NCBI RefSeq assembly: GCF_012515855.1
Contig: NZ_JAAYXO010000078.1
Span: 1-51,749 of the forward strand
Source of the DNA: Gordonia sp. (in: high G+C Gram-positive bacteria)
GTDB taxonomy: Bacteria; Actinomycetota; Actinomycetes; Mycobacteriales; Mycobacteriaceae
Reading direction: 5' to 3'
DNA: 51,749 nucleotides
Shown: positions 1-51,749 of the stretch, piece by piece
How positions within the stretch are numbered: position 1 is the stretch's first letter
How the letters are laid out: each line of letters starts with the position of its first letter
Program-made: the position numbers and the translations under genes
The notes under the pieces: model-generated
Database searches by the model: none
What the model was told of the DNA's origin: nothing
What the model saw: the letters and a program-made list of their open reading frames with translations, nothing else

Positions 1-31
1 AGTGCAGCGCCGGAAACTCCCGAATGCGACG

Positions 32-580
32 TTACTCGGACCCGCCGGAGGCGTCGGGAACTCGGGTCTCCAGCGCCACGATCACGTCGTCGGCCACCTT
101 CAACGCGCCCATCATCAACGAGTACGGTTTCACCCCGAAGTCGGTCTGGGTGACGACCGACTCGCCCTGCACGGACGCGCCGTCGGAGGTCACCTCGACG
201 GTGTGCGGCTTGGTGGTGCCGCAGATCGTCAGCTGCCCGCTCAGCCGGTATCCCGCGTCGGTCGGAGTCACCGCGTCGGCGACGAAAGTGACCTGTCCGA
301 ACTTCGCGGCCTTCAACGACTTCAGCGCGTTGAGGCGGGCGACGCCGCGTTCCGGAGCGGTCATCGGGGTCAGCCCGCCTTCGCCGGAACGCACCTGGAG
401 CGAGTCGACCTCGACGTTCAGGTCGACGGCGACGGGCGCCTCGTCGCGCAAGGACACGGTGGCGCGCCACCGGTCGAAGCCGAGCACGAGGCGGTGTCCG
501 GTGCGAGCGGCCTTGCCGGTGACGTCGGTCCGGACCGTGAGGGCGCCCGTGTCCGGGCCGAGCTCTACCTGTCGAGTCAT
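32..580 (-). CDS. YceI-like domain protein
   Basis: A protein of 182 residues that looks like one YceI/lipocalin-like beta-barrel domain, a family that binds isoprenoid-type lipids. Seen: an opening LGPDTGALTVRTDVTGKAA stretch, a middle segment with VDLNVEVDSLQV, and a C-terminal TDFGVKPYSLMMGALKVADDV segment typical of the family's last strands. No signal peptide or lipobox is visible, so a cytoplasmic location is likely. The ATG at 580 is chosen because the longer upstream reading frame (to 718) is Arg/Gly-rich shadow sequence. It is divergent from rplM. The ligand cannot be inferred from sequence. Confidence 0.8.
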   Translation of the reverse strand: MTRQVELGPDTGALTVRTDVTGKAARTGHRLVLGFDRWRATVSLRDEAPVAVDLNVEVDSLQVRSGEGGLTPMTAPERGVARLNALKSLKAAKFGQVTFVADAVTPTDAGYRLSGQLTICGTTKPHTVEVTSDGASVQGESVVTQTDFGVKPYSLMMGALKVADDVIVALETRVPDASGGSE

Positions 581-627
581 GCCGCTCACCCTACGACCAC
601 CGGACCCCGGTGTCGCCCAGGCTCGTT

Positions 628-657
628 TTGACCTGGCGATCCCTGCCCGCGTAGTCT
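628..657 (+). promoter_or_regulatory. Candidate promoter of the rplM-rpsI-glmM operon
   Basis: TTGACC (628-633) and TAGTCT (652-657) are separated by 18 bases. This would give an untranslated leader of about 100 bases before rplM. The leader contains a hairpin with arms GCTCCCGG and CCGGGAGAGC (about 685-715), which could be an autoregulatory ribosomal-protein site, but I do not recognise a known leader class. Confidence 0.4.
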
Positions 658-767
658 GGATCGCCGGTGCCCTGCAACAACGGAGCTCCCGGGTCCCCAC
701 TGGTCGCCGGGAGAGCACTCCGCGGGTGCGCTTTTGACCAGCAACACACGAACTAGTGAGGACTACT

Positions 768-1211
768 GTGCCTACCTACACCCCGAAGGCCGGTGACGTT
801 ACCCGCGAGTGGTACATCATCGACGCCACCGACGTGGTGCTCGGCCGCCTCGCCGTTGCGAGCGCGAACCTGCTCCGCGGCAAGGGCAAGCCGACCTTCG
901 CCCCGCACATCGACGGCGGCGACTACGTCATCATCATCAATGCGGAGAAGGTCGCCGTCAGCGGCAACAAGCTGACCGACAAGCGTCTGTACCGCCACTC
1001 CGGCCACCCGGGCGGCCTGAAGTCCCAGTCGATCGGTGAGCTCCTGGCCACCAAGCCCGAGCGGGTCATCGAGAGCGCCGTCAAGGGCATGCTCCCCAAG
1101 AACAAGCTGGGCGATGCCATCGGTGGCAAGCTCAAGGTCTACGCGGGCTCCGACCATCCGCACGCCGCGCAGAAGCCGGTCAACTACGAGATCAAGCAGG
1201 TGGCCCAGTGA
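768..1211 (+). CDS. rplM: 50S ribosomal protein L13
   Basis: Large-subunit ribosomal protein L13, 147 residues, the usual length. The GTG at 768 gives the N-terminus [19 protein letters not shown], which matches mycobacterial L13; the longer frame from 756 would add four residues of no family match. Diagnostic segments are [12 protein letters not shown], the [13 protein letters not shown] stretch and GMLPKNKLG. First gene of a tight operon: its stop overlaps the GTG of rpsI (GTGA), the classical L13-S9 pair, followed directly by glmM. Confidence 0.97.
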
Positions 1212-1735
1212 CCGAGAACAACGTGAACGACGTCGACGTTGATGTCGAGATCATCGAAGAAGAGTCGCTGAGCGAAGACGGCAGCTACACCACCGAGTCG
1301 GTCGAGGTCGTCGAAGCCGACGTCGTGACCCGCGGTCCCGTCGTCCTCGACGCACCGGTCAACGCCATCGGCCGCCGCAAGGAGGCCGTCGTCCGCGTGC
1401 GCCTCGTCCCCGGCACCGGTGAGTTCACCCTCAACGGCCGCACTCTCGAGGACTACTTCCCGAACAAGGTGCACCAGCAGCTGATCAAGGCTCCGCTGGT
1501 GACCGTCGAGCGCACCGACGCCTTCGACATCCACGCTCGCCTCGTCGGTGGCGGCCCCTCGGGCCAGGCAGGCGCGCTGCGTCTGGCCATCGCTCGCGGC
1601 CTCATCGAGGTCAGCCCCGAGGATCGTCCGGCTCTCAAGAAGGCCGGCTTCCTCACCCGCGATGCGCGTGCTGTCGAGCGTAAGAAGTACGGCCTGAAGA
1701 AGGCCCGCAAGGCTTCGCAGTACAGCAAGCGCTAA
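1208..1735 (+). CDS. rpsI: 30S ribosomal protein S9
   Basis: Small-subunit ribosomal protein S9, 175 residues. The conserved domain begins near residue 57 ([13 protein letters not shown]) and ends with the invariant basic tail [12 protein letters not shown], which reaches the P site in bacterial ribosomes. The first ~50 residues are a long acidic extension ([12 protein letters not shown]) that is longer than in M. tuberculosis S9 (about 151 residues) and likely disordered. The GTG start overlaps the rplM stop by four bases, so translation is probably coupled. Confidence 0.96.
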
Positions 1736-3067
1736 GTGGCTCGCCTTTTCGGCACCGACGGCGTCCGCGGCCGGGCCAACGATCAGCTCACTCCCGAGTT
1801 GGCGTTGGGCCTGGCCTCGGCCGCCGTTTGCGTTCTCGGTGCAAATGCAGAAACCAACCGCCCCCGGGTGGTGGTCGGACGCGATCCGCGTGCGTCCGGA
1901 GAGTTCCTCGAAGCCGCGCTCTGCGCGGGACTGGCCGCAGCGGGTGCTGACGCCATCCGCGTCGGCGTGGTGCCCACGCCGGCCGTGGCGTTCCTGACCG
2001 CCGACTATCGCGCCGACTTCGGCGTGATGATCTCCGCGTCGCACAACCCGATGCCCGACAACGGCATCAAGTTCTTCGCCGCCGGGGGCCACAAGCTGCC
2101 CGACAGCGTGGAAGACGCGATCGAAGCGGCGATGGAGGACGACCAGGTGCGGCCGATCGGTGCAGCCGTCGGCCGGATCGTCGACGCCACCGATGCCGCC
2201 GATCGCTACCTGGCGCATCTTGCTCAGGCGGTGCCGCAGCCGCTCGACGGCTTGACCCTGGTGGTCGACTGCGCGCACGGAGCGGCGTCGCACGTCGGGC
2301 CGCGCGCCTATGAGGCCGCGGGCGCCAAGGTCATCGCGATCCACTCCGAGCCCGACGGGCTGAACATCAACGACGACTGCGGGTCCACCCACATGGACAA
2401 GCTGCAGGCGGCCGTCCTCGAGCACGGCGCCGACCTGGGCCTGGCCCACGACGGCGACGCCGATCGCTGCCTGGCCGTCGACTCCACCGGAGCCGTCGTC
2501 GACGGCGACATGATCATGGCCGTGCTCGCCCTGGCTATGCACGAGGCCGGCGATCTGGTGGACTCGGTGCTGGTCGCGACCGTCATGAGCAACCTGGGTC
2601 TGCACCTGGCGATGAAGGCCGCGGGCATCGAACTCAAGGTGACCGGGGTGGGCGACCGCTACGTGCTTGAAGAGCTGCGGGCGGGCGGTTACGCGCTGGG
2701 CGGTGAGCAGTCGGGTCACATCGTGGTCCCGTCGGTCGGCACCACCGGCGACGGCGTCCTCACCGGCCTGCTGCTGGCCGCACGGGTGGCGAAGACCGGT
2801 CAGCGGCTGGCTGATCTCACGAGTGTCATGACGGTGCTCCCGCAGGAGCTCATCAACGTTCCGGTCTCCGACAAGCACGCGGTGGCGACGGCCGAGGCCG
2901 TCCTTGTCGCCGTCGCCGAGGCGGAGGCCGAGCTAGACGGTCAGGGCCGGATCCTGCTGCGCCCGTCCGGGACCGAGCAGTTGGTCCGCGTGATGGTCGA
3001 AGCACAGACTCCCGAATCCGCGCGCGGTATCGCCGAGCGCGTGGCGGCGGTGGTCGCGGGCGTCTGA
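1736..3067 (+). CDS. glmM: Phosphoglucosamine mutase
   Basis: Converts glucosamine-6-phosphate to glucosamine-1-phosphate, the step after GlmS on the way to UDP-GlcNAc for peptidoglycan. It has 443 residues with the alpha-D-phosphohexomutase signatures: [12 protein letters not shown] at the N-terminus, the phosphoserine loop [12 protein letters not shown] with catalytic Ser102, the metal loop DGDADRC, the sugar-binding GGEQSGH and the phosphate loop [11 protein letters not shown]. The GTG start follows the rpsI TAA with no gap, so it is likely co-transcribed with the ribosomal protein genes. A strong terminator follows. Confidence 0.97.
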
Positions 3068-3098
3068 CGCTCCCGCATTCGCTTTCGTTTCACCAGAC

Positions 3099-3132
3099 AA
3101 AGTCCCCGTCGGATCCCTCCGACGGGGACTTT
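3099..3132 (+). terminator. Rho-independent terminator after glmM
   Basis: Perfect 15-bp stem (AAAGTCCCCGTCGGA and its complement) with a TCCC loop and a TTTCTT tail. It separates the rplM-rpsI-glmM operon from the following cassette. Confidence 0.9.
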
Positions 3133-3199
3133 CTTGGCATCCGGGCCTTGCGGTCGGCGTGTCGTGGAACCGAACGCGCGATCGCTGCGTCCAACAGAT

Positions 3200-3520
3200 A
3201 TGGACATCGGTGGCGAACACGGGCTCAGCGTCGACCTCGGCGGGTTGGCGCAGCTGACTCGGATGCAGGAGGGCATCGTGCGGGCGGTCGACGCGTGCGC
3301 GGTGCAGTTGGCGAGCGACGATCTGTGTCGGTGGGCCGACGACGGTCCGGTCCACCGCTCGGCCGTAGCGACCGCGGAGCAGTTGCGTGAGCTCGCCGCT
3401 CGTTTCCGCAGTTGTGGCATCGCCGTGGACGCCGTCGCCGCCGACCTGGGCCGCGCGAATCGCGCGTTCGCCGAGTCGGAGGGTGTCGCGGTGCACTCCA
3501 TCGCCGGGGCGGACCGATGA
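3200..3520 (+). CDS. Small ESX-like helical protein, Rv3440c position
   Basis: An alanine-rich, mostly helical protein of 106 residues. It lies where M. tuberculosis has Rv3440c and looks like the EspC/WXG100-related small proteins associated with type VII secretion, but it has no classical WXG turn, so this is inferred from size, composition and position. The ATG at 3200 is chosen (MDIGGEHGLSVDLGG); the upstream extension to 3134 runs into the glmM terminator region. Its stop overlaps the next start (ATGA), as does the next junction, so three genes form one coupled cassette. Function unknown. Confidence 0.65.
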   Translation: MDIGGEHGLSVDLGGLAQLTRMQEGIVRAVDACAVQLASDDLCRWADDGPVHRSAVATAEQLRELAARFRSCGIAVDAVAADLGRANRAFAESEGVAVHSIAGADR

Positions 3521-4209
3521 CTCTGCTGCCCGCGGCCGAGACAGCCGAGGTGCGTCCGCCGGAGAACCAGTCCCCGCGGGGACCGTCGTCCGCGGAGGGG
3601 TTCGTCGCGCTCATCGCGGTCTGCCGGGAACTCGGACTCACGAGCATCGACGACGAAACGGTCCGACGGCCGCATCGCCGCGTCGACGAGTTCCGGCACG
3701 CGCACTTCTCGAGCGACGCCCTGCGGCTCACTCGGCTCGCGGAGTCGTTGGCGCAGGCCGCAGACGTCGATGGGGTGGGGGAGACGTCCGTCGCGGAGTG
3801 GTCGGGCCGGGCCGGTCGTGCCGCGGGCGGGGCCCTGCGGGTGGTCGGAGACGAGTTGGCCGGGCTGCGCGCGCGCCTCGATGCGGGCGCGGAGGCGACG
3901 GCGCAGGCCGACGCGATCCTCCGGGAGGTCCTCGGTAGACACCGGGGTGTCCTCGCGACGGTGAGCAGGCCGCGATTGGCGGGCTACGACCTCGAGGCCC
4001 TGCCTGCCGCGCTGAACTCCGGTGCGCTGAGTCCGCATTCGTTGCGGGGCGAGGTCCAGGCGCGGCTCGACTACGCCGAGTCCGCGGGCGTCCTGGCGGG
4101 CGATGCGATCGCAGGCGTCGCCGCCGAGGTGGCGACGGCATGGTCGGTCGGCGCCGGTTCCGCCGACGCGGGCTCGGCGGGCGAACTGATCCTGGCGGAC
4201 CTGCAATGA
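3517..4209 (+). CDS. Helical protein with WSG turn, related in position to Rv3439c
   Basis: Protein of 230 residues, alanine-rich and predicted helical from residue ~65 onward. It contains the tripeptide turn EWSGRAGRAAGGAL, which resembles the WXG hairpin of ESX substrates, followed by a long amphipathic helix (VVGDELAGLRARLDAGAEA). M. tuberculosis has the much longer Rv3439c (about 467 residues) at this position, so this copy would be a short form or a different gene. The ATG at 3517 overlaps the previous stop. No enzymatic motif seen; function unknown. Confidence 0.6.
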   Translation: MTLLPAAETAEVRPPENQSPRGPSSAEGFVALIAVCRELGLTSIDDETVRRPHRRVDEFRHAHFSSDALRLTRLAESLAQAADVDGVGETSVAEWSGRAGRAAGGALRVVGDELAGLRARLDAGAEATAQADAILREVLGRHRGVLATVSRPRLAGYDLEALPAALNSGALSPHSLRGEVQARLDYAESAGVLAGDAIAGVAAEVATAWSVGAGSADAGSAGELILADLQ

Positions 4210-4448
4210 CGGCCGCCGTGATCCGGCTGGACGCGATCGCCGCCCACACCGCGGCCGGATTCGATGCCGCTGATCGGCGTTACCGCGACCGCACCGCCGC
4301 GGTCCGTACCGCGCGCCGAGAGCCGCCCGCGGTACGGAGGCTCCGGGCCCGGCTGATCGCCGACGCCGACGCGGCCGACGGCGTGGTGCCGCAGTTGCTC
4401 CTGCCCGCCGGGCTCGACGCGGCGCGGCCGGGAGTACGCCGGCGGTGA
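4206..4448 (+). CDS. Small basic protein, third gene of the ESX-like cassette
   Basis: Hypothetical protein of 80 residues, rich in Ala and Arg with one long predicted helix. It starts with an ATG overlapping the stop of the preceding gene (ATGA) and is supported mainly by that coupling. The family is not recognised. It ends 24 bases before the hydrolase-like gene at 4473. Confidence 0.5.
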   Translation: MTAAVIRLDAIAAHTAAGFDAADRRYRDRTAAVRTARREPPAVRRLRARLIADADAADGVVPQLLLPAGLDAARPGVRRR

Positions 4449-4472
4449 CGACGCATGTCATAGGGTGGACTC

Positions 4473-5375
4473 GTGTTCGGGAACAAGAAGGTCGTGGCGC
4501 CGCCGCCCGACAAGCTGATGAAAGAGCTCGCCCGCCGCGGACCGGAGAAGGTCGACCGCGGCGATCTCGGGATCGTCGGCATGTCCGGTCAGGTCTTCGC
4601 GCCGCGGACGGGCCGCGGTCTGCCCGCCGTCGTCTTCGGTCACGGCTGGCTGGTCGGCAGTGCGCGCTACCGCGACCTGCTGTTCCACCTCGCGTCGTGG
4701 GGCATCGTCGTCGCGGCGCCCGACGGCAGCCGGGGGCCGTTCCCGTCGGACATCGAGTTCGGCACTGATCTGCGGGCGGCCGCGACGGTCGTCAGCAGCG
4801 TGCGCCTCGGTACCGGAGCCATCTCGGTTGATCCGACGCGAATCGGTGTGGCGGGCCACGGTTTCGGTGCCGCGGCAGCGGTCCGGGCGGCGTCGGACGC
4901 GATCCTCCTGGGGCGACCGCCCGTGGACGTGAAGGCCCTCGCGGCCGTGTTCCCCGCTCCGACCACCGCCGACCTGTCGCTCGCGGCGTCGAGTGTCACC
5001 GCGCCGGCGCTGGTGGTCGCCGGTGCCGCGCACCTGTCGTCGATGACGGGCAATGCGCTCGACCTCGCCGAGAACCTCGGCGGCGATGTGGCGTTGCGCA
5101 CACTGGCGGGAGCCTCGGATCGGGACCTGATCGAGACTCCGTCCGTGCGGTCGCTGATCGGCGTCAACGGTGCCGACAAGTCGGTCCACGCTGCGGTTCG
5201 CGCCCAGCTGACGGGCTTCTTCCTGCACCGATTGACCGGCGACGAGAAGTACGCGGCTTTCTCGGATCCGGACCAGACGATGGGCGAGGTCCTGGCCGTC
5301 GACGTGCCGAACGCCGAGCGTCCCGAGCTCGACAACGTCTCGCAGTTGCTCGGCTCCAAGGCACGCTCCGCCTGA
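4473..5375 (+). CDS. Alpha/beta-hydrolase fold protein, probably catalytically inactive
   Basis: A 300-residue alpha/beta-hydrolase of the dienelactone-hydrolase/cutinase-like type. The oxyanion-side motif VVFGHGWLVGS and the fold's strand/helix order are clear. The nucleophile elbow reads AGHGFGAAAA, with Gly130 where the catalytic Ser of G-x-S-x-G should be. The position expected for the acid (LVVAGAAHLSS) has His, and the usual GAS-H-x-DL histidine motif reads GASDRDLI. No signal peptide. GTG start at 4473; it sits just upstream of glmS, so a role linked to cell-wall precursors or a binding function is possible but unproven. Confidence 0.75.
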   Translation: MFGNKKVVAPPPDKLMKELARRGPEKVDRGDLGIVGMSGQVFAPRTGRGLPAVVFGHGWLVGSARYRDLLFHLASWGIVVAAPDGSRGPFPSDIEFGTDLRAAATVVSSVRLGTGAISVDPTRIGVAGHGFGAAAAVRAASDAILLGRPPVDVKALAAVFPAPTTADLSLAASSVTAPALVVAGAAHLSSMTGNALDLAENLGGDVALRTLAGASDRDLIETPSVRSLIGVNGADKSVHAAVRAQLTGFFLHRLTGDEKYAAFSDPDQTMGEVLAVDVPNAERPELDNVSQLLGSKARSA

Positions 5376-5378
5376 CGC

Positions 5379-5384
5379 TATTCT
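5379..5384 (+). promoter_or_regulatory. Candidate -10 of glmS, nearly leaderless
   Basis: TATTCT ends seven bases before the glmS ATG and no Shine-Dalgarno sequence lies between, consistent with a transcript starting at or next to the start codon. Confidence 0.45.
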
Positions 5385-5391
5385 TGGTCCC

Positions 5392-7254
5392 ATGTGTGGA
5401 ATCGTGGGATATGTGGGCAAGCGCGACGCGCTCGACATCGTCGTCGACGCCCTGCGCCGGATGGAATACCGCGGCTACGACTCCGCGGGCGTGGCGATCC
5501 TCGACGGCAAGGGGACGCTGGCCGTGGAGAAGAAGGCCGGCAGGCTCGAGAACCTCGACAAGCAGATCGCCGAAGTGGGCCGCGACAGCCTGCTGGGCAG
5601 CACCGGAATGGGCCACACCCGCTGGGCCACCCACGGGCAGCCCACCGACCGCAACGCGCACCCGCACGTCAGCTCCGACCGCAAGATCGCGGTGGTGCAC
5701 AACGGCATCATCGAGAACTACGCGCCGCTCCGTGCCGGCCTGGAGAGCTCCGGCATCGAGTTCTCGTCGGACACCGACACCGAGACCGCCGTGCACCTGA
5801 TGGAGCACGAGTACGCCTCCGGCCGGCACGCTGGCGACTTCGTGGCCTCGGCCTACGCCACCCTGCGGCGACTGGAAGGCGCGTTCACCCTGGTCTTCAC
5901 GCACGCCGACCACCCCGACACGATCGTCGCCGCACGCCGGTCGACCCCGCTGGTGGTCGGCGTCGGTGACGGTGAGATGTTCGTCGCGTCCGACGTCACG
6001 GCCTTCATCGAGCACACCCGCGACGCCGTGGAACTGGGCCAGGACGAGGTCGTGGTCATCACCGCCGACAGCTACACGGTCACCGACTTCGACGGCAACG
6101 CGACCGGCGGCAAGCCGTTCCACATCGACTGGGATCTCGCCGCCGCCGAGAAGGGCGGTTACGACTACTTCATGCTCAAGGAGATCGCCGAGCAGCCCGC
6201 CGCGCTGTCGGACACCCTCCTCGGGCACCTGCAGGACGGGCGCATCGTGCTCGACGAGCAGCGCCTCTCCGACCAGGATCTGCGTGACGTCGACAAGGTC
6301 TTCGTAGTGGCCTGCGGCACCGCGTACCACGCGGGCATGATCGCCAAGTACGCGATCGAGCACTGGACCCGACTGCCCGTCGAGGTGGAGCTGGCCAGTG
6401 AGTTCCGCTACCGCGACCCGGTGCTCGACCGGTCGACGCTGGTGGTGGCCATCAGCCAGTCCGGCGAGACCGCAGACACCCTGGAGGCGGTGCGCCACGC
6501 CAAGGACCAGAAGGCGCGCGTCCTCGCGATCTGCAACACCAACGGAGCGCAGATTCCGCGCGAATCCGACGCAGTGCTCTACACGCACGCCGGCCCGGAG
6601 ATCGGCGTCGCGTCCACCAAGTGCTTCCTGGCACAGATCGCCGCCGCCTACATGGTGGGCCTCGCGCTCGCGCAGGCGATGGGCACCAAGTACCAGGACG
6701 AGGTGATCCGCGAGTTCGAAGAGCTCGAGCGGATCCCGCAGGCCGTGGAGAAGGTGCTCGAGCAGATGGAACCGGTGCGTGAGCTGGCGCGCAGCTACGC
6801 GTCGTCGGACACCGTGCTGTTCCTGGGCCGCCACGTCGGCTACCCGGTGGCGCTGGAGGGCGCCCTGAAGCTCAAGGAACTCGCGTACATCCATGCCGAG
6901 GGGTTTGCCGCCGGTGAGCTCAAGCACGGTCCGATCGCCCTCATCGAAGACGGTCTGCCGGTGATCATCGTGATGCCGTCGCCGACCGGTCGGGCGCTGC
7001 TGCACTCCAAGATGGTCAGCAACATCCGCGAGATCCAGGCCCGCGGGGCCACGACGATCGTCTTGGCGGAGGCCGACGACGCCGCCGCGGCTGCGGTGGC
7101 CGATCACCTGATCCCGATCCCGAGCACCCCGACGCTGCTGCAGCCCCTGGTCTCGACGGTGCCGCTGCAGGTGTTCGCCGCCACCGTCGCGCAGTCGCGC
7201 GGCTACGACGTCGACAAGCCTCGCAACCTCGCCAAGTCCGTCACCGTCGAATAG
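5392..7254 (+). CDS. glmS: Glutamine-fructose-6-phosphate aminotransferase (isomerizing)
   Basis: Makes glucosamine-6-phosphate from fructose-6-phosphate and glutamine, the committed step to UDP-GlcNAc. 620 residues, normal length. The N-terminal glutaminase domain starts MCGIVGYVG, with Cys2 as nucleophile after Met removal, and includes GHTRWATHG and the FSSDTDTE segment. Two SIS sugar-isomerase domains follow (ACGTAYHAG, ISQSGETADTL, then GRHVGYPVALEGALKLKE). The C-terminus DKPRNLAKSVTVE is the conserved end that binds the sugar. Product feeds GlmM encoded about 2.3 kb upstream; NagB at the other end of the window runs the opposing deamination. Confidence 0.98.
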   Translation: MCGIVGYVGKRDALDIVVDALRRMEYRGYDSAGVAILDGKGTLAVEKKAGRLENLDKQIAEVGRDSLLGSTGMGHTRWATHGQPTDRNAHPHVSSDRKIAVVHNGIIENYAPLRAGLESSGIEFSSDTDTETAVHLMEHEYASGRHAGDFVASAYATLRRLEGAFTLVFTHADHPDTIVAARRSTPLVVGVGDGEMFVASDVTAFIEHTRDAVELGQDEVVVITADSYTVTDFDGNATGGKPFHIDWDLAAAEKGGYDYFMLKEIAEQPAALSDTLLGHLQDGRIVLDEQRLSDQDLRDVDKVFVVACGTAYHAGMIAKYAIEHWTRLPVEVELASEFRYRDPVLDRSTLVVAISQSGETADTLEAVRHAKDQKARVLAICNTNGAQIPRESDAVLYTHAGPEIGVASTKCFLAQIAAAYMVGLALAQAMGTKYQDEVIREFEELERIPQAVEKVLEQMEPVRELARSYASSDTVLFLGRHVGYPVALEGALKLKELAYIHAEGFAAGELKHGPIALIEDGLPVIIVMPSPTGRALLHSKMVSNIREIQARGATTIVLAEADDAAAAAVADHLIPIPSTPTLLQPLVSTVPLQVFAATVAQSRGYDVDKPRNLAKSVTVE

Positions 7255-7276
7255 CGGCGAAGAAGAGGGCCGAACC

Positions 7277-8704
7277 ATGATCGGTTACTACACCGCCGCA
7301 CAGATCCGCGCCGCCGAGGAGGCGACCGGAGAACTGCTGACGGGCGGTTTGCTCATGGCGCGGGCGGCGACCGCCGTCGCGGGCACTGTCCTGACGGCTG
7401 TTCGTCGCCGGACCGGAGGCGTCTACGGTCGCACGGTGCTGCTGGTGGTCGGAGCGGGGAACAACGGCGGCGACGCCCTCTACGCCGGTGCGATTCTCGC
7501 CAAGCGCGGCGTCCGCGTGCACGCGATCCTGCTGGATCCCGACCGGGCGCACATCGAGGGCCTGCGCGCCTTGCGACAGGCCGGCGGTCGGGTCACGGAC
7601 CGTGTGCCCGAGCGCGTCGACGTCGCAGTCGACGCCGTGGTCGGCCTGGGTGGCAGAGGACCGCTGCGTCCGGTGGCCGCGCAGGTCTTCGCCGACCTCG
7701 CCGACCGTGGAACGACGGTGATTGCCGTCGACCTGCCGTCGGGCGTCGATCCGGACACCGGAACGGTGCACCACCCGTCGGTCCGCGCCGATGTCAGCGT
7801 CACTTTCGGCGCCCCGCGCATCGCGCACCTGGTGGCGGCACCGGCCTGCGGTGACGTGGTGGTGGCCGACATCGGACTCGATCTGCCGCCTGCCGCGCTG
7901 ACCTGCCCGACCGACGCCGAGGTGGCGCGAGCCTGGCCGATCCCCGGACCGCACGACGACAAGTACACGCAGGGCGTGGTCGGCATCGTCGCCGGCTCCG
8001 CGCACTATCCCGGTGCGGCGGTGCTCGCGACGTCGGCGGCGGTCGCCGCGACGTCGGGGATGACCCGCTATGTGGGACCGGCGACGGACCAGGTGCTCGC
8101 GGTGTGTCCCGAGGTGGTCGCCGCGCCGACGATCGGTACCGCCGGACGCGTCCAGGCATGGGCGGTGGGCCCCGGATTCGGGACGGGTGAGCAGGCCCAC
8201 GCGATCCTGGCCGATGTGCTGGCCGCCAACCTGCCGACCCTCATCGACGCCGACGGCATCACCGTGCTGGCTCAGCATCCCGAACTGCTCGCCGGTCGTA
8301 CCGCACCGACCCTGCTGACCCCGCACGCCGGGGAGTTCGCACGACTCGCCGGGCAGGCCCCGGATCCCGACCGCCTGAGCGCCGTGCGCGAGCTCGCAGC
8401 TCGTCTGGACGTAACGGTCCTGCTCAAGGGGCGAATCACCCTGGTCGCCGACCCGGACGGACAGGTCAGCGGCACCGATGCGGCGTCCTCGTGGGCCGCG
8501 ACCGCCGGAGCCGGCGACATCCTCACCGGCATCGCGGGAGCACTCCTCGCAGCGGGCCTGCCCGCTCGCCTCGCAGGCGTCAGCGCCGCCCGCGTCCACG
8601 CTCGCGCGGCGCGGCTGGCGAGCGGTGGAGCACCGATCGGAGCGTCGGTTCTGCGCGATGCCGTCGCTCCCGCGCTGCGCGAACTTTTGGATTTGCGAGA
8701 ATAG
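7277..8704 (+). CDS. nnr: Bifunctional NAD(P)H-hydrate epimerase/dehydratase
   Basis: Metabolite-repair enzyme that epimerizes and dehydrates the damaged cofactors NADHX and NADPHX. 475 residues. The N-terminal YjeF_N domain (about 1-210) carries the VGAGNNGGDALYAG loop; the C-terminal ribokinase-like dehydratase domain (about 225-475) carries VGPGFGTG, LTPHAGEFARL, the LLKG strand and the GAGDILTGI anion hole. The ATG at 7277 lies 22 bases after glmS, so co-transcription is likely. Same neighbourhood as M. tuberculosis Rv3433c. Confidence 0.93.
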   Translation: MIGYYTAAQIRAAEEATGELLTGGLLMARAATAVAGTVLTAVRRRTGGVYGRTVLLVVGAGNNGGDALYAGAILAKRGVRVHAILLDPDRAHIEGLRALRQAGGRVTDRVPERVDVAVDAVVGLGGRGPLRPVAAQVFADLADRGTTVIAVDLPSGVDPDTGTVHHPSVRADVSVTFGAPRIAHLVAAPACGDVVVADIGLDLPPAALTCPTDAEVARAWPIPGPHDDKYTQGVVGIVAGSAHYPGAAVLATSAAVAATSGMTRYVGPATDQVLAVCPEVVAAPTIGTAGRVQAWAVGPGFGTGEQAHAILADVLAANLPTLIDADGITVLAQHPELLAGRTAPTLLTPHAGEFARLAGQAPDPDRLSAVRELAARLDVTVLLKGRITLVADPDGQVSGTDAASSWAATAGAGDILTGIAGALLAAGLPARLAGVSAARVHARAARLASGGAPIGASVLRDAVAPALRELLDLRE

Positions 8705-8709
8705 AAGCG

Positions 8710-9861
8710 ATGGATTCGCACGCCAACCTTTACGCCACAGTCGATCTCGGGGCCATTGCCCACAACGTCGGCGTCTTGCGCGACCGCTCCGGAGCCGATG
8801 TGATCGCGGTGGTCAAAGCCGACGGATACGCGCACGGCGCGGCACCGGTCGCTCGCGCAACGCTCGCCGCGGGAGCGATCGCGCTCGGCCTCGCCCAGAT
8901 CCGCGAAGCAAGGGAACTGCGCGCGTCGGGCATCGACGGGCACCTCATCGCCTGGCTGCACACCGACCAGGCCGACTTCGCGGGCGCGGTGACCGACGAC
9001 ATCGACATCGCCGTCTCCTCGCCGCGGCAGCTGGCGGCGGTGGTCGCCGCCGCGCGGAGTGTCGGCCGCACGGCGACGGTCTCGGTGAAGGTCGACACCG
9101 GTCTGGCACGCAGCGGCATCAGCGCCGACGAGTGGGCACAATGCGTCGACGATCTCGCCGCCGCCTCCTCCGAGGGGGCCGTCCGGCTGTCGGGCGCCAT
9201 GTGCCACCTGGCCTTCGGTGACGTGCCCGACCACCCGCTCAACAGCTTGCAGGCGCAGCGGCTCGACGACGCCGTCGCCGATCTCAAGCGCAGCGGCATG
9301 GCCCCCGACCTGGTGCACATCGCGAACTCGCCCGCGGCACTGACGCGTCCCGACTTGGCGCGCGACGCGGTTCGGCCCGGGCTGTCGGTGTACGGATACT
9401 CGCCGGTGCCCGACCTCGGCGACTTCGGCCTGATCCCGGCGATGACCCTCGAGAGTCGCATCTCCCTGATCAAGCGGATCCCGGCCGGCCAGGGCGTCTC
9501 GTACAACCACACCTGGGCCGCCGCCGAGGACACGTACCTCGGGGTGGTGCCCGCAGGTTACGCCGACGGCGTGCCGCGTGCGCTGTCCGGCAGGCTCGGC
9601 GTGCACGTGAACGGTCGCCTGTTTCCGAACGTCGGTCGAATCTGCATGGACCAGTTGGTGATCGACCTCGGACCGGACGGCGGTGGGGTCGCCGAGGGCG
9701 ACCGGGCGATCCTGTTCGGTCCGCAGTCGGCGGCTGCGGGCGTTCCGGTGCCGACGGCGAAGGACTGGGCGGACGGGGTCGGCACCATCGACTACGAGAT
9801 CATCTCGCGGGTGGGATCGCGCGCGGTCCGCCGGTACGTCAATGATCCAGCGGGGGAGTGA
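8710..9861 (+). CDS. alr: Alanine racemase
   Basis: PLP enzyme that interconverts L- and D-alanine for peptidoglycan. 383 residues. PLP-lysine in AVVKADGYAHG (Lys36), the substrate/phosphate segment GLARSGI, HIANSPA, the catalytic tyrosine in QGVSYNHTW and the C-terminal metal/fold motif GRICMDQLVIDLG. The ATG at 8710 is chosen because upstream residues of the open frame are shadow of nnr; it starts five bases after the nnr stop. The stop overlaps the next gene's possible GTG. Confidence 0.96.
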   Translation: MDSHANLYATVDLGAIAHNVGVLRDRSGADVIAVVKADGYAHGAAPVARATLAAGAIALGLAQIREARELRASGIDGHLIAWLHTDQADFAGAVTDDIDIAVSSPRQLAAVVAAARSVGRTATVSVKVDTGLARSGISADEWAQCVDDLAAASSEGAVRLSGAMCHLAFGDVPDHPLNSLQAQRLDDAVADLKRSGMAPDLVHIANSPAALTRPDLARDAVRPGLSVYGYSPVPDLGDFGLIPAMTLESRISLIKRIPAGQGVSYNHTWAAAEDTYLGVVPAGYADGVPRALSGRLGVHVNGRLFPNVGRICMDQLVIDLGPDGGGVAEGDRAILFGPQSAAAGVPVPTAKDWADGVGTIDYEIISRVGSRAVRRYVNDPAGE

Positions 9862-9863
9862 AG

Positions 9864-11102
9864 ATGGCGAAACAGAACGGTCGGCGATCGGACCGGCAGC
9901 AAGCGGCGAACGGTAAGCGCGTGCCCGCGTGGCGTTCCGGCCTCGGTCAGGTCGGATCGCTGGGAGCGGTCACCGCGGGTCGGCGCAAGCAGCGCAAGTC
10001 ACGCAAGCGCGCCGACCCCAACTCGGGCGCCGACTTCACCGCGATCTACCGCGACGAGGTCGCGACGGTCACCGCTGACGACGGCATCTCGCTCGCCGTC
10101 CGCACGGTCGTCACCGGCGAACCGGCGTCGAGCACCACCCAGTGGGGTCGGACGGCGACGCCCGAGCTCACCGTGATCTTCGTGCACGGATTCACCTTGC
10201 GGATGGCGTCGTGGCACTTTCAGCGGTTCGAGCTCGCCAAGCGCTGGGCCGACCGGAACATCAAGATGGTCTTCTACGATCAGCGCGGCCACGGGGCCAG
10301 CGACGCCGCACCCGACGAGAGCTGCACCATGGCGCAGCTCGGCGACGATCTCGCGGCGGTGATTCGCACCATGGCGCCCACCGGCCCGGTGGTCCTGGTC
10401 GGGCATTCGATGGGCGGGATGTCGGTCATGTCGCTCGCGCGCCGACACGCGAAGCTGTTCTCGCACAGTGGTCGCATCGCGGGCGTCGCGCTGGTGTCGA
10501 CCGCCGCGCGCGGCATCACCGAGGCTGGTCTCGGCGAGGGGCTCAACAACCCGATCGTCGACGCGCTGCAGATCTCGGTGAAGTACATCCCGAAGGCGGT
10601 TCAGGCAGGGCGAGGCATCACCAGACGCGCCGTGGAGCCGGTGCTCGTGGCCGCCAGCTTCGGCAAGGACTACTACAGCCCGGCGGCGGGTCGGGCCGTC
10701 GAGAAAATGATTCAGAACACCCCGATCGCCACCATGGTGAACTTTCTGCGGGTGCTGTCGAGCCACGACGAGGCCACCGCGCTGCCGGTGATCGCCCAGG
10801 TGCCGACCGTGGTGCTGTGCGGCGACGAGGATCGACTCACCCCGCTGCACAACTCGCTGAACATGTACGCCCAGCTGGGCGACGACTCGCGATTGGTGAT
10901 CGCCGAGGGCTGCGGCCACATGCTGCCGATGGAGGACCCGGACGCGGTCAACGACGCGGTGGACGATCTCGTCTCGCGTTCGCGCCTCGCTCTGGGGCGC
11001 CCCAAGATGCCCTGGCGCGGTCGTCGCAGCGGCGGGAAGGCGCGCAAGGCGGTCCACGGTGTCGACGACGGCACCGGTGTGGTGGAGGAATCCCATGGCT
11101 GA
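9864..11102 (+). CDS. Alpha/beta-hydrolase, lipase/esterase-like
   Basis: A 412-residue alpha/beta-hydrolase with a full triad visible: oxyanion HGFTLRM, nucleophile elbow GHSMGGMSV, acid in CGDEDRLTPL and histidine in GCGHMLPMEDP. The N-terminus (first ~50 residues) is strongly basic and lacks a clear signal peptide; the C-terminus is also basic. Substrate unknown. ATG 9864 is preferred because GGGGGAG lies six bases upstream; a GTG at 9858 overlapping the alr stop is the alternative. The gene bridges alr and tsaE in a gapless operon, overlapping tsaE by eight bases. Confidence 0.88.
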   Translation: MAKQNGRRSDRQQAANGKRVPAWRSGLGQVGSLGAVTAGRRKQRKSRKRADPNSGADFTAIYRDEVATVTADDGISLAVRTVVTGEPASSTTQWGRTATPELTVIFVHGFTLRMASWHFQRFELAKRWADRNIKMVFYDQRGHGASDAAPDESCTMAQLGDDLAAVIRTMAPTGPVVLVGHSMGGMSVMSLARRHAKLFSHSGRIAGVALVSTAARGITEAGLGEGLNNPIVDALQISVKYIPKAVQAGRGITRRAVEPVLVAASFGKDYYSPAAGRAVEKMIQNTPIATMVNFLRVLSSHDEATALPVIAQVPTVVLCGDEDRLTPLHNSLNMYAQLGDDSRLVIAEGCGHMLPMEDPDAVNDAVDDLVSRSRLALGRPKMPWRGRRSGGKARKAVHGVDDGTGVVEESHG

Positions 11103-11559
11103 GGCATCCCCCGGGCGAGGCGGCTCCGGTTCGCGTGAGCTCCCCGAGGTCGCCGACACCGAAGCCCTCGGCACCGAACTGGCTGCCGAACTCGGGCCCG
11201 GCGATCTGGTGATCCTCGACGGCCCGCTCGGTGCGGGCAAGACCGCGATGACCCGCGGCATCGCGGCCGGACTCGGCGTCACGGGGCGCGTGTCGTCGCC
11301 CACCTTCATCATTGCGCGGCAGCACGCGCCCGGACCCGACGGCGGCCCCGGCCTGGTGCACGTGGACGCCTACCGCCTCGGCGGACTCGACGATCTCGAC
11401 GCCCTGGACCTCGACACCGATCTCGACGACAGCGTCGTAGTGGTGGAATGGGGAGAGGGTGTGGTGGAGCGCCTCGTCGATCGATACCTGATGGTCCGGA
11501 TGCGCCGTGACGACGACAGCGAGACCCGACATGCGACCTGGGAGTGGGTGAACCGATGA
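11095..11559 (+). CDS. tsaE: tRNA t6A synthesis ATPase TsaE
   Basis: P-loop protein that powers the TsaB-TsaD complex in making N6-threonylcarbamoyl-adenosine at position 37 of ANN-decoding tRNAs. 154 residues with Walker A GPLGAGKTAMTRG, the SSPTF switch, HVDAYRL and the VVEWGEGV segment. The ATG at 11095 lies inside the end of the upstream hydrolase gene; its stop overlaps the tsaB ATG (ATGA). Confidence 0.95.
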   Translation: MAEASPGRGGSGSRELPEVADTEALGTELAAELGPGDLVILDGPLGAGKTAMTRGIAAGLGVTGRVSSPTFIIARQHAPGPDGGPGLVHVDAYRLGGLDDLDALDLDTDLDDSVVVVEWGEGVVERLVDRYLMVRMRRDDDSETRHATWEWVNR

Positions 11560-12278
11560 GCGAACAGACTCCGTCGCGAACGCGGCGTGTCCTGGCGATC
11601 GATACCGCGACCTCCGCGGTCGTGACCGGGGTGGTGGAACTGACCGGTGGCGGAGACACGACGAGCCTGGCCGAGCGCATCGTCACCGACCAGCGACGCC
11701 ACGCCGAGGTCCTCACCGCCCTGATGCGCGACGCTCTGGCCGAGGCCGGCATCACGGGTACCGAACTGGACGCGGTCGTCGTTGGCTGCGGCCCCGGCCC
11801 GTTCACCGGCCTGCGGGTCGGCATGGCCACCGGATCTGCCTATGCCGACGCCCTCGGCATCCCGGCCTACGGGGTCTGCACGCTCGACGCGATCGACGCC
11901 GCGGTACCGACGGACGAACCCGGCGCGCGCCTGGTCCTGACCGATGCGCGACGCCGCGAGGTGTACTGGGCGGTCTACGACGGCGGTCGTCGGACGGCGG
12001 GCCCGGACGTGTCGGCGCCGGACGCTCTCGTCGCCGAGCTGTCGGGCGTCGACCTGACCGGTGTCGTCGGCGAGACGCGCTTCACCGAGCGTTTCGGGTT
12101 CGTCGGGAGCGAGCTCGTGACCCCGACAGCGGCGTCGCTGGTGTCGGTGGCCGCGCCCGAGATCCTCTCCTCGGCGCCGACCGAACCCCTGGCGCCGCTG
12201 TACCTGCGTCGTCCCGACGCCGTGGAACTCAAGGATCAGAAGCGCAAATCGCTGCTGCCGGCGGCGACGAATGACTGA
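11556..12278 (+). CDS. tsaB: tRNA t6A synthesis protein TsaB
   Basis: Non-catalytic Kae1-like partner that dimerises with TsaD. 240 residues; ASKHA fold with VLAIDTATSAVV at the N-terminus, the RHAEVL helix and the GCGPGPFTGLRVGMATG loop. ATG 11556 overlaps the tsaE stop; the stop overlaps the rimI ATG. Clustering of tsaE, tsaB, rimI and tsaD is the standard actinobacterial order. Confidence 0.94.
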   Translation: MSEQTPSRTRRVLAIDTATSAVVTGVVELTGGGDTTSLAERIVTDQRRHAEVLTALMRDALAEAGITGTELDAVVVGCGPGPFTGLRVGMATGSAYADALGIPAYGVCTLDAIDAAVPTDEPGARLVLTDARRREVYWAVYDGGRRTAGPDVSAPDALVAELSGVDLTGVVGETRFTERFGFVGSELVTPTAASLVSVAAPEILSSAPTEPLAPLYLRRPDAVELKDQKRKSLLPAATND

Positions 12279-12782
12279 CCCCGCAGGGGCGATCCTGCCG
12301 TTCGTCGACGCGCTGAGGCCCGACGACCTGGTGCGCTGCGCGGAGATCGAAGCGGAACTGTTCGCAGGCGATTCGCCGTGGCCGCTGAGTGCGTTCGTCT
12401 CCGAGATCCGGGCGCCGCACAACAGCTACTTCGCGGCCCGGCAGGCCGCGGGCGGACCGGTGATCGGTTACGCGGGGATCAGCGTCCTCGGCCGGGCCGG
12501 TGCACACGAGTGCGAGGTCCATACGATCGCCGTCGACAAGGCCGGCCGGGGGAGCGGATACGGTCGCGCGCTGCTGACGAAGATGCTCGAGGTTGCCGAC
12601 TCGGTGGACGCGCCGGTATTCCTGGAGGTGCGCACCGACAACGATCCGGCCATCGCGCTGTACGAGCGCAACGGCTTCGAGATCGCCGGAACTCGACGCA
12701 ACTACTATCAACCGTCCGGAGCGGACGCGTACACCATGGTGCGCGCCGCGCGCACGGACCGGCCGGAAGGGCACGAGCACTC

Positions 12783-12786
<4 letters not shown>
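12271..12786 (+). CDS. rimI: Ribosomal protein N-acetyltransferase RimI-like
   Basis: GNAT-family acetyltransferase, 171 residues, best matched to RimI, which acetylates the N-terminal alanine of S18 in E. coli; mycobacterial RimI has broader targets. Seen: substrate-side [34 protein letters not shown] acetyl-CoA loop (R/Q-x-x-G-x-G/A form), [17 protein letters not shown] and the RRNYY segment. Overlaps both neighbours by eight and four bases. Confidence 0.92.
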
Positions 12787-13811
<1,025 letters not shown>

Positions 13812-13849
13812 GCGATCACCGTCCGATTCGCACCCCCATCCCTTGAGTG

Positions 13850-13876
13850 CTGGCACTCTCATGGGTAGAGTGCTAG
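13850..13876 (+). promoter_or_regulatory. CIRCE operator for HrcA upstream of groES
   Basis: CTGGCACTC-N9-GAGTGCTAG, the CIRCE pattern with one deviation from the TTAGCACTC consensus in the left arm. A further GAGTGC just to the left (13845-13850) makes an extra palindrome with the left arm, so three half-sites are present. HrcA repression with heat induction is the known role of CIRCE. Confidence 0.9.
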
Positions 13877-13974
13877 TTGGCTCCGAATACAGCGCCGCGG
13901 CACCCGCGACGACGTGGCGAGGTGACCGGGGCCGCGAACTTTTAATCAGTTACATGAAGAGAAGGACTGACATC

Positions 13975-14271
13975 GTGGCGAGCGTGAACATCAAGCCGCT
14001 TGAGGACAAGATCCTCGTGCAGGCCGTCGAGGCTGAGACCACCACCGCTTCCGGCCTGGTCATCCCCGACACTGCCAAGGAGAAGCCCCAGGAGGGCAAG
14101 GTCATCGCAGTCGGCGAAGGCCGCGTGACCGACCAGGGCAACCGTATCCCGGTCGACGTCAAGGAAGGCGACGTCGTCATCTACAGCAAGTACGGCGGCA
14201 CCGAGGTCAAGTACGCAGGCCAGGAGTACCTGATCCTGTCGGCACGCGACATCCTCGCAGTGGTCGGCTGA
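13975..14271 (+). CDS. groES: Co-chaperonin GroES
   Basis: Seven-fold lid of the GroEL chaperonin. 98 residues; GTG start giving [16 protein letters not shown], the mobile loop [30 protein letters not shown] and [11 protein letters not shown]. Regulated by the CIRCE element about 100 bases upstream. In M. tuberculosis groEL1 follows immediately; here a terminator follows 20 bases after the stop and the next gene is whiB3 on the other strand. Confidence 0.98.
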
Positions 14272-14290
14272 GACAGCCCAAGACGCGAAG

Positions 14291-14327
14291 CAGCCCCGGT
14301 TGAGAACTCAACCGGGGCTGTTTTCTG
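14291..14327 (+). terminator. Terminator after groES
   Basis: CAGCCCCGGTTGAG and its complement form a perfect stem with a very short loop, followed by TTTTCTG. It closes a monocistronic groES unit; also between convergent groES and whiB3. Confidence 0.88.
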
Positions 14328-14372
14328 TTCCTACGGATCGCTGTGGGTTCTGGCGAAGGCCTCGCTGGTCCG

Positions 14373-14669
14373 TCAGCTCGCCAGGGGGCGTGAGCCGCGA
14401 CGACGCAGGAGGTTTCGCTCGGACTCGGTGAGGCCGCCCCAGATGCCGTAGGGCTCGTCGACCGCGAGTGCGTGCGAGCGGCACTGCATGAGGACCGGGC
14501 ACGCCGCGCAGACCTGCTTCGCCTGACGCTCGCGCTGCATACGGGCCCGACCGCGCTCGCCTTCCGGATGAAAGAATACGGAGGACTCGAGGCCTCGGCA
14601 CTTGCCTTCCATCTGCCAATTCCAGAAATCGGAATTCGGGCCGGGCAGTCGGTCGATTGTGGTGGTCAA
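14373..14669 (-). CDS. whiB3: WhiB3-type iron-sulfur redox regulator
   Basis: Wbl-family [4Fe-4S] protein; the M. tuberculosis orthologue senses redox/NO and controls lipid and virulence genes with SigA. Seen: LPGPNSDFWNWQ, first Cys in EGKCRG, FFHPEGERGRAR, the CAACPVLMQC cluster cysteines, the GIWGG turn and a basic C-terminus RRRGSRPLAS. A TTG at 14669 is chosen because AGGAG lies six bases upstream and the length (98) fits; a GTG at 14711 would add 14 residues. Position between groES and the Rv3415c homologue matches Rv3416. Confidence 0.93.
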   Translation of the reverse strand: MTTTIDRLPGPNSDFWNWQMEGKCRGLESSVFFHPEGERGRARMQRERQAKQVCAACPVLMQCRSHALAVDEPYGIWGGLTESERNLLRRRGSRPLAS

Positions 14670-15072
14670 TCTGGCTCCTGAATGAGAGGCGTTTATACCT
14701 ACGCTGCTCACGGTAGGCGGGCGCAGAAAACAGAGTCAAACCAGCATTTCCGCCGATTTCCGGTGCGCGCGAGGAATTGGGTTAACACCGGGTTTCGTGA
14801 TCGAGACCACCTTCATTCTGCGCAGGCAGCGAACTGTGACGCTCGCGATGGGCGATGACCAGCGCGGATGTGGGTGCGCGAGGTGCGATTCGTCCGAATG
14901 GGTGATGGGCGCCCATCGGTGTCATCATGGATGGCGACCGCATTAAGGTTAAGTTCGGGAGAACGTCAGTTGTCGTGCGCGGCAATTAATGACCCTTGTG
15001 CTCATCGTTTGTTAGTCGAAATGAAATGTTTCTCCGCCGTGAGAGCAGGGGATTCGGGAGGTGTGTTGCACG
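14670..15072. other. Intergenic region between whiB3 and the Rv3415c-like gene
   Basis: About 400 bases without a supportable gene between divergent genes. It should hold the whiB3 promoter and that of the 15073 gene. Base composition is lower in GC than the surrounding genes. I saw no convincing operator or RNA structure. Confidence 0.6.
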
Positions 15073-15969
15073 ATGCGACGTCAATGGCAGGCCGCATTCG
15101 GGGTAGCGCCGGCCATCTCGCTTCCTGCAGGGTCGCTTCCCGCGGGTGCTGATACCTGGGCGCACGCAGTGGACCTCGGTGCACGGGGTCGGGCGGCCGC
15201 TGCGCGCGCGGTCCTCGACGAGGTGATCGGTGATCCCGGCGCCGATGCGGCGGTGTGCTCGCTCGCGTTCGCCACTCGGGCGTCATTGACGCGGCAGGCC
15301 GGTCGGCACGCCGTCGCGCGCGCGGACGACGGCCGCGCGGCGCGGATCGCGTTCGCCGGGGAACAGGCAGCGTCGGTCTGGACCCGTGCTGCGCGCGTCG
15401 ACGCACTGGTCGGGCTCGCCGCCGACAGTCTCGGAATCGGTGATTTCGGCGCGTCGTCGCGACTGCTCGAGCGGGCCGGTGTCGAGATCGGTGCGGGCGG
15501 CGACGTCACAGTGGACGCGGGGGCCGAAGTCGGCGGGGGTGAAGTCGATTGGGGCGAAGTCGGCTGGGTGTGCGACGGACGCCCGCGGCTGCGCATCGCG
15601 TGGGTGCGCGCCGAGTTGGCTCTGTACTCGGGCGACCCGAGGGCGGCGGAGTTCGCCGCGCGAGCCGTCGAGCTGGCCGCCGATGCGCCGTCACTGCGGC
15701 ATCGCGTCAAGACCGACTTGATCGCCGCCGCGTCGCATGCGGCAGCCGGCGAGAGTGCGGTCGCTGCCGACTCCGCCGAGCGGATTGCGGCGACCTGTCG
15801 CGGCGAGGGACTGCTGCCTCTCGAGTGGGCGGCCCAGACCATGGTGGAGGGCCTGCGACCCGGGGTGACGGCGTCGCGACCCGCTGCCGGTCTGCAGGCA
15901 GTCCTTGTGACGCGGGGCATGGCGTTCGCGCCCCTGGCCGGACCGTCCGACCCGCCTCGGTACCCTTGA
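15073..15969 (+). CDS. Conserved hypothetical helical-repeat protein, Rv3415c-like
   Basis: 298-residue Ala-rich protein placed exactly where M. tuberculosis has Rv3415c (between whiB3 and sigD). The pattern of alternating amphipathic helices (ARAVLDEV, ASVWTRAARVDALVGLA, LRIAWVRAELALYSGDPRAAEFAARAVELA) is TPR-like. A Gly/acidic linker interrupts around residues 140-160. No catalytic motif. ATG 15073 has GGAGG upstream at longer than usual spacing; GTG 15061 is an alternative. Function unknown. Confidence 0.8.
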   Translation: MRRQWQAAFGVAPAISLPAGSLPAGADTWAHAVDLGARGRAAAARAVLDEVIGDPGADAAVCSLAFATRASLTRQAGRHAVARADDGRAARIAFAGEQAASVWTRAARVDALVGLAADSLGIGDFGASSRLLERAGVEIGAGGDVTVDAGAEVGGGEVDWGEVGWVCDGRPRLRIAWVRAELALYSGDPRAAEFAARAVELAADAPSLRHRVKTDLIAAASHAAAGESAVAADSAERIAATCRGEGLLPLEWAAQTMVEGLRPGVTASRPAAGLQAVLVTRGMAFAPLAGPSDPPRYP

Positions 15970-16052
15970 CCGATGGCTGATCACAGGGAGGCGTGCGACA
16001 CGTTGAGGTCAGTTCTAACTCGGTTCGGTAACACTTGGGCACTGAAGAAACG

Positions 16053-16628
16053 ATGAATCTTACAGGTGAGGCGTTGAGCCAAGCGGTCCGTGCAGCTGCT
16101 GCTGGCGACCGTTCGGCGCTGACCTCAGTTCTCGAAAGTGTCAGGGAGCCAGTCCTGCGCTACTGCCGAGGACGAATCGGTGCTGGAGAACGACATCTGT
16201 TCTCCGCAGACGACGTTGCTCAGGAGGTGTTGATGGCGGTTATGACGGCTCTGCCCCGGTACGAAGACCAGGGGCGTCCCTTTATGGCGTTCGTCTATGG
16301 TATCGCCTCGCACAAGGTGGCCGACGCGATGCGTTCGGCCGCTCGAGTGAAGTCGGACCCCGTTGACGAGGTCCCGGATTCCCTCGACTTTGCGAACGGG
16401 CCTGAGCAGGCCGCCTTGGCATCCGACGCTTCGCGTCAGATGCGGGACCTGCTCGGCACTCTGCCGGAGAAGCAGCGCGAGATCCTCGTGCTGCGTCTGG
16501 TGGTCGGTCTCTCCGCGGAAGAGACCGCCGACATCGTCGGCAGCAGTCCCGGAGCAGTTCGCGTCGCTCAGCACCGTGCCCTGACCAAGCTGAAGAAGAC
16601 CGTGATCGCAGGAGGTGAACGTCGATGA
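16053..16628 (+). CDS. sigD: ECF sigma factor SigD
   Basis: RNA polymerase sigma factor of the ECF group, 191 residues from the ATG at 16053 (a TTG at 16035 is possible). Region 2: HLFSADDVAQEVLMAVMTALPRY and FMAFVYGIASHKVADAMR; region 4: LPEKQREILVLRLVVGLSAEETADIVGSSPGAVRVAQHRAL. In M. tuberculosis SigD responds to starvation. Its anti-sigma gene rsdA overlaps the stop, so the pair is produced together. Confidence 0.95.
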   Translation: MNLTGEALSQAVRAAAAGDRSALTSVLESVREPVLRYCRGRIGAGERHLFSADDVAQEVLMAVMTALPRYEDQGRPFMAFVYGIASHKVADAMRSAARVKSDPVDEVPDSLDFANGPEQAALASDASRQMRDLLGTLPEKQREILVLRLVVGLSAEETADIVGSSPGAVRVAQHRALTKLKKTVIAGGERR

Positions 16629-17467
16629 GCGAAGACGGTGCGTCCACCGATCCCATCGACGTTGGCGCGGTACGCCGCGACGACGCATTTATCGACGACT
16701 TGGCGGCCGGACGTGCCGCGGAAGTCGCCGACAGCGCCGAGTACGAGTTGGCCGGACTGATCGCACAATGGCGATCGGAGTCGCTCGCTGGAGCGATCCC
16801 GACCACTCCGACCGTCGCCGATGTCGAGGCTGCGATCGCGCGCGTCAGCGAGCGTGAACGTCGTGGCGGATTGTCGCGGCGGCTGCGCATCGTCTCCGGT
16901 GCGGCAGCGATCCTCGCCATCGCCGGCGCCGGACTGCTCGTCCTGTCGGAAGGCTCGCAGCCGGGTGATCCGCTGTGGGGCGTCAAGCAGGTGGTCTTCT
17001 CCGAGGAGGCCGAGCAGACCCAGGCTCGCGTCAATGTCGAGGAGAACATCGCCGCCGCCAAGCGTGCCCTCGCCGCCGGCGACACGGTCACCGCTCGCAA
17101 GCTGATCAGTGAGGCGGAGAAGGAGATCGGCCCGATCCGCAACAAGGGTGAGGTCGACGACCTTCGCGAGTTGATCAACGAGGTCAAGGAGCAGAATCCG
17201 GGGCAGCTGATTCCGAAGCTGCCGTCGCTGCCGAACTTGCCGCCACTGCCGACGCTGCCTGCGCAGACGCCGGATCCGACCGTCATGAAGGTGCCGTCGA
17301 GCTCGTCGACCACGTCGCCGACCACGCCACCCAAGCCGCCCACCTCCACCACCGAGGTGCCGACGAAGCCGTCGACCACCACCGAGAAGCCGCGCCCCAC
17401 GACGACCACCTCGTCGGCGGAAACGGTGACCTCCACGTCGGCGGCGGCGTCGACCACCGTTCGCTGA
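16625..17467 (+). CDS. rsdA: Anti-sigma-D factor RsdA
   Basis: Single-pass membrane anti-sigma factor that holds SigD. 280 residues. N-terminal sigma-binding segment PIDVGAVRRDDAFIDDLAAG matches the RsdA motif; TM helix about residues 87-107 (IVSGAAAILAIAGAGLLVL); external part with a coiled helical segment and a long Pro/Thr/Ser-rich C-terminal tail (from ~200). The family is known to be released by proteolysis. ATG overlaps sigD stop (ATGA). Confidence 0.93.
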   Translation: MSEDGASTDPIDVGAVRRDDAFIDDLAAGRAAEVADSAEYELAGLIAQWRSESLAGAIPTTPTVADVEAAIARVSERERRGGLSRRLRIVSGAAAILAIAGAGLLVLSEGSQPGDPLWGVKQVVFSEEAEQTQARVNVEENIAAAKRALAAGDTVTARKLISEAEKEIGPIRNKGEVDDLRELINEVKEQNPGQLIPKLPSLPNLPPLPTLPAQTPDPTVMKVPSSSSTTSPTTPPKPPTSTTEVPTKPSTTTEKPRPTTTTSSAETVTSTSAAASTTVR

Positions 17468-17480
17468 CACGGCACAACAA

Positions 17481-17516
17481 CAGAGGCTCCGCGATCGTCT
17501 GATCGCGGAGCCTCTG
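17481..17516. terminator. Bidirectional terminator between rsdA and the DUF5319 gene
   Basis: Perfect 16-bp stem beginning CAGAGGCTCCGCGATC with a four-base GTCT loop, located between two convergent genes. Confidence 0.88.
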
Positions 17517-17536
17517 TCGTGGTGTCTGGCGCTACC

Positions 17537-17923
17537 TCAGTAGCGCTCGTGGTACCGCAGTGAGGCGTCGGCGTAGCCGCGGCAGTAGTCCCACGTGACG
17601 TAGTCGTCGGGATGCGGATCGATCGCCGGCTCGTGAGGGCTCACGGAGCCGTCGACGAGCAGCTGACGAAGGTTGGATCGCAGCATGTCCCAGTCGTGGT
17701 AGTGATCTTCGTGACAGTCCTCGCACATCACCACCAGTCCGCGAACCCCGCGCGGAGCGAGCAGTCGTTCGTAGACGTCGAGGTCTGCTAGATCCTCCTC
17801 CACGGCGGTACGTTCTGCCTCGTCAAGCGGGATTCCCGGGTCGAGGGATTCCAGCGCTGACGCTGGGTCGTTCGGGTCGTCGGCGAACGGATCCGGAGGG
17901 AGTCCAGCGAAAGGGTCATGCAC
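17537..17923 (-). CDS. DUF5319 family protein, Rv3412-like
   Basis: 128-residue acidic protein in the Rv3412 position, divergent from guaB. Conserved parts: HDPFAGLPPDPFADDPNDP, a CEDCHEDHYHDW motif with two Cys and three His that looks metal-binding, and a C-terminal WDYCRGYADASLRYHERY. GTG at 17923 with GGAGAG upstream is chosen over the longer open frame. The family has no assigned function; the Cys/His cluster suggests zinc binding but this is inference. Confidence 0.85.
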   Translation of the reverse strand: MHDPFAGLPPDPFADDPNDPASALESLDPGIPLDEAERTAVEEDLADLDVYERLLAPRGVRGLVVMCEDCHEDHYHDWDMLRSNLRQLLVDGSVSPHEPAIDPHPDDYVTWDYCRGYADASLRYHERY

Positions 17924-17961
17924 GCTCTCCACCGTAGCGGATACCGGCCTCAAGGGCTTAG

Positions 17962-19500
<1,539 letters not shown>

Positions 19501-19562
19501 GCGGAGTTTCAGCGCACAACGCTGAGTCCTCGCTCGCCCCTCGTGTTCATTAGAAAGGCGCA

Positions 19563-20732
19563 ATGGTGCGTGACCTCGTCGAATTCGGCATGGGCCGAAC
19601 AGCTCGCCGGACGTACGAACTGGAAGACATCTCGATCGTCCCGTCCCGACGGACGCGGTCCTCGAAGGACGTGTCGACCTCGTGGCAGATCGACGCCTAC
19701 CGGTTCGACTCTCCGATCCTCAACCACCCGACCGACGCTCTGGGTTCGCCCGAGTCGGTGATCGCGCTCGGCAAGGCCGGTGCGCTGGGCGTCCTGAACG
19801 GCGAGGGCCTGTGGGCGCGCCACGAGAAGGTGGAGGAGAAGCTCGCCGAGCTCGCGGAGATCGCCGAGAACAACCCCGACCCGTCGGCGGCCATTCGTCG
19901 CCTGCAGGAGCTGCACCGCGCGCCGATCAACATGGACCTGCTCGGTCAGGCCGTGGCGACGATCCGTGCCGCCGGGGTCACCACCGCGGTGCGGGTGAGC
20001 CCGCAGCACGCACCGGAGCTGACCCCGGAACTGATCAAGGCCGGAGCCGAACTGCTGGTGGTCCACGGCACGATCATCTCTGCCGAGCACGTGGTGTTGG
20101 TGGATCGCGGTGCGGAAGACGGTCTCGTCGCCGAACCACTCAACCTCAAGACCTTCATCTCCGACCTCGACATCCCGGTGATCGCGGGCGGCGTGCACGA
20201 CCACCGCACCGCGCTGCACCTCATGCGCACCGGTGCGGCCGGTGTGATCGTCGGCTACGGCTCCACCGAGGGCTCCACGACTACCGGTGAGGTCCTGGGC
20301 ATCGGCGTGCCGATGGCGACCGCCATCGCCGATGCCGCTGCGGCCCGCCGCGAATACCTCGACGAGACCGGCGGACGCTACGTCCACGTGATCGCCGACG
20401 GCGACATCCACACGTCGGGCGACCTCGCCAAGGCGATCGCCTGCGGTGCCGACGCGGCAGTCCTGGGCACCCCGCTGGCAGCTGCCGACACCTCGCCCGG
20501 CCACGGCTGGTACTGGCCGTCGGCGGCCGCCCACCCGGACACCCCGCGCGGCGCGATGCTGCAGGTGGCACTCGATGAAGGGCGTCCCGCGCTCGAGACC
20601 GTCCTCAACGGCCCCTCGGACGATCCGGACGGCCTGCTGAACCTGGTCGGCGGCCTGCGTCGCTCGATGGCCAAGGCCGGATACTCCGACCTCAAGGAGT
20701 TCCAGAAGGTCGGCCTGTCGATCCGCGCGTGA
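19563..20732 (+). CDS. guaB3: GuaB3-family IMP dehydrogenase-related protein
   Basis: 389-residue member of the IMPDH/GMP reductase superfamily that lacks CBS domains, as GuaB3 proteins do. Signatures: MVRDLVEFGMGRTARRTYELEDISIVPSR start region, VAGGVHDHRTALHLMRTGAAGVIVGYG barrel loop, and HVIADGDIHTSGDLAKAIACGADAAVLGTPLA. The canonical IMPDH Cys loop (SICTTR) is absent, so it is not a standard IMPDH; its true reaction in actinobacteria is uncertain. AAAGG precedes the ATG. In M. tuberculosis choD follows directly; here a P450-TetR pair intervenes. Confidence 0.93.
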   Translation: MVRDLVEFGMGRTARRTYELEDISIVPSRRTRSSKDVSTSWQIDAYRFDSPILNHPTDALGSPESVIALGKAGALGVLNGEGLWARHEKVEEKLAELAEIAENNPDPSAAIRRLQELHRAPINMDLLGQAVATIRAAGVTTAVRVSPQHAPELTPELIKAGAELLVVHGTIISAEHVVLVDRGAEDGLVAEPLNLKTFISDLDIPVIAGGVHDHRTALHLMRTGAAGVIVGYGSTEGSTTTGEVLGIGVPMATAIADAAAARREYLDETGGRYVHVIADGDIHTSGDLAKAIACGADAAVLGTPLAAADTSPGHGWYWPSAAAHPDTPRGAMLQVALDEGRPALETVLNGPSDDPDGLLNLVGGLRRSMAKAGYSDLKEFQKVGLSIRA

Positions 20733-20776
20733 GCGCCGGCCAAGTCACCCCGAGCAAGTACGAACAACCACAGACA

Positions 20777-20811
20777 CCCGAAGGGCCCGGTGATTCACCG
20801 GGCCCTTCGGG
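20777..20811 (+). terminator. Terminator-like hairpin after guaB3
   Basis: CCCGAAGGGCCCGGTGA pairs with its complement around a tiny loop. No T-tract follows, so efficiency is uncertain. Confidence 0.7.
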
Positions 20812-20824
20812 CATTCGCGGGTGC

Positions 20825-20859
20825 TTGACAGTTATTGGAAAATGTCACACTGTCGAGAC
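20825..20859 (+). promoter_or_regulatory. Promoter/operator of the P450-TetR operon
   Basis: TTGACA (20825-20830) is a perfect -35. The stretch to the start codon contains repeated TGACA/TGTCA half-sites: TGACA-N12-TGTCA (20826-20847) and TGTC-GA-GACA (20851-20860). The arrangement is what a TetR operator would look like, most likely for the regulator encoded by the second gene. Start of transcription at about 20860 would make the P450 mRNA leaderless. Confidence 0.45.
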
Positions 20860-22080
20860 ATGAGCATCGATGTGTCTATGGGCTACACGCTTCGATCCGG
20901 AGCTACCTGGCGGGATCCGTTCGCGATGTATGCGGCGCTCCGCGAACACGATCCGGTTCACCGAGTGGTTCCGGAGGGGCGGCCGGACGATGACTTCTAC
21001 GTGCTCACCCGGCATGCCGACGTGATGGCGGCGGCGCGCGACTGGGAGACGTTCTCGTCGGCGCAGGGCCTCACCGTGACCTACGGGGAACTGGAGAAGA
21101 TCGGTCTGCAGGACAATCCGCCGATGGTGATGCAGGACCCGCCGCGGCATACCGACTTTCGGCGACTGGTGGCTCGCGGCTTCACGCCGCGGCAGGTGAC
21201 GACCCTGGAGCCGCTGGTCCGCGCGTTCGTCGCCGACCGCCTCGACGACCTCGCGTCGCGGGGGAGCGGCGACATCGGGGTCGAACTGTTCAAGCCGCTG
21301 CCCAGCATGGTGGTGGCCCACTACCTCGGGGTGCCGGAGTCCGACCGCGGACAGTTCGACGCGTGGACCGACGCGATCGTCGCCGCCAACCCCGGCGGCG
21401 ACATGGGCGCTGCCGCGCAGACCGCCTCGGAGGCGGTCATGGGGCTGATGGCCTACTTCTCCGACCTCATCGAGTTCCGCCGACGCCATCCCGGTGACGA
21501 CACGGTCTCGCACCTGGTGGCGGCAGGGGTCGCCGACGACATGGACCTGGGCGGAGTCCTGTCGGTGCTGGCTTTTGCGTTCACCATGGTCGCCGGAGGC
21601 AACGACACCACGACCGGCATGCTCGGCGGCTCGGTGGCGCTGCTCACCGAACGGCCTGACCAGCGCGAGATCCTGCAGCGCGAACCGGAACTGCTGGCGA
21701 CGGCAGTCAACGAGCTCTTGCGGCTCACCTCGCCGGTTCAGGGGCTATGTCGCACCGCGACGGTCGACGTCGAGATCGAGGGCGTCGTTGTTCCCGCGGG
21801 CCGCAAGGTGCTGCTCTGTTACGCCTCGGCCAATCGCGACGAGTCGGTCTACTCGCCGACGGCCGGGGAACTGGACGTTCGTCGCGACCCGTCGAACATC
21901 CTCACTTTCAGTCACGGCTCCCACCACTGCCTCGGTGCGGCGGCCGCACGCATGCAGGCCCGCGTGGCACTCGAGGAACTCCTCGTGCGGTGCCCCGACT
22001 TCACCGTCGACGTCGACGACATCGAGTGGGCCACCGGCAACTACGTGCGTCGTCCGGTTTCGGTACCCTTCACGGCATGA
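20860..22080 (+). CDS. Cytochrome P450
   Basis: 406-residue soluble bacterial P450. I-helix oxygen-binding AGGNDTTTG, K-helix ExxR within ELLRLTSP region (NELLRL), and heme-ligand loop FSHGSHHCLGAAAARMQ with the axial Cys. An HTDFRRLV segment matches the C-helix of bacterial P450s. No redox partner gene is adjacent. The ATG at 20860 has no Shine-Dalgarno but lies at the expected distance from TTGACA. It overlaps the TetR gene (ATGA). Substrate unknown; the flanking ChoD-like gene hints at lipid or sterol substrates but this is weak. The pair is absent between guaB3 and choD in M. tuberculosis. Confidence 0.92.
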   Translation: MSIDVSMGYTLRSGATWRDPFAMYAALREHDPVHRVVPEGRPDDDFYVLTRHADVMAAARDWETFSSAQGLTVTYGELEKIGLQDNPPMVMQDPPRHTDFRRLVARGFTPRQVTTLEPLVRAFVADRLDDLASRGSGDIGVELFKPLPSMVVAHYLGVPESDRGQFDAWTDAIVAANPGGDMGAAAQTASEAVMGLMAYFSDLIEFRRRHPGDDTVSHLVAAGVADDMDLGGVLSVLAFAFTMVAGGNDTTTGMLGGSVALLTERPDQREILQREPELLATAVNELLRLTSPVQGLCRTATVDVEIEGVVVPAGRKVLLCYASANRDESVYSPTAGELDVRRDPSNILTFSHGSHHCLGAAAARMQARVALEELLVRCPDFTVDVDDIEWATGNYVRRPVSVPFTA

Positions 22081-22622
22081 CCGCACAGCGCGGAATCCGT
22101 GAAGCAGGCAGGTCCGGGGTGCGCGACCGCATCCTGGAGGTGGCCGGCGAGGTCTTCGCGGTCCAGGGCGCCGACGCCGCGATGAGCGACATCGCGGCGG
22201 CCGCGGGATGCTCGCGAGCCACGCTCTACCGCTACTTCGACAGCCGCCGATCGCTGCAGTTGGCGTACATCGCGATCGTCGCCAAGCGCATCAGCGTCGA
22301 CGTGCGCGCGGCGCTGCGAACGGTGGAGGGCCGCGAGGCCAAATTGACCGAGTCGATTGTGCTCGCTTTGCGCGAGGTCCGCGCCGATCCGGCGCTGCGC
22401 GCGTGGTTCGCGCCCAGCGGTGCGGGCGCCACCTCCGAGTTGGCGTTGTCGTCGGAGGCCATCGCCGCGATCGCTCCGGGTGACGCGATGGCCTGGGTGG
22501 TTCGAGTCATCGTCTCGCTGCTGGTGGTCCCGGGTGGCTCGGAGGATTCCGAGCGCGCGCTGATCGCCCGGTTCGTCACGCCGAGCGTGCTCCGCGACGT
22601 CCATGACCAGCCGTCGACTTAG
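22077..22622 (+). CDS. TetR-family regulator
   Basis: 181 residues. N-terminal HTH: VRDRILEVAGEVFAVQGADAAMSDIAAAAGCSRATLYRYF split across residues ~15-53, the standard TetR arrangement with Y-R-Y-F at the recognition helix end. The C-terminal ligand domain is unlike any I can name. Overlap with the P450 stop makes it the likely autoregulator of that operon; a palindrome just downstream (22650-22663) suggests it could also control the GMC gene. Confidence 0.9.
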   Translation: MTAQRGIREAGRSGVRDRILEVAGEVFAVQGADAAMSDIAAAAGCSRATLYRYFDSRRSLQLAYIAIVAKRISVDVRAALRTVEGREAKLTESIVLALREVRADPALRAWFAPSGAGATSELALSSEAIAAIAPGDAMAWVVRVIVSLLVVPGGSEDSERALIARFVTPSVLRDVHDQPST

Positions 22623-22645
22623 GTTCTGCTTACTATCCGGATCGC

Positions 22646-22667
22646 AACAATACTCATTAGTATGTTT
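22646..22667 (+). promoter_or_regulatory. Palindrome over the -10 of the GMC oxidoreductase gene
   Basis: ATACT-CATT-AGTAT (22650-22663), extended imperfectly by AACA/TGTT, overlaps the -10-like TAGTAT (22658-22663), which ends eight bases before the ATG at 22672. A repressor bound here would block the promoter. Candidate operator for the TetR encoded immediately upstream. Confidence 0.45.
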
Positions 22668-22671
22668 TGCT

Positions 22672-24417
22672 ATGGCGCAGACTGACTTCGACGTCCTCAT
22701 CATCGGCTCTGGTTTCGGCGGAAGTGTGAGTGCCCTCCGCCTCGTTGAGAAGGGCTACCGGGTCGGTGTGATCGAGGCCGGTCGACGCTTCGAGGACGAC
22801 CAGTTCGCCAAGACCAGCTGGCGGCTCCACAAGTGGTTGTGGGCGCCGAAGTTCGGGTTGTACGGCATCCAGCGCATGCACCTGCTGAAAGACGTGATGA
22901 TCCTCGCGGGCGCCGGTGTGGGCGGCGGTTCCCTGAACTACGCCAACACGCTCTACAAGCCGAGCACGCCGTTCTTCACCGACCCGCAGTGGAATCACAT
23001 CACCGACTGGGAAGCGGAGCTGACGCCGCACTACGAGCAGGCGCGACGCATGCTCGGCGTCGTCACCAACCCGTCGTTCACCAACTCCGACCGGGTGATG
23101 AAGGAGGTCGCCGAGGAGATGGGCGTCGGCGAGACCTTCGGGCCCACCCCGGTCGGCGTGTTCTTCGGTGAGAAGACCGGCGGCGAGGGCACCCCGGGGC
23201 AGACCGTCGCCGACCCGTACTTCGGTGGAGCCGGTCCCGAGCGCACCGCGTGCACCGAATGCGGCGCCTGCATGACCGGGTGCCGCGTCGGCGCCAAGAA
23301 CACCCTGATGAAGAACTACCTCGGACTGGCCGAGCGCAACGGTGCCACGATCATCGACCGCACCACCGTCGACGGTCTGGTGGAGAACGCCGACGGCAGC
23401 TGGACCGTGTCGACGCACGGCTCGTCGTCGTGGGGCCCGTTCGGTGCGCGTCGTCGCAGTTTCCGCGCCGGCCAGGTGATCATGGCGGCGGGCACGTTCA
23501 ACACGCAGAAGCTCATGCACGCGGCCAAGGGCTCCACGCTGCCGAAGCTGTCGGATTCGCTGGGCGTCCTGACCCGTACCAACTCGGAGTCGATCCTCGG
23601 CGCCATGGCGGGCAAGTACGACCCGACCAGCGACTACTCCGAGGGCGTGGCGATCACGTCATCGTTCTACCCGGAGAGCAACACGCACGTGGAGCCGGTC
23701 CGCTACGGCAAGGGCTCCAACGCGATCGCATACCTGCAGACCGCGCTGACCGACGGCGGCAGCGTCGCCAACCGGTTCGGCCAGTTCCTGAAGCAGGTCG
23801 TCAAGAACCCGCTGCTGCTGGTCCGCCTGCTGTACGTGCGTAAGTGGAGCCAGCGCACGGTGATCGCGCTGGTGATGCAGACCAGCAACAATTCGCTCAC
23901 CACGTTCGTCCGCAAGCGCGGCCCGTTCAAGTACGTCACCAGCAAGCAGGGCCACGGCGAGCCGAACCCGACCTGGATTCCGAAGGGCAACGAGGCCACC
24001 CGACGCGTGGCCGACAAGCTGCCCGGCGGCATCGCAGGCGGCACGTGGGGCGACATCATCAACATGCCGCTCACCGCGCACTACCTCGGCGGCTGCGTGA
24101 TCTCCGACGACCCGAAGACCGGCGTCATCGATCCCTACCATCGCGTGTGGAACTACCCGACGTTGCACGTGACCGACGGCGCGGCGATCACCGCGAACCT
24201 CGGTGTGAACCCGTCGCTGTCGATCTGCGCGCAGGCCGAGCGCGCCGTCGCCCTGTGGCCCAATCGCGGCGAGGACGACCAGCGTCCCGCGCAGGGTGCG
24301 GCCTACCAGCGGATCGATCCGGTGGCGCCGAACGCACCGGTGGTGCCTGCCAGCGCTCCCGGCGCCCTCCGCCTGTCGATCACGCCGGTGAACACGAAGG
24401 TCGACGAGACCGCCTGA
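22672..24417 (+). CDS. choD: ChoD-like GMC oxidoreductase (putative cholesterol oxidase)
   Basis: FAD-dependent oxidoreductase of the GMC/cholesterol oxidase type, 581 residues, in the Rv3409c (choD) neighbourhood. FAD-binding DVLIIGSGFGGSVSALRL at residues 7-24; AGAGVGGGSLNYAN; C-terminal FAD site with HYLGGCVISDD and VTDGAAITANLGVNPSLSICAQAERAV. It also carries four cysteines, C194-x2-C197-x2-C200-x3-C204, spaced like a ferredoxin [4Fe-4S] motif (CTECGACMTGC). No signal peptide. Whether ChoD acts on cholesterol is debated, so the substrate is uncertain. Confidence 0.88.
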   Translation: MAQTDFDVLIIGSGFGGSVSALRLVEKGYRVGVIEAGRRFEDDQFAKTSWRLHKWLWAPKFGLYGIQRMHLLKDVMILAGAGVGGGSLNYANTLYKPSTPFFTDPQWNHITDWEAELTPHYEQARRMLGVVTNPSFTNSDRVMKEVAEEMGVGETFGPTPVGVFFGEKTGGEGTPGQTVADPYFGGAGPERTACTECGACMTGCRVGAKNTLMKNYLGLAERNGATIIDRTTVDGLVENADGSWTVSTHGSSSWGPFGARRRSFRAGQVIMAAGTFNTQKLMHAAKGSTLPKLSDSLGVLTRTNSESILGAMAGKYDPTSDYSEGVAITSSFYPESNTHVEPVRYGKGSNAIAYLQTALTDGGSVANRFGQFLKQVVKNPLLLVRLLYVRKWSQRTVIALVMQTSNNSLTTFVRKRGPFKYVTSKQGHGEPNPTWIPKGNEATRRVADKLPGGIAGGTWGDIINMPLTAHYLGGCVISDDPKTGVIDPYHRVWNYPTLHVTDGAAITANLGVNPSLSICAQAERAVALWPNRGEDDQRPAQGAAYQRIDPVAPNAPVVPASAPGALRLSITPVNTKVDETA

Positions 24418-24441
24418 GTTCGCGCAACCACGTCTGAAAAC

Positions 24442-24492
24442 ACTTCCGCCGTTGATCGTTACCCGCTCCGGGTAACGATCAACGGCGGAAGT
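24442..24492. terminator. Bidirectional terminator between choD-like gene and cysE
   Basis: A perfect 23-bp inverted repeat with a five-base loop (arms 24442-24464 and 24470-24492), between convergent genes, with AAAACA before and TATTCT after. Confidence 0.9.
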
Positions 24493-24503
24493 ATTCTCTC
24501 GAC

Positions 24504-25115
24504 TCAGATGTAGAGCGCCGGATCCGCGTAGGGATCGTAGGCGGGCGGCGCATGCGTGGGTCGCGGGGCAGCGGCCGTCCCGACGGCGACGAACCCGGCG
24601 GGCACGTCGTGGACCACCACGGCGTTGGCGCCGATCTTGGCGTCGTCGCCGAGCGTGATGGGACCGAGGACCTTGGCGCCCGCGCCGATCAGAACGCGAT
24701 CGCCGACGGTCGGGTGACGCTTGCCCTTCGACATGCTGACGCCGCCCAGGGTGGATCCGTGGAACATCAGCACGTCCTCGCCGATCTCCGCGGTCTCACC
24801 GATCACCACGCCCATCCCGTGGTCGATGAACATCCGACGACCGATCTTCGCTCCGGGATGGATCTCGATACCGGTGAGAAACCGCGCGAACTGCGACAGC
24901 AGCCGGGCGGGCATCCGGGCGACGCCGCCGCTGGTCCACAGCCGATGCGAGACACGATGGATCCAGAGGGCGTGCACGCCCGGGTAGGCCAGCGCGACCT
25001 CGACCATCGAGCGTGCCGCCGGGTCCCGATCTTGCGCGGCACGCAGGTCTTCGCGCAGCGTGCGCAGGAGCGAATCCGACCTTCGCTCGGTTCGCGACTC
25101 ACTCCCGACAGACAT
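24504..25115 (-). CDS. cysE: Serine O-acetyltransferase
   Basis: Makes O-acetylserine from serine and acetyl-CoA, the substrate of CysK. 203 residues: N-terminal helical region with [29 protein letters not shown], then left-handed beta-helix hexapeptide repeats with catalytic histidines in [19 protein letters not shown] and [19 protein letters not shown]. The C-terminus ([14 protein letters not shown]) ends in Ile, as needed for insertion into the CysK active site in the cysteine synthase complex. ATG overlaps the cysK stop by one base (TGATG). The first ORF upstream of this is shadow. Confidence 0.96.
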
Positions 25116-26053
25116 CAGTCCACCAGTCCCTCGAACAGCGGCGTCGACAGGTAGCGCTCGCCGAAGTCCGGAAGCACCACGACGATGGTCTTGCCCTTGA
25201 GCTCCGGACGCTTGGCGATCTCCACCGCGGCGGCCAGGGCGGCGCCCGACGAGATGCCGACCAGCAGGCCCTCCTCGGTGGCGGCGCGGCGCGCCCACTT
25301 CAGCGCGGTCTCGGCGTTGATGTCGACGACCTCGTTGTACACCGTGGTGTCGAGGACCTCGGGGACGAAGTTGGCGCCGAGGCCCTGGATCTTGTGCGGG
25401 CCGGGGGCGCCGCCGTTGAGGATGGCCGATTCCTCGGGTTCCACGGCGAAGATCTTGACCTCGGGCTTGCGCTCCTTGAGGACCTGGCCGATGCCGGTGA
25501 TGGTGCCGCCGGTGCCGATGCCCGCGACCACCGCGTCGACGCCGCCGTCGGTGTCGGCCCAGATCTCCTCGGCGGTGGTGCGACGGTGGATCTCGGCGTT
25601 GGCCTCGTTGGCGAACTGACGAGCGAGCACGGCGCCGCGACGCTCCGAGGCGATCTTCTCGGCGGCATTGACCGCGCCGGCCATGCCCTCGCCCGCCGGG
25701 GTCAGCACCAGCTCGGCGCCGAATGCGCGGAGCAGCGCGCGGCGCTCCTTCGACATCGACTCCGGCATGGTCAGGACGACGTTGTAGCCGCGGGCCGCGC
25801 CGACCATCGCGAGCGCGATGCCGGTGTTGCCGCTGGTGGCCTCGATGATGGTGCCGCCCTTGGGGAGGTCGCCCGAGGCCTCGGCGGCGTCGACGATCGC
25901 GACGCCGATGCGATCCTTCACCGAGTTGGTCGGGTTGTAGTACTCGAGCTTGGCGAGCACGGTGGCCTCGGCGCCGTCGGTGATTCGGTTGAGGCGAACC
26001 AGCGGCGTACGGCCCATCAGGGCGGTGGCGTCGTCGAAGATGGTGGGAGACAT
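25115..26053 (-). CDS. cysK: Cysteine synthase A (O-acetylserine sulfhydrylase)
   Basis: PLP enzyme that makes cysteine from O-acetylserine and sulfide. 312 residues: [12 protein letters not shown] lysine in [11 protein letters not shown], phosphate/substrate loop [12 protein letters not shown], and the [15 protein letters not shown] glycine loop. First gene of the cysK-cysE operon. A leader of about 190 bases with a small ORF and an 11-bp inverted repeat precedes it, suggesting control by leader translation. Confidence 0.97.
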
Positions 26054-26089
26054 GGGGGTCCTTTGCGAATCGAATGCACCGGGGCCAGA

Positions 26090-26176
26090 AGTAGACCCGT
26101 TGCGGGTTTGCCTGGAATGCAGATGCCGACGACGACTGGACAGACCAGTGCGACGACGACGTCCGACGGGTCTACT
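26090..26176 (-). promoter_or_regulatory. Long-range inverted repeat in the cysK leader
   Basis: AGTAGACCCGT (26090-26100) and ACGGGTCTACT (26166-26176) are perfect 11-base complements about 65 bases apart, both upstream of the cysK start at 26053. In the transcript the 5' arm contains the leader ORF's TAG. A ribosome paused near the Cys codon would cover this arm and block pairing, which is the geometry of an attenuator or of translation-coupled control. Confidence 0.5.
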
Positions 26177-26246
26177 GACAGTGATCGGTGAGGAAGTACA
26201 CCGAATGTGCGAAAAGGGCGCGCGACAGGTGCGGGAACGGTTCCAC
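26172..26246 (-). CDS. Candidate cysK leader peptide (24 residues)
   Basis: A small ORF upstream of cysK on the same strand: GTG at 26246 preceded by a perfect AAGGAGG five bases away, 24 codons, TAG stop at 26172-26174. It begins MEPFPHLSR and its last residues are Thr-Asp-His-Cys-Gln, so a single Cys codon lies two codons from the stop. Its stop codon sits inside the distal arm of the inverted repeat described separately. Cysteine-responsive small ORFs are known upstream of sulfur genes in mycobacteria (poly-Cys type); this one is not poly-Cys, so the role is inferred from position and its strong ribosome-binding site. Confidence 0.5.
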
Positions 26247-26325
26247 CGCAGCCTCCTTGAGTCGTCTGATTCGCCTGCTCATAACGTTAACAGACGGCAG
26301 TCGACGGTTATTCCCCGCACTGCCG

Positions 26326-26922
26326 TCAGTCCATGCCGCGCGCGGCGAGCGTCTCGGCGAAGCCGTCGGCGGTCCGCAGCGCGGCGAGCACGGTCGGGGC
26401 GAGGAGCACGCGCGGCCCGGCGCGTAATCCGCGTGCTCGGCGTGCCTGATCCACCTGGGCGAGGACCTCGGCGATCAGCGGAATGCTGCGGATGGCGAGT
26501 GCGAACGTCATCGCGATCAGATCGGTGCGGACGCCGAAACGTTCCAGTGGACGCAGCGCGCTGACGATCGCGTCCAGCATGTCGGCGGTCCGCGTCGTCA
26601 ACGTCACGACCGCAGCGAGCGCCACGGAGGCGAGCAGGATCGCGCACACCACGAAGGCCCGCGCGGCGTCGGTGATGATCCACTGGAAGACGAACAGAAT
26701 GGCGAGCATCCACAGGACGCCGCGAATCTGCGACCACGCGTGACGTGGGTGCACTCGGGCGACGACGAACAGGGCGGCGCTGGTCGCGAGGGCGATCGCG
26801 GCGCTCATCGGCGTCCGGACCACGAGGGCGATCGTGATGATCGACGCGGTCAGCGCGAGGAACTTCAGGCCTGCGGGCAGCCGGTGCAGCAGCGAGTCGC
26901 CGGGGACGTAGAGGCCGATCAT
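26326..26922 (-). CDS. bioN: Energy-coupling factor transporter transmembrane protein BioN
   Basis: T-component of the biotin ECF transporter, 198 residues. Membrane helices around LKFLALTASIITIALVV, MSAAIALATSAALFVVA, VLWMLAILFVFQWII, AFVVCAILLASVALAAVVTL; the coupling motif region AQVDQARRARGLRAG with Ala-Arg-Gly matches the EcfT cytoplasmic helices that touch the ATPase. ATG overlaps the bioM stop (ATGA). Confidence 0.9.
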   Translation of the reverse strand: MIGLYVPGDSLLHRLPAGLKFLALTASIITIALVVRTPMSAAIALATSAALFVVARVHPRHAWSQIRGVLWMLAILFVFQWIITDAARAFVVCAILLASVALAAVVTLTTRTADMLDAIVSALRPLERFGVRTDLIAMTFALAIRSIPLIAEVLAQVDQARRARGLRAGPRVLLAPTVLAALRTADGFAETLAARGMD

Positions 26923-27614
26923 CGGCTCATCAGGTCTCGGTAGTAGGCGAGCGCGGGCGCGGGTTCGTCGTCGGCGACCACGCGTCCGTCGTCGAGGACG
27001 AGCACGCGCTCGAAGTCGTCGAGCATTTCGAGGTCGTGGGTCAGCACCACGAGTTGCTCCGACAACGCCGCGAAGGTGGTGCGGAGCATCAGGGAGTTGC
27101 GCAGATCGAGCATGGTGGTCGGCTCGTCGGCCACCAGAATGCTCGGTCCCACGACCATCACCGCGGCCAGCGCGAGGAGTTGCTTCTGGCCGCCGGAGAG
27201 CTGGTGCGCGGGTTGGTCGGCGTGACCGGCGAGACCGAAGTCGGCGAGCACCTCGTGGGCGCGCGCCCGACGTTCGGCCTTGTCGGCGACGATGCGCGAG
27301 AGCGACAGTTCGATGTCCTCGGCGACCGTCGGCATGATGATCTGTCGGTCGGGGTCGGAGAAGATGAAGCCGACCTCGCGGCGGACCCTGCGCTTGTTTT
27401 TGCGGACGTCGAGCCCGTTGACGGTCACCGTCCCGCTGTCGGGGAGCACCAGCCCGTTGATCATCCGGGCCAGCGTCGACTTGCCGCTGCCGTTGGCTCC
27501 GACGATCCCGACGCGTCGCTCCGGGATGGTCAGGCTGACCTCGCGCAGCACCACGCGGTCGCCGAAGGCGTGTCCGACGCCGTCGAAGACGATCGAGGTC
27601 GGCGAATCGGTCAC
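26919..27614 (-). CDS. bioM: Biotin ECF transporter ATP-binding protein BioM
   Basis: ABC ATPase, 231 residues. Walker A GANGSGKST, Q-loop region GFIFSDPDRQIIMPTVAEDIEL, signature HQLSGGQKQLLALA, Walker B LVADEPTTMLD and H-loop LTHDLE. GTG start overlaps the bioY stop by four bases. With BioY and BioN it forms the tripartite biotin importer. Confidence 0.94.
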   Translation of the reverse strand: MTDSPTSIVFDGVGHAFGDRVVLREVSLTIPERRVGIVGANGSGKSTLARMINGLVLPDSGTVTVNGLDVRKNKRRVRREVGFIFSDPDRQIIMPTVAEDIELSLSRIVADKAERRARAHEVLADFGLAGHADQPAHQLSGGQKQLLALAAVMVVGPSILVADEPTTMLDLRNSLMLRTTFAALSEQLVVLTHDLEMLDDFERVLVLDDGRVVADDEPAPALAYYRDLMSR

Positions 27615-28234
27615 TCGACGCTCGGACGGCTCGAGGACGGGGCGCGCAGCGGGGTAATGAGCCCGGGGCGCCCGCGGTGGACCGGCGCCGCCACGAGTGC
27701 GGCGATGACGGCCTTGATGGTGTCACCGATGAGGAACGGCGCGTTGCCGGTGATCAGCGTCCACAGGCCGATGTCGGTGCGGAGCATCTGGTACGAGATG
27801 CCGCAGATGTAGATGATGAGCGCGCCGCCGACGAAGTTGATCACGATGCCGACGATGATGTTGTAGCGCGGCATCATCCATGCGGTCAGCAGCCCGATGA
27901 CGATGACACCCGGAAGGAAGCCCAGAAAGTAGCCGCCGGTCGGCGAACTCAGTGCCGTCCATCCGGTGCGACCGCCCGCGAGGAGCGGCAGGCCCATCGC
28001 CAGCGCCATGAAGATCACCACCGCCAGCGAGCCCTTCTTCGGCCCGAGCACCGCGCCGGCGAGCATCACACCGAGCGTCTGCAGGGTGATCGGCACGCCC
28101 GCGGCCAGGTTGATCTGCCCGGGGAGGCCGAGGACCGCGATGAGAGCGGCGAAGACGGCGGCCTGGGTGAGGTCGGCGATGGACAGCGACCACCAGCGCG
28201 GCGCGGCCGCGGAGTCCTGCGAGAAGTTCGTCAC
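27611..28234 (-). CDS. bioY: Biotin transporter BioY
   Basis: Substrate-binding S-component for biotin, 207 residues with about six membrane helices. Family motifs: AAVFAALIAVLGLPGQINL, VPITLQTLGVMLAGAVLGPKKG, SSPTGGYFLGFLPG and GNAPFLIGDTIKAVIAALVA. First gene of bioY-bioM-bioN, all overlapping by four bases. GTG start. No BirA-type operator could be confirmed upstream. Confidence 0.95.
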   Translation of the reverse strand: MTNFSQDSAAAPRWWSLSIADLTQAAVFAALIAVLGLPGQINLAAGVPITLQTLGVMLAGAVLGPKKGSLAVVIFMALAMGLPLLAGGRTGWTALSSPTGGYFLGFLPGVIVIGLLTAWMMPRYNIIVGIVINFVGGALIIYICGISYQMLRTDIGLWTLITGNAPFLIGDTIKAVIAALVAAPVHRGRPGLITPLRAPSSSRPSVE

Positions 28235-28338
28235 GGGAACAGGGTATTCAGTGAAGGGGACACACTCCTAGTCGCGGTCCGGGGCGCGCCGCCTTCCTCG
28301 GGCCGCTGGAGTCGATCGCGCGCGGGCGCCGAGCCCTC

Positions 28339-30492
28339 CTACAAGGCCGAGGCGACCTTCCACGCGGTGTGGATCGCGCCCTGGATGTAGTCGACGCTGC
28401 CTGCGTCGCCGACCACGTGCACTTCCGGGACCATCTCGCCGAAACGCTGCGCGAGCGGCGCCGCGGGGGAGACGCCCGCCGCCATGATGACCATCGACGC
28501 GGGTGCGCTGGACCGCTTGGTGTCGAGCACCTCGCCGCGTTTGCCGGTGACCGCCTCGTCGAACTCCACCGCGTGCTCGGTGATCCGGACCGCGCGGGCA
28601 TGCCGGTGAATGGTGACGCCGGCCTCCTTGGCATGTCGCACGGCGGTCCACCGGCGTGGGAGTGCCATCGGCAGCCCGAGCTGTTGCTCGTCGTGCAGCA
28701 GGGTGACGTTGCGGCCGCGTTCGGCCAGGAACTCGGCGAGTTCCAGGCCGACCAGCGACCCGCCGATGACGACGACGTCCTTGCCGACGGGCAGGATCCG
28801 GCGAGTCAGTGCGGCGACCCGCGCGGGCGTCTTGGTGAGGCCGGTCAGCTTGCCCAGTCGTCCGGCGAGGCGCAGGTACCAGGCCTGCCCGGAGGTGTCG
28901 CCGACCCCGGTCATCAGCGCCCGCATGGTGTCGCCGGTGTGCACATGGGGGAGGTCGCCGCCGGGGATCGCGGGTCGTTCGCGAACGGCGCCGGTGGCGA
29001 TGACGACGGCGTCCGGGGCCAGTTCGGCGATCAGCGCCGGGGTGGCCTCGGTGCTCAGCCGGATGTCGACGCCCAGTCGGGCGGTCTCGGTGCGCAGCCA
29101 CTCCAGCAGCGGATAGTTCGCCGGAGTGGTCAAGGCGGAGAACCACAGCGTGCCGCCGAGGCGGTCGGTCTTGTCGACCACCGTGACCCGGTGACCGCGC
29201 TGGGTCGCGATCCGAGCCACTTCGAGCCCCGACGGCCCGGCGCCCACCACGACGACCTTCTTCGAGACCGGCGCCTTGGCAAGGGTCAGCGGGGCCGCGC
29301 CCTCGTTGCCGAGCGCGGGATTCACCGCGCAGACCGGGACGTCGTCCCAGAAGTTCTCCTGGACGCAGACATAGCAGTTGATGCACGGCCGGACCCGCTC
29401 GGGCGTGCCCGCGCGCAGCTTGTTCACCAGGTCGGGGTCGGCCAGGAGTTGGCGCCCCATGGCGACGAAATCGGCTTTGCCCGCGGCGATCGCCGCGGCG
29501 CCGATCTCGGGCAGCACCCGTCCGACGGTGACCACCGGAATCCGGACCGCCTCCTTGACGGCGCCTGCCAGATCGACGAACGCTCCGAGTCGGTCGGGCA
29601 GCGGGCCGTCGGTGAAGTTGCGGAACGGGTTACGGCCCCAGCCGGTCACGTCGATCGCGTCGGCGCCCGCCGCCTGGAACAGTTGGGCGGCCTGGACGGC
29701 TTCGTTCGTGGAGAGACCGCCCTCCTCGCCGAACTCTCGGCCGGACACGCGGACCAGGACGGCGAGGTCGTCGCCCACCGCTTCCTTCACCGCGGCGATC
29801 ACCTCGCAGGCGAACCGCGCGCGGTTCTCCAGCGATCCGCCGTACCGGTCGGTGCGGCGGTTGTCGGCGCGGGTCAGGAACCCGCTGAGCAGGTAGCCGT
29901 GTGCGCAGTGGATCTCGACGGCGTCGGCTCCGGCCTCGCGCACGCGACGGGCCGCTGACACGTACTGCCCGGTGATCTCGGCGATGTCGTCGTGCGTGAC
30001 CTCGTGATAGGTCGGCTTCTTGCCGCCGGTCACCGCGCCCATCTTGCCGAGCTCGGTCGGGGTGTTGTCGGCCAGTGCGCTCATGTCGTACGCGCCCTCG
30101 GGCACGGAGGCGACCTGAAGCGGACGGTCGGAGACGGTGTCGATGCGGGCGACCTTGCCGTGGTGCACCATCTGCACGCACAGCTTGGAACCGCCGGCGT
30201 GGACGCCGTCCGCCAGCGCCTTGAGGCCGGGGATGAAGTGGTCGGACGAGAGCCCCGGCTCCTTGGTGCTGGTGCTGCCCGCCGGGTAGCCCACCGAGCA
30301 GCACCCGGTGATGATCATGCCCGTGCCGCCCCTGGCCCGGGAGACGAAGTGCTCGACGTCCTCCTCTTCGATCACGCCGTCGATGGACAGGTTCATGTCC
30401 ATCGCCGACATGACGACGCGGTTGTCCAACTGCACGGGGCCGATGCGGCCGGGGGAGAGGAGTGGGGTCAGGTCGGGGGCATGGTGTGGCAT
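28339..30492 (-). CDS. Old Yellow Enzyme-type NADH:flavin oxidoreductase (2,4-dienoyl-CoA reductase-like)
   Basis: 717 residues with the two-part layout of 2,4-dienoyl-CoA reductase: FMN TIM barrel (about 1-350; HHGKVAR, HCAHGYLLSGFLTRADNRRTDRYGG split motif with the catalytic Tyr), a [4Fe-4S] cysteine set CINCYVCVQ...PVCAVNP, and FAD/NAD(P) Rossmann domains (VVVVGAGPSGLEVARIA; VVVIGGSLVGLELAEFLA). ATG 30492 is chosen; GTG 30501 is also possible. Neighbours (TetR, dioxygenase) are divergent. The substrate could be an enoyl-CoA or another electrophilic alkene. Confidence 0.9.
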   Translation of the reverse strand: MPHHAPDLTPLLSPGRIGPVQLDNRVVMSAMDMNLSIDGVIEEEDVEHFVSRARGGTGMIITGCCSVGYPAGSTSTKEPGLSSDHFIPGLKALADGVHAGGSKLCVQMVHHGKVARIDTVSDRPLQVASVPEGAYDMSALADNTPTELGKMGAVTGGKKPTYHEVTHDDIAEITGQYVSAARRVREAGADAVEIHCAHGYLLSGFLTRADNRRTDRYGGSLENRARFACEVIAAVKEAVGDDLAVLVRVSGREFGEEGGLSTNEAVQAAQLFQAAGADAIDVTGWGRNPFRNFTDGPLPDRLGAFVDLAGAVKEAVRIPVVTVGRVLPEIGAAAIAAGKADFVAMGRQLLADPDLVNKLRAGTPERVRPCINCYVCVQENFWDDVPVCAVNPALGNEGAAPLTLAKAPVSKKVVVVGAGPSGLEVARIATQRGHRVTVVDKTDRLGGTLWFSALTTPANYPLLEWLRTETARLGVDIRLSTEATPALIAELAPDAVVIATGAVRERPAIPGGDLPHVHTGDTMRALMTGVGDTSGQAWYLRLAGRLGKLTGLTKTPARVAALTRRILPVGKDVVVIGGSLVGLELAEFLAERGRNVTLLHDEQQLGLPMALPRRWTAVRHAKEAGVTIHRHARAVRITEHAVEFDEAVTGKRGEVLDTKRSSAPASMVIMAAGVSPAAPLAQRFGEMVPEVHVVGDAGSVDYIQGAIHTAWKVASAL

Positions 30493-30560
30493 GTCCGCCA
30501 CCCTACGAGTGCAGGGGACGGGCTGTCTTCACTCCGGGCCGTTCAGTGGGCGGCCCATCG

Positions 30561-31148
30561 TCAGCCTCCCGTGAGCATTCGTCGGGACTGCGCGTCGACC
30601 GACTCGCGAATCTGCTCGTACGGGGCGTCGCCGACCCCGGTCGCCGATCGCAGGAAGGGCTCGAAGAGCTGCCAGCCCAACTGGAGGGCGACCACGTTCG
30701 CCGTCGCCATCGCCGTTTCCTCCTCGGTCTCGTGATGCCTGCGGGCCACCGCTCCGATGCGGCCGATGACCGGGAAGTCGTTCTGCATGTCACCGACGGG
30801 GTAGCCGTCCAGGATGCACCGGGCCAGCACCATCCAGTGGCGGCGCAGCTGGCGGTCGTCGAGCGAATCGAACTCCCCGTCGGGTGCCGGTCCCGACGCC
30901 TCCGCAGACAGTCGGTTCAGCACTGCGGTGACGAGTTCGTCCTTGGCTCCGAGGTGACGGAACACCAGCCCGTGATTGACGCCCGCGCGGTCGGCGATCA
31001 TGCGGATCGACGTCGCCGCCGGGCCCTTCTCGGCGAAGAGATCGATCGCGTGGATCAGGACCGCTTCCACCACGGCGTCACGACCGAGGGGGCCGGGCGA
31101 GGGGTCCTCCTCGGCTTCGTCGATACCCCTTGCGTCTTCTGTAGTCAT
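30561..31148 (-). CDS. TetR-family regulator, Rv3405c-like
   Basis: 195 residues with an N-terminal HTH (VVEAVLIHAIDLFAEKGPAATSIRM then ADRAGVNHGLVFRHL). It is divergent from the alkylsulfatase-like dioxygenase, the same arrangement as M. tuberculosis Rv3405c-Rv3406. Operator O1 covers its own ATG, which points to autorepression as well as repression of the neighbour. Confidence 0.92.
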   Translation of the reverse strand: MTTEDARGIDEAEEDPSPGPLGRDAVVEAVLIHAIDLFAEKGPAATSIRMIADRAGVNHGLVFRHLGAKDELVTAVLNRLSAEASGPAPDGEFDSLDDRQLRRHWMVLARCILDGYPVGDMQNDFPVIGRIGAVARRHHETEEETAMATANVVALQLGWQLFEPFLRSATGVGDAPYEQIRESVDAQSRRMLTGG

Positions 31149-31156
31149 GTGACTAC
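31141..31156. promoter_or_regulatory. TetR operator O1 over the regulator's start codon
   Basis: GTAGTCATGTGACTAC: arms GTAGTCA and TGACTAC around TG. The central CAT is the regulator's start codon on the minus strand, so binding would also interfere with its own transcription. Confidence 0.8.
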
Positions 31157-31170
31157 GGTAATCCCCGTCA

Positions 31171-31190
31171 CTGTAGTCAACTGACTACAG
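31171..31190. promoter_or_regulatory. TetR operator O2 before the dioxygenase gene
   Basis: CTGTAGTCAACTGACTACAG, a 20-base inverted repeat using the same GTAGTCA/TGACTAC arms as O1. The centres of O1 and O2 are 32 bases apart, about three helical turns, allowing two dimers on one DNA face. Confidence 0.85.
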
Positions 31191-31222
31191 GGCGGACAAT
31201 CGGACGAGAGAAGAGGTTTCAG

Positions 31223-32176
31223 ATGACGGTGATGGTCGACAAGGATCCGGCCGACGGGCTCGGCACCAAGCCGGTCAACCTGCCCGGATACCCGGTCATG
31301 TCGGGTCCGTTCACGCACTTGGCGCGCGAACGGGACCGCCTCGGTGAACTGCGGTGGGAGCACTTCGACGCGCGGCAGGTCGGAGCCACCCTGGGTGCCG
31401 AGATCTCCGGCGTCGATCTGACCTCGGAACTCACTGCGCCGGTCGTGGCGGACATCCGCCGGGCCTTGAGCGAGTACAAGGTGCTCTTCTTTCGGGATCA
31501 GCCGGTCAGCGCCGCCCAGCACGTCGCGTTCGCCGCCCGGTTCGGCGAGTTGGAGGTGCACCCCTTCATCCCGTCGAACATCGGGCAGCCCGAACTCGTC
31601 AGGTTCGAGAAGAGCGCGCAGGTCAGCGGATTCGAGAACGCCTGGCATCACGACGTCACCTGGCGTGAGCACCCGTCGATGGGTGCGGTGCTCCACGCGA
31701 TCTCGGCCCCCGCGATCGGCGGCGACACGCTGTTCGCCGACATGTACGCTGCGTACGAATCACTTGACGAGCAGACGCGTGAGCGCATCGAGCACCTCGA
31801 TGCGGTCCATGATTTCACTCGGGCCTTCGGCCGCATGCTCGACGACGAACAGCGCGCCGCGATGCAGCGCAAGCATCCCGAGATGAGGCATCCGATGGTG
31901 TGCACGCACCCGGCGACTGGCCGTCGGCACCTGTACGTCAACCGGGTCTTCGTGGACCGGATCGACGGCGTCGACCTCGATGAGGGCCGCGAACTGATCG
32001 ACCGGCTGTGCCGCACCGCAGACGCTCCCGAGCATCAGGTTCGACTGCACTGGGAGCCCGACACCATCGCGTTCTGGGACAACCGCGCCGTGCAGCACTA
32101 CGCGGCGAGCGACTATTGGCCCCACGTCCGGATCATGGAGCGCGCCTCCATCATCGGCCCGCGACCGGTGCGTTGA
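31223..32176 (+). CDS. Fe(II)/2-oxoglutarate-dependent alkylsulfatase (TauD family), Rv3406-like
   Basis: TauD/AtsK-type dioxygenase, 317 residues. Iron ligands in WHHDVTW (H-x-D) and the distal His in NRAVQHYA; the 2-oxoglutarate-binding Arg in RIMERASI. Rv3406 cleaves medium-chain alkyl sulfate esters to aldehyde and sulfate, giving access to sulfate as a sulfur source. About 20 residues longer at the N-terminus than Rv3406. Controlled by the divergent TetR through O1/O2. AGAGAAGAGG precedes the ATG. Confidence 0.92.
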   Translation: MTVMVDKDPADGLGTKPVNLPGYPVMSGPFTHLARERDRLGELRWEHFDARQVGATLGAEISGVDLTSELTAPVVADIRRALSEYKVLFFRDQPVSAAQHVAFAARFGELEVHPFIPSNIGQPELVRFEKSAQVSGFENAWHHDVTWREHPSMGAVLHAISAPAIGGDTLFADMYAAYESLDEQTRERIEHLDAVHDFTRAFGRMLDDEQRAAMQRKHPEMRHPMVCTHPATGRRHLYVNRVFVDRIDGVDLDEGRELIDRLCRTADAPEHQVRLHWEPDTIAFWDNRAVQHYAASDYWPHVRIMERASIIGPRPVR

Positions 32177-32862
32177 ATGGCACTCGACGGCGGCCGGACT
32201 GAACGGCAGACACCGGCCGATGCTCCGGCATCGGCATTCCTCGCCGTGCGCGAGGTGGCGGCGAAAGGCGGTTGGCGGCATGTCGTCGACGCGGGAGCGC
32301 CGATCGCGGCGTTCCTCATCGGTTACCAGGCGGCCGGACCGTCCGCGGGGGTGGGGGCCGCGGTGGCCGTCGCGATCGCGCTGACGGTCCTGCGGCTGCG
32401 ACGCGGTGACTCCCCGAAGGTCGTCGTTCTCTCGATCCTCGGCATCGTCGGCTACTCGGCGCTGGTCTTGGGCACCGGGGAGGGACGCAACTTCTTCGTC
32501 ACCGAGGTGGTCGGGTGCGCGATCCTCACGGTCGTCTTCGGCATCGGGACAGTCCTCCGTCGACCGCTCAGTCTGCGGATCTGCCAGCGGCTGCGCATCG
32601 AACCCCGAGGGGAGACTCCGGAACGGATTCGTCTGCACCGGTGGATCACGGTGCCTGGGCGCTCCAGTGGCTGCTCCACGTCGCGGTTCTGGGCCCGCTG
32701 TACATGGCAGATCAGGTGGCCGCGCTCGGCGTCGCGACCCTCCTCCTCGGAAAGCCGTCGGTCGTGGTCGCGCTCGCCGTCACGTGGTGGCTGGTGCGGC
32801 GCGATCTCGGGGCGGGCACGGGGTCCGGGGCCGCGCGGGACGGATATACTCACTCTCCGTGA
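32177..32862 (+). pseudogene. DUF3159 membrane protein, frameshifted
   Basis: An actinobacterial DUF3159 membrane protein whose reading frame breaks near 32650. The first frame gives [32 protein letters not shown] helices and RLHRWITV, then turns to Arg/Ser-rich nonsense. The +1 frame continues with the missing hydrophobic end ([40 protein letters not shown]). One missing G near 32653 would restore it, and the restored frame stops at 32860-32862, overlapping the guaA GTG as GTGA, the normal coupling seen elsewhere here. Either a real mutation or a sequencing error. ATG directly follows the dioxygenase stop. Confidence 0.8.
32845..32850 (+). promoter_or_regulatory. Candidate -10 of guaA
   Basis: TATACT ends eight bases before the guaA GTG, inside the end of the DUF3159 gene; consistent with a near-leaderless guaA transcript. 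Confidence 0.4.
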
Positions 32863-34442
32863 CGGAAACATCCCCTGAGCACCCGCGTCCCGTACTCGTC
32901 GTCGACTTCGGAGCCCAGTACGCGCAGCTGATCGCTCGCCGTGTGCGCGAGGCCCGCATCTACTCCGAGGTAGTGGCCCACGACGCGACCCTCGAAGAGA
33001 TCACGGCCAAGAATCCGGCCGCGCTGATCCTCTCCGGCGGACCCGCTTCGGTCTACGCCGACGGCGCGCCGAGCATCGACGAGAAGCTGTTCGAGCTGGG
33101 GATTCCGGTCTTCGGCATCTGCTATGGCTTCCAGAAGATGACCACGGCGCTCGGCGGTGTCGTCGAGAACACCGGCGGCCGCGAGTTCGGTCGCACCACC
33201 TTGACCGTCGGCGACGGGGGTCGACTGCATCGGGACCTCCCCGGCACGCAACCGGTGTGGATGAGCCACAACGATGCCGTGTCGCAGGCCCCCGAGGGCT
33301 TCACCGTCACCGCGTCGACGCCGGGCGCCCCGGTCGCGGCGTTCGAGTGCGTCGAGCGTCGGATGGCAGGCGTCCAGTACCACCCGGAGGTGCTGCACAG
33401 CCCCCACGGTCAGGAGGTGCTGACGCGCTTCCTGTACGACATCGCCGGACTGAAGCCGACGTGGACGGCGGCCAACATCGCCGAATCGCTGATCGCCGAC
33501 GTCCGCGCCCAGGTGGGCGACGAGGGCCTGGCGATCTGCGGTCTCTCGGGCGGCGTCGACTCCGCGGTGGCGGCGGCACTGGTCCAGCGGGCCATCGGTG
33601 ATCGCCTCACCTGTGTGTTCGTCGACCACGGTCTGCTGCGCGCGGGTGAGCGCGAGCAGGTGCAGACCGACTTCGTCGCCGCGACCGGCGCCCGCCTGGT
33701 GACCGTCGATGCGCAGGACATCTTCCTCGGTCACCTGGCGGGGGTGTCCGACCCGGAGACCAAGCGCAAGATCATCGGCCGCGAGTTCATCCGGTCGTTC
33801 GAAGGCGCTGTCAGCGAGGTGCTCGGCGATCAGGCCGCAGCAGGCAAGAAGGTCGACTTCCTGGTGCAGGGAACGCTGTACCCGGACGTGGTCGAGTCCG
33901 GCGGCGGCAGCGGTACGGCCAACATCAAGAGCCATCACAATGTCGGCGGACTGCCGGAGGACTTGGAGTTCTCGCTGGTGGAGCCGCTGCGTCTGCTGTT
34001 CAAGGACGAGGTCCGCGCGGTCGGTCGCGAACTCGGCCTGCCCGAGGAGATCGTCGCACGGCAGCCGTTCCCGGGCCCCGGGCTCGGCATTCGCATCGTC
34101 GGTGAGGTCACCAAGGATCGTCTGGAGCTGCTGCGTCAGGCCGACCTGATCGCCCGCGAGGAGTTGACCTCGGCGGGCCTCGACGGTCAGATCTGGCAGT
34201 GCCCGGTGGTGCTGCTCGCCGACGTCCGCAGCGTCGGGGTCCAGGGCGACGGGCGCACCTACGGGCACCCGATCGTCCTGCGCCCGGTCTCCAGCGAGGA
34301 CGCGATGACCGCGGACTGGACGCGCCTGCCCTACGAGGTGCTCGAAGTCATCTCCACACGCATCACCAACGAGGTCCCCGACGTCAACCGCGTCGTGCTC
34401 GACGTGACCAGCAAGCCGCCGGGCACCATCGAGTGGGAGTGA
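32859..34442 (+). CDS. guaA: GMP synthase (glutamine-hydrolysing)
   Basis: Converts XMP to GMP; partner of GuaB upstream. 527 residues. Glutaminase domain with [22 protein letters not shown] region, nucleophile Cys in [10 protein letters not shown] and the HPE of [13 protein letters not shown]-pyrophosphatase P-loop [15 protein letters not shown]-terminal dimerisation part ending [12 protein letters not shown] start 32859; upstream open frame is shadow of DUF3159. Confidence 0.97.
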
Positions 34443-34449
34443 CGCCCGT

Positions 34450-34674
34450 CTACTTCCGACGGAAGCCGCTCGCGATCAGGCCGACGCCGACGACGATGCC
34501 GACCGCGAGAAGCGCCCACGGCAGCCCCTCTGCTTGAACGAAGAAGGGGCCGCCGGCCAGGCACCACGCCGCCACCAGGAGCGTCACGAGCGCTGAGAGC
34601 GCCATCATGAAAGAGCGGTGCCCGGCTGGTTCGTCGACAGTCGGCTGGGTCGGGGTGGTGAACTCGTCGGTCAT
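34450..34674 (-). CDS. Small two-helix membrane protein
   Basis: 74 residues with two predicted TM helices (FMMALSALVTLLVAAWCLAGG; LPWALLAVGIVVGVGLIASG) and an acidic N-terminus. Its ATG overlaps the stop of the PspC-domain gene (ATGA), so it is the second gene of that operon. Function unknown; stress-membrane role inferred from context. Confidence 0.75.
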   Translation of the reverse strand: MTDEFTTPTQPTVDEPAGHRSFMMALSALVTLLVAAWCLAGGPFFVQAEGLPWALLAVGIVVGVGLIASGFRRK

Positions 34675-35936
34675 TTCTTCATCTCCACGTTTCCGATGGA
34701 CAGCTCGGCCTTCACGGTGAGCGTCGGGGTCTTGGCGTCGGGGTTGACCGTGCTTTCGGGGCACACCTGGTCTCCGATGGCGATTCGGCATTCGGTCTTG
34801 ACGCGGATGTCGTCGGGAAGCAGCACGGTGACGTCGCCGATGCCTTGGCGCACCACGACGGTCCGGTCGCGGTCGAGGCCCGCGAGGTTCCGGAGATCGA
34901 GAGTGCTGGTGCCGACCGAGAGCTGATACTCGGAACCGAGTTGCTCGGAGGTCCGCGGCGTCCACGTGCGGTCCCCGACGCCGCCCGCGGGGAGGTCGGC
35001 ACGACCGCCGGCGAACAGGGTCGCGATCACGGCGACCACGCCCACCATCATCGCCAGCGGCACCAGGCCCGCGGCGCGGGTGCCCGCCCGACGTCGTTGC
35101 ACCGAGTCGATCAGCATGCCGACCCCGAGCACGGCCAGCGCGAGTGCGGCGATGCGTCCGACGGTGAACCATTCGACCCCACCGACGACGTTCGCCGCGG
35201 TCGAGACCGTCGCCACGATCACGGCGAGGCCGGCGAAGATCGACGTCAGCCGAGACCGGGGCGGTTTGGGCGCCGGCGGCGTCGGGGGCGGCGTCGGCTC
35301 CGGGAGGTCCCAGGCGAACCGCGCCGTTCCCAACGGGTCCCACGCGGGAGGGGCGTCGCCGGTTGGCGGCACCGGCTTGCTCAGGTCGGCGGCCTTGCTC
35401 AGACCGACGCTCGGCACGGCGACCGGCGGATACTCCGAGTTCACCGGCGGATGAATGGTTTCGATTGCTCCGCGTGCGCCGAGTTGGTCGGCGCTGGTGC
35501 CCGCGGGCGCTTGCGGTGTGCGCATGTAGAGGAGCCACCAGCCGCCGAGCATCAGGGCCACGCCGAGCAGTCCGCTGCTTCCCCAGAACGGCGACGACGA
35601 TCCCATGTTTCCGAGCGCCACCACGCAGACCACCGCGGCGGCGATCCAGTACCAGGGGATCTCGTGCATGCCGCGGAGACCGTGACTGTCAGGCGTCAGC
35701 GCGCGAGGTGCGACGGCGTGCTGGCCGGGCATTGCGATGAGGCACGCGAGGTAGAGGAAGATGCCGCTGCCGCCGAACATCGCCGCGACCACGAACGCTA
35801 CCTTCACCAGTGTCGGATCGACGTTGTAGCGCCTGCCGATGCCGGTGCACACGCCTGCGATGCTCTTGCCGGAGCGTTGGCGGACCGGCCTGGTGTTCCA
35901 CATGTCGAACAGCGTCTTGGTGTCCATGGAGACCAT
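34671..35936 (-). CDS. PspC-domain membrane protein with LiaF-like C-terminus
   Basis: 421 residues. N-terminal PspC domain (RQRSGKSIAGVCTGIGRRY; FVVAAMFGGSGIFLYLACL), further TM helices, a Pro-rich linker (residues ~190-235) and a C-terminal beta-rich domain (TVVVRQGIGDVTVLLPDDIRV) resembling the LiaF/DUF4097 toast-rack sensor of envelope stress. ATG 35936 with GAGGGA upstream is chosen; the ATG at 35927 is an alternative. Divergent from the PspC-kinase, suggesting a membrane/regulator cassette as seen next to guaA in corynebacteria. Confidence 0.82.
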   Translation of the reverse strand: MVSMDTKTLFDMWNTRPVRQRSGKSIAGVCTGIGRRYNVDPTLVKVAFVVAAMFGGSGIFLYLACLIAMPGQHAVAPRALTPDSHGLRGMHEIPWYWIAAAVVCVVALGNMGSSSPFWGSSGLLGVALMLGGWWLLYMRTPQAPAGTSADQLGARGAIETIHPPVNSEYPPVAVPSVGLSKAADLSKPVPPTGDAPPAWDPLGTARFAWDLPEPTPPPTPPAPKPPRSRLTSIFAGLAVIVATVSTAANVVGGVEWFTVGRIAALALAVLGVGMLIDSVQRRRAGTRAAGLVPLAMMVGVVAVIATLFAGGRADLPAGGVGDRTWTPRTSEQLGSEYQLSVGTSTLDLRNLAGLDRDRTVVVRQGIGDVTVLLPDDIRVKTECRIAIGDQVCPESTVNPDAKTPTLTVKAELSIGNVEMKK

Positions 35937-36013
35937 CTTGTCCCTCGGCCGTCGCAGGCAAATCGGGTACAACCCTGAGATGCTCCCTGATGTGCGGGCT
36001 CGGGCGTTCGTGC

Positions 36014-36019
36014 CAATAT
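36014..36019 (+). promoter_or_regulatory. Candidate -10 of the PspC-kinase gene
   Basis: CAATAT ends seven bases before the ATG at 36027, again compatible with a leaderless mRNA. Confidence 0.35.
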
Positions 36020-36026
36020 CGAGGTG

Positions 36027-37331
36027 ATGACACACGCCACCGAGATCCCGGAGATCGACCGCCTGCGCAGGCGCAGCGGAGGCAAGGTCGTCGCCGGGGT
36101 GTGCGGCGGGATCGCCGACCACCTCGGCGTCGACGTCTTCCGCGTGCGCGTCGTGTTCGTCGTGCTGTCGGCCTTGGCCGGGGCCGGCGTCGCTGCCTAC
36201 GGTCTGCTGTGGTTCTTCTGCCCGACGGGCACGGACGTCGAACCGGCGGCGCCTCGCGAACGCCGACAGGCGCACGGGTTGCTGGTCCTGGGGATGATCG
36301 TGCTGGTCGCCAATGCGTTCGTCGCGTCCAGCGCGCCGGCGTCGAGCCTCCTCGCGCTGATCGTGGTCCTCGGCGGCGCCGCGCTGGTGTGGCGCGAAGT
36401 GGACGTCACCGGACTGTCGTCGCGCAGCGGGGTCCTCACCTGGCTGCGCCTGGCGGCCGGTGCGTTTCTGGTGATCGGTGGGCTGATCGTGCTGGTCGCC
36501 GCGCCGGATGCGGCGCTCGCCGGGATGAATCCGACTCTGCTCGCCGTGTTCGGGACGCTGGCCGGTGTGGTGCTGCTGACCATCCCGCTGTGGATGCGGA
36601 TGTGGCGGACGCTCAACGCGGAGCGAGCAGCGCGAATCCGGAATCAGGAACGCGAGGAGATCGCCTCGCACCTGCACGACTCGGTGCTGCAGACTCTCGC
36701 ACTGATTCAGAAGCGGGCGGCGCAACCCGACGTGGTCGCGCAACTCGCTCGGCGGCAGGAGCGCGAACTCCGCCAGTGGTTGTTCGGTGATCAGGCCCGG
36801 CGCAACGAGTCGCTTGCGGCCGCGGTCGCCGCGGTCTCGGCCGAGGTCGAAGACGCGTACGGCCTCGAGATCGAGACCGTCACCGTCGGCGACGTGACAC
36901 CGGAGGAACTGCGCGATGAGAAGGTGGCGCAGAGTCTCCAGGCGCTGGTCGCGTCGGCGCGCGAAGCGGTGGTCAATGCCGCCAAGCATTCCGGCGCGGA
37001 GAAGGTCGACGTGTACTGCGAGGTGGACGAGGAACACGTCGAGGTCTTTGTCCGCGATCGCGGTGTCGGCTTCGATGTCGACGACATCGATGACGATCGG
37101 CAGGGGATCTCGAAGTCCATCCGCGCCCGCATGGAGCGCGCCGGCGGATCGGCGCGCATCACCTCGGCGCCCGGGCGCGGAACCAATGTGGCGTTGAGGC
37201 TGCCGCGCACATTGAGCGGTGGGGCATCGTCGATACTGGATCCGGATCAGCAGCGCGCGCAACTCCACCGACAGCCCGAGCACGACCAACGCCAACCCGA
37301 CCGGCACCAACGGGGACTGGAGCAGACATGA
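36027..37331 (+). CDS. PspC-domain sensor histidine kinase
   Basis: 434 residues. N-terminal PspC domain (RRRSGGKVVAGVCGGIADHLG; VVFVVLSALAGAGVAAYGLLWF), about five more TM segments, then HisKA_3 with phospho-His in REEIASHLHDSVLQTLALIQ and an HATPase with N-box AREAVVNAAKHSG and G-box VRDRGVGFD. After the HATPase end (about residue 390) an Arg/Gln-rich tail of ~40 residues with no family match continues to the ATGA overlap with the response regulator. GTG 36024 is an alternative start. Likely senses membrane state through the PspC domain. Confidence 0.88.
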   Translation: MTHATEIPEIDRLRRRSGGKVVAGVCGGIADHLGVDVFRVRVVFVVLSALAGAGVAAYGLLWFFCPTGTDVEPAAPRERRQAHGLLVLGMIVLVANAFVASSAPASSLLALIVVLGGAALVWREVDVTGLSSRSGVLTWLRLAAGAFLVIGGLIVLVAAPDAALAGMNPTLLAVFGTLAGVVLLTIPLWMRMWRTLNAERAARIRNQEREEIASHLHDSVLQTLALIQKRAAQPDVVAQLARRQERELRQWLFGDQARRNESLAAAVAAVSAEVEDAYGLEIETVTVGDVTPEELRDEKVAQSLQALVASAREAVVNAAKHSGAEKVDVYCEVDEEHVEVFVRDRGVGFDVDDIDDDRQGISKSIRARMERAGGSARITSAPGRGTNVALRLPRTLSGGASSILDPDQQRAQLHRQPEHDQRQPDRHQRGLEQT

Positions 37332-37984
37332 CCTACCGAGTGTTCCTGGTCGACGACCACGGGGTGTTCCGTTCCGGAGTCCGGGCCGAGCTCGCCGGAG
37401 CGGAAGGTCTCGACGTGATCGGCGACGCGGGAACGGTCCCGGAGTCGATTGCCGGGATCGTCGAGATGCGGCCCGATGTGGTTCTGCTCGACGTCCACAT
37501 GCCCGGGGGCGGCGGGGTGGCGGTGCTGCGGGGCGTGCTCGACGCGCTCGGGTCCGATGCGCCGGTGTTCTTGGCGCTCAGCGTCTCCGACGCGGCCACC
37601 GACGTGATCGCGACGATCCGCGCCGGTGCGCGCGGGTACGTCACCAAGACGATCGACGGCGCGGAACTGGCCGACGCCGTGCGCCGGGTGGCCGAAGGGG
37701 ACGCGGTGTTCAGTCCGCGGCTCGCCGGTTTCGTCCTCGACTCCTTCACCGGGCGATCGCCGGTGCCGGAGCCGCAACTCGATCCCGAACTCGATTCCCT
37801 CACCCGGCGCGAGATGGAGGTGCTCCGACTGCTGGCGCGCGGATACACCTATCGAGAGATCGCCGAAGAGTTGTTCATCTCGGTGAAGACCGTCGAGACG
37901 CACGCGTCCAACGTGCTCCGCAAGACCCAGCAGTCCAACCGCAACGCGCTGACCCGCTGGGCGGTCAATCGCCAGATCGGGTGA
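37328..37984 (+). CDS. NarL/LuxR-family response regulator
   Basis: 218 residues. Receiver domain with phospho-Asp in DVVLLDVHMPGG and Lys in YVTKTIDG; C-terminal LuxR HTH LTRREMEVLRLLARGYT..EIAEELFISVKTVETHASNVLRK. Start overlaps the kinase stop (ATGA); together they are a two-component system. Its end overlaps the convergent DUF6194 gene by 20 bases. Confidence 0.95.
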   Translation: MTYRVFLVDDHGVFRSGVRAELAGAEGLDVIGDAGTVPESIAGIVEMRPDVVLLDVHMPGGGGVAVLRGVLDALGSDAPVFLALSVSDAATDVIATIRAGARGYVTKTIDGAELADAVRRVAEGDAVFSPRLAGFVLDSFTGRSPVPEPQLDPELDSLTRREMEVLRLLARGYTYREIAEELFISVKTVETHASNVLRKTQQSNRNALTRWAVNRQIG

Positions 37985-38456
37985 CGCGACGGCGATCGTC
38001 GTCGTGCGCCTGACGGAGGAGTCGTTCGGTGAGGTCGGCGGTCGCCGGGCCGGGCTCGACGATGGCGATCCAGCCCTGTCGCCCGTACAGCGGGTGCGGG
38101 AGGACGGTGTCGGATGCAGCGGTGTCCGATGCAGCGGGGTCAGGTGCTGCGGGGTCGGATGCAGCAGCGGAAGCGTCTGGCGTGAGTTCGGCGACGAGCT
38201 CGCGTCCGACGTGAATGTTGAGTCGCCATCGGCCCGGCCGGTCGAGGTCCGACGAGACGTCGTCGGGATAGTTCTTCGTGATGATCGTGGCGTACGGCTG
38301 CCTGCGCGGGGCGATTCCGTCGGGCGCGTAGTAGAAGAAGTGGTCGCCCCACGCGATCGGCGGGACATCGTCGCCTTCGACCGGCGCCACTTCGAGGACG
38401 CCGTCGAAACTGCGCAGCAGTTTCAGGGTCTTTTCCATCATGGACTGTTCCAGCAT
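37965..38456 (-). CDS. DUF6194 family protein
   Basis: 163 residues. The conserved core GDHFFYYAPDGIAPRRQPYATIITKNYPDDVSS (split) matches DUF6194, uncharacterised proteins common in actinobacteria. The middle holds an Ala/Ser/Asp/Pro stretch encoded by a 15-base repeat (38107-38166). Start could be 38456 or the internal ATGs at 38441/38438. Convergent overlap with the response regulator. Function unknown. Confidence 0.75.
   Translation of the reverse strand: MLEQSMMEKTLKLLRSFDGVLEVAPVEGDDVPPIAWGDHFFYYAPDGIAPRRQPYATIITKNYPDDVSSDLDRPGRWRLNIHVGRELVAELTPDASAAASDPAAPDPAASDTAASDTVLPHPLYGRQGWIAIVEPGPATADLTERLLRQAHDDDRRRVTRSGD
38107..38166. repeat. Four imperfect 15-bp tandem repeats inside the DUF6194 gene
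   Basis: GTGTCGGATGCAGCG-like units repeat four times in frame, adding an Asp/Ala/Ser/Pro linker to the protein. Being a multiple of three, copy-number change would not break the frame. Confidence 0.8.
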
Positions 38457-38529
38457 TGGTCCAGTGTGCCGCGGGATTGGCCGCAGAACCCAGTGAACTA
38501 CGGGCCGGACAACTACAGGGCCAACTTGA

Positions 38530-39795
38530 CTACAGAGCCAGAATAATGATTCCCGCGGCGATGGCGGTCAGTAGGACGAAGATGGCGAACACCGCCGCTG
38601 CGAGTCCGGCGTTGTTGCCGGACTGTTGCGGCGCCGGGTGCCGCGGCTGCGGTGTGTAGTGCACGGGATGGGACGGTCCGGATTGCTGATGGACGAGCGG
38701 TTGGGGAGTCGTGCGCGGAGCGTAGTAGCCGTTGGCGGCGACCTGCGTCGGACGGTGCGGCGGCGTGGACTCCGGTGCGGCGGTCATCGACACGGCCGTC
38801 ATGGGCGCGGGGGTTCTGGGAGATGGCGTTCTGGGCGAGGGGGTCGGGGGTCCCTGGGGCGCGGGCGGAAGGGTGTCTGCCCGTCGGTTGTGGAGCGGCT
38901 TCGTCGTGACGAGTCCGGTCAGCACGTTGTCGGTGGTGCCGAGGGTGTCGGCAGCGAACTGCGCGAGTTGGTCGCGCGCGTCCGCCATCGTCGGCCGATT
39001 GTTCGGGCTGGGCTCCAACAGGTGCAGCAGGATCGGCGAGAGTGCGCCCGCGCGCGTGATCGGGTTGATCTTGCCCAGGGCGGCGCGGTGCAGCGTGGCG
39101 ATGTAGTTGTCCTCGTTGCCGAACGGAGGCGCCCCTTCGACCATTGTGTAGAGGGTCGCGCCCAGCGAGTAGACGTCGGACGGCTCGCCGGGGTCCTCGC
39201 CGCGCGCCACTTCGGGAGCGAAGTAAGCGGGCGTCCCGGTGACGATGCCGGTCTGGGTGATGTTGGCGTCGCCCTTGGCGCGGGAGATGCCGAAGTCGGT
39301 GATCTTGACCAGGCCGACATTGCGCCCGCTGTTGGCGATCAAGATGTTCGCGGGCTTGATGTCGCGGTGGATGATTCCCGAGGCGTGGGCTTCGGCGATC
39401 GCATCGGCCACCTGCGCACAGATCTGTGCGGCTTCGACGGGGTCGATGGTTCCGTTGTCGCGCAGCACGTCGGCGACGCTGTGACTGGGCAGATATTCCA
39501 TCACCAACCACGGCTCGTCCAGGTGCAGGGCGACGTCGTGCATCGAGATCGCGTTGCGGTGGGAGAGGCGGGCGGCCAGTCGCCCCTCGCGGAGGGCGCG
39601 GGCGCGGGACGTCTCGGCCATCGAGTCGTCCATGCCGCTGCTGACGAGGACCTGCTTGACGGCGACTTCGCGGTCGAGGAGTTGGTCGTGCGCCAGCCAG
39701 ACCGCGCCCATGCCGCCGTGGCCGATCTTGCGGCTCAGGCGATAGCGGCCGGCGACCAGGTACGTCGGGCCGGGCGCAGCGGCGGAGGAGGTCAT
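38530..39795 (-). CDS. Ser/Thr protein kinase (PknB-type domain)
   Basis: 421 residues. Hanks kinase domain (about 15-280): GHGGMGAVWLA P-loop, VAVKQVL lysine, HRDIKPANILI catalytic loop, KITDFGISRAKG and APEVARGEDP. A long Pro/Thr-rich linker follows and the protein ends with a single TM helix at the extreme C-terminus (AAAVFAIFVLLTAIAAGIIIL), leaving no extracellular sensor domain. ATG 39795. Divergent from the radical-SAM-like gene. Substrate not identifiable from sequence. Confidence 0.92.
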   Translation of the reverse strand: MTSSAAAPGPTYLVAGRYRLSRKIGHGGMGAVWLAHDQLLDREVAVKQVLVSSGMDDSMAETSRARALREGRLAARLSHRNAISMHDVALHLDEPWLVMEYLPSHSVADVLRDNGTIDPVEAAQICAQVADAIAEAHASGIIHRDIKPANILIANSGRNVGLVKITDFGISRAKGDANITQTGIVTGTPAYFAPEVARGEDPGEPSDVYSLGATLYTMVEGAPPFGNEDNYIATLHRAALGKINPITRAGALSPILLHLLEPSPNNRPTMADARDQLAQFAADTLGTTDNVLTGLVTTKPLHNRRADTLPPAPQGPPTPSPRTPSPRTPAPMTAVSMTAAPESTPPHRPTQVAANGYYAPRTTPQPLVHQQSGPSHPVHYTPQPRHPAPQQSGNNAGLAAAVFAIFVLLTAIAAGIIILAL

Positions 39796-39889
39796 GCCCA
39801 GATGATAACTGTCGGTGCGGACGGCTCCGTTCCCCGTCGATACGGCGGCTCCTTGACGCAAGGATCGCACGTGTGTTCGGATGGATGGC

Positions 39890-40840
39890 ATGACGGCGCT
39901 ACCCGAACTGGTGTGCGGTGACCTTGTGCGATCGACGATGATGCCCGAGGCGCCGGGTGTTCGAGTGCACGAAGTGCTGGCGCGCACGATGCTCGAGTCC
40001 GTCACCGGCGATCGCAATCATCGCTATTCGTTCGCGGCGTCGACGCTCGCGCGGTCCGGCGGCGTCCTTCAGGTCAAGGTGAATGCGGCGGCCATTCTGC
40101 GCAGGGAGGTCCGACGGCGGTCGTGGCGGTGCGAGACCGTCGCGGTCGGGGTGGTGGACGATCCGTACCAGCCGATCGAGGGGCACTATCGGCTGATGCC
40201 GCAGGTGTTGGCGGTGTTGTCGGAGTCGCAGACGCCGATCGCGCTGCACACGGCGTCTCCGCTGATGTTGCGCGATCTCTCGTTGCTGCGATTGATCGGA
40301 CGGTCGGTGCCGGTCACCGTGTCCGTGCCGTTGGCCACCCTCGACGCCGGGTTGGCTGCGCGTATCGATCCCTCGGCGGCTGCGCCGCGTGCTCGGTTGG
40401 AGATGATCGCGCGGTTGGCCGATGCCGGACTGGCTCCGCATGTGCGGATCGCGCCGCTGCCGCCGCTGCTGGCCGACGGGACCTCTCAGCTCGACGACCT
40501 GCTCGCCACGCTCGCCGACGCGGGGGCCGCGCGGGTGTCGGTGTCTCCGCTGCAGTTGACCGGCGACGACGGTGCGGACTTCTTCGGTTGGCTCGCGGAT
40601 GAGCATCCGGCGCTGGTGCGGAGGTATCGGTCGCTCTACGGCCAACGCGGGTTCGTCTCCGCCGACTACGCGTTGTCGCTGCGCGGTCGCATGGCGCCGC
40701 TGGTGGCGCGGTACGGATTGGACAGCGCTGCGGGGGTCGAAGGCTCCGACCTCGAGCGCGCGAATCTCGATGGTGAGACGGCATCGGTGCCGCCCGCGGT
40801 GCGTGCCGCTGATACGGCCCCCGCGCTGACCCTGTTCTGA
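39890..40840 (+). CDS. Radical-SAM-like protein lacking the cluster cysteines (Rv2578c/SPL-like fold)
   Basis: About 316 residues. It follows the Rv2578c/PA0069-type radical SAM proteins closely: HEVLARTMLESV, LQVKVNAAAILRREV, ETVAVGVVDDPYQPIEGHYRLMPQVL, ALHTASPLMLRDLSLL and a C-terminal half with VRIAPLPPLLAD. The family's RGCxHxCxYCFAR cluster motif is replaced by TGDRNHRYSFAAS (40004-40042), so all three cluster cysteines are missing and the following segment is shortened by ~8 residues. It cannot bind the usual [4Fe-4S]. ATG 39881 or 39890; the latter sits at leaderless distance from TTGACG (39853-39858). Role unknown. Confidence 0.8.
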   Translation: MTALPELVCGDLVRSTMMPEAPGVRVHEVLARTMLESVTGDRNHRYSFAASTLARSGGVLQVKVNAAAILRREVRRRSWRCETVAVGVVDDPYQPIEGHYRLMPQVLAVLSESQTPIALHTASPLMLRDLSLLRLIGRSVPVTVSVPLATLDAGLAARIDPSAAAPRARLEMIARLADAGLAPHVRIAPLPPLLADGTSQLDDLLATLADAGAARVSVSPLQLTGDDGADFFGWLADEHPALVRRYRSLYGQRGFVSADYALSLRGRMAPLVARYGLDSAAGVEGSDLERANLDGETASVPPAVRAADTAPALTLF

Positions 40841-40851
40841 GGCGCCCTTGT

Positions 40852-41361
40852 TCAGTCGGTGGCGATCGCGTCCTTGGCGATCGAGTCTTCGGTGCGATCG
40901 ACGAAGAGGGCTGCTGACAGGGCGGCCAGGAGCAGCAGTACCGCCGCGAGGATGCCCAAGATCAGTTTGTCGACGGTGAGTCCGTCCTCGGGGGTGAAGC
41001 CGAGGTCGGACTCAAAGTCGCCGAAGTACCACGACGGCCAGATCCAGACGGCGATGGGAACGAAGGCCGCGGCGATGGCGCCGACGGCTGCGATTGCAGA
41101 CAGCAGTCGAGCGAGCGGCTTGGCGGCCGGCGCGGGCATCAGGGCGGTCAGGGCGGCGAGAACTGCGATCAGGCAGGCGGCGACGATCAGCCACCCGCGA
41201 CCGTGGGGAGCCAATCCGTCGGCGTCGGCGCTGGCCATCCCGAGCCCGTTCCATGAGATGTCGAATCCCGCGTTACGGAGGTTGAACCACGGCAGCGCCG
41301 TGACGGCGATAGCGGTGATGGCGACCGTGAGAACGGCGTACGGAAGTGCGCGGGTCTGCAT
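40852..41361 (-). CDS. Four-helix membrane protein
   Basis: 169 residues with four TM segments: AVLTVAITAIAVTALPWF, WLIVAACLIAVLAALTALM, LLSAIAAVGAIAAAFVPIAVW and LILGILAAVLLLLAALSAALF. Acidic C-terminus. A TACCAT-like -10 ends seven bases before the ATG at 41361; the longer frame upstream is not supported. Divergent from imuA'. Family not recognised. Confidence 0.75.
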   Translation of the reverse strand: MQTRALPYAVLTVAITAIAVTALPWFNLRNAGFDISWNGLGMASADADGLAPHGRGWLIVAACLIAVLAALTALMPAPAAKPLARLLSAIAAVGAIAAAFVPIAVWIWPSWYFGDFESDLGFTPEDGLTVDKLILGILAAVLLLLAALSAALFVDRTEDSIAKDAIATD

Positions 41362-41481
41362 GGGTCCGAATGGTAGAGCATGGCTCTTTGCGGCCTGTGT
41401 TAGCAGTGTGGCTGTGGGGGTGGAAAACCACCTGTGAGGTGGGTGTTTAGTCGTCCGTTGACGATTGTCAGAGGGCGCTTC

Positions 41482-41502
41482 TAGTATCGAACGCAAGTTC
41501 GA
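41482..41502 (+). promoter_or_regulatory. LexA (SOS) box and -10 of imuA'-imuB
   Basis: TCGAACGCAAGTTCGA (41487-41502) matches the mycobacterial SOS consensus TCGAAC-N4-GTTCGA exactly. TAGTAT (41482-41487) overlaps its first base, so LexA binding would block the promoter. The leader to imuA' is about 80 bases. Confidence 0.92.
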
Positions 41503-41581
41503 TTAGCGGCATCTTCCCTGCCGCTGCCGAGCGAGGCAGACGGGCGCCGGACGGGAGTCTGGCACGACGAGGGGAAGCGTC

Positions 41582-42349
41582 ATGAGTGCAGTGGAGAAGG
41601 CCGACGAGATCGAGGATCTTCGGCGGCGACTGAGCCGATTGTCGGGGGAGACGGGAGCCCTGTCGGGGAAGGCGTCCGGAGTGATGTCGTCGGGAGTGGT
41701 CGCGGTTCCGGAAGCGCTGGCACCGCTGTTCCCGAGACGGGGATTGCCGCGGGGTGGTGTGGCCGCAGTGGCGGGAGCATCGGTGATTCCGATGTCGATC
41801 ATCGCCGAGGCGAGCAGGACCGGATCGACGGTGGCTTTGGTGGGACTGCCTCGGCTCAACTTGGCGGCCGCCGTCGAGATGGGTGCCGATCTGAGTCGAA
41901 TAGCAGTGGTGGAGGAGCCGGGGAGCGACCGCTTGGAAGTGGCCGGGGTGCTGCTGGACGGAATCGATCTGGTGGTGCTGGGCTTCGAAGACCGGCTCGG
42001 GGCCACGGGAATGTCGGTGACGCCGGCCAGAGCGCGGGTGCTGGGCGGACGGGCACGGAAGCAGTCGTCGACGTTGATGGTGCTCGGCGAGTGGCCGAAC
42101 TCGGCCACGCGAGTGCGTGGCGAAGTCCGCGAGTACCGCCACCTGCCGTTGCGGCGAAGCGGATACGGCCGGATCGGCGGCTTTCGGGTGGAGGTCCAGG
42201 TCGCGGCGCCTGGCGCACGTCCGGTGAGCGAGGAGTTCGATCTGATGGTGCCGAGTCTGGGCGAAGGCGGAGCGATGCATCTGGCGAGGCCGGCAGCGGT
42301 TCGTGTCGCGGGCAGTACGGACCGTCCGGCGTTGGCGGTGGCGAATTGA
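41582..42349 (+). CDS. imuA': Mutasome protein ImuA'
   Basis: 255 residues, the actinobacterial ImuA' (Rv3395c-like) that binds ImuB and DnaE2 in SOS mutagenesis. RecA-like core around LPRGGVAAVAGASVIPMSIIAEASRTG; the RecA Walker A GPxxxGKT is not present in this segment, as in other ImuA' proteins. The C-terminal part (LPLRRSGYGRIGGFRVEVQV) is family-typical. Starts ATG 41582 with GGGGAAG upstream. Followed by imuB. Confidence 0.9.
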   Translation: MSAVEKADEIEDLRRRLSRLSGETGALSGKASGVMSSGVVAVPEALAPLFPRRGLPRGGVAAVAGASVIPMSIIAEASRTGSTVALVGLPRLNLAAAVEMGADLSRIAVVEEPGSDRLEVAGVLLDGIDLVVLGFEDRLGATGMSVTPARARVLGGRARKQSSTLMVLGEWPNSATRVRGEVREYRHLPLRRSGYGRIGGFRVEVQVAAPGARPVSEEFDLMVPSLGEGGAMHLARPAAVRVAGSTDRPALAVAN

Positions 42350-42379
42350 TGGGGGGGCGAATTGAGCGGGGGTGAATTG

Positions 42380-43960
42380 ATGGGGGAAGGGATGGCCGAG
42401 GGCCGACGAGTGCTGGCGCTGTGGTGTCCGGACTGGCCCACGGCGGCAGCGGCTGCGGCGGCGGGAAGGCCGACGACCGAACCCGCTGCGGTGTTGCGCG
42501 CGGGCCGAGTGGAGGCCTGCTCGCACACGGCGCGAGCCGACGGGGTACGACGCGGCATGCGGAAACGGCAGGCGCAGTCGTTGTGTCCGCGGTTAGCCGT
42601 CTACGACGCCGACGAGTCACGAGACGGACGGTTGTTCGAGCCGGTGGTCGCAGCGGTGACCTCCACGGTTCCGATGACCGAGGTGCTGCGACCGGGGCTG
42701 CTGGTGGTGGCAGCAGATCGAGCCGCGCGCTTCTTCGGCGGCGAGGTCGCGTTGTCGGAGCGGCTGGTGGATGTCGTGGCGGGCGCTTCGGTCCCGGGTG
42801 GGGTGACGGCACGCGCGGGAGTCGCCGACGAGTTGTTCACTGCTGTTCTGGCGGCGCGGTCGGGGCAGACCGTACCGCCGGGATCCGATGCCCAGTACCT
42901 GTCTCGGCGTCCGGTGGCCGATCTCCGGGTGGAGTCGGCGTTGAGCGGCCCGGGTCGCGACGACCTGGTGGATCTGCTGTGGCGATTGGGCATCCGAACG
43001 CTGGGCGCGTTCGCCGACCTCGATCCCGCCGACGTCGCGGCGCGGTTCTCGGCCGATGCGATCACGGCGCATCGGCTGGCTCGAGGACTGCCGGGGCGTC
43101 GTCCCAGTCGGGCGCCGATTCCGACGGACCTGCAGGTGGAGCACGAGTGCGATCCGCCGGTCGATCGGATCGACGCCGCGGCCTTTCTGGGGAGACGGTT
43201 GGCGCAGGAACTGCACGAGCGTCTCGCGTCGGCGGCACTGGCCTGCACCCGGCTCACGGTCCATGCGATCACCGAACGCGGGCAGCGTCATTCGCGGACG
43301 TGGCGGTGCGCCGAGCCGCTGACGCCGGAAGCCACGGCCGACCGCGTCCGCTGGCAGTTGGAAGGGTGGCTGACAGGACGGGCGGGCAGTGGAGGGGAGG
43401 CACCCGACTCGCCGATCGTGCGGTTGTCGTTGGAGCCGGTGGAGGTGGTCGATCCCGGGGCTCTGCAGCACGCCCTGTCCGGGGCGGGCCTGCCCGCCGA
43501 CGTCGGGGGTGGACTCGGTGACAGCGCGCGCCGTGCGCTGGTCCGCGTGCAGGGACTGCTGGGCGGGGAGGCTGTGCGTGTCCCGGTGGGCAGCGGCGGT
43601 CGAGGACCGGCCGAGCAGGTGGCGTTGGTGGCCTTCGGCGATGCCGCCAGACCGCCGCGTGACCCCGCAGCAGCCTGGCCGGACCGGTTGGCCAGGCCCT
43701 CGCCGACGCTGCTGACGCAGACCGGAGCGGAAGTGCTGGGGGCCGACGATCGTCTGGTCTCGGTCACCGCGCGCGGCGCCTTCAGTGCGGAGCCGACAAC
43801 GGTGAAGCTGGGCCCCAGGGTGTGTCGGGTGCGCTGGTGGGCGGGGCCGTGGCCGTTCGGCGCCGGAGCAGCCCGCGCACAGGTGCTCTTAGACGATTCG
43901 CGCGCTCTGCTGCTCTGCTACCGGGAATCGAACTGGACGGTCGAGGGCATCTACGAGTGA
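42380..43960 (+). CDS. imuB: Y-family polymerase-like protein ImuB
   Basis: 526 residues from ATG 42380 (GGGGGTG six bases upstream; ATG 42392 and upstream TTGs are alternatives). Y-family fold without the catalytic acidic residues (VLALWCPDWPTAA replaces the DxD of active enzymes), so it is the non-polymerising hub that recruits DnaE2. Palm/finger motifs such as RADGVRRGMRKRQAQ and LWRLGIRTLGAFADL are clear. The clamp-binding site expected near residue 365 reads QHALSG (43466-43483), weak compared with the M. tuberculosis QLPLWG. Confidence 0.92.
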   Translation: MGEGMAEGRRVLALWCPDWPTAAAAAAAGRPTTEPAAVLRAGRVEACSHTARADGVRRGMRKRQAQSLCPRLAVYDADESRDGRLFEPVVAAVTSTVPMTEVLRPGLLVVAADRAARFFGGEVALSERLVDVVAGASVPGGVTARAGVADELFTAVLAARSGQTVPPGSDAQYLSRRPVADLRVESALSGPGRDDLVDLLWRLGIRTLGAFADLDPADVAARFSADAITAHRLARGLPGRRPSRAPIPTDLQVEHECDPPVDRIDAAAFLGRRLAQELHERLASAALACTRLTVHAITERGQRHSRTWRCAEPLTPEATADRVRWQLEGWLTGRAGSGGEAPDSPIVRLSLEPVEVVDPGALQHALSGAGLPADVGGGLGDSARRALVRVQGLLGGEAVRVPVGSGGRGPAEQVALVAFGDAARPPRDPAAAWPDRLARPSPTLLTQTGAEVLGADDRLVSVTARGAFSAEPTTVKLGPRVCRVRWWAGPWPFGAGAARAQVLLDDSRALLLCYRESNWTVEGIYE

Positions 43961-43994
43961 GCCGGTGGCGGTGTCGGAACTCGCAAGGGGCAGC

Positions 43995-45068
43995 TCAGGA
44001 GTTCGCGCCGCGCGCGATCACCGGCCAGACCTCGAGCACATCGCTGTGCGCCGATCCGGCGAACAGTTCGTCGACGAGGTTCACCGCGGTGCAGACGTGA
44101 TTGGGCACCGCGCGCACCAGGTCGCCGAGGTCGGGAACGGTCGCGCCCGCGGGGAACTCGACCACCGCGTGATGTTCGGACAGCGAGACGATGCGGGCGT
44201 CGAGATGGTCGGGCAGGCGACCGAACCCGGTGGTCCATCCCGGTCGATCGGCGCCGAGGATCTTGCTGCCCGCGTCGAGCACGATTCGATCGCCGGATCT
44301 GCTGACCACGGTCGCGATCGCGAACAGTGCGAGATCGTCGACGGTGGCGCTGCCGAGTTCCAACTGCTGAGCGTCGTTGAACGGATAGACGCCCGGCCGT
44401 AGCTCGGTGACGACGCCGGGATCGGCGAGGCGCACCGTCGGCGTGGAGCCGCCGCTGACCACGGAGACAGTGAACCCGCGTTCACGCAGGGCCGCCGTGG
44501 CCGCGGCCAGCGCGGCGGCCTCCTGACCGGCGGCATCGGTGCGGGCGGTGCCCGGTCCGTAGCCGTGGCCGGGAAAGGTGAAGACCCCGACCACGTCCAG
44601 GCCGACGTCGCGAGCGACTGTTGCCACCTCCGCTGCCCCGTCGGCAGAGACGCCACTGCGGTGCATGCCGGAGTCGACCTCCACCAGCACCCGCACCGGA
44701 GCGCCGGCCAGGCCTGCGGCCAAGCGGCGCGCGCCGTCGGCGGAATCGACTCCCACCGCCAGCGTTACGCGGCCGGCGAGCGCGCGGAGCCGTCGCGCCT
44801 TGCCCTCCGACAACCAGAGCGGATACGCGATGAACAGGTCGTCGACGCCGGCATCGGCAAACGCTTCGCCTTCGCCGATGGTCGCGACCGACAGTCCCAC
44901 CGCCCCGGCATCGAGCTGTCGCTGTGCGATCTGCGCGCACTTGTGGGTCTTGGCGTGCGGGCGCAGCAGAACGTGGTGCTCGGTCGCCCACTGCGCCATC
45001 GACCGCAGATTCCGGTCGAGACGATCGGTGTCGACGAACAGATAGGGGGTCTCCGGGGAGAGGCGCAT
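43995..45068 (-). CDS. D-threonine aldolase/D-serine dehydratase-like PLP enzyme
   Basis: 357 residues. Fold-type III PLP barrel with the Schiff-base lysine in LRPHAKTHK, VEVDSGMHRSG, VSGGSTPT phosphate loop and a C-terminal metal site PNHVCTAVNL (His-x-Cys) as in D-serine dehydratase and D-threonine aldolase, which use Zn or other divalent metal. ATG 45068; GTG 45083 would add five residues. Transcribed with the SDR gene on the minus strand; inserted between imuB and dnaE2. Exact substrate unknown. Confidence 0.88.
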   Translation of the reverse strand: MRLSPETPYLFVDTDRLDRNLRSMAQWATEHHVLLRPHAKTHKCAQIAQRQLDAGAVGLSVATIGEGEAFADAGVDDLFIAYPLWLSEGKARRLRALAGRVTLAVGVDSADGARRLAAGLAGAPVRVLVEVDSGMHRSGVSADGAAEVATVARDVGLDVVGVFTFPGHGYGPGTARTDAAGQEAAALAAATAALRERGFTVSVVSGGSTPTVRLADPGVVTELRPGVYPFNDAQQLELGSATVDDLALFAIATVVSRSGDRIVLDAGSKILGADRPGWTTGFGRLPDHLDARIVSLSEHHAVVEFPAGATVPDLGDLVRAVPNHVCTAVNLVDELFAGSAHSDVLEVWPVIARGANS

Positions 45069-45094
45069 ACCCGATCGTCGCACGAAGCGACGCG

Positions 45095-47014
45095 TCAGCC
45101 GGTGTGGCCCAGCGCGGCGGCTGATTCCTCGTTCATCAGGAAGTCCTGGTGCAGCAGTCGGTTGGTGAGGCGAGGCGCGGCGTGATGGCCCAGGTCGACG
45201 AGGTCGCCGAGCAGGGTGTTGACCCGTTTCGGGCGCTCGATCATCGCGCGCAGCACGCGGTGCGCAGCCTTGTCGACGCTCCAGATGCCGCGGACCGCGT
45301 CGTAGGCGTTGGTCGGCACGATCATCCGGGTGCGCGTCAGCGGGATCCGGATGTTGCTGAACGTGACGTGATCGGAGAGCGTCTCGGCGCCCGTCGCGTC
45401 ACTGAACGCCTCGAGTGCGGCTTTCGACGCGGCGTAGGCGCCGAAGCGCGGTGCACGGCTCAACACCTCGATCGAGGAGACGTTGACGATGTGTCCGGAC
45501 TGACGCTCGGTCATGTGCGGCAGCAGGGCGAGAGTCAGGTAGACCGCACCGAAGTAGTTGACGGCCATCATGCGGTGGTAGTCGTGCGAGCGGGCGACCG
45601 AGTTGGCGGAGGCACGACGGATGGACCGACCCGCGTTGTTGACCAGGATGTCGACGTGGTCGTGCTCGGTCAGGATCGACTTCACGACGGTCTGCACCGC
45701 AGACTCGTCGGTGATGTCGGCGGGGTAGGCGTAGGCGCGCCCCAGCGGGAGTCCCGGCTTGGGGACCTCGGCGTCCAGTTCGGCGGCCGTTTCGACGAGA
45801 CGGTCGGCATCGCGAGCGACCAGGAAGACATTGGCGCCGCGACGGACGCACATACGCGCGGTGGCCCGGCCGATCCCGGAGGAAGCACCGGTGAGCAGGA
45901 TGTTCTTGCCGACCAGCGGGCCGCGGGGGTCGTCGCGACGGTGCCTGCACGGCGCGAGTTCCTCGTACCAGTAGTCCCACAGACGCGGGGCGTACTCGAA
46001 CAGATCGGGGAGAAGAACGCCGAGGTCGGCGAGCGTGGCGATGGTCGCATCGCTGCGGAACACCACGGGAAGAGAGGCGGCGTCGAGCACTGCGGACGGA
46101 ATCCCCGCTTGCTCGGCCATCAGATTGCGTCCCGATCGCAAGGGGCCGCGGCCGCTGAGCGCGAGGATCGGGCGCGTGATGATCGACGGCACCGCGGTGA
46201 AGCCGCGGGGGCCGTTGAAGGCCGGCGAGAGTGCGTTCAAGAGGTCGGTGCTGCTGCGTGTCTGGGGATCGGCCAGATGGAACACCAGGCCGCTGTGCCC
46301 GGGCTGGGAATCGACTAGGGCGACGATCGCGTCGGCGACGAAGTCCACCGGAACCAGATTGAGGTGACCGATGTCGGGAATCGGGACCGGCAGGAACGAC
46401 GGTACCTGTTGCAGCGACGTGAGGTGCGTGAAGAAGTAGTAGGGGCCGTCGGCCTTGGAGGTCACACCGGTCACCGAGTCGCCGACCACCGCGGACGGTC
46501 GGTAGATGCGCCAGCTCAGGCCTTCGGTCCCGCGGACGATCCGCTCGGCGTCGAACTTGGTGCGATGGCAACCCGTCGGGAAGCCCTGGCCCAGATCGAA
46601 GTCGTTCTCGGTGAACTCGCCGTCGTGGTTGCCTGCCACGGCGATCGACGAGACGTGGTGCAGCATCGCTCGGTGCGCGACCGCGAACTCAGCGACTCGA
46701 CGAGTGCCGTCGACGGTGACTGCGTGCTGAGACTCTTCGGGTGCGGCGATGTCGTGCAGCGCGGCGAGGTGGATGACGTGATCGATTGGACCGAGTTCGG
46801 TGCCGCGCAGTCCGAGGCCGTCTTGGGTGACGTCGCCGACGACGGTGATCACGCGGTCGCCGCCGTCGATGGCCTCCATTGCGGTGGCGAATCGCGGAAG
46901 CGTGCCGGGGCGCACCAGGACATGGACCCGCGCCGTGGCGTCATGGGCCAGTAGTCGTTGCACCACCCGGCGGCCGATGAATCCGCTTCCGCCGGTTACG
47001 AAGTAGCTCGTCAC
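45095..47014 (-). CDS. Two-domain SDR fatty acyl-CoA reductase, AcrA1-like
   Basis: 639 residues, the Rv3391 (AcrA1) layout. N-terminal extended SDR (YFVTGGSGFIGRRVV; about 1-350) and C-terminal classical SDR (about 370-620; ILLTGASSGIGRAT, NNAGRS, YAASKAALEAF). AcrA-type proteins reduce fatty acyl-CoA to aldehyde or alcohol; no CoA site can be named here. In the N-terminal domain the catalytic YxxxK position reads C-H-R-T-K (46566-46580 region), with Cys instead of Tyr. Start ATG 47014; next to the SOS-regulated dnaE2. Confidence 0.88.
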   Translation of the reverse strand: MTSYFVTGGSGFIGRRVVQRLLAHDATARVHVLVRPGTLPRFATAMEAIDGGDRVITVVGDVTQDGLGLRGTELGPIDHVIHLAALHDIAAPEESQHAVTVDGTRRVAEFAVAHRAMLHHVSSIAVAGNHDGEFTENDFDLGQGFPTGCHRTKFDAERIVRGTEGLSWRIYRPSAVVGDSVTGVTSKADGPYYFFTHLTSLQQVPSFLPVPIPDIGHLNLVPVDFVADAIVALVDSQPGHSGLVFHLADPQTRSSTDLLNALSPAFNGPRGFTAVPSIITRPILALSGRGPLRSGRNLMAEQAGIPSAVLDAASLPVVFRSDATIATLADLGVLLPDLFEYAPRLWDYWYEELAPCRHRRDDPRGPLVGKNILLTGASSGIGRATARMCVRRGANVFLVARDADRLVETAAELDAEVPKPGLPLGRAYAYPADITDESAVQTVVKSILTEHDHVDILVNNAGRSIRRASANSVARSHDYHRMMAVNYFGAVYLTLALLPHMTERQSGHIVNVSSIEVLSRAPRFGAYAASKAALEAFSDATGAETLSDHVTFSNIRIPLTRTRMIVPTNAYDAVRGIWSVDKAAHRVLRAMIERPKRVNTLLGDLVDLGHHAAPRLTNRLLHQDFLMNEESAAALGHTG

Positions 47015-47138
47015 ATGGTTAAGAATCTCACAGATACGTTCAGACTTGAAGTGTTTCCAGATGGGGCGCGGTGTCGGCGCTGCGGGTCGGCACGGGATTC
47101 GTCCTCGCGGAGGTCCGGAAAACCACGGCTCGAACTAG

Positions 47139-47158
47139 TCGAACATATGTTCTAGAAT
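47139..47158 (+). promoter_or_regulatory. LexA (SOS) box and -10 of dnaE2
   Basis: TCGAACATATGTTCTA (47139-47154) differs from the consensus TCGAAC-N4-GTTCGA at one base. TAGAAT (47153-47158) overlaps its end and lies six bases before the dnaE2 ATG, so the transcript is probably leaderless and LexA-repressed. Confidence 0.88.
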
Positions 47159-47164
47159 TAGGGG

Positions 47165-50100
47165 ATGGGCTGGAACAACGGTCCTCCGACCTGGTCGGAG
47201 ATGGAACGGGTGCTGTCGGGACGGGCGCCGGCTCGCGGCGACCGACCAGGGGAGACCTTCCCGCCGACGTTCAATGGTGCTGGGAGTGGGGGTGCTGGAG
47301 GTTGGGGTGCCGGGGGTGGCAGAACAGAGGTCGAAGGGGATGGCGGCGATTCTCCCGCGTGGTCGCGTAAGCGCGGCGCATACGAGGCCGCCGACATCGA
47401 CTTCGGCGCATCGACGGTGCCGTACGCCGAGCTGCACGCGCACAGTGCCTACAGCTTCCTCGACGGGGCGTCGATGCCCGAGGCGATGGTCGAGGAAGGG
47501 CAGCGGCTGGGACTGAGGGGACTGGCCCTGACCGACCACGACGGCTTCTACGGCGTCGTGCGCTTCGCGGAGGCGGCACGCGAGTTCGGCATGCCGACGA
47601 TCTTCGGCGCGGAACTGTCGTTGCAGCGCGACAGCGCCCGGGCCGGTGCGGTCGATCCGCCCGGAGAGCATCTGCTGGTCCTGGCTCGTCGCGCCGAGGG
47701 CTATCGCAGGCTCTCGCGAGTGATCGCCGACGCCCACATGAGCGGCGGAGAGAAAGGACTGCTGCGGTACGACGCCGACGCGATCACCGAACATGCCTCC
47801 GCCGGCCACTGGTTGATCCTGACCGGCTGCCGCAAAGGGGCAGTGCGCCGCGCCCTCGACCGCGGGGGCGCCAGCGCGGCCGACGTCGCGCTCGGCGAGA
47901 TGATCGAGCGCTTCGGGGCCGGGAACGTCGCCGTCGAACTGACGCCGGGATCGGGGTCCGACGACGACGAACGCAATGCGATCCTGGCATCGCTGGCGGC
48001 GACGCACCGGGTCCGCACGGTCGCCACGACGGGTGCGCATTTCGCCGGTCCGGAGAACGGCAGGCTGGCCACCGCCATGGCCGCGGTCCGGGCGCGCACC
48101 GACATGACGACCATCGACGGCTGGCTGCCGGGGGTCGGCGGCGCACACCTGCGCACCGGCGACGAGATGCTGAGGCTGATGCCCGCCCATCGCGAAGCGA
48201 TCGACAACGCCGTCGCCTTCGCCGAGGAGTGCGCGTTCTCGCTGGGGTTGATCGCGCCGAACCTGCCGCCCTTCGACGTGCCTGCCGGTCACACCGAGGC
48301 CACCTGGTTGCGCCAGCTCACCGAGCAGGGCGCGCTCGGACGCTACGGAACCCGCGAGCAGCGACCGGATGCGTACCGGCAGATCGACCACGAGTTGGCG
48401 ATCATCGAGACGCTGACCTTTCCCGGGTACTTCCTCGTGGTCCACGACATCGTCACGTTCTGCAAGAACAACGACATCCTGTGCCAGGGGCGCGGCAGCG
48501 CGGCCAACTCCGCGGTCTGTTACGCCCTCGGCATCACCAACGTCGATCCGGTGGCCAACCACCTGCTCTTCGAACGCTTTCTCTCGCCCGAGCGCGACGG
48601 CCCGCCCGACATCGACGTCGACATCGAGTCCGACCGCCGCGAAGAGGCCATCCAACACGTCTACGCCAAGCACGGCCGCAGCCACAGCGCACAGGTGGCC
48701 AACGTGATCACCTATCGCGGGCGGTCTGCGGTGCGCGACATGGCGCGCGCTCTCGGCTACGCCCCCGGACAGCAGGACGCGTGGAGCAAGGTCCCCGACT
48801 CGGCACCCGACGACGTCCGCGACCTCGCCGCCCAGATCTCCTCGCTGCCGAGGCATCTCGGCATCCACTCGGGCGGCATGGTGATCTGCGACCGGCCGAT
48901 TGCCGACGTCTGCCCCACGGAATGGGCGCGGATGCCGGGCCGCAGCGTGCTCCAGTGGGACAAGGACGACTGCGCCGCCGTCGGCCTGGTGAAGTTCGAC
49001 CTTCTCGGCCTCGGCATGCTCTCAGCGCTGCACTACATGATCGATTTCGTCGCCGAGCACAAGGGCGTCCACGTCGATCTCGCCACCCTCGACCTCACCG
49101 AGACCGCTGTCTACGACATGCTCTGTCGCGCGGACTCGGTCGGCGTCTTCCAGGTGGAGTCGCGGGCGCAGATGGCCACGCTGCCGCGACTGAAACCGCG
49201 CAACTTCTACGACCTCGTCGTCGAGGTCGCGCTGATCCGACCGGGACCCATCCAGGGCGGCTCGGTGCACCCTTACATCCGCCGCCGCAACGGTCTCGAG
49301 TCGTCGGCGTGCGAGCATCCGGCGATGGAGGCGGCCCTCGGTCGCACCCTCGGCATTCCGCTGTTCCAGGAGCAACTGATGAACCTGGCGCGTGACGTCG
49401 CGGGCTTCAACGGCGGAGAAGCCGACCAACTGCGTCGGGCCATGGGCTCCAAACGGTCGCCGGAGAAGATGGAACGGCTCAAGAAGCGGTTCTACGACGG
49501 GATGCGGGAGACCAACGACATCACCGGCCCGCTCGCCGACCGCATCTACGAGAAGCTGGCGGCCTTCGCCAATTTCGGCTTCCCCGAGAGCCATTCGCAG
49601 AGTTTCGCGTCGCTCGTGTTCTACTCGGCGTGGTTCAAGCTGCATCATCCGGCGGCGTTCTGCGCAGGCCTGCTGCGGGCGCAGCCGATGGGCTTCTACT
49701 CGCCGCAGTCGCTGGTGGCCGACGCCCGACGGCACGGGGTCCAAGTGCACCGTCCAGACGTCAACTTCTCGCTCTCGCACGCGGGATTGGAGAACGACGG
49801 GCTCGACGTCCGGATCGGTCTGGGTGCGGTCCGCGGGCTCTCGTCCGAGACCGCTGAGCGGATTGTGGAGGCGCGACGATCAGGTGGGCCCTTCACCTCT
49901 GTCGCCGATCTGTCGCGGCGCGTCGAAGCGACCACCGGCCAGTTGGAGGCGTTGGCCACCGCGGGCGCTTTCGAGAGTCTCGGATTGGATCGTCGGACCG
50001 CACTGTGGGAGACCGGAGTCACGGCCGGGCTGCGTGAGGAGCATTTGGCGATCACCGCTCCGCGCGGTGCGCCGACCCTGCCCGGCATGTCCGAGGTGGA

Positions 50101-50500
50101 ACTGACGGCCGTCGATGCGCTGTCGACGGGGATCTCGCCGCGGTCGTATCCCACCGAATATCTCCGGCCCCGACTCGACGCGATGGGCGTGGTGCCCGCC
50201 GACCGACTGCTGTCGGTGGCCGACGGAACCCGGGTGCTGGTCGGGGGAGCGGTGACGCATCGGCAGCGGCCGGCGACCGCGTCGGGCGTCACTTTCGTCA
50301 ACCTCGAAGACGAGACGGGCATGGTGAACGTGGTGTGTTCGGTGGGGTTGTGGGCGCGCTATCGGAAGCTGGCGCAGACGTCGTCGGCGCTGCTGATTCG
50401 AGGCAAGGTGCAGAACGCTGAGGGGGCGGTGACGGTGGTCGCCGACCGGTTGCAGAAGCTCGACCTGAAGGTCGGAACCAGGTCGCGGGACTGGTGCTGA
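47165..50500 (+). CDS. dnaE2: Error-prone DNA polymerase III alpha subunit DnaE2
   Basis: 1111 residues, a C-family polymerase acting in SOS translesion synthesis with ImuA' and ImuB. N-terminus GWNNGPPTWSEMERVL is DnaE2-specific; PHP domain starts around residue 85 (YAELHAHSAYSFLDGAS); catalytic Asp triplet PPDIDVDIESDRREEAI; ends with an OB-fold (VGGAVTHRQRPATASGVTFVNLEDETG). ATG 47165. Its SOS box indicates damage induction along with imuA'-imuB, although 3.1 kb of unrelated minus-strand genes intervene. Confidence 0.97.
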   Translation: MGWNNGPPTWSEMERVLSGRAPARGDRPGETFPPTFNGAGSGGAGGWGAGGGRTEVEGDGGDSPAWSRKRGAYEAADIDFGASTVPYAELHAHSAYSFLDGASMPEAMVEEGQRLGLRGLALTDHDGFYGVVRFAEAAREFGMPTIFGAELSLQRDSARAGAVDPPGEHLLVLARRAEGYRRLSRVIADAHMSGGEKGLLRYDADAITEHASAGHWLILTGCRKGAVRRALDRGGASAADVALGEMIERFGAGNVAVELTPGSGSDDDERNAILASLAATHRVRTVATTGAHFAGPENGRLATAMAAVRARTDMTTIDGWLPGVGGAHLRTGDEMLRLMPAHREAIDNAVAFAEECAFSLGLIAPNLPPFDVPAGHTEATWLRQLTEQGALGRYGTREQRPDAYRQIDHELAIIETLTFPGYFLVVHDIVTFCKNNDILCQGRGSAANSAVCYALGITNVDPVANHLLFERFLSPERDGPPDIDVDIESDRREEAIQHVYAKHGRSHSAQVANVITYRGRSAVRDMARALGYAPGQQDAWSKVPDSAPDDVRDLAAQISSLPRHLGIHSGGMVICDRPIADVCPTEWARMPGRSVLQWDKDDCAAVGLVKFDLLGLGMLSALHYMIDFVAEHKGVHVDLATLDLTETAVYDMLCRADSVGVFQVESRAQMATLPRLKPRNFYDLVVEVALIRPGPIQGGSVHPYIRRRNGLESSACEHPAMEAALGRTLGIPLFQEQLMNLARDVAGFNGGEADQLRRAMGSKRSPEKMERLKKRFYDGMRETNDITGPLADRIYEKLAAFANFGFPESHSQSFASLVFYSAWFKLHHPAAFCAGLLRAQPMGFYSPQSLVADARRHGVQVHRPDVNFSLSHAGLENDGLDVRIGLGAVRGLSSETAERIVEARRSGGPFTSVADLSRRVEATTGQLEALATAGAFESLGLDRRTALWETGVTAGLREEHLAITAPRGAPTLPGMSEVELTAVDALSTGISPRSYPTEYLRPRLDAMGVVPADRLLSVADGTRVLVGGAVTHRQRPATASGVTFVNLEDETGMVNVVCSVGLWARYRKLAQTSSALLIRGKVQNAEGAVTVVADRLQKLDLKVGTRSRDWC

Positions 50501-50512
50501 TCAGTCCCGCGA
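50483..50512 (+). terminator. Terminator-like hairpin across the dnaE2 stop
   Basis: TCGCGGGACT and AGTCCCGCGA, perfect 10-bp arms with a ten-base loop that contains the TGA stop. No U-tract follows; possible weak terminator or mRNA end stem. Confidence 0.5.
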
Positions 50513-50584
50513 ACCGCGTAGATTTTCGGGATAGGGTCGCGGGTACGGAATTCCTCGACAACGCCAGAAGGAGCAGGGGAGCGC

Positions 50585-51334
50585 ATGGAGGTCGTGATCG
50601 TTGATCACCCGGAACAGGTGATGGCCGACATCATCGCCGACGCGGTGACAGGCGGTGCGTCGACGATCGGTCTGGCGACCGGCTCGTCGCCGTTGGGCAC
50701 GTACACCGAACTGATTCGCCGACACAACGAGGACGGACTCTCCTTCGTCGGCGTCAATGCTGTGCTGCTCGACGAGTATGTCGGGCTCCCGACCACCCAT
50801 CCGGAGTCGTACGCGCGCTTCATCCGCGACAACTTCACCGATCACATCGACATCGGCGACGTCCATTCGCCCGACGGCATGGCGCCCGACAGCAAAGCCG
50901 CCGCCCAAGCTTACGACCACCTGATCGGTACCGTCGGTCCGGTCGATGTCCAGATCCTGGGCATCGGCAGCAACGGTCACATCGGTTTCAACGAGCCGTC
51001 GTCGTCGCTGACCTCCCGCACGCGCATCAAGACGCTCACGAAGAAGACCCGCGAAGACAATGCGCGCTTCTTCGACTCCTTCGACGAGGTCCCGCGCCAC
51101 GTGATCACGCAGGGACTCGGAACCATCTGCGACGCAAAGCGGCTCGCGTTGGTCGCGACCGGAGAGGGAAAGGCTGCGGCGATCGCCGCAGCGGTGGAAG
51201 GCCCGTTGTCGGCGTCCTGCCCGGCGTCGATCCTCCAGTGGCACCCGCACGCGACGGTGGTCGTAGACCATGCTGCGGCGAGCCAACTCAAAGACGCCGA
51301 CTATTACAAGTACGTCTACGAGAACAAGCCGTAG
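50585..51334 (+). CDS. nagB: Glucosamine-6-phosphate deaminase
   Basis: 249 residues. Converts glucosamine-6-phosphate to fructose-6-phosphate and ammonia, the reverse direction of GlmS. Signatures: GLATGSSPLGTY phosphate loop, LLDEYVGLPTTHPESY with the catalytic Asp, GIGSNGHIGFNEP with the active-site His, and a C-terminal SILQWHPHATVVVDHAAA. ATG with AGAAGGAG upstream. Other nag genes (nagA, PTS) are not in the window. Confidence 0.96.
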   Translation: MEVVIVDHPEQVMADIIADAVTGGASTIGLATGSSPLGTYTELIRRHNEDGLSFVGVNAVLLDEYVGLPTTHPESYARFIRDNFTDHIDIGDVHSPDGMAPDSKAAAQAYDHLIGTVGPVDVQILGIGSNGHIGFNEPSSSLTSRTRIKTLTKKTREDNARFFDSFDEVPRHVITQGLGTICDAKRLALVATGEGKAAAIAAAVEGPLSASCPASILQWHPHATVVVDHAAASQLKDADYYKYVYENKP

Positions 51335-51372
51335 GCCGACGGGCTTCGCCGTAGCGGCAGCGACGCGCCTTT

Positions 51373-51749
51373 CCTGTTGGTCGAGTCGGCCCCCCTGTTG
51401 GTCGAGTCGGCGAGTGAGCGTAGCGAACCCGCCCAAAATCGAGACCGGAGCGACGGCGCGCAGGAGGCGATCTCGATACGCCGTTGCGTGCTTCGCTCGC
51501 AGCGGCACTCGATCAGCGTCGGGCGCGAGTGCGTGAAGCCGCGGGTGCGCCTCCCCCTTGTTGGTCGAGTCGGCGAGTGAGCGGAGCGAGCCCGCCCAAA
51601 ATCGAGACCGGAGCGACGGCGCGCAGGGGGTGATCTCGATAACCCGATGCGTGCTTCGCTCGCAGCGGCACTCGATCAGCGTGGGGCGAGCCGGCGAGTG
51701 AGCGACGCTGAAGGCGCCTTCCCCTGTTGGTCGAGTCGGCGAGTGAGCG
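51373..51749. repeat. Tandem GGTCGAG-type intergenic repeats
   Basis: Starting from TTGGTCGAG at 51377, 51398, 51561 and 51727 (period about 165 bases for the last three), each unit contains TTGGTCGAGTCGGCGAGTGA, CCCGCCCAAAATCGAGACCG, a GAGCGACGGCGCGCAG core, TGCGTGCTTCGCTCGCAGCG and GGCACTCGATCAGCG. Units 2 and 3 are nearly identical; the fourth is cut by the window end. Internal inverted similarity (CGAGTGAGCG against CGCTCGC) suggests a stem. Such repeats are a familiar class in actinobacterial intergenic regions; no coding gene fits here. Confidence 0.85.

Follow-up and report, generated by a model that had tools for sequence, protein, structure and literature searches.

The cysK-cysE locus and its leader

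The window, that is, the whole stretch of 51,749 nucleotides of Gordonia sp. DNA that was analysed (contig NZ_JAAYXO010000078.1), carries on its minus strand the gene cysK, followed by a gene that we take to be cysE from recall and from its place (Table 1). Upstream of cysK lies a short open reading frame (ORF) of 24 codons, for which the initial annotation had claimed a perfect AAGGAGG five nucleotides before the GTG and the ending Thr-Asp-His-Cys-Gln-stop. The sequence bears out each of these features, with the GTG at 26246 and the TAG at 26174-26172. Long ORFs on the opposite strand overlap this leader region.

Table 1. Features of the cysK leader region and operon in the window
Feature	Position	Strand	Basis or remarks
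Predicted -10 element TAACGT (TANNNT)	26284..26289	-	TANNNT upstream of the leader ORF in 9/9 leader genomes
Shine-Dalgarno AAGGAGG of the leader ORF	26252..26258	-	Sequence; AGGAG at most 16 nt from the GTG in 9/9 genomes
Leader ORF, 24 codons, GTG..TAG	26172..26246	-	Kept without indels in nine genomes
Single Cys codon TGT, codon 23	26178..26180	-	TGT in 9/9 genomes
5' arm AGTAGACCCGT of the inverted repeat, contains the stop codon	26166..26176	-	Perfect complement of 26090-26100
Inner hairpin of P1 (ACTGG..CCAGT)	26135..26149	-	Predicted folds; inner hairpins of different sequence at a comparable position in each of the eight other genomes (by eye)
Alternative hairpin P2 (CCAGG..ACCCG/CGGGT..TCTGG)	26085..26115	-	Overlaps the 3' arm; folds with a ribosome over the Cys codon or the stop
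3' arm ACGGGTCTACT of the inverted repeat	26090..26100	-	Perfect complement of 26166-26176
Shine-Dalgarno AAAGGA of cysK	26059..26064	-	Predicted accessibility 0.54 free, 0.51 with a ribosome on the Cys codon
cysK (cysteine synthase A)	25115..26053	-	ORF; ATG at 26053; close ortholog in 13/59 Gordonia genomes
cysE homolog (serine O-acetyltransferase)	24504..25115	-	ATG overlaps the cysK stop by one base

Transcription would start near 26277, judging from the predicted -10 element. This TANNNT form lies at position -42 or -43 from the GTG in five of the genomes that carry the leader and at -57 to -60 in four, a finding to be weighed against shuffled 80-nt stretches, 12-64% of which have one. 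A consensus scan of the window detected no sigma-70-like site within 26030-26330, and a sigma-70 consensus promoter was absent in the three of nine leader genomes that were scanned; TANNNT was the only common element. Four genomes (G023, G057, G058 and G016) show, on inspection by eye, a small hairpin of the form GGCTG..CAGCC, or a variant of it, in the interval between the predicted -10 element and the leader Shine-Dalgarno (SD) sequence.

Close orthologs of this cysK, at least 79% identical, were present in 13 of 59 Gordonia genomes. The other 46 contained just a relative of 43-47% identity (E up to 1e-60), and the lack of the close ortholog in these genomes implies that cysteine synthesis may differ within the genus. 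In all 13 genomes a cysE homolog follows cysK and a bioN-like gene precedes it, the end of the latter lying about 45 to 620 nt from cysK. The leader was found upstream of cysK in nine of the 13, the remaining four having a short spacer and no leader. These nine are the genome of the window (G000); its nearest relatives G030 and G. hydrophobica (G017); G. sihwensis (G037); G. shandongensis (G036); and the four genomes of what we call subclade B, namely G. liuliyuniae (G023), G057, G. zhenghanii (G058) and G016. In a tree of cysK DNA, which was midpoint-rooted only, the nine leader genomes form one side of a branch with support 100/99. Despite the variable distance of bioN, the spacer between leader and cysK stays within 111-204 nt in the nine genomes. 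Since 46 genomes lack this cysK and four have it but lack the leader, the leader is dispensable.

G. shandongensis also harbors, just upstream of cysK (L022, 2448-2543), a tandem array of a 16-nt unit in 6.1 copies, which accounts for much of its longer spacer of 204 nt.

Conservation of the leader peptide

The nine leader ORFs share the same 24 codons, the GTG start, the SD sequence and the ending LTDHC-x-stop with no insertion or deletion. The start is fixed in G030, where a stop closes the frame 9 nt ahead of the GTG. Nonsynonymous divergence (dN) was lower than synonymous divergence (dS) in every pair for which dS could be defined, 35 out of 36; the pair left out was G036-G016, whose dS is undefined. 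Variable columns numbered 7, 7 and 17 at the first, second and third codon positions, each out of 23, and seven of the 18 variable codons differed by synonymous changes only; 61 of 5000 column permutations gave as many. In the two alternative frames, 0 of 23 and 1 of 23 variable codons were of this kind. Since dN is below dS in 35 pairs, the leader ORF very probably encodes a translated peptide under selection. The frame and the peptide end, whose conservation in close genomes had been proposed as a check on the annotation, are thus kept in nine of the 13 genomes with a close cysK, with selection acting on the amino acids.

A profile of the peptide, searched against 401 genomes of the family, gave nine clear matches (E 7.3e-17 to 6.7e-14), all upstream of Gordonia cysK, and nothing convincing beyond the Gordonia clade; five more matches with E 0.008-0.03 look like chance. 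No similar leader ORF was seen upstream of cysK in 57 of the 113 non-Gordonia genomes with a close cysK. A mechanical scan of these 57 upstream regions for ORFs with an SD sequence and the ending Cys-x-stop returned four, of which two run into cysK, one belongs to G352 and one is an ORF of G355 with a Cys run; all four are unlike the Gordonia peptide.

The nine peptides conform to the consensus MDxxxxLSxALFAHxVxLLTDHCx, in which 12 of the 17 residues at positions 7-23 are invariant vs none of the five at positions 2-6 (Fisher p 0.0096). His14, His22 and Cys23 are among the invariant residues, and the final residue before the stop varies between Q, L and R. Each peptide contains one Cys, always at codon 23 and always as TGT, a codon that makes up 29 of the 125 Cys codons in the long ORFs of the window with GC3 of at least 0.75. 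At the end of the ORF (26174-26189, minus strand) the sequence could also fold as ACCGAY-CACU-GUCNNU, with six of six pairs formed in two genomes and five of six in seven; such pairing could explain the use of TGT over TGC, as well as codon choice might.

The conservation of residues 7-23, and not of the Cys codon alone, means that a nascent-chain arrest peptide has to be considered. TnaC, of 24 codons and acting through Rho, ends in a fixed proline. In an analogous scheme, residues 7-22 of the Gordonia peptide would occupy the exit tunnel when Cys-23 or the stop codon is in the A site, and the signal that stalls the ribosome would be either Cys-tRNA or one of the sulfur metabolites cysteine, O-acetylserine and sulfide, so that the peptide, and not the codon alone, would be the sensor. 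The excess of invariant residues at positions 7-23, the selection on amino acids and the lone Cys adjoining the stop are all in line with this scheme, but the variable last residue is unlike that of TnaC, and conservation of the peptide equally fits a small functional protein or an overlapping RNA constraint. On balance we regard arrest by the nascent chain as possible though rather unlikely. Still more tentatively, the consensus peptide might be a cysteine- or sulfur-sensing arrest peptide that combines the nascent chain, the one Cys codon and a hairpin embedded in the stop; we know of no such mode of cysteine sensing, by nascent chain and one Cys codon with no Cys run.

The same conservation could reflect a functional small protein of 24 residues, for instance a partner of CysK or CysE or a metal-binding His/Cys peptide, whose position would be simply operonic. 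Purifying selection and the invariant His14, His22 and Cys23 would be expected of such a protein, yet it would need neither a structure after the stop that shows a compensatory change nor a separate spacer of 111-204 nt, and the clade-limited presence of the ORF and its tie to cysK fit a cis element. We consider this reading improbable.

The inverted repeat and the hairpin that opens at the stop codon

According to the initial annotation, the stop codon lies in one arm of a perfect 11-base inverted repeat, and the two arms are indeed exact reverse complements. The 5' arm takes in the final two bases of the Gln codon, then the stop, then six bases beyond it, and the 3' arm ends 36 nt before the cysK ATG. 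The repeat by itself is only mildly unusual: dinucleotide shuffling of the 205-nt region yielded a perfect inverted repeat of at least 11 bases in 3 of 500 cases, and of 516 tiles of that length covering the window, 13 contained one; in view of the latter count the repeat alone would not carry the case. Its exact arms are not conserved, not even in the nearest relatives G030 and G017. Conservation of the arms, on which the annotation would have relied, therefore failed in its literal form, but five genomes have a hairpin opened by the stop codon, with one compensatory change.

In these five genomes (subclade B and G036) the hairpin that we call P1 has a base stem of 7 bp whose first base is the G of the UAG stop. 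The stem reads GAGCGCC/GGCGCUC, except in G036, where GAGCGUC/GACGCUC amounts to one compensatory change from C-G to U-A, and it is paired in all five. When the whole P1 structure, taken from the fold of G023 and hence from one of the alignment's own sequences, was imposed on the alignment, 91.5% of the cells were paired vs 27-53% when the structure was slid. Changes on both sides were seen at three pairs, of which one belongs to the base stem and two to the inner helix, where 83% of the cells were paired; this number of changes was reached by 9 of 500 shuffles of the 3' letters, a proportion that the tool warns is not a probability.

Folding energies gave an uneven picture. The whole-leader fold of the window was not unusual (z -1.15, with 26 of 200 shuffles as good). 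For the stretch after the stop, z ranged from -3.15 to -3.56 in subclade B, whose members are close relatives so that their scores are not independent, and was -3.07 in G017, -1.80 in the window, -1.47 in G030, -0.89 in G036 and -0.23 in G037. When the stop region and the spacer were tested for duplex formation, the number of spacer shuffles (of 300) as good as the real sequence was 5 in the window, 14 in G030, 10 in G017, 30 in G023, 19 in G057 and 9 in G016, and the pairing was not significant in G037 (150), G036 (163) and G058 (90). P1 is well supported in subclade B, with fair support in the window and G017 and weak support in G030 and G037; in G036 it is the compensatory change that argues for it. 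The RNA structure part of the leader is thus real but uneven across the nine genomes.

An alternative hairpin, P2, was predicted in the window, where P2 and P1, or P2 and the long arm, are mutually exclusive; in subclade B the two hairpins coexist. Inspection by eye suggested a P2 of the form UCACG..CGUGA in G030 and G017 and of other sequence in G023, G058 and G016; its second half is missing in G057. A search of Rfam returned one match, on the opposite strand and at chance level (E 1.6).

Several of these observations could be read as a chance ORF and a chance fold in a high-GC spacer: an 11-base repeat is found in 13 of the 516 tiles, long ORFs run on the opposite strand, and the fold of the whole leader is ordinary. 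Chance would have to produce, against this, an ORF free of indels across nine species, its third-position bias, the outcome of the profile search and the compensatory pair, and we judge it very improbable.

Predicted effect of a ribosome in the leader

The effect of a ribosome was modelled with the Cys codon in the A site and with the RNA assumed to be blocked, relative to the first base of the P site, from 12 nt upstream to 16 nt. Without a ribosome, the stop region was predicted to pair with RNA lying over 25 nt downstream at 0.58 or more in seven of the nine genomes. In those seven a ribosome on the Cys codon lowered the value, from 0.86 to 0.31 in the window, a drop that is partly so by construction as blocked bases cannot pair. 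Little pairing of the stop region was predicted in G030 (0.16, and 0.24 with the ribosome) and in G037 (0.00). Pairing of the stop region with downstream RNA, as the initial annotation had it, is supported in most of the nine genomes.

The predictions bear also on the step at which expression would be affected. Translational attenuation, as in the mycobacterial leaders with Cys runs, would have pairing hide the cysK SD sequence and stalling expose it; the kind of gene and the layout are the same, and the mechanism is described in PMC13236596. A ribosome at the stop was indeed predicted to raise the accessibility of the SD by 0.17 in G023 and 0.11 in G016, but it lowered it by 0.31 in G058, and with a ribosome on the Cys codon masking of the SD was not predicted, the accessibility shift being at most 0.08 in all nine genomes. 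Both arms of the repeat in the window, moreover, sit away from the cysK SD. This makes translational attenuation an alternative of small probability.

Intrinsic termination fared no better, as neither it nor SD sequestration was supported by the predictions and terminator scans. No intrinsic terminator-like site was present in the three of nine leader genomes scanned, and in none of the nine did the spacer contain an 8-nt stretch with more than four T, that is, a U-tract. The spacer is, on the other hand, rich in C. The C/G ratio of the last 100 nt before cysK ranged from 1.44 to 2.56 in the nine leader genomes, the value of G036 being raised by its tandem array; in other cysK upstream regions of the family the median was 0.85, with 3 of 57 at 1.4 or above. 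The ratio of 1.39 for the window spacer is reached by 8.4% of the window's 118-nt stretches on both strands. The C-rich spacer suits loading of Rho, for which the C/G excess would be an indirect sign. The lack of a shift at the cysK SD, the lack of a terminator and the C-rich spacer favour an attenuator that acts mainly on transcription or mRNA stability.

A cysteine-responsive attenuator as the preferred reading

The reading that we prefer, with a probability of about 0.55, is that the leader would be a cis-acting, cysteine-responsive and ribosome-controlled attenuator of the cysK-cysE operon. With ample cysteine, the ribosome would pass codon 23, be released at the stop and leave; P1 would then form, and the leader would lower expression of cysK-cysE, probably through early termination of transcription within the C-rich spacer, in which Rho may take part. 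Under a shortage of Cys-tRNA, the ribosome would wait at codon 23, covering the stop and about 4 nt beyond, and would thereby hold the lower stem of P1 open so that expression continues; in the species of the window, the freed 3' arm could join P2 instead. The direction, more cysK at low cysteine, is that expected from the pathway, and what is least certain in the model is its output, be it termination, mRNA decay or translation.

In favour of the attenuator, the ORF is selected as coding sequence, the leader stays beside cysK, the lower stem of P1 begins at or near the stop in most of the nine genomes, and the Cys-rich leaders of the Rv2334A family, with similar ORFs in 2 of the 57 upstream regions, offer a precedent. 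Against it, only one Cys codon would make a weak sensor by codon counting alone, the arms of the repeat are not conserved, P1 is weak in some genomes, and the leader is dispensable.

Relation to known cysteine leaders

The nearest known counterpart is the Cys-rich leader peptide of the Rv2334A family (NCBIfam NF042939); Rv2334 is cysK1 of M. tuberculosis. As in this family, a short ORF lies upstream of cysK in all nine Gordonia genomes, the lengths on both sides falling within 22-24 residues; the Gordonia leaders differ from it in that its peptides end in Cys runs, whereas the Gordonia peptide has one Cys, an SD sequence and a predicted 5' UTR. The 35-bit cut-off of the family was passed in none of the 59 Gordonia genomes, four of which gave weak matches (E 0.02-0.09), none at the leader. 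At E up to 10, and with HMMER filters that drop most weak matches, neither the six of eight distinct leader peptides tried nor a 36-residue form from the window matched the model, and scans of NCBIfam as a whole returned nothing for these peptides. The missing match and the 0 of 59 genomes over the cut-off imply a design different from that of the Cys-run leaders, as had been proposed from the lack of a Cys run, which holds in all nine genomes. We therefore see the Gordonia leader as the counterpart of the mycobacterial Rv2334A cysK leader and not as a member of its family, in the same place and probably with the same purpose.

Short leaderless ORFs with poly-Cys have been described as cysteine-responsive attenuators (Canestrari et al. 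2020, as cited in PMC13236596 and PMC9094748). The Cys codons of such ORFs are described as lying near the ORF end upstream of cysteine genes, as in Gordonia; the ORFs are leaderless with Cys runs and a translational output, in contrast to the SD-led Gordonia ORF with its one Cys codon and no predicted masking of the SD. For Mycobacterium, Propionibacterium and Bifidobacterium, PMC1262725 describes candidate leader peptides of cys genes in which runs of Cys stand close to the stop; its authors found no conserved terminator and suggest Rho. The absence of a terminator is common to those leaders and the Gordonia one, the Cys runs are found only in the former, and Gordonia does not appear in the text of that paper. 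A Cys-rich ORF upstream of cysA2 in mycobacteria is mentioned in PMC4633059. For TnaC, described as an arrest peptide in PMC8429421 and PMC3902921, the likeness lies in a short leader with residues conserved throughout the peptide; stalling and ligand sensing would be putative in Gordonia, and the hairpin opening at the stop sets the Gordonia leader apart.

Among the matches listed from a limited literature collection, no publication dealt with a Gordonia cysK leader, nor did the titles and opening lines of abstracts name a cysteine-sensing arrest peptide with a single Cys. In actinobacteria, leader ORFs for cysteine have been recognized by their Cys-codon runs; in these genomes of a related genus, cysK carries a leader with a single Cys, a strongly conserved peptide and, in most of them, a hairpin that opens at the stop. 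The leader is a compact case for asking if one codon together with the nascent chain can sense cysteine, and it suggests that one gene, cysK, can have differently built leaders in different genera.

Cys-run ORFs upstream of cysK were also observed in two genomes of another genus of the family (G355 and G363, on L117 and L119). With 161 and 213 nt between their ends and the matched cysK start, against spacers of 111-204 nt in Gordonia, these ORFs belong to two of the 57 family upstream regions and resemble NF042939 below its cut-off.
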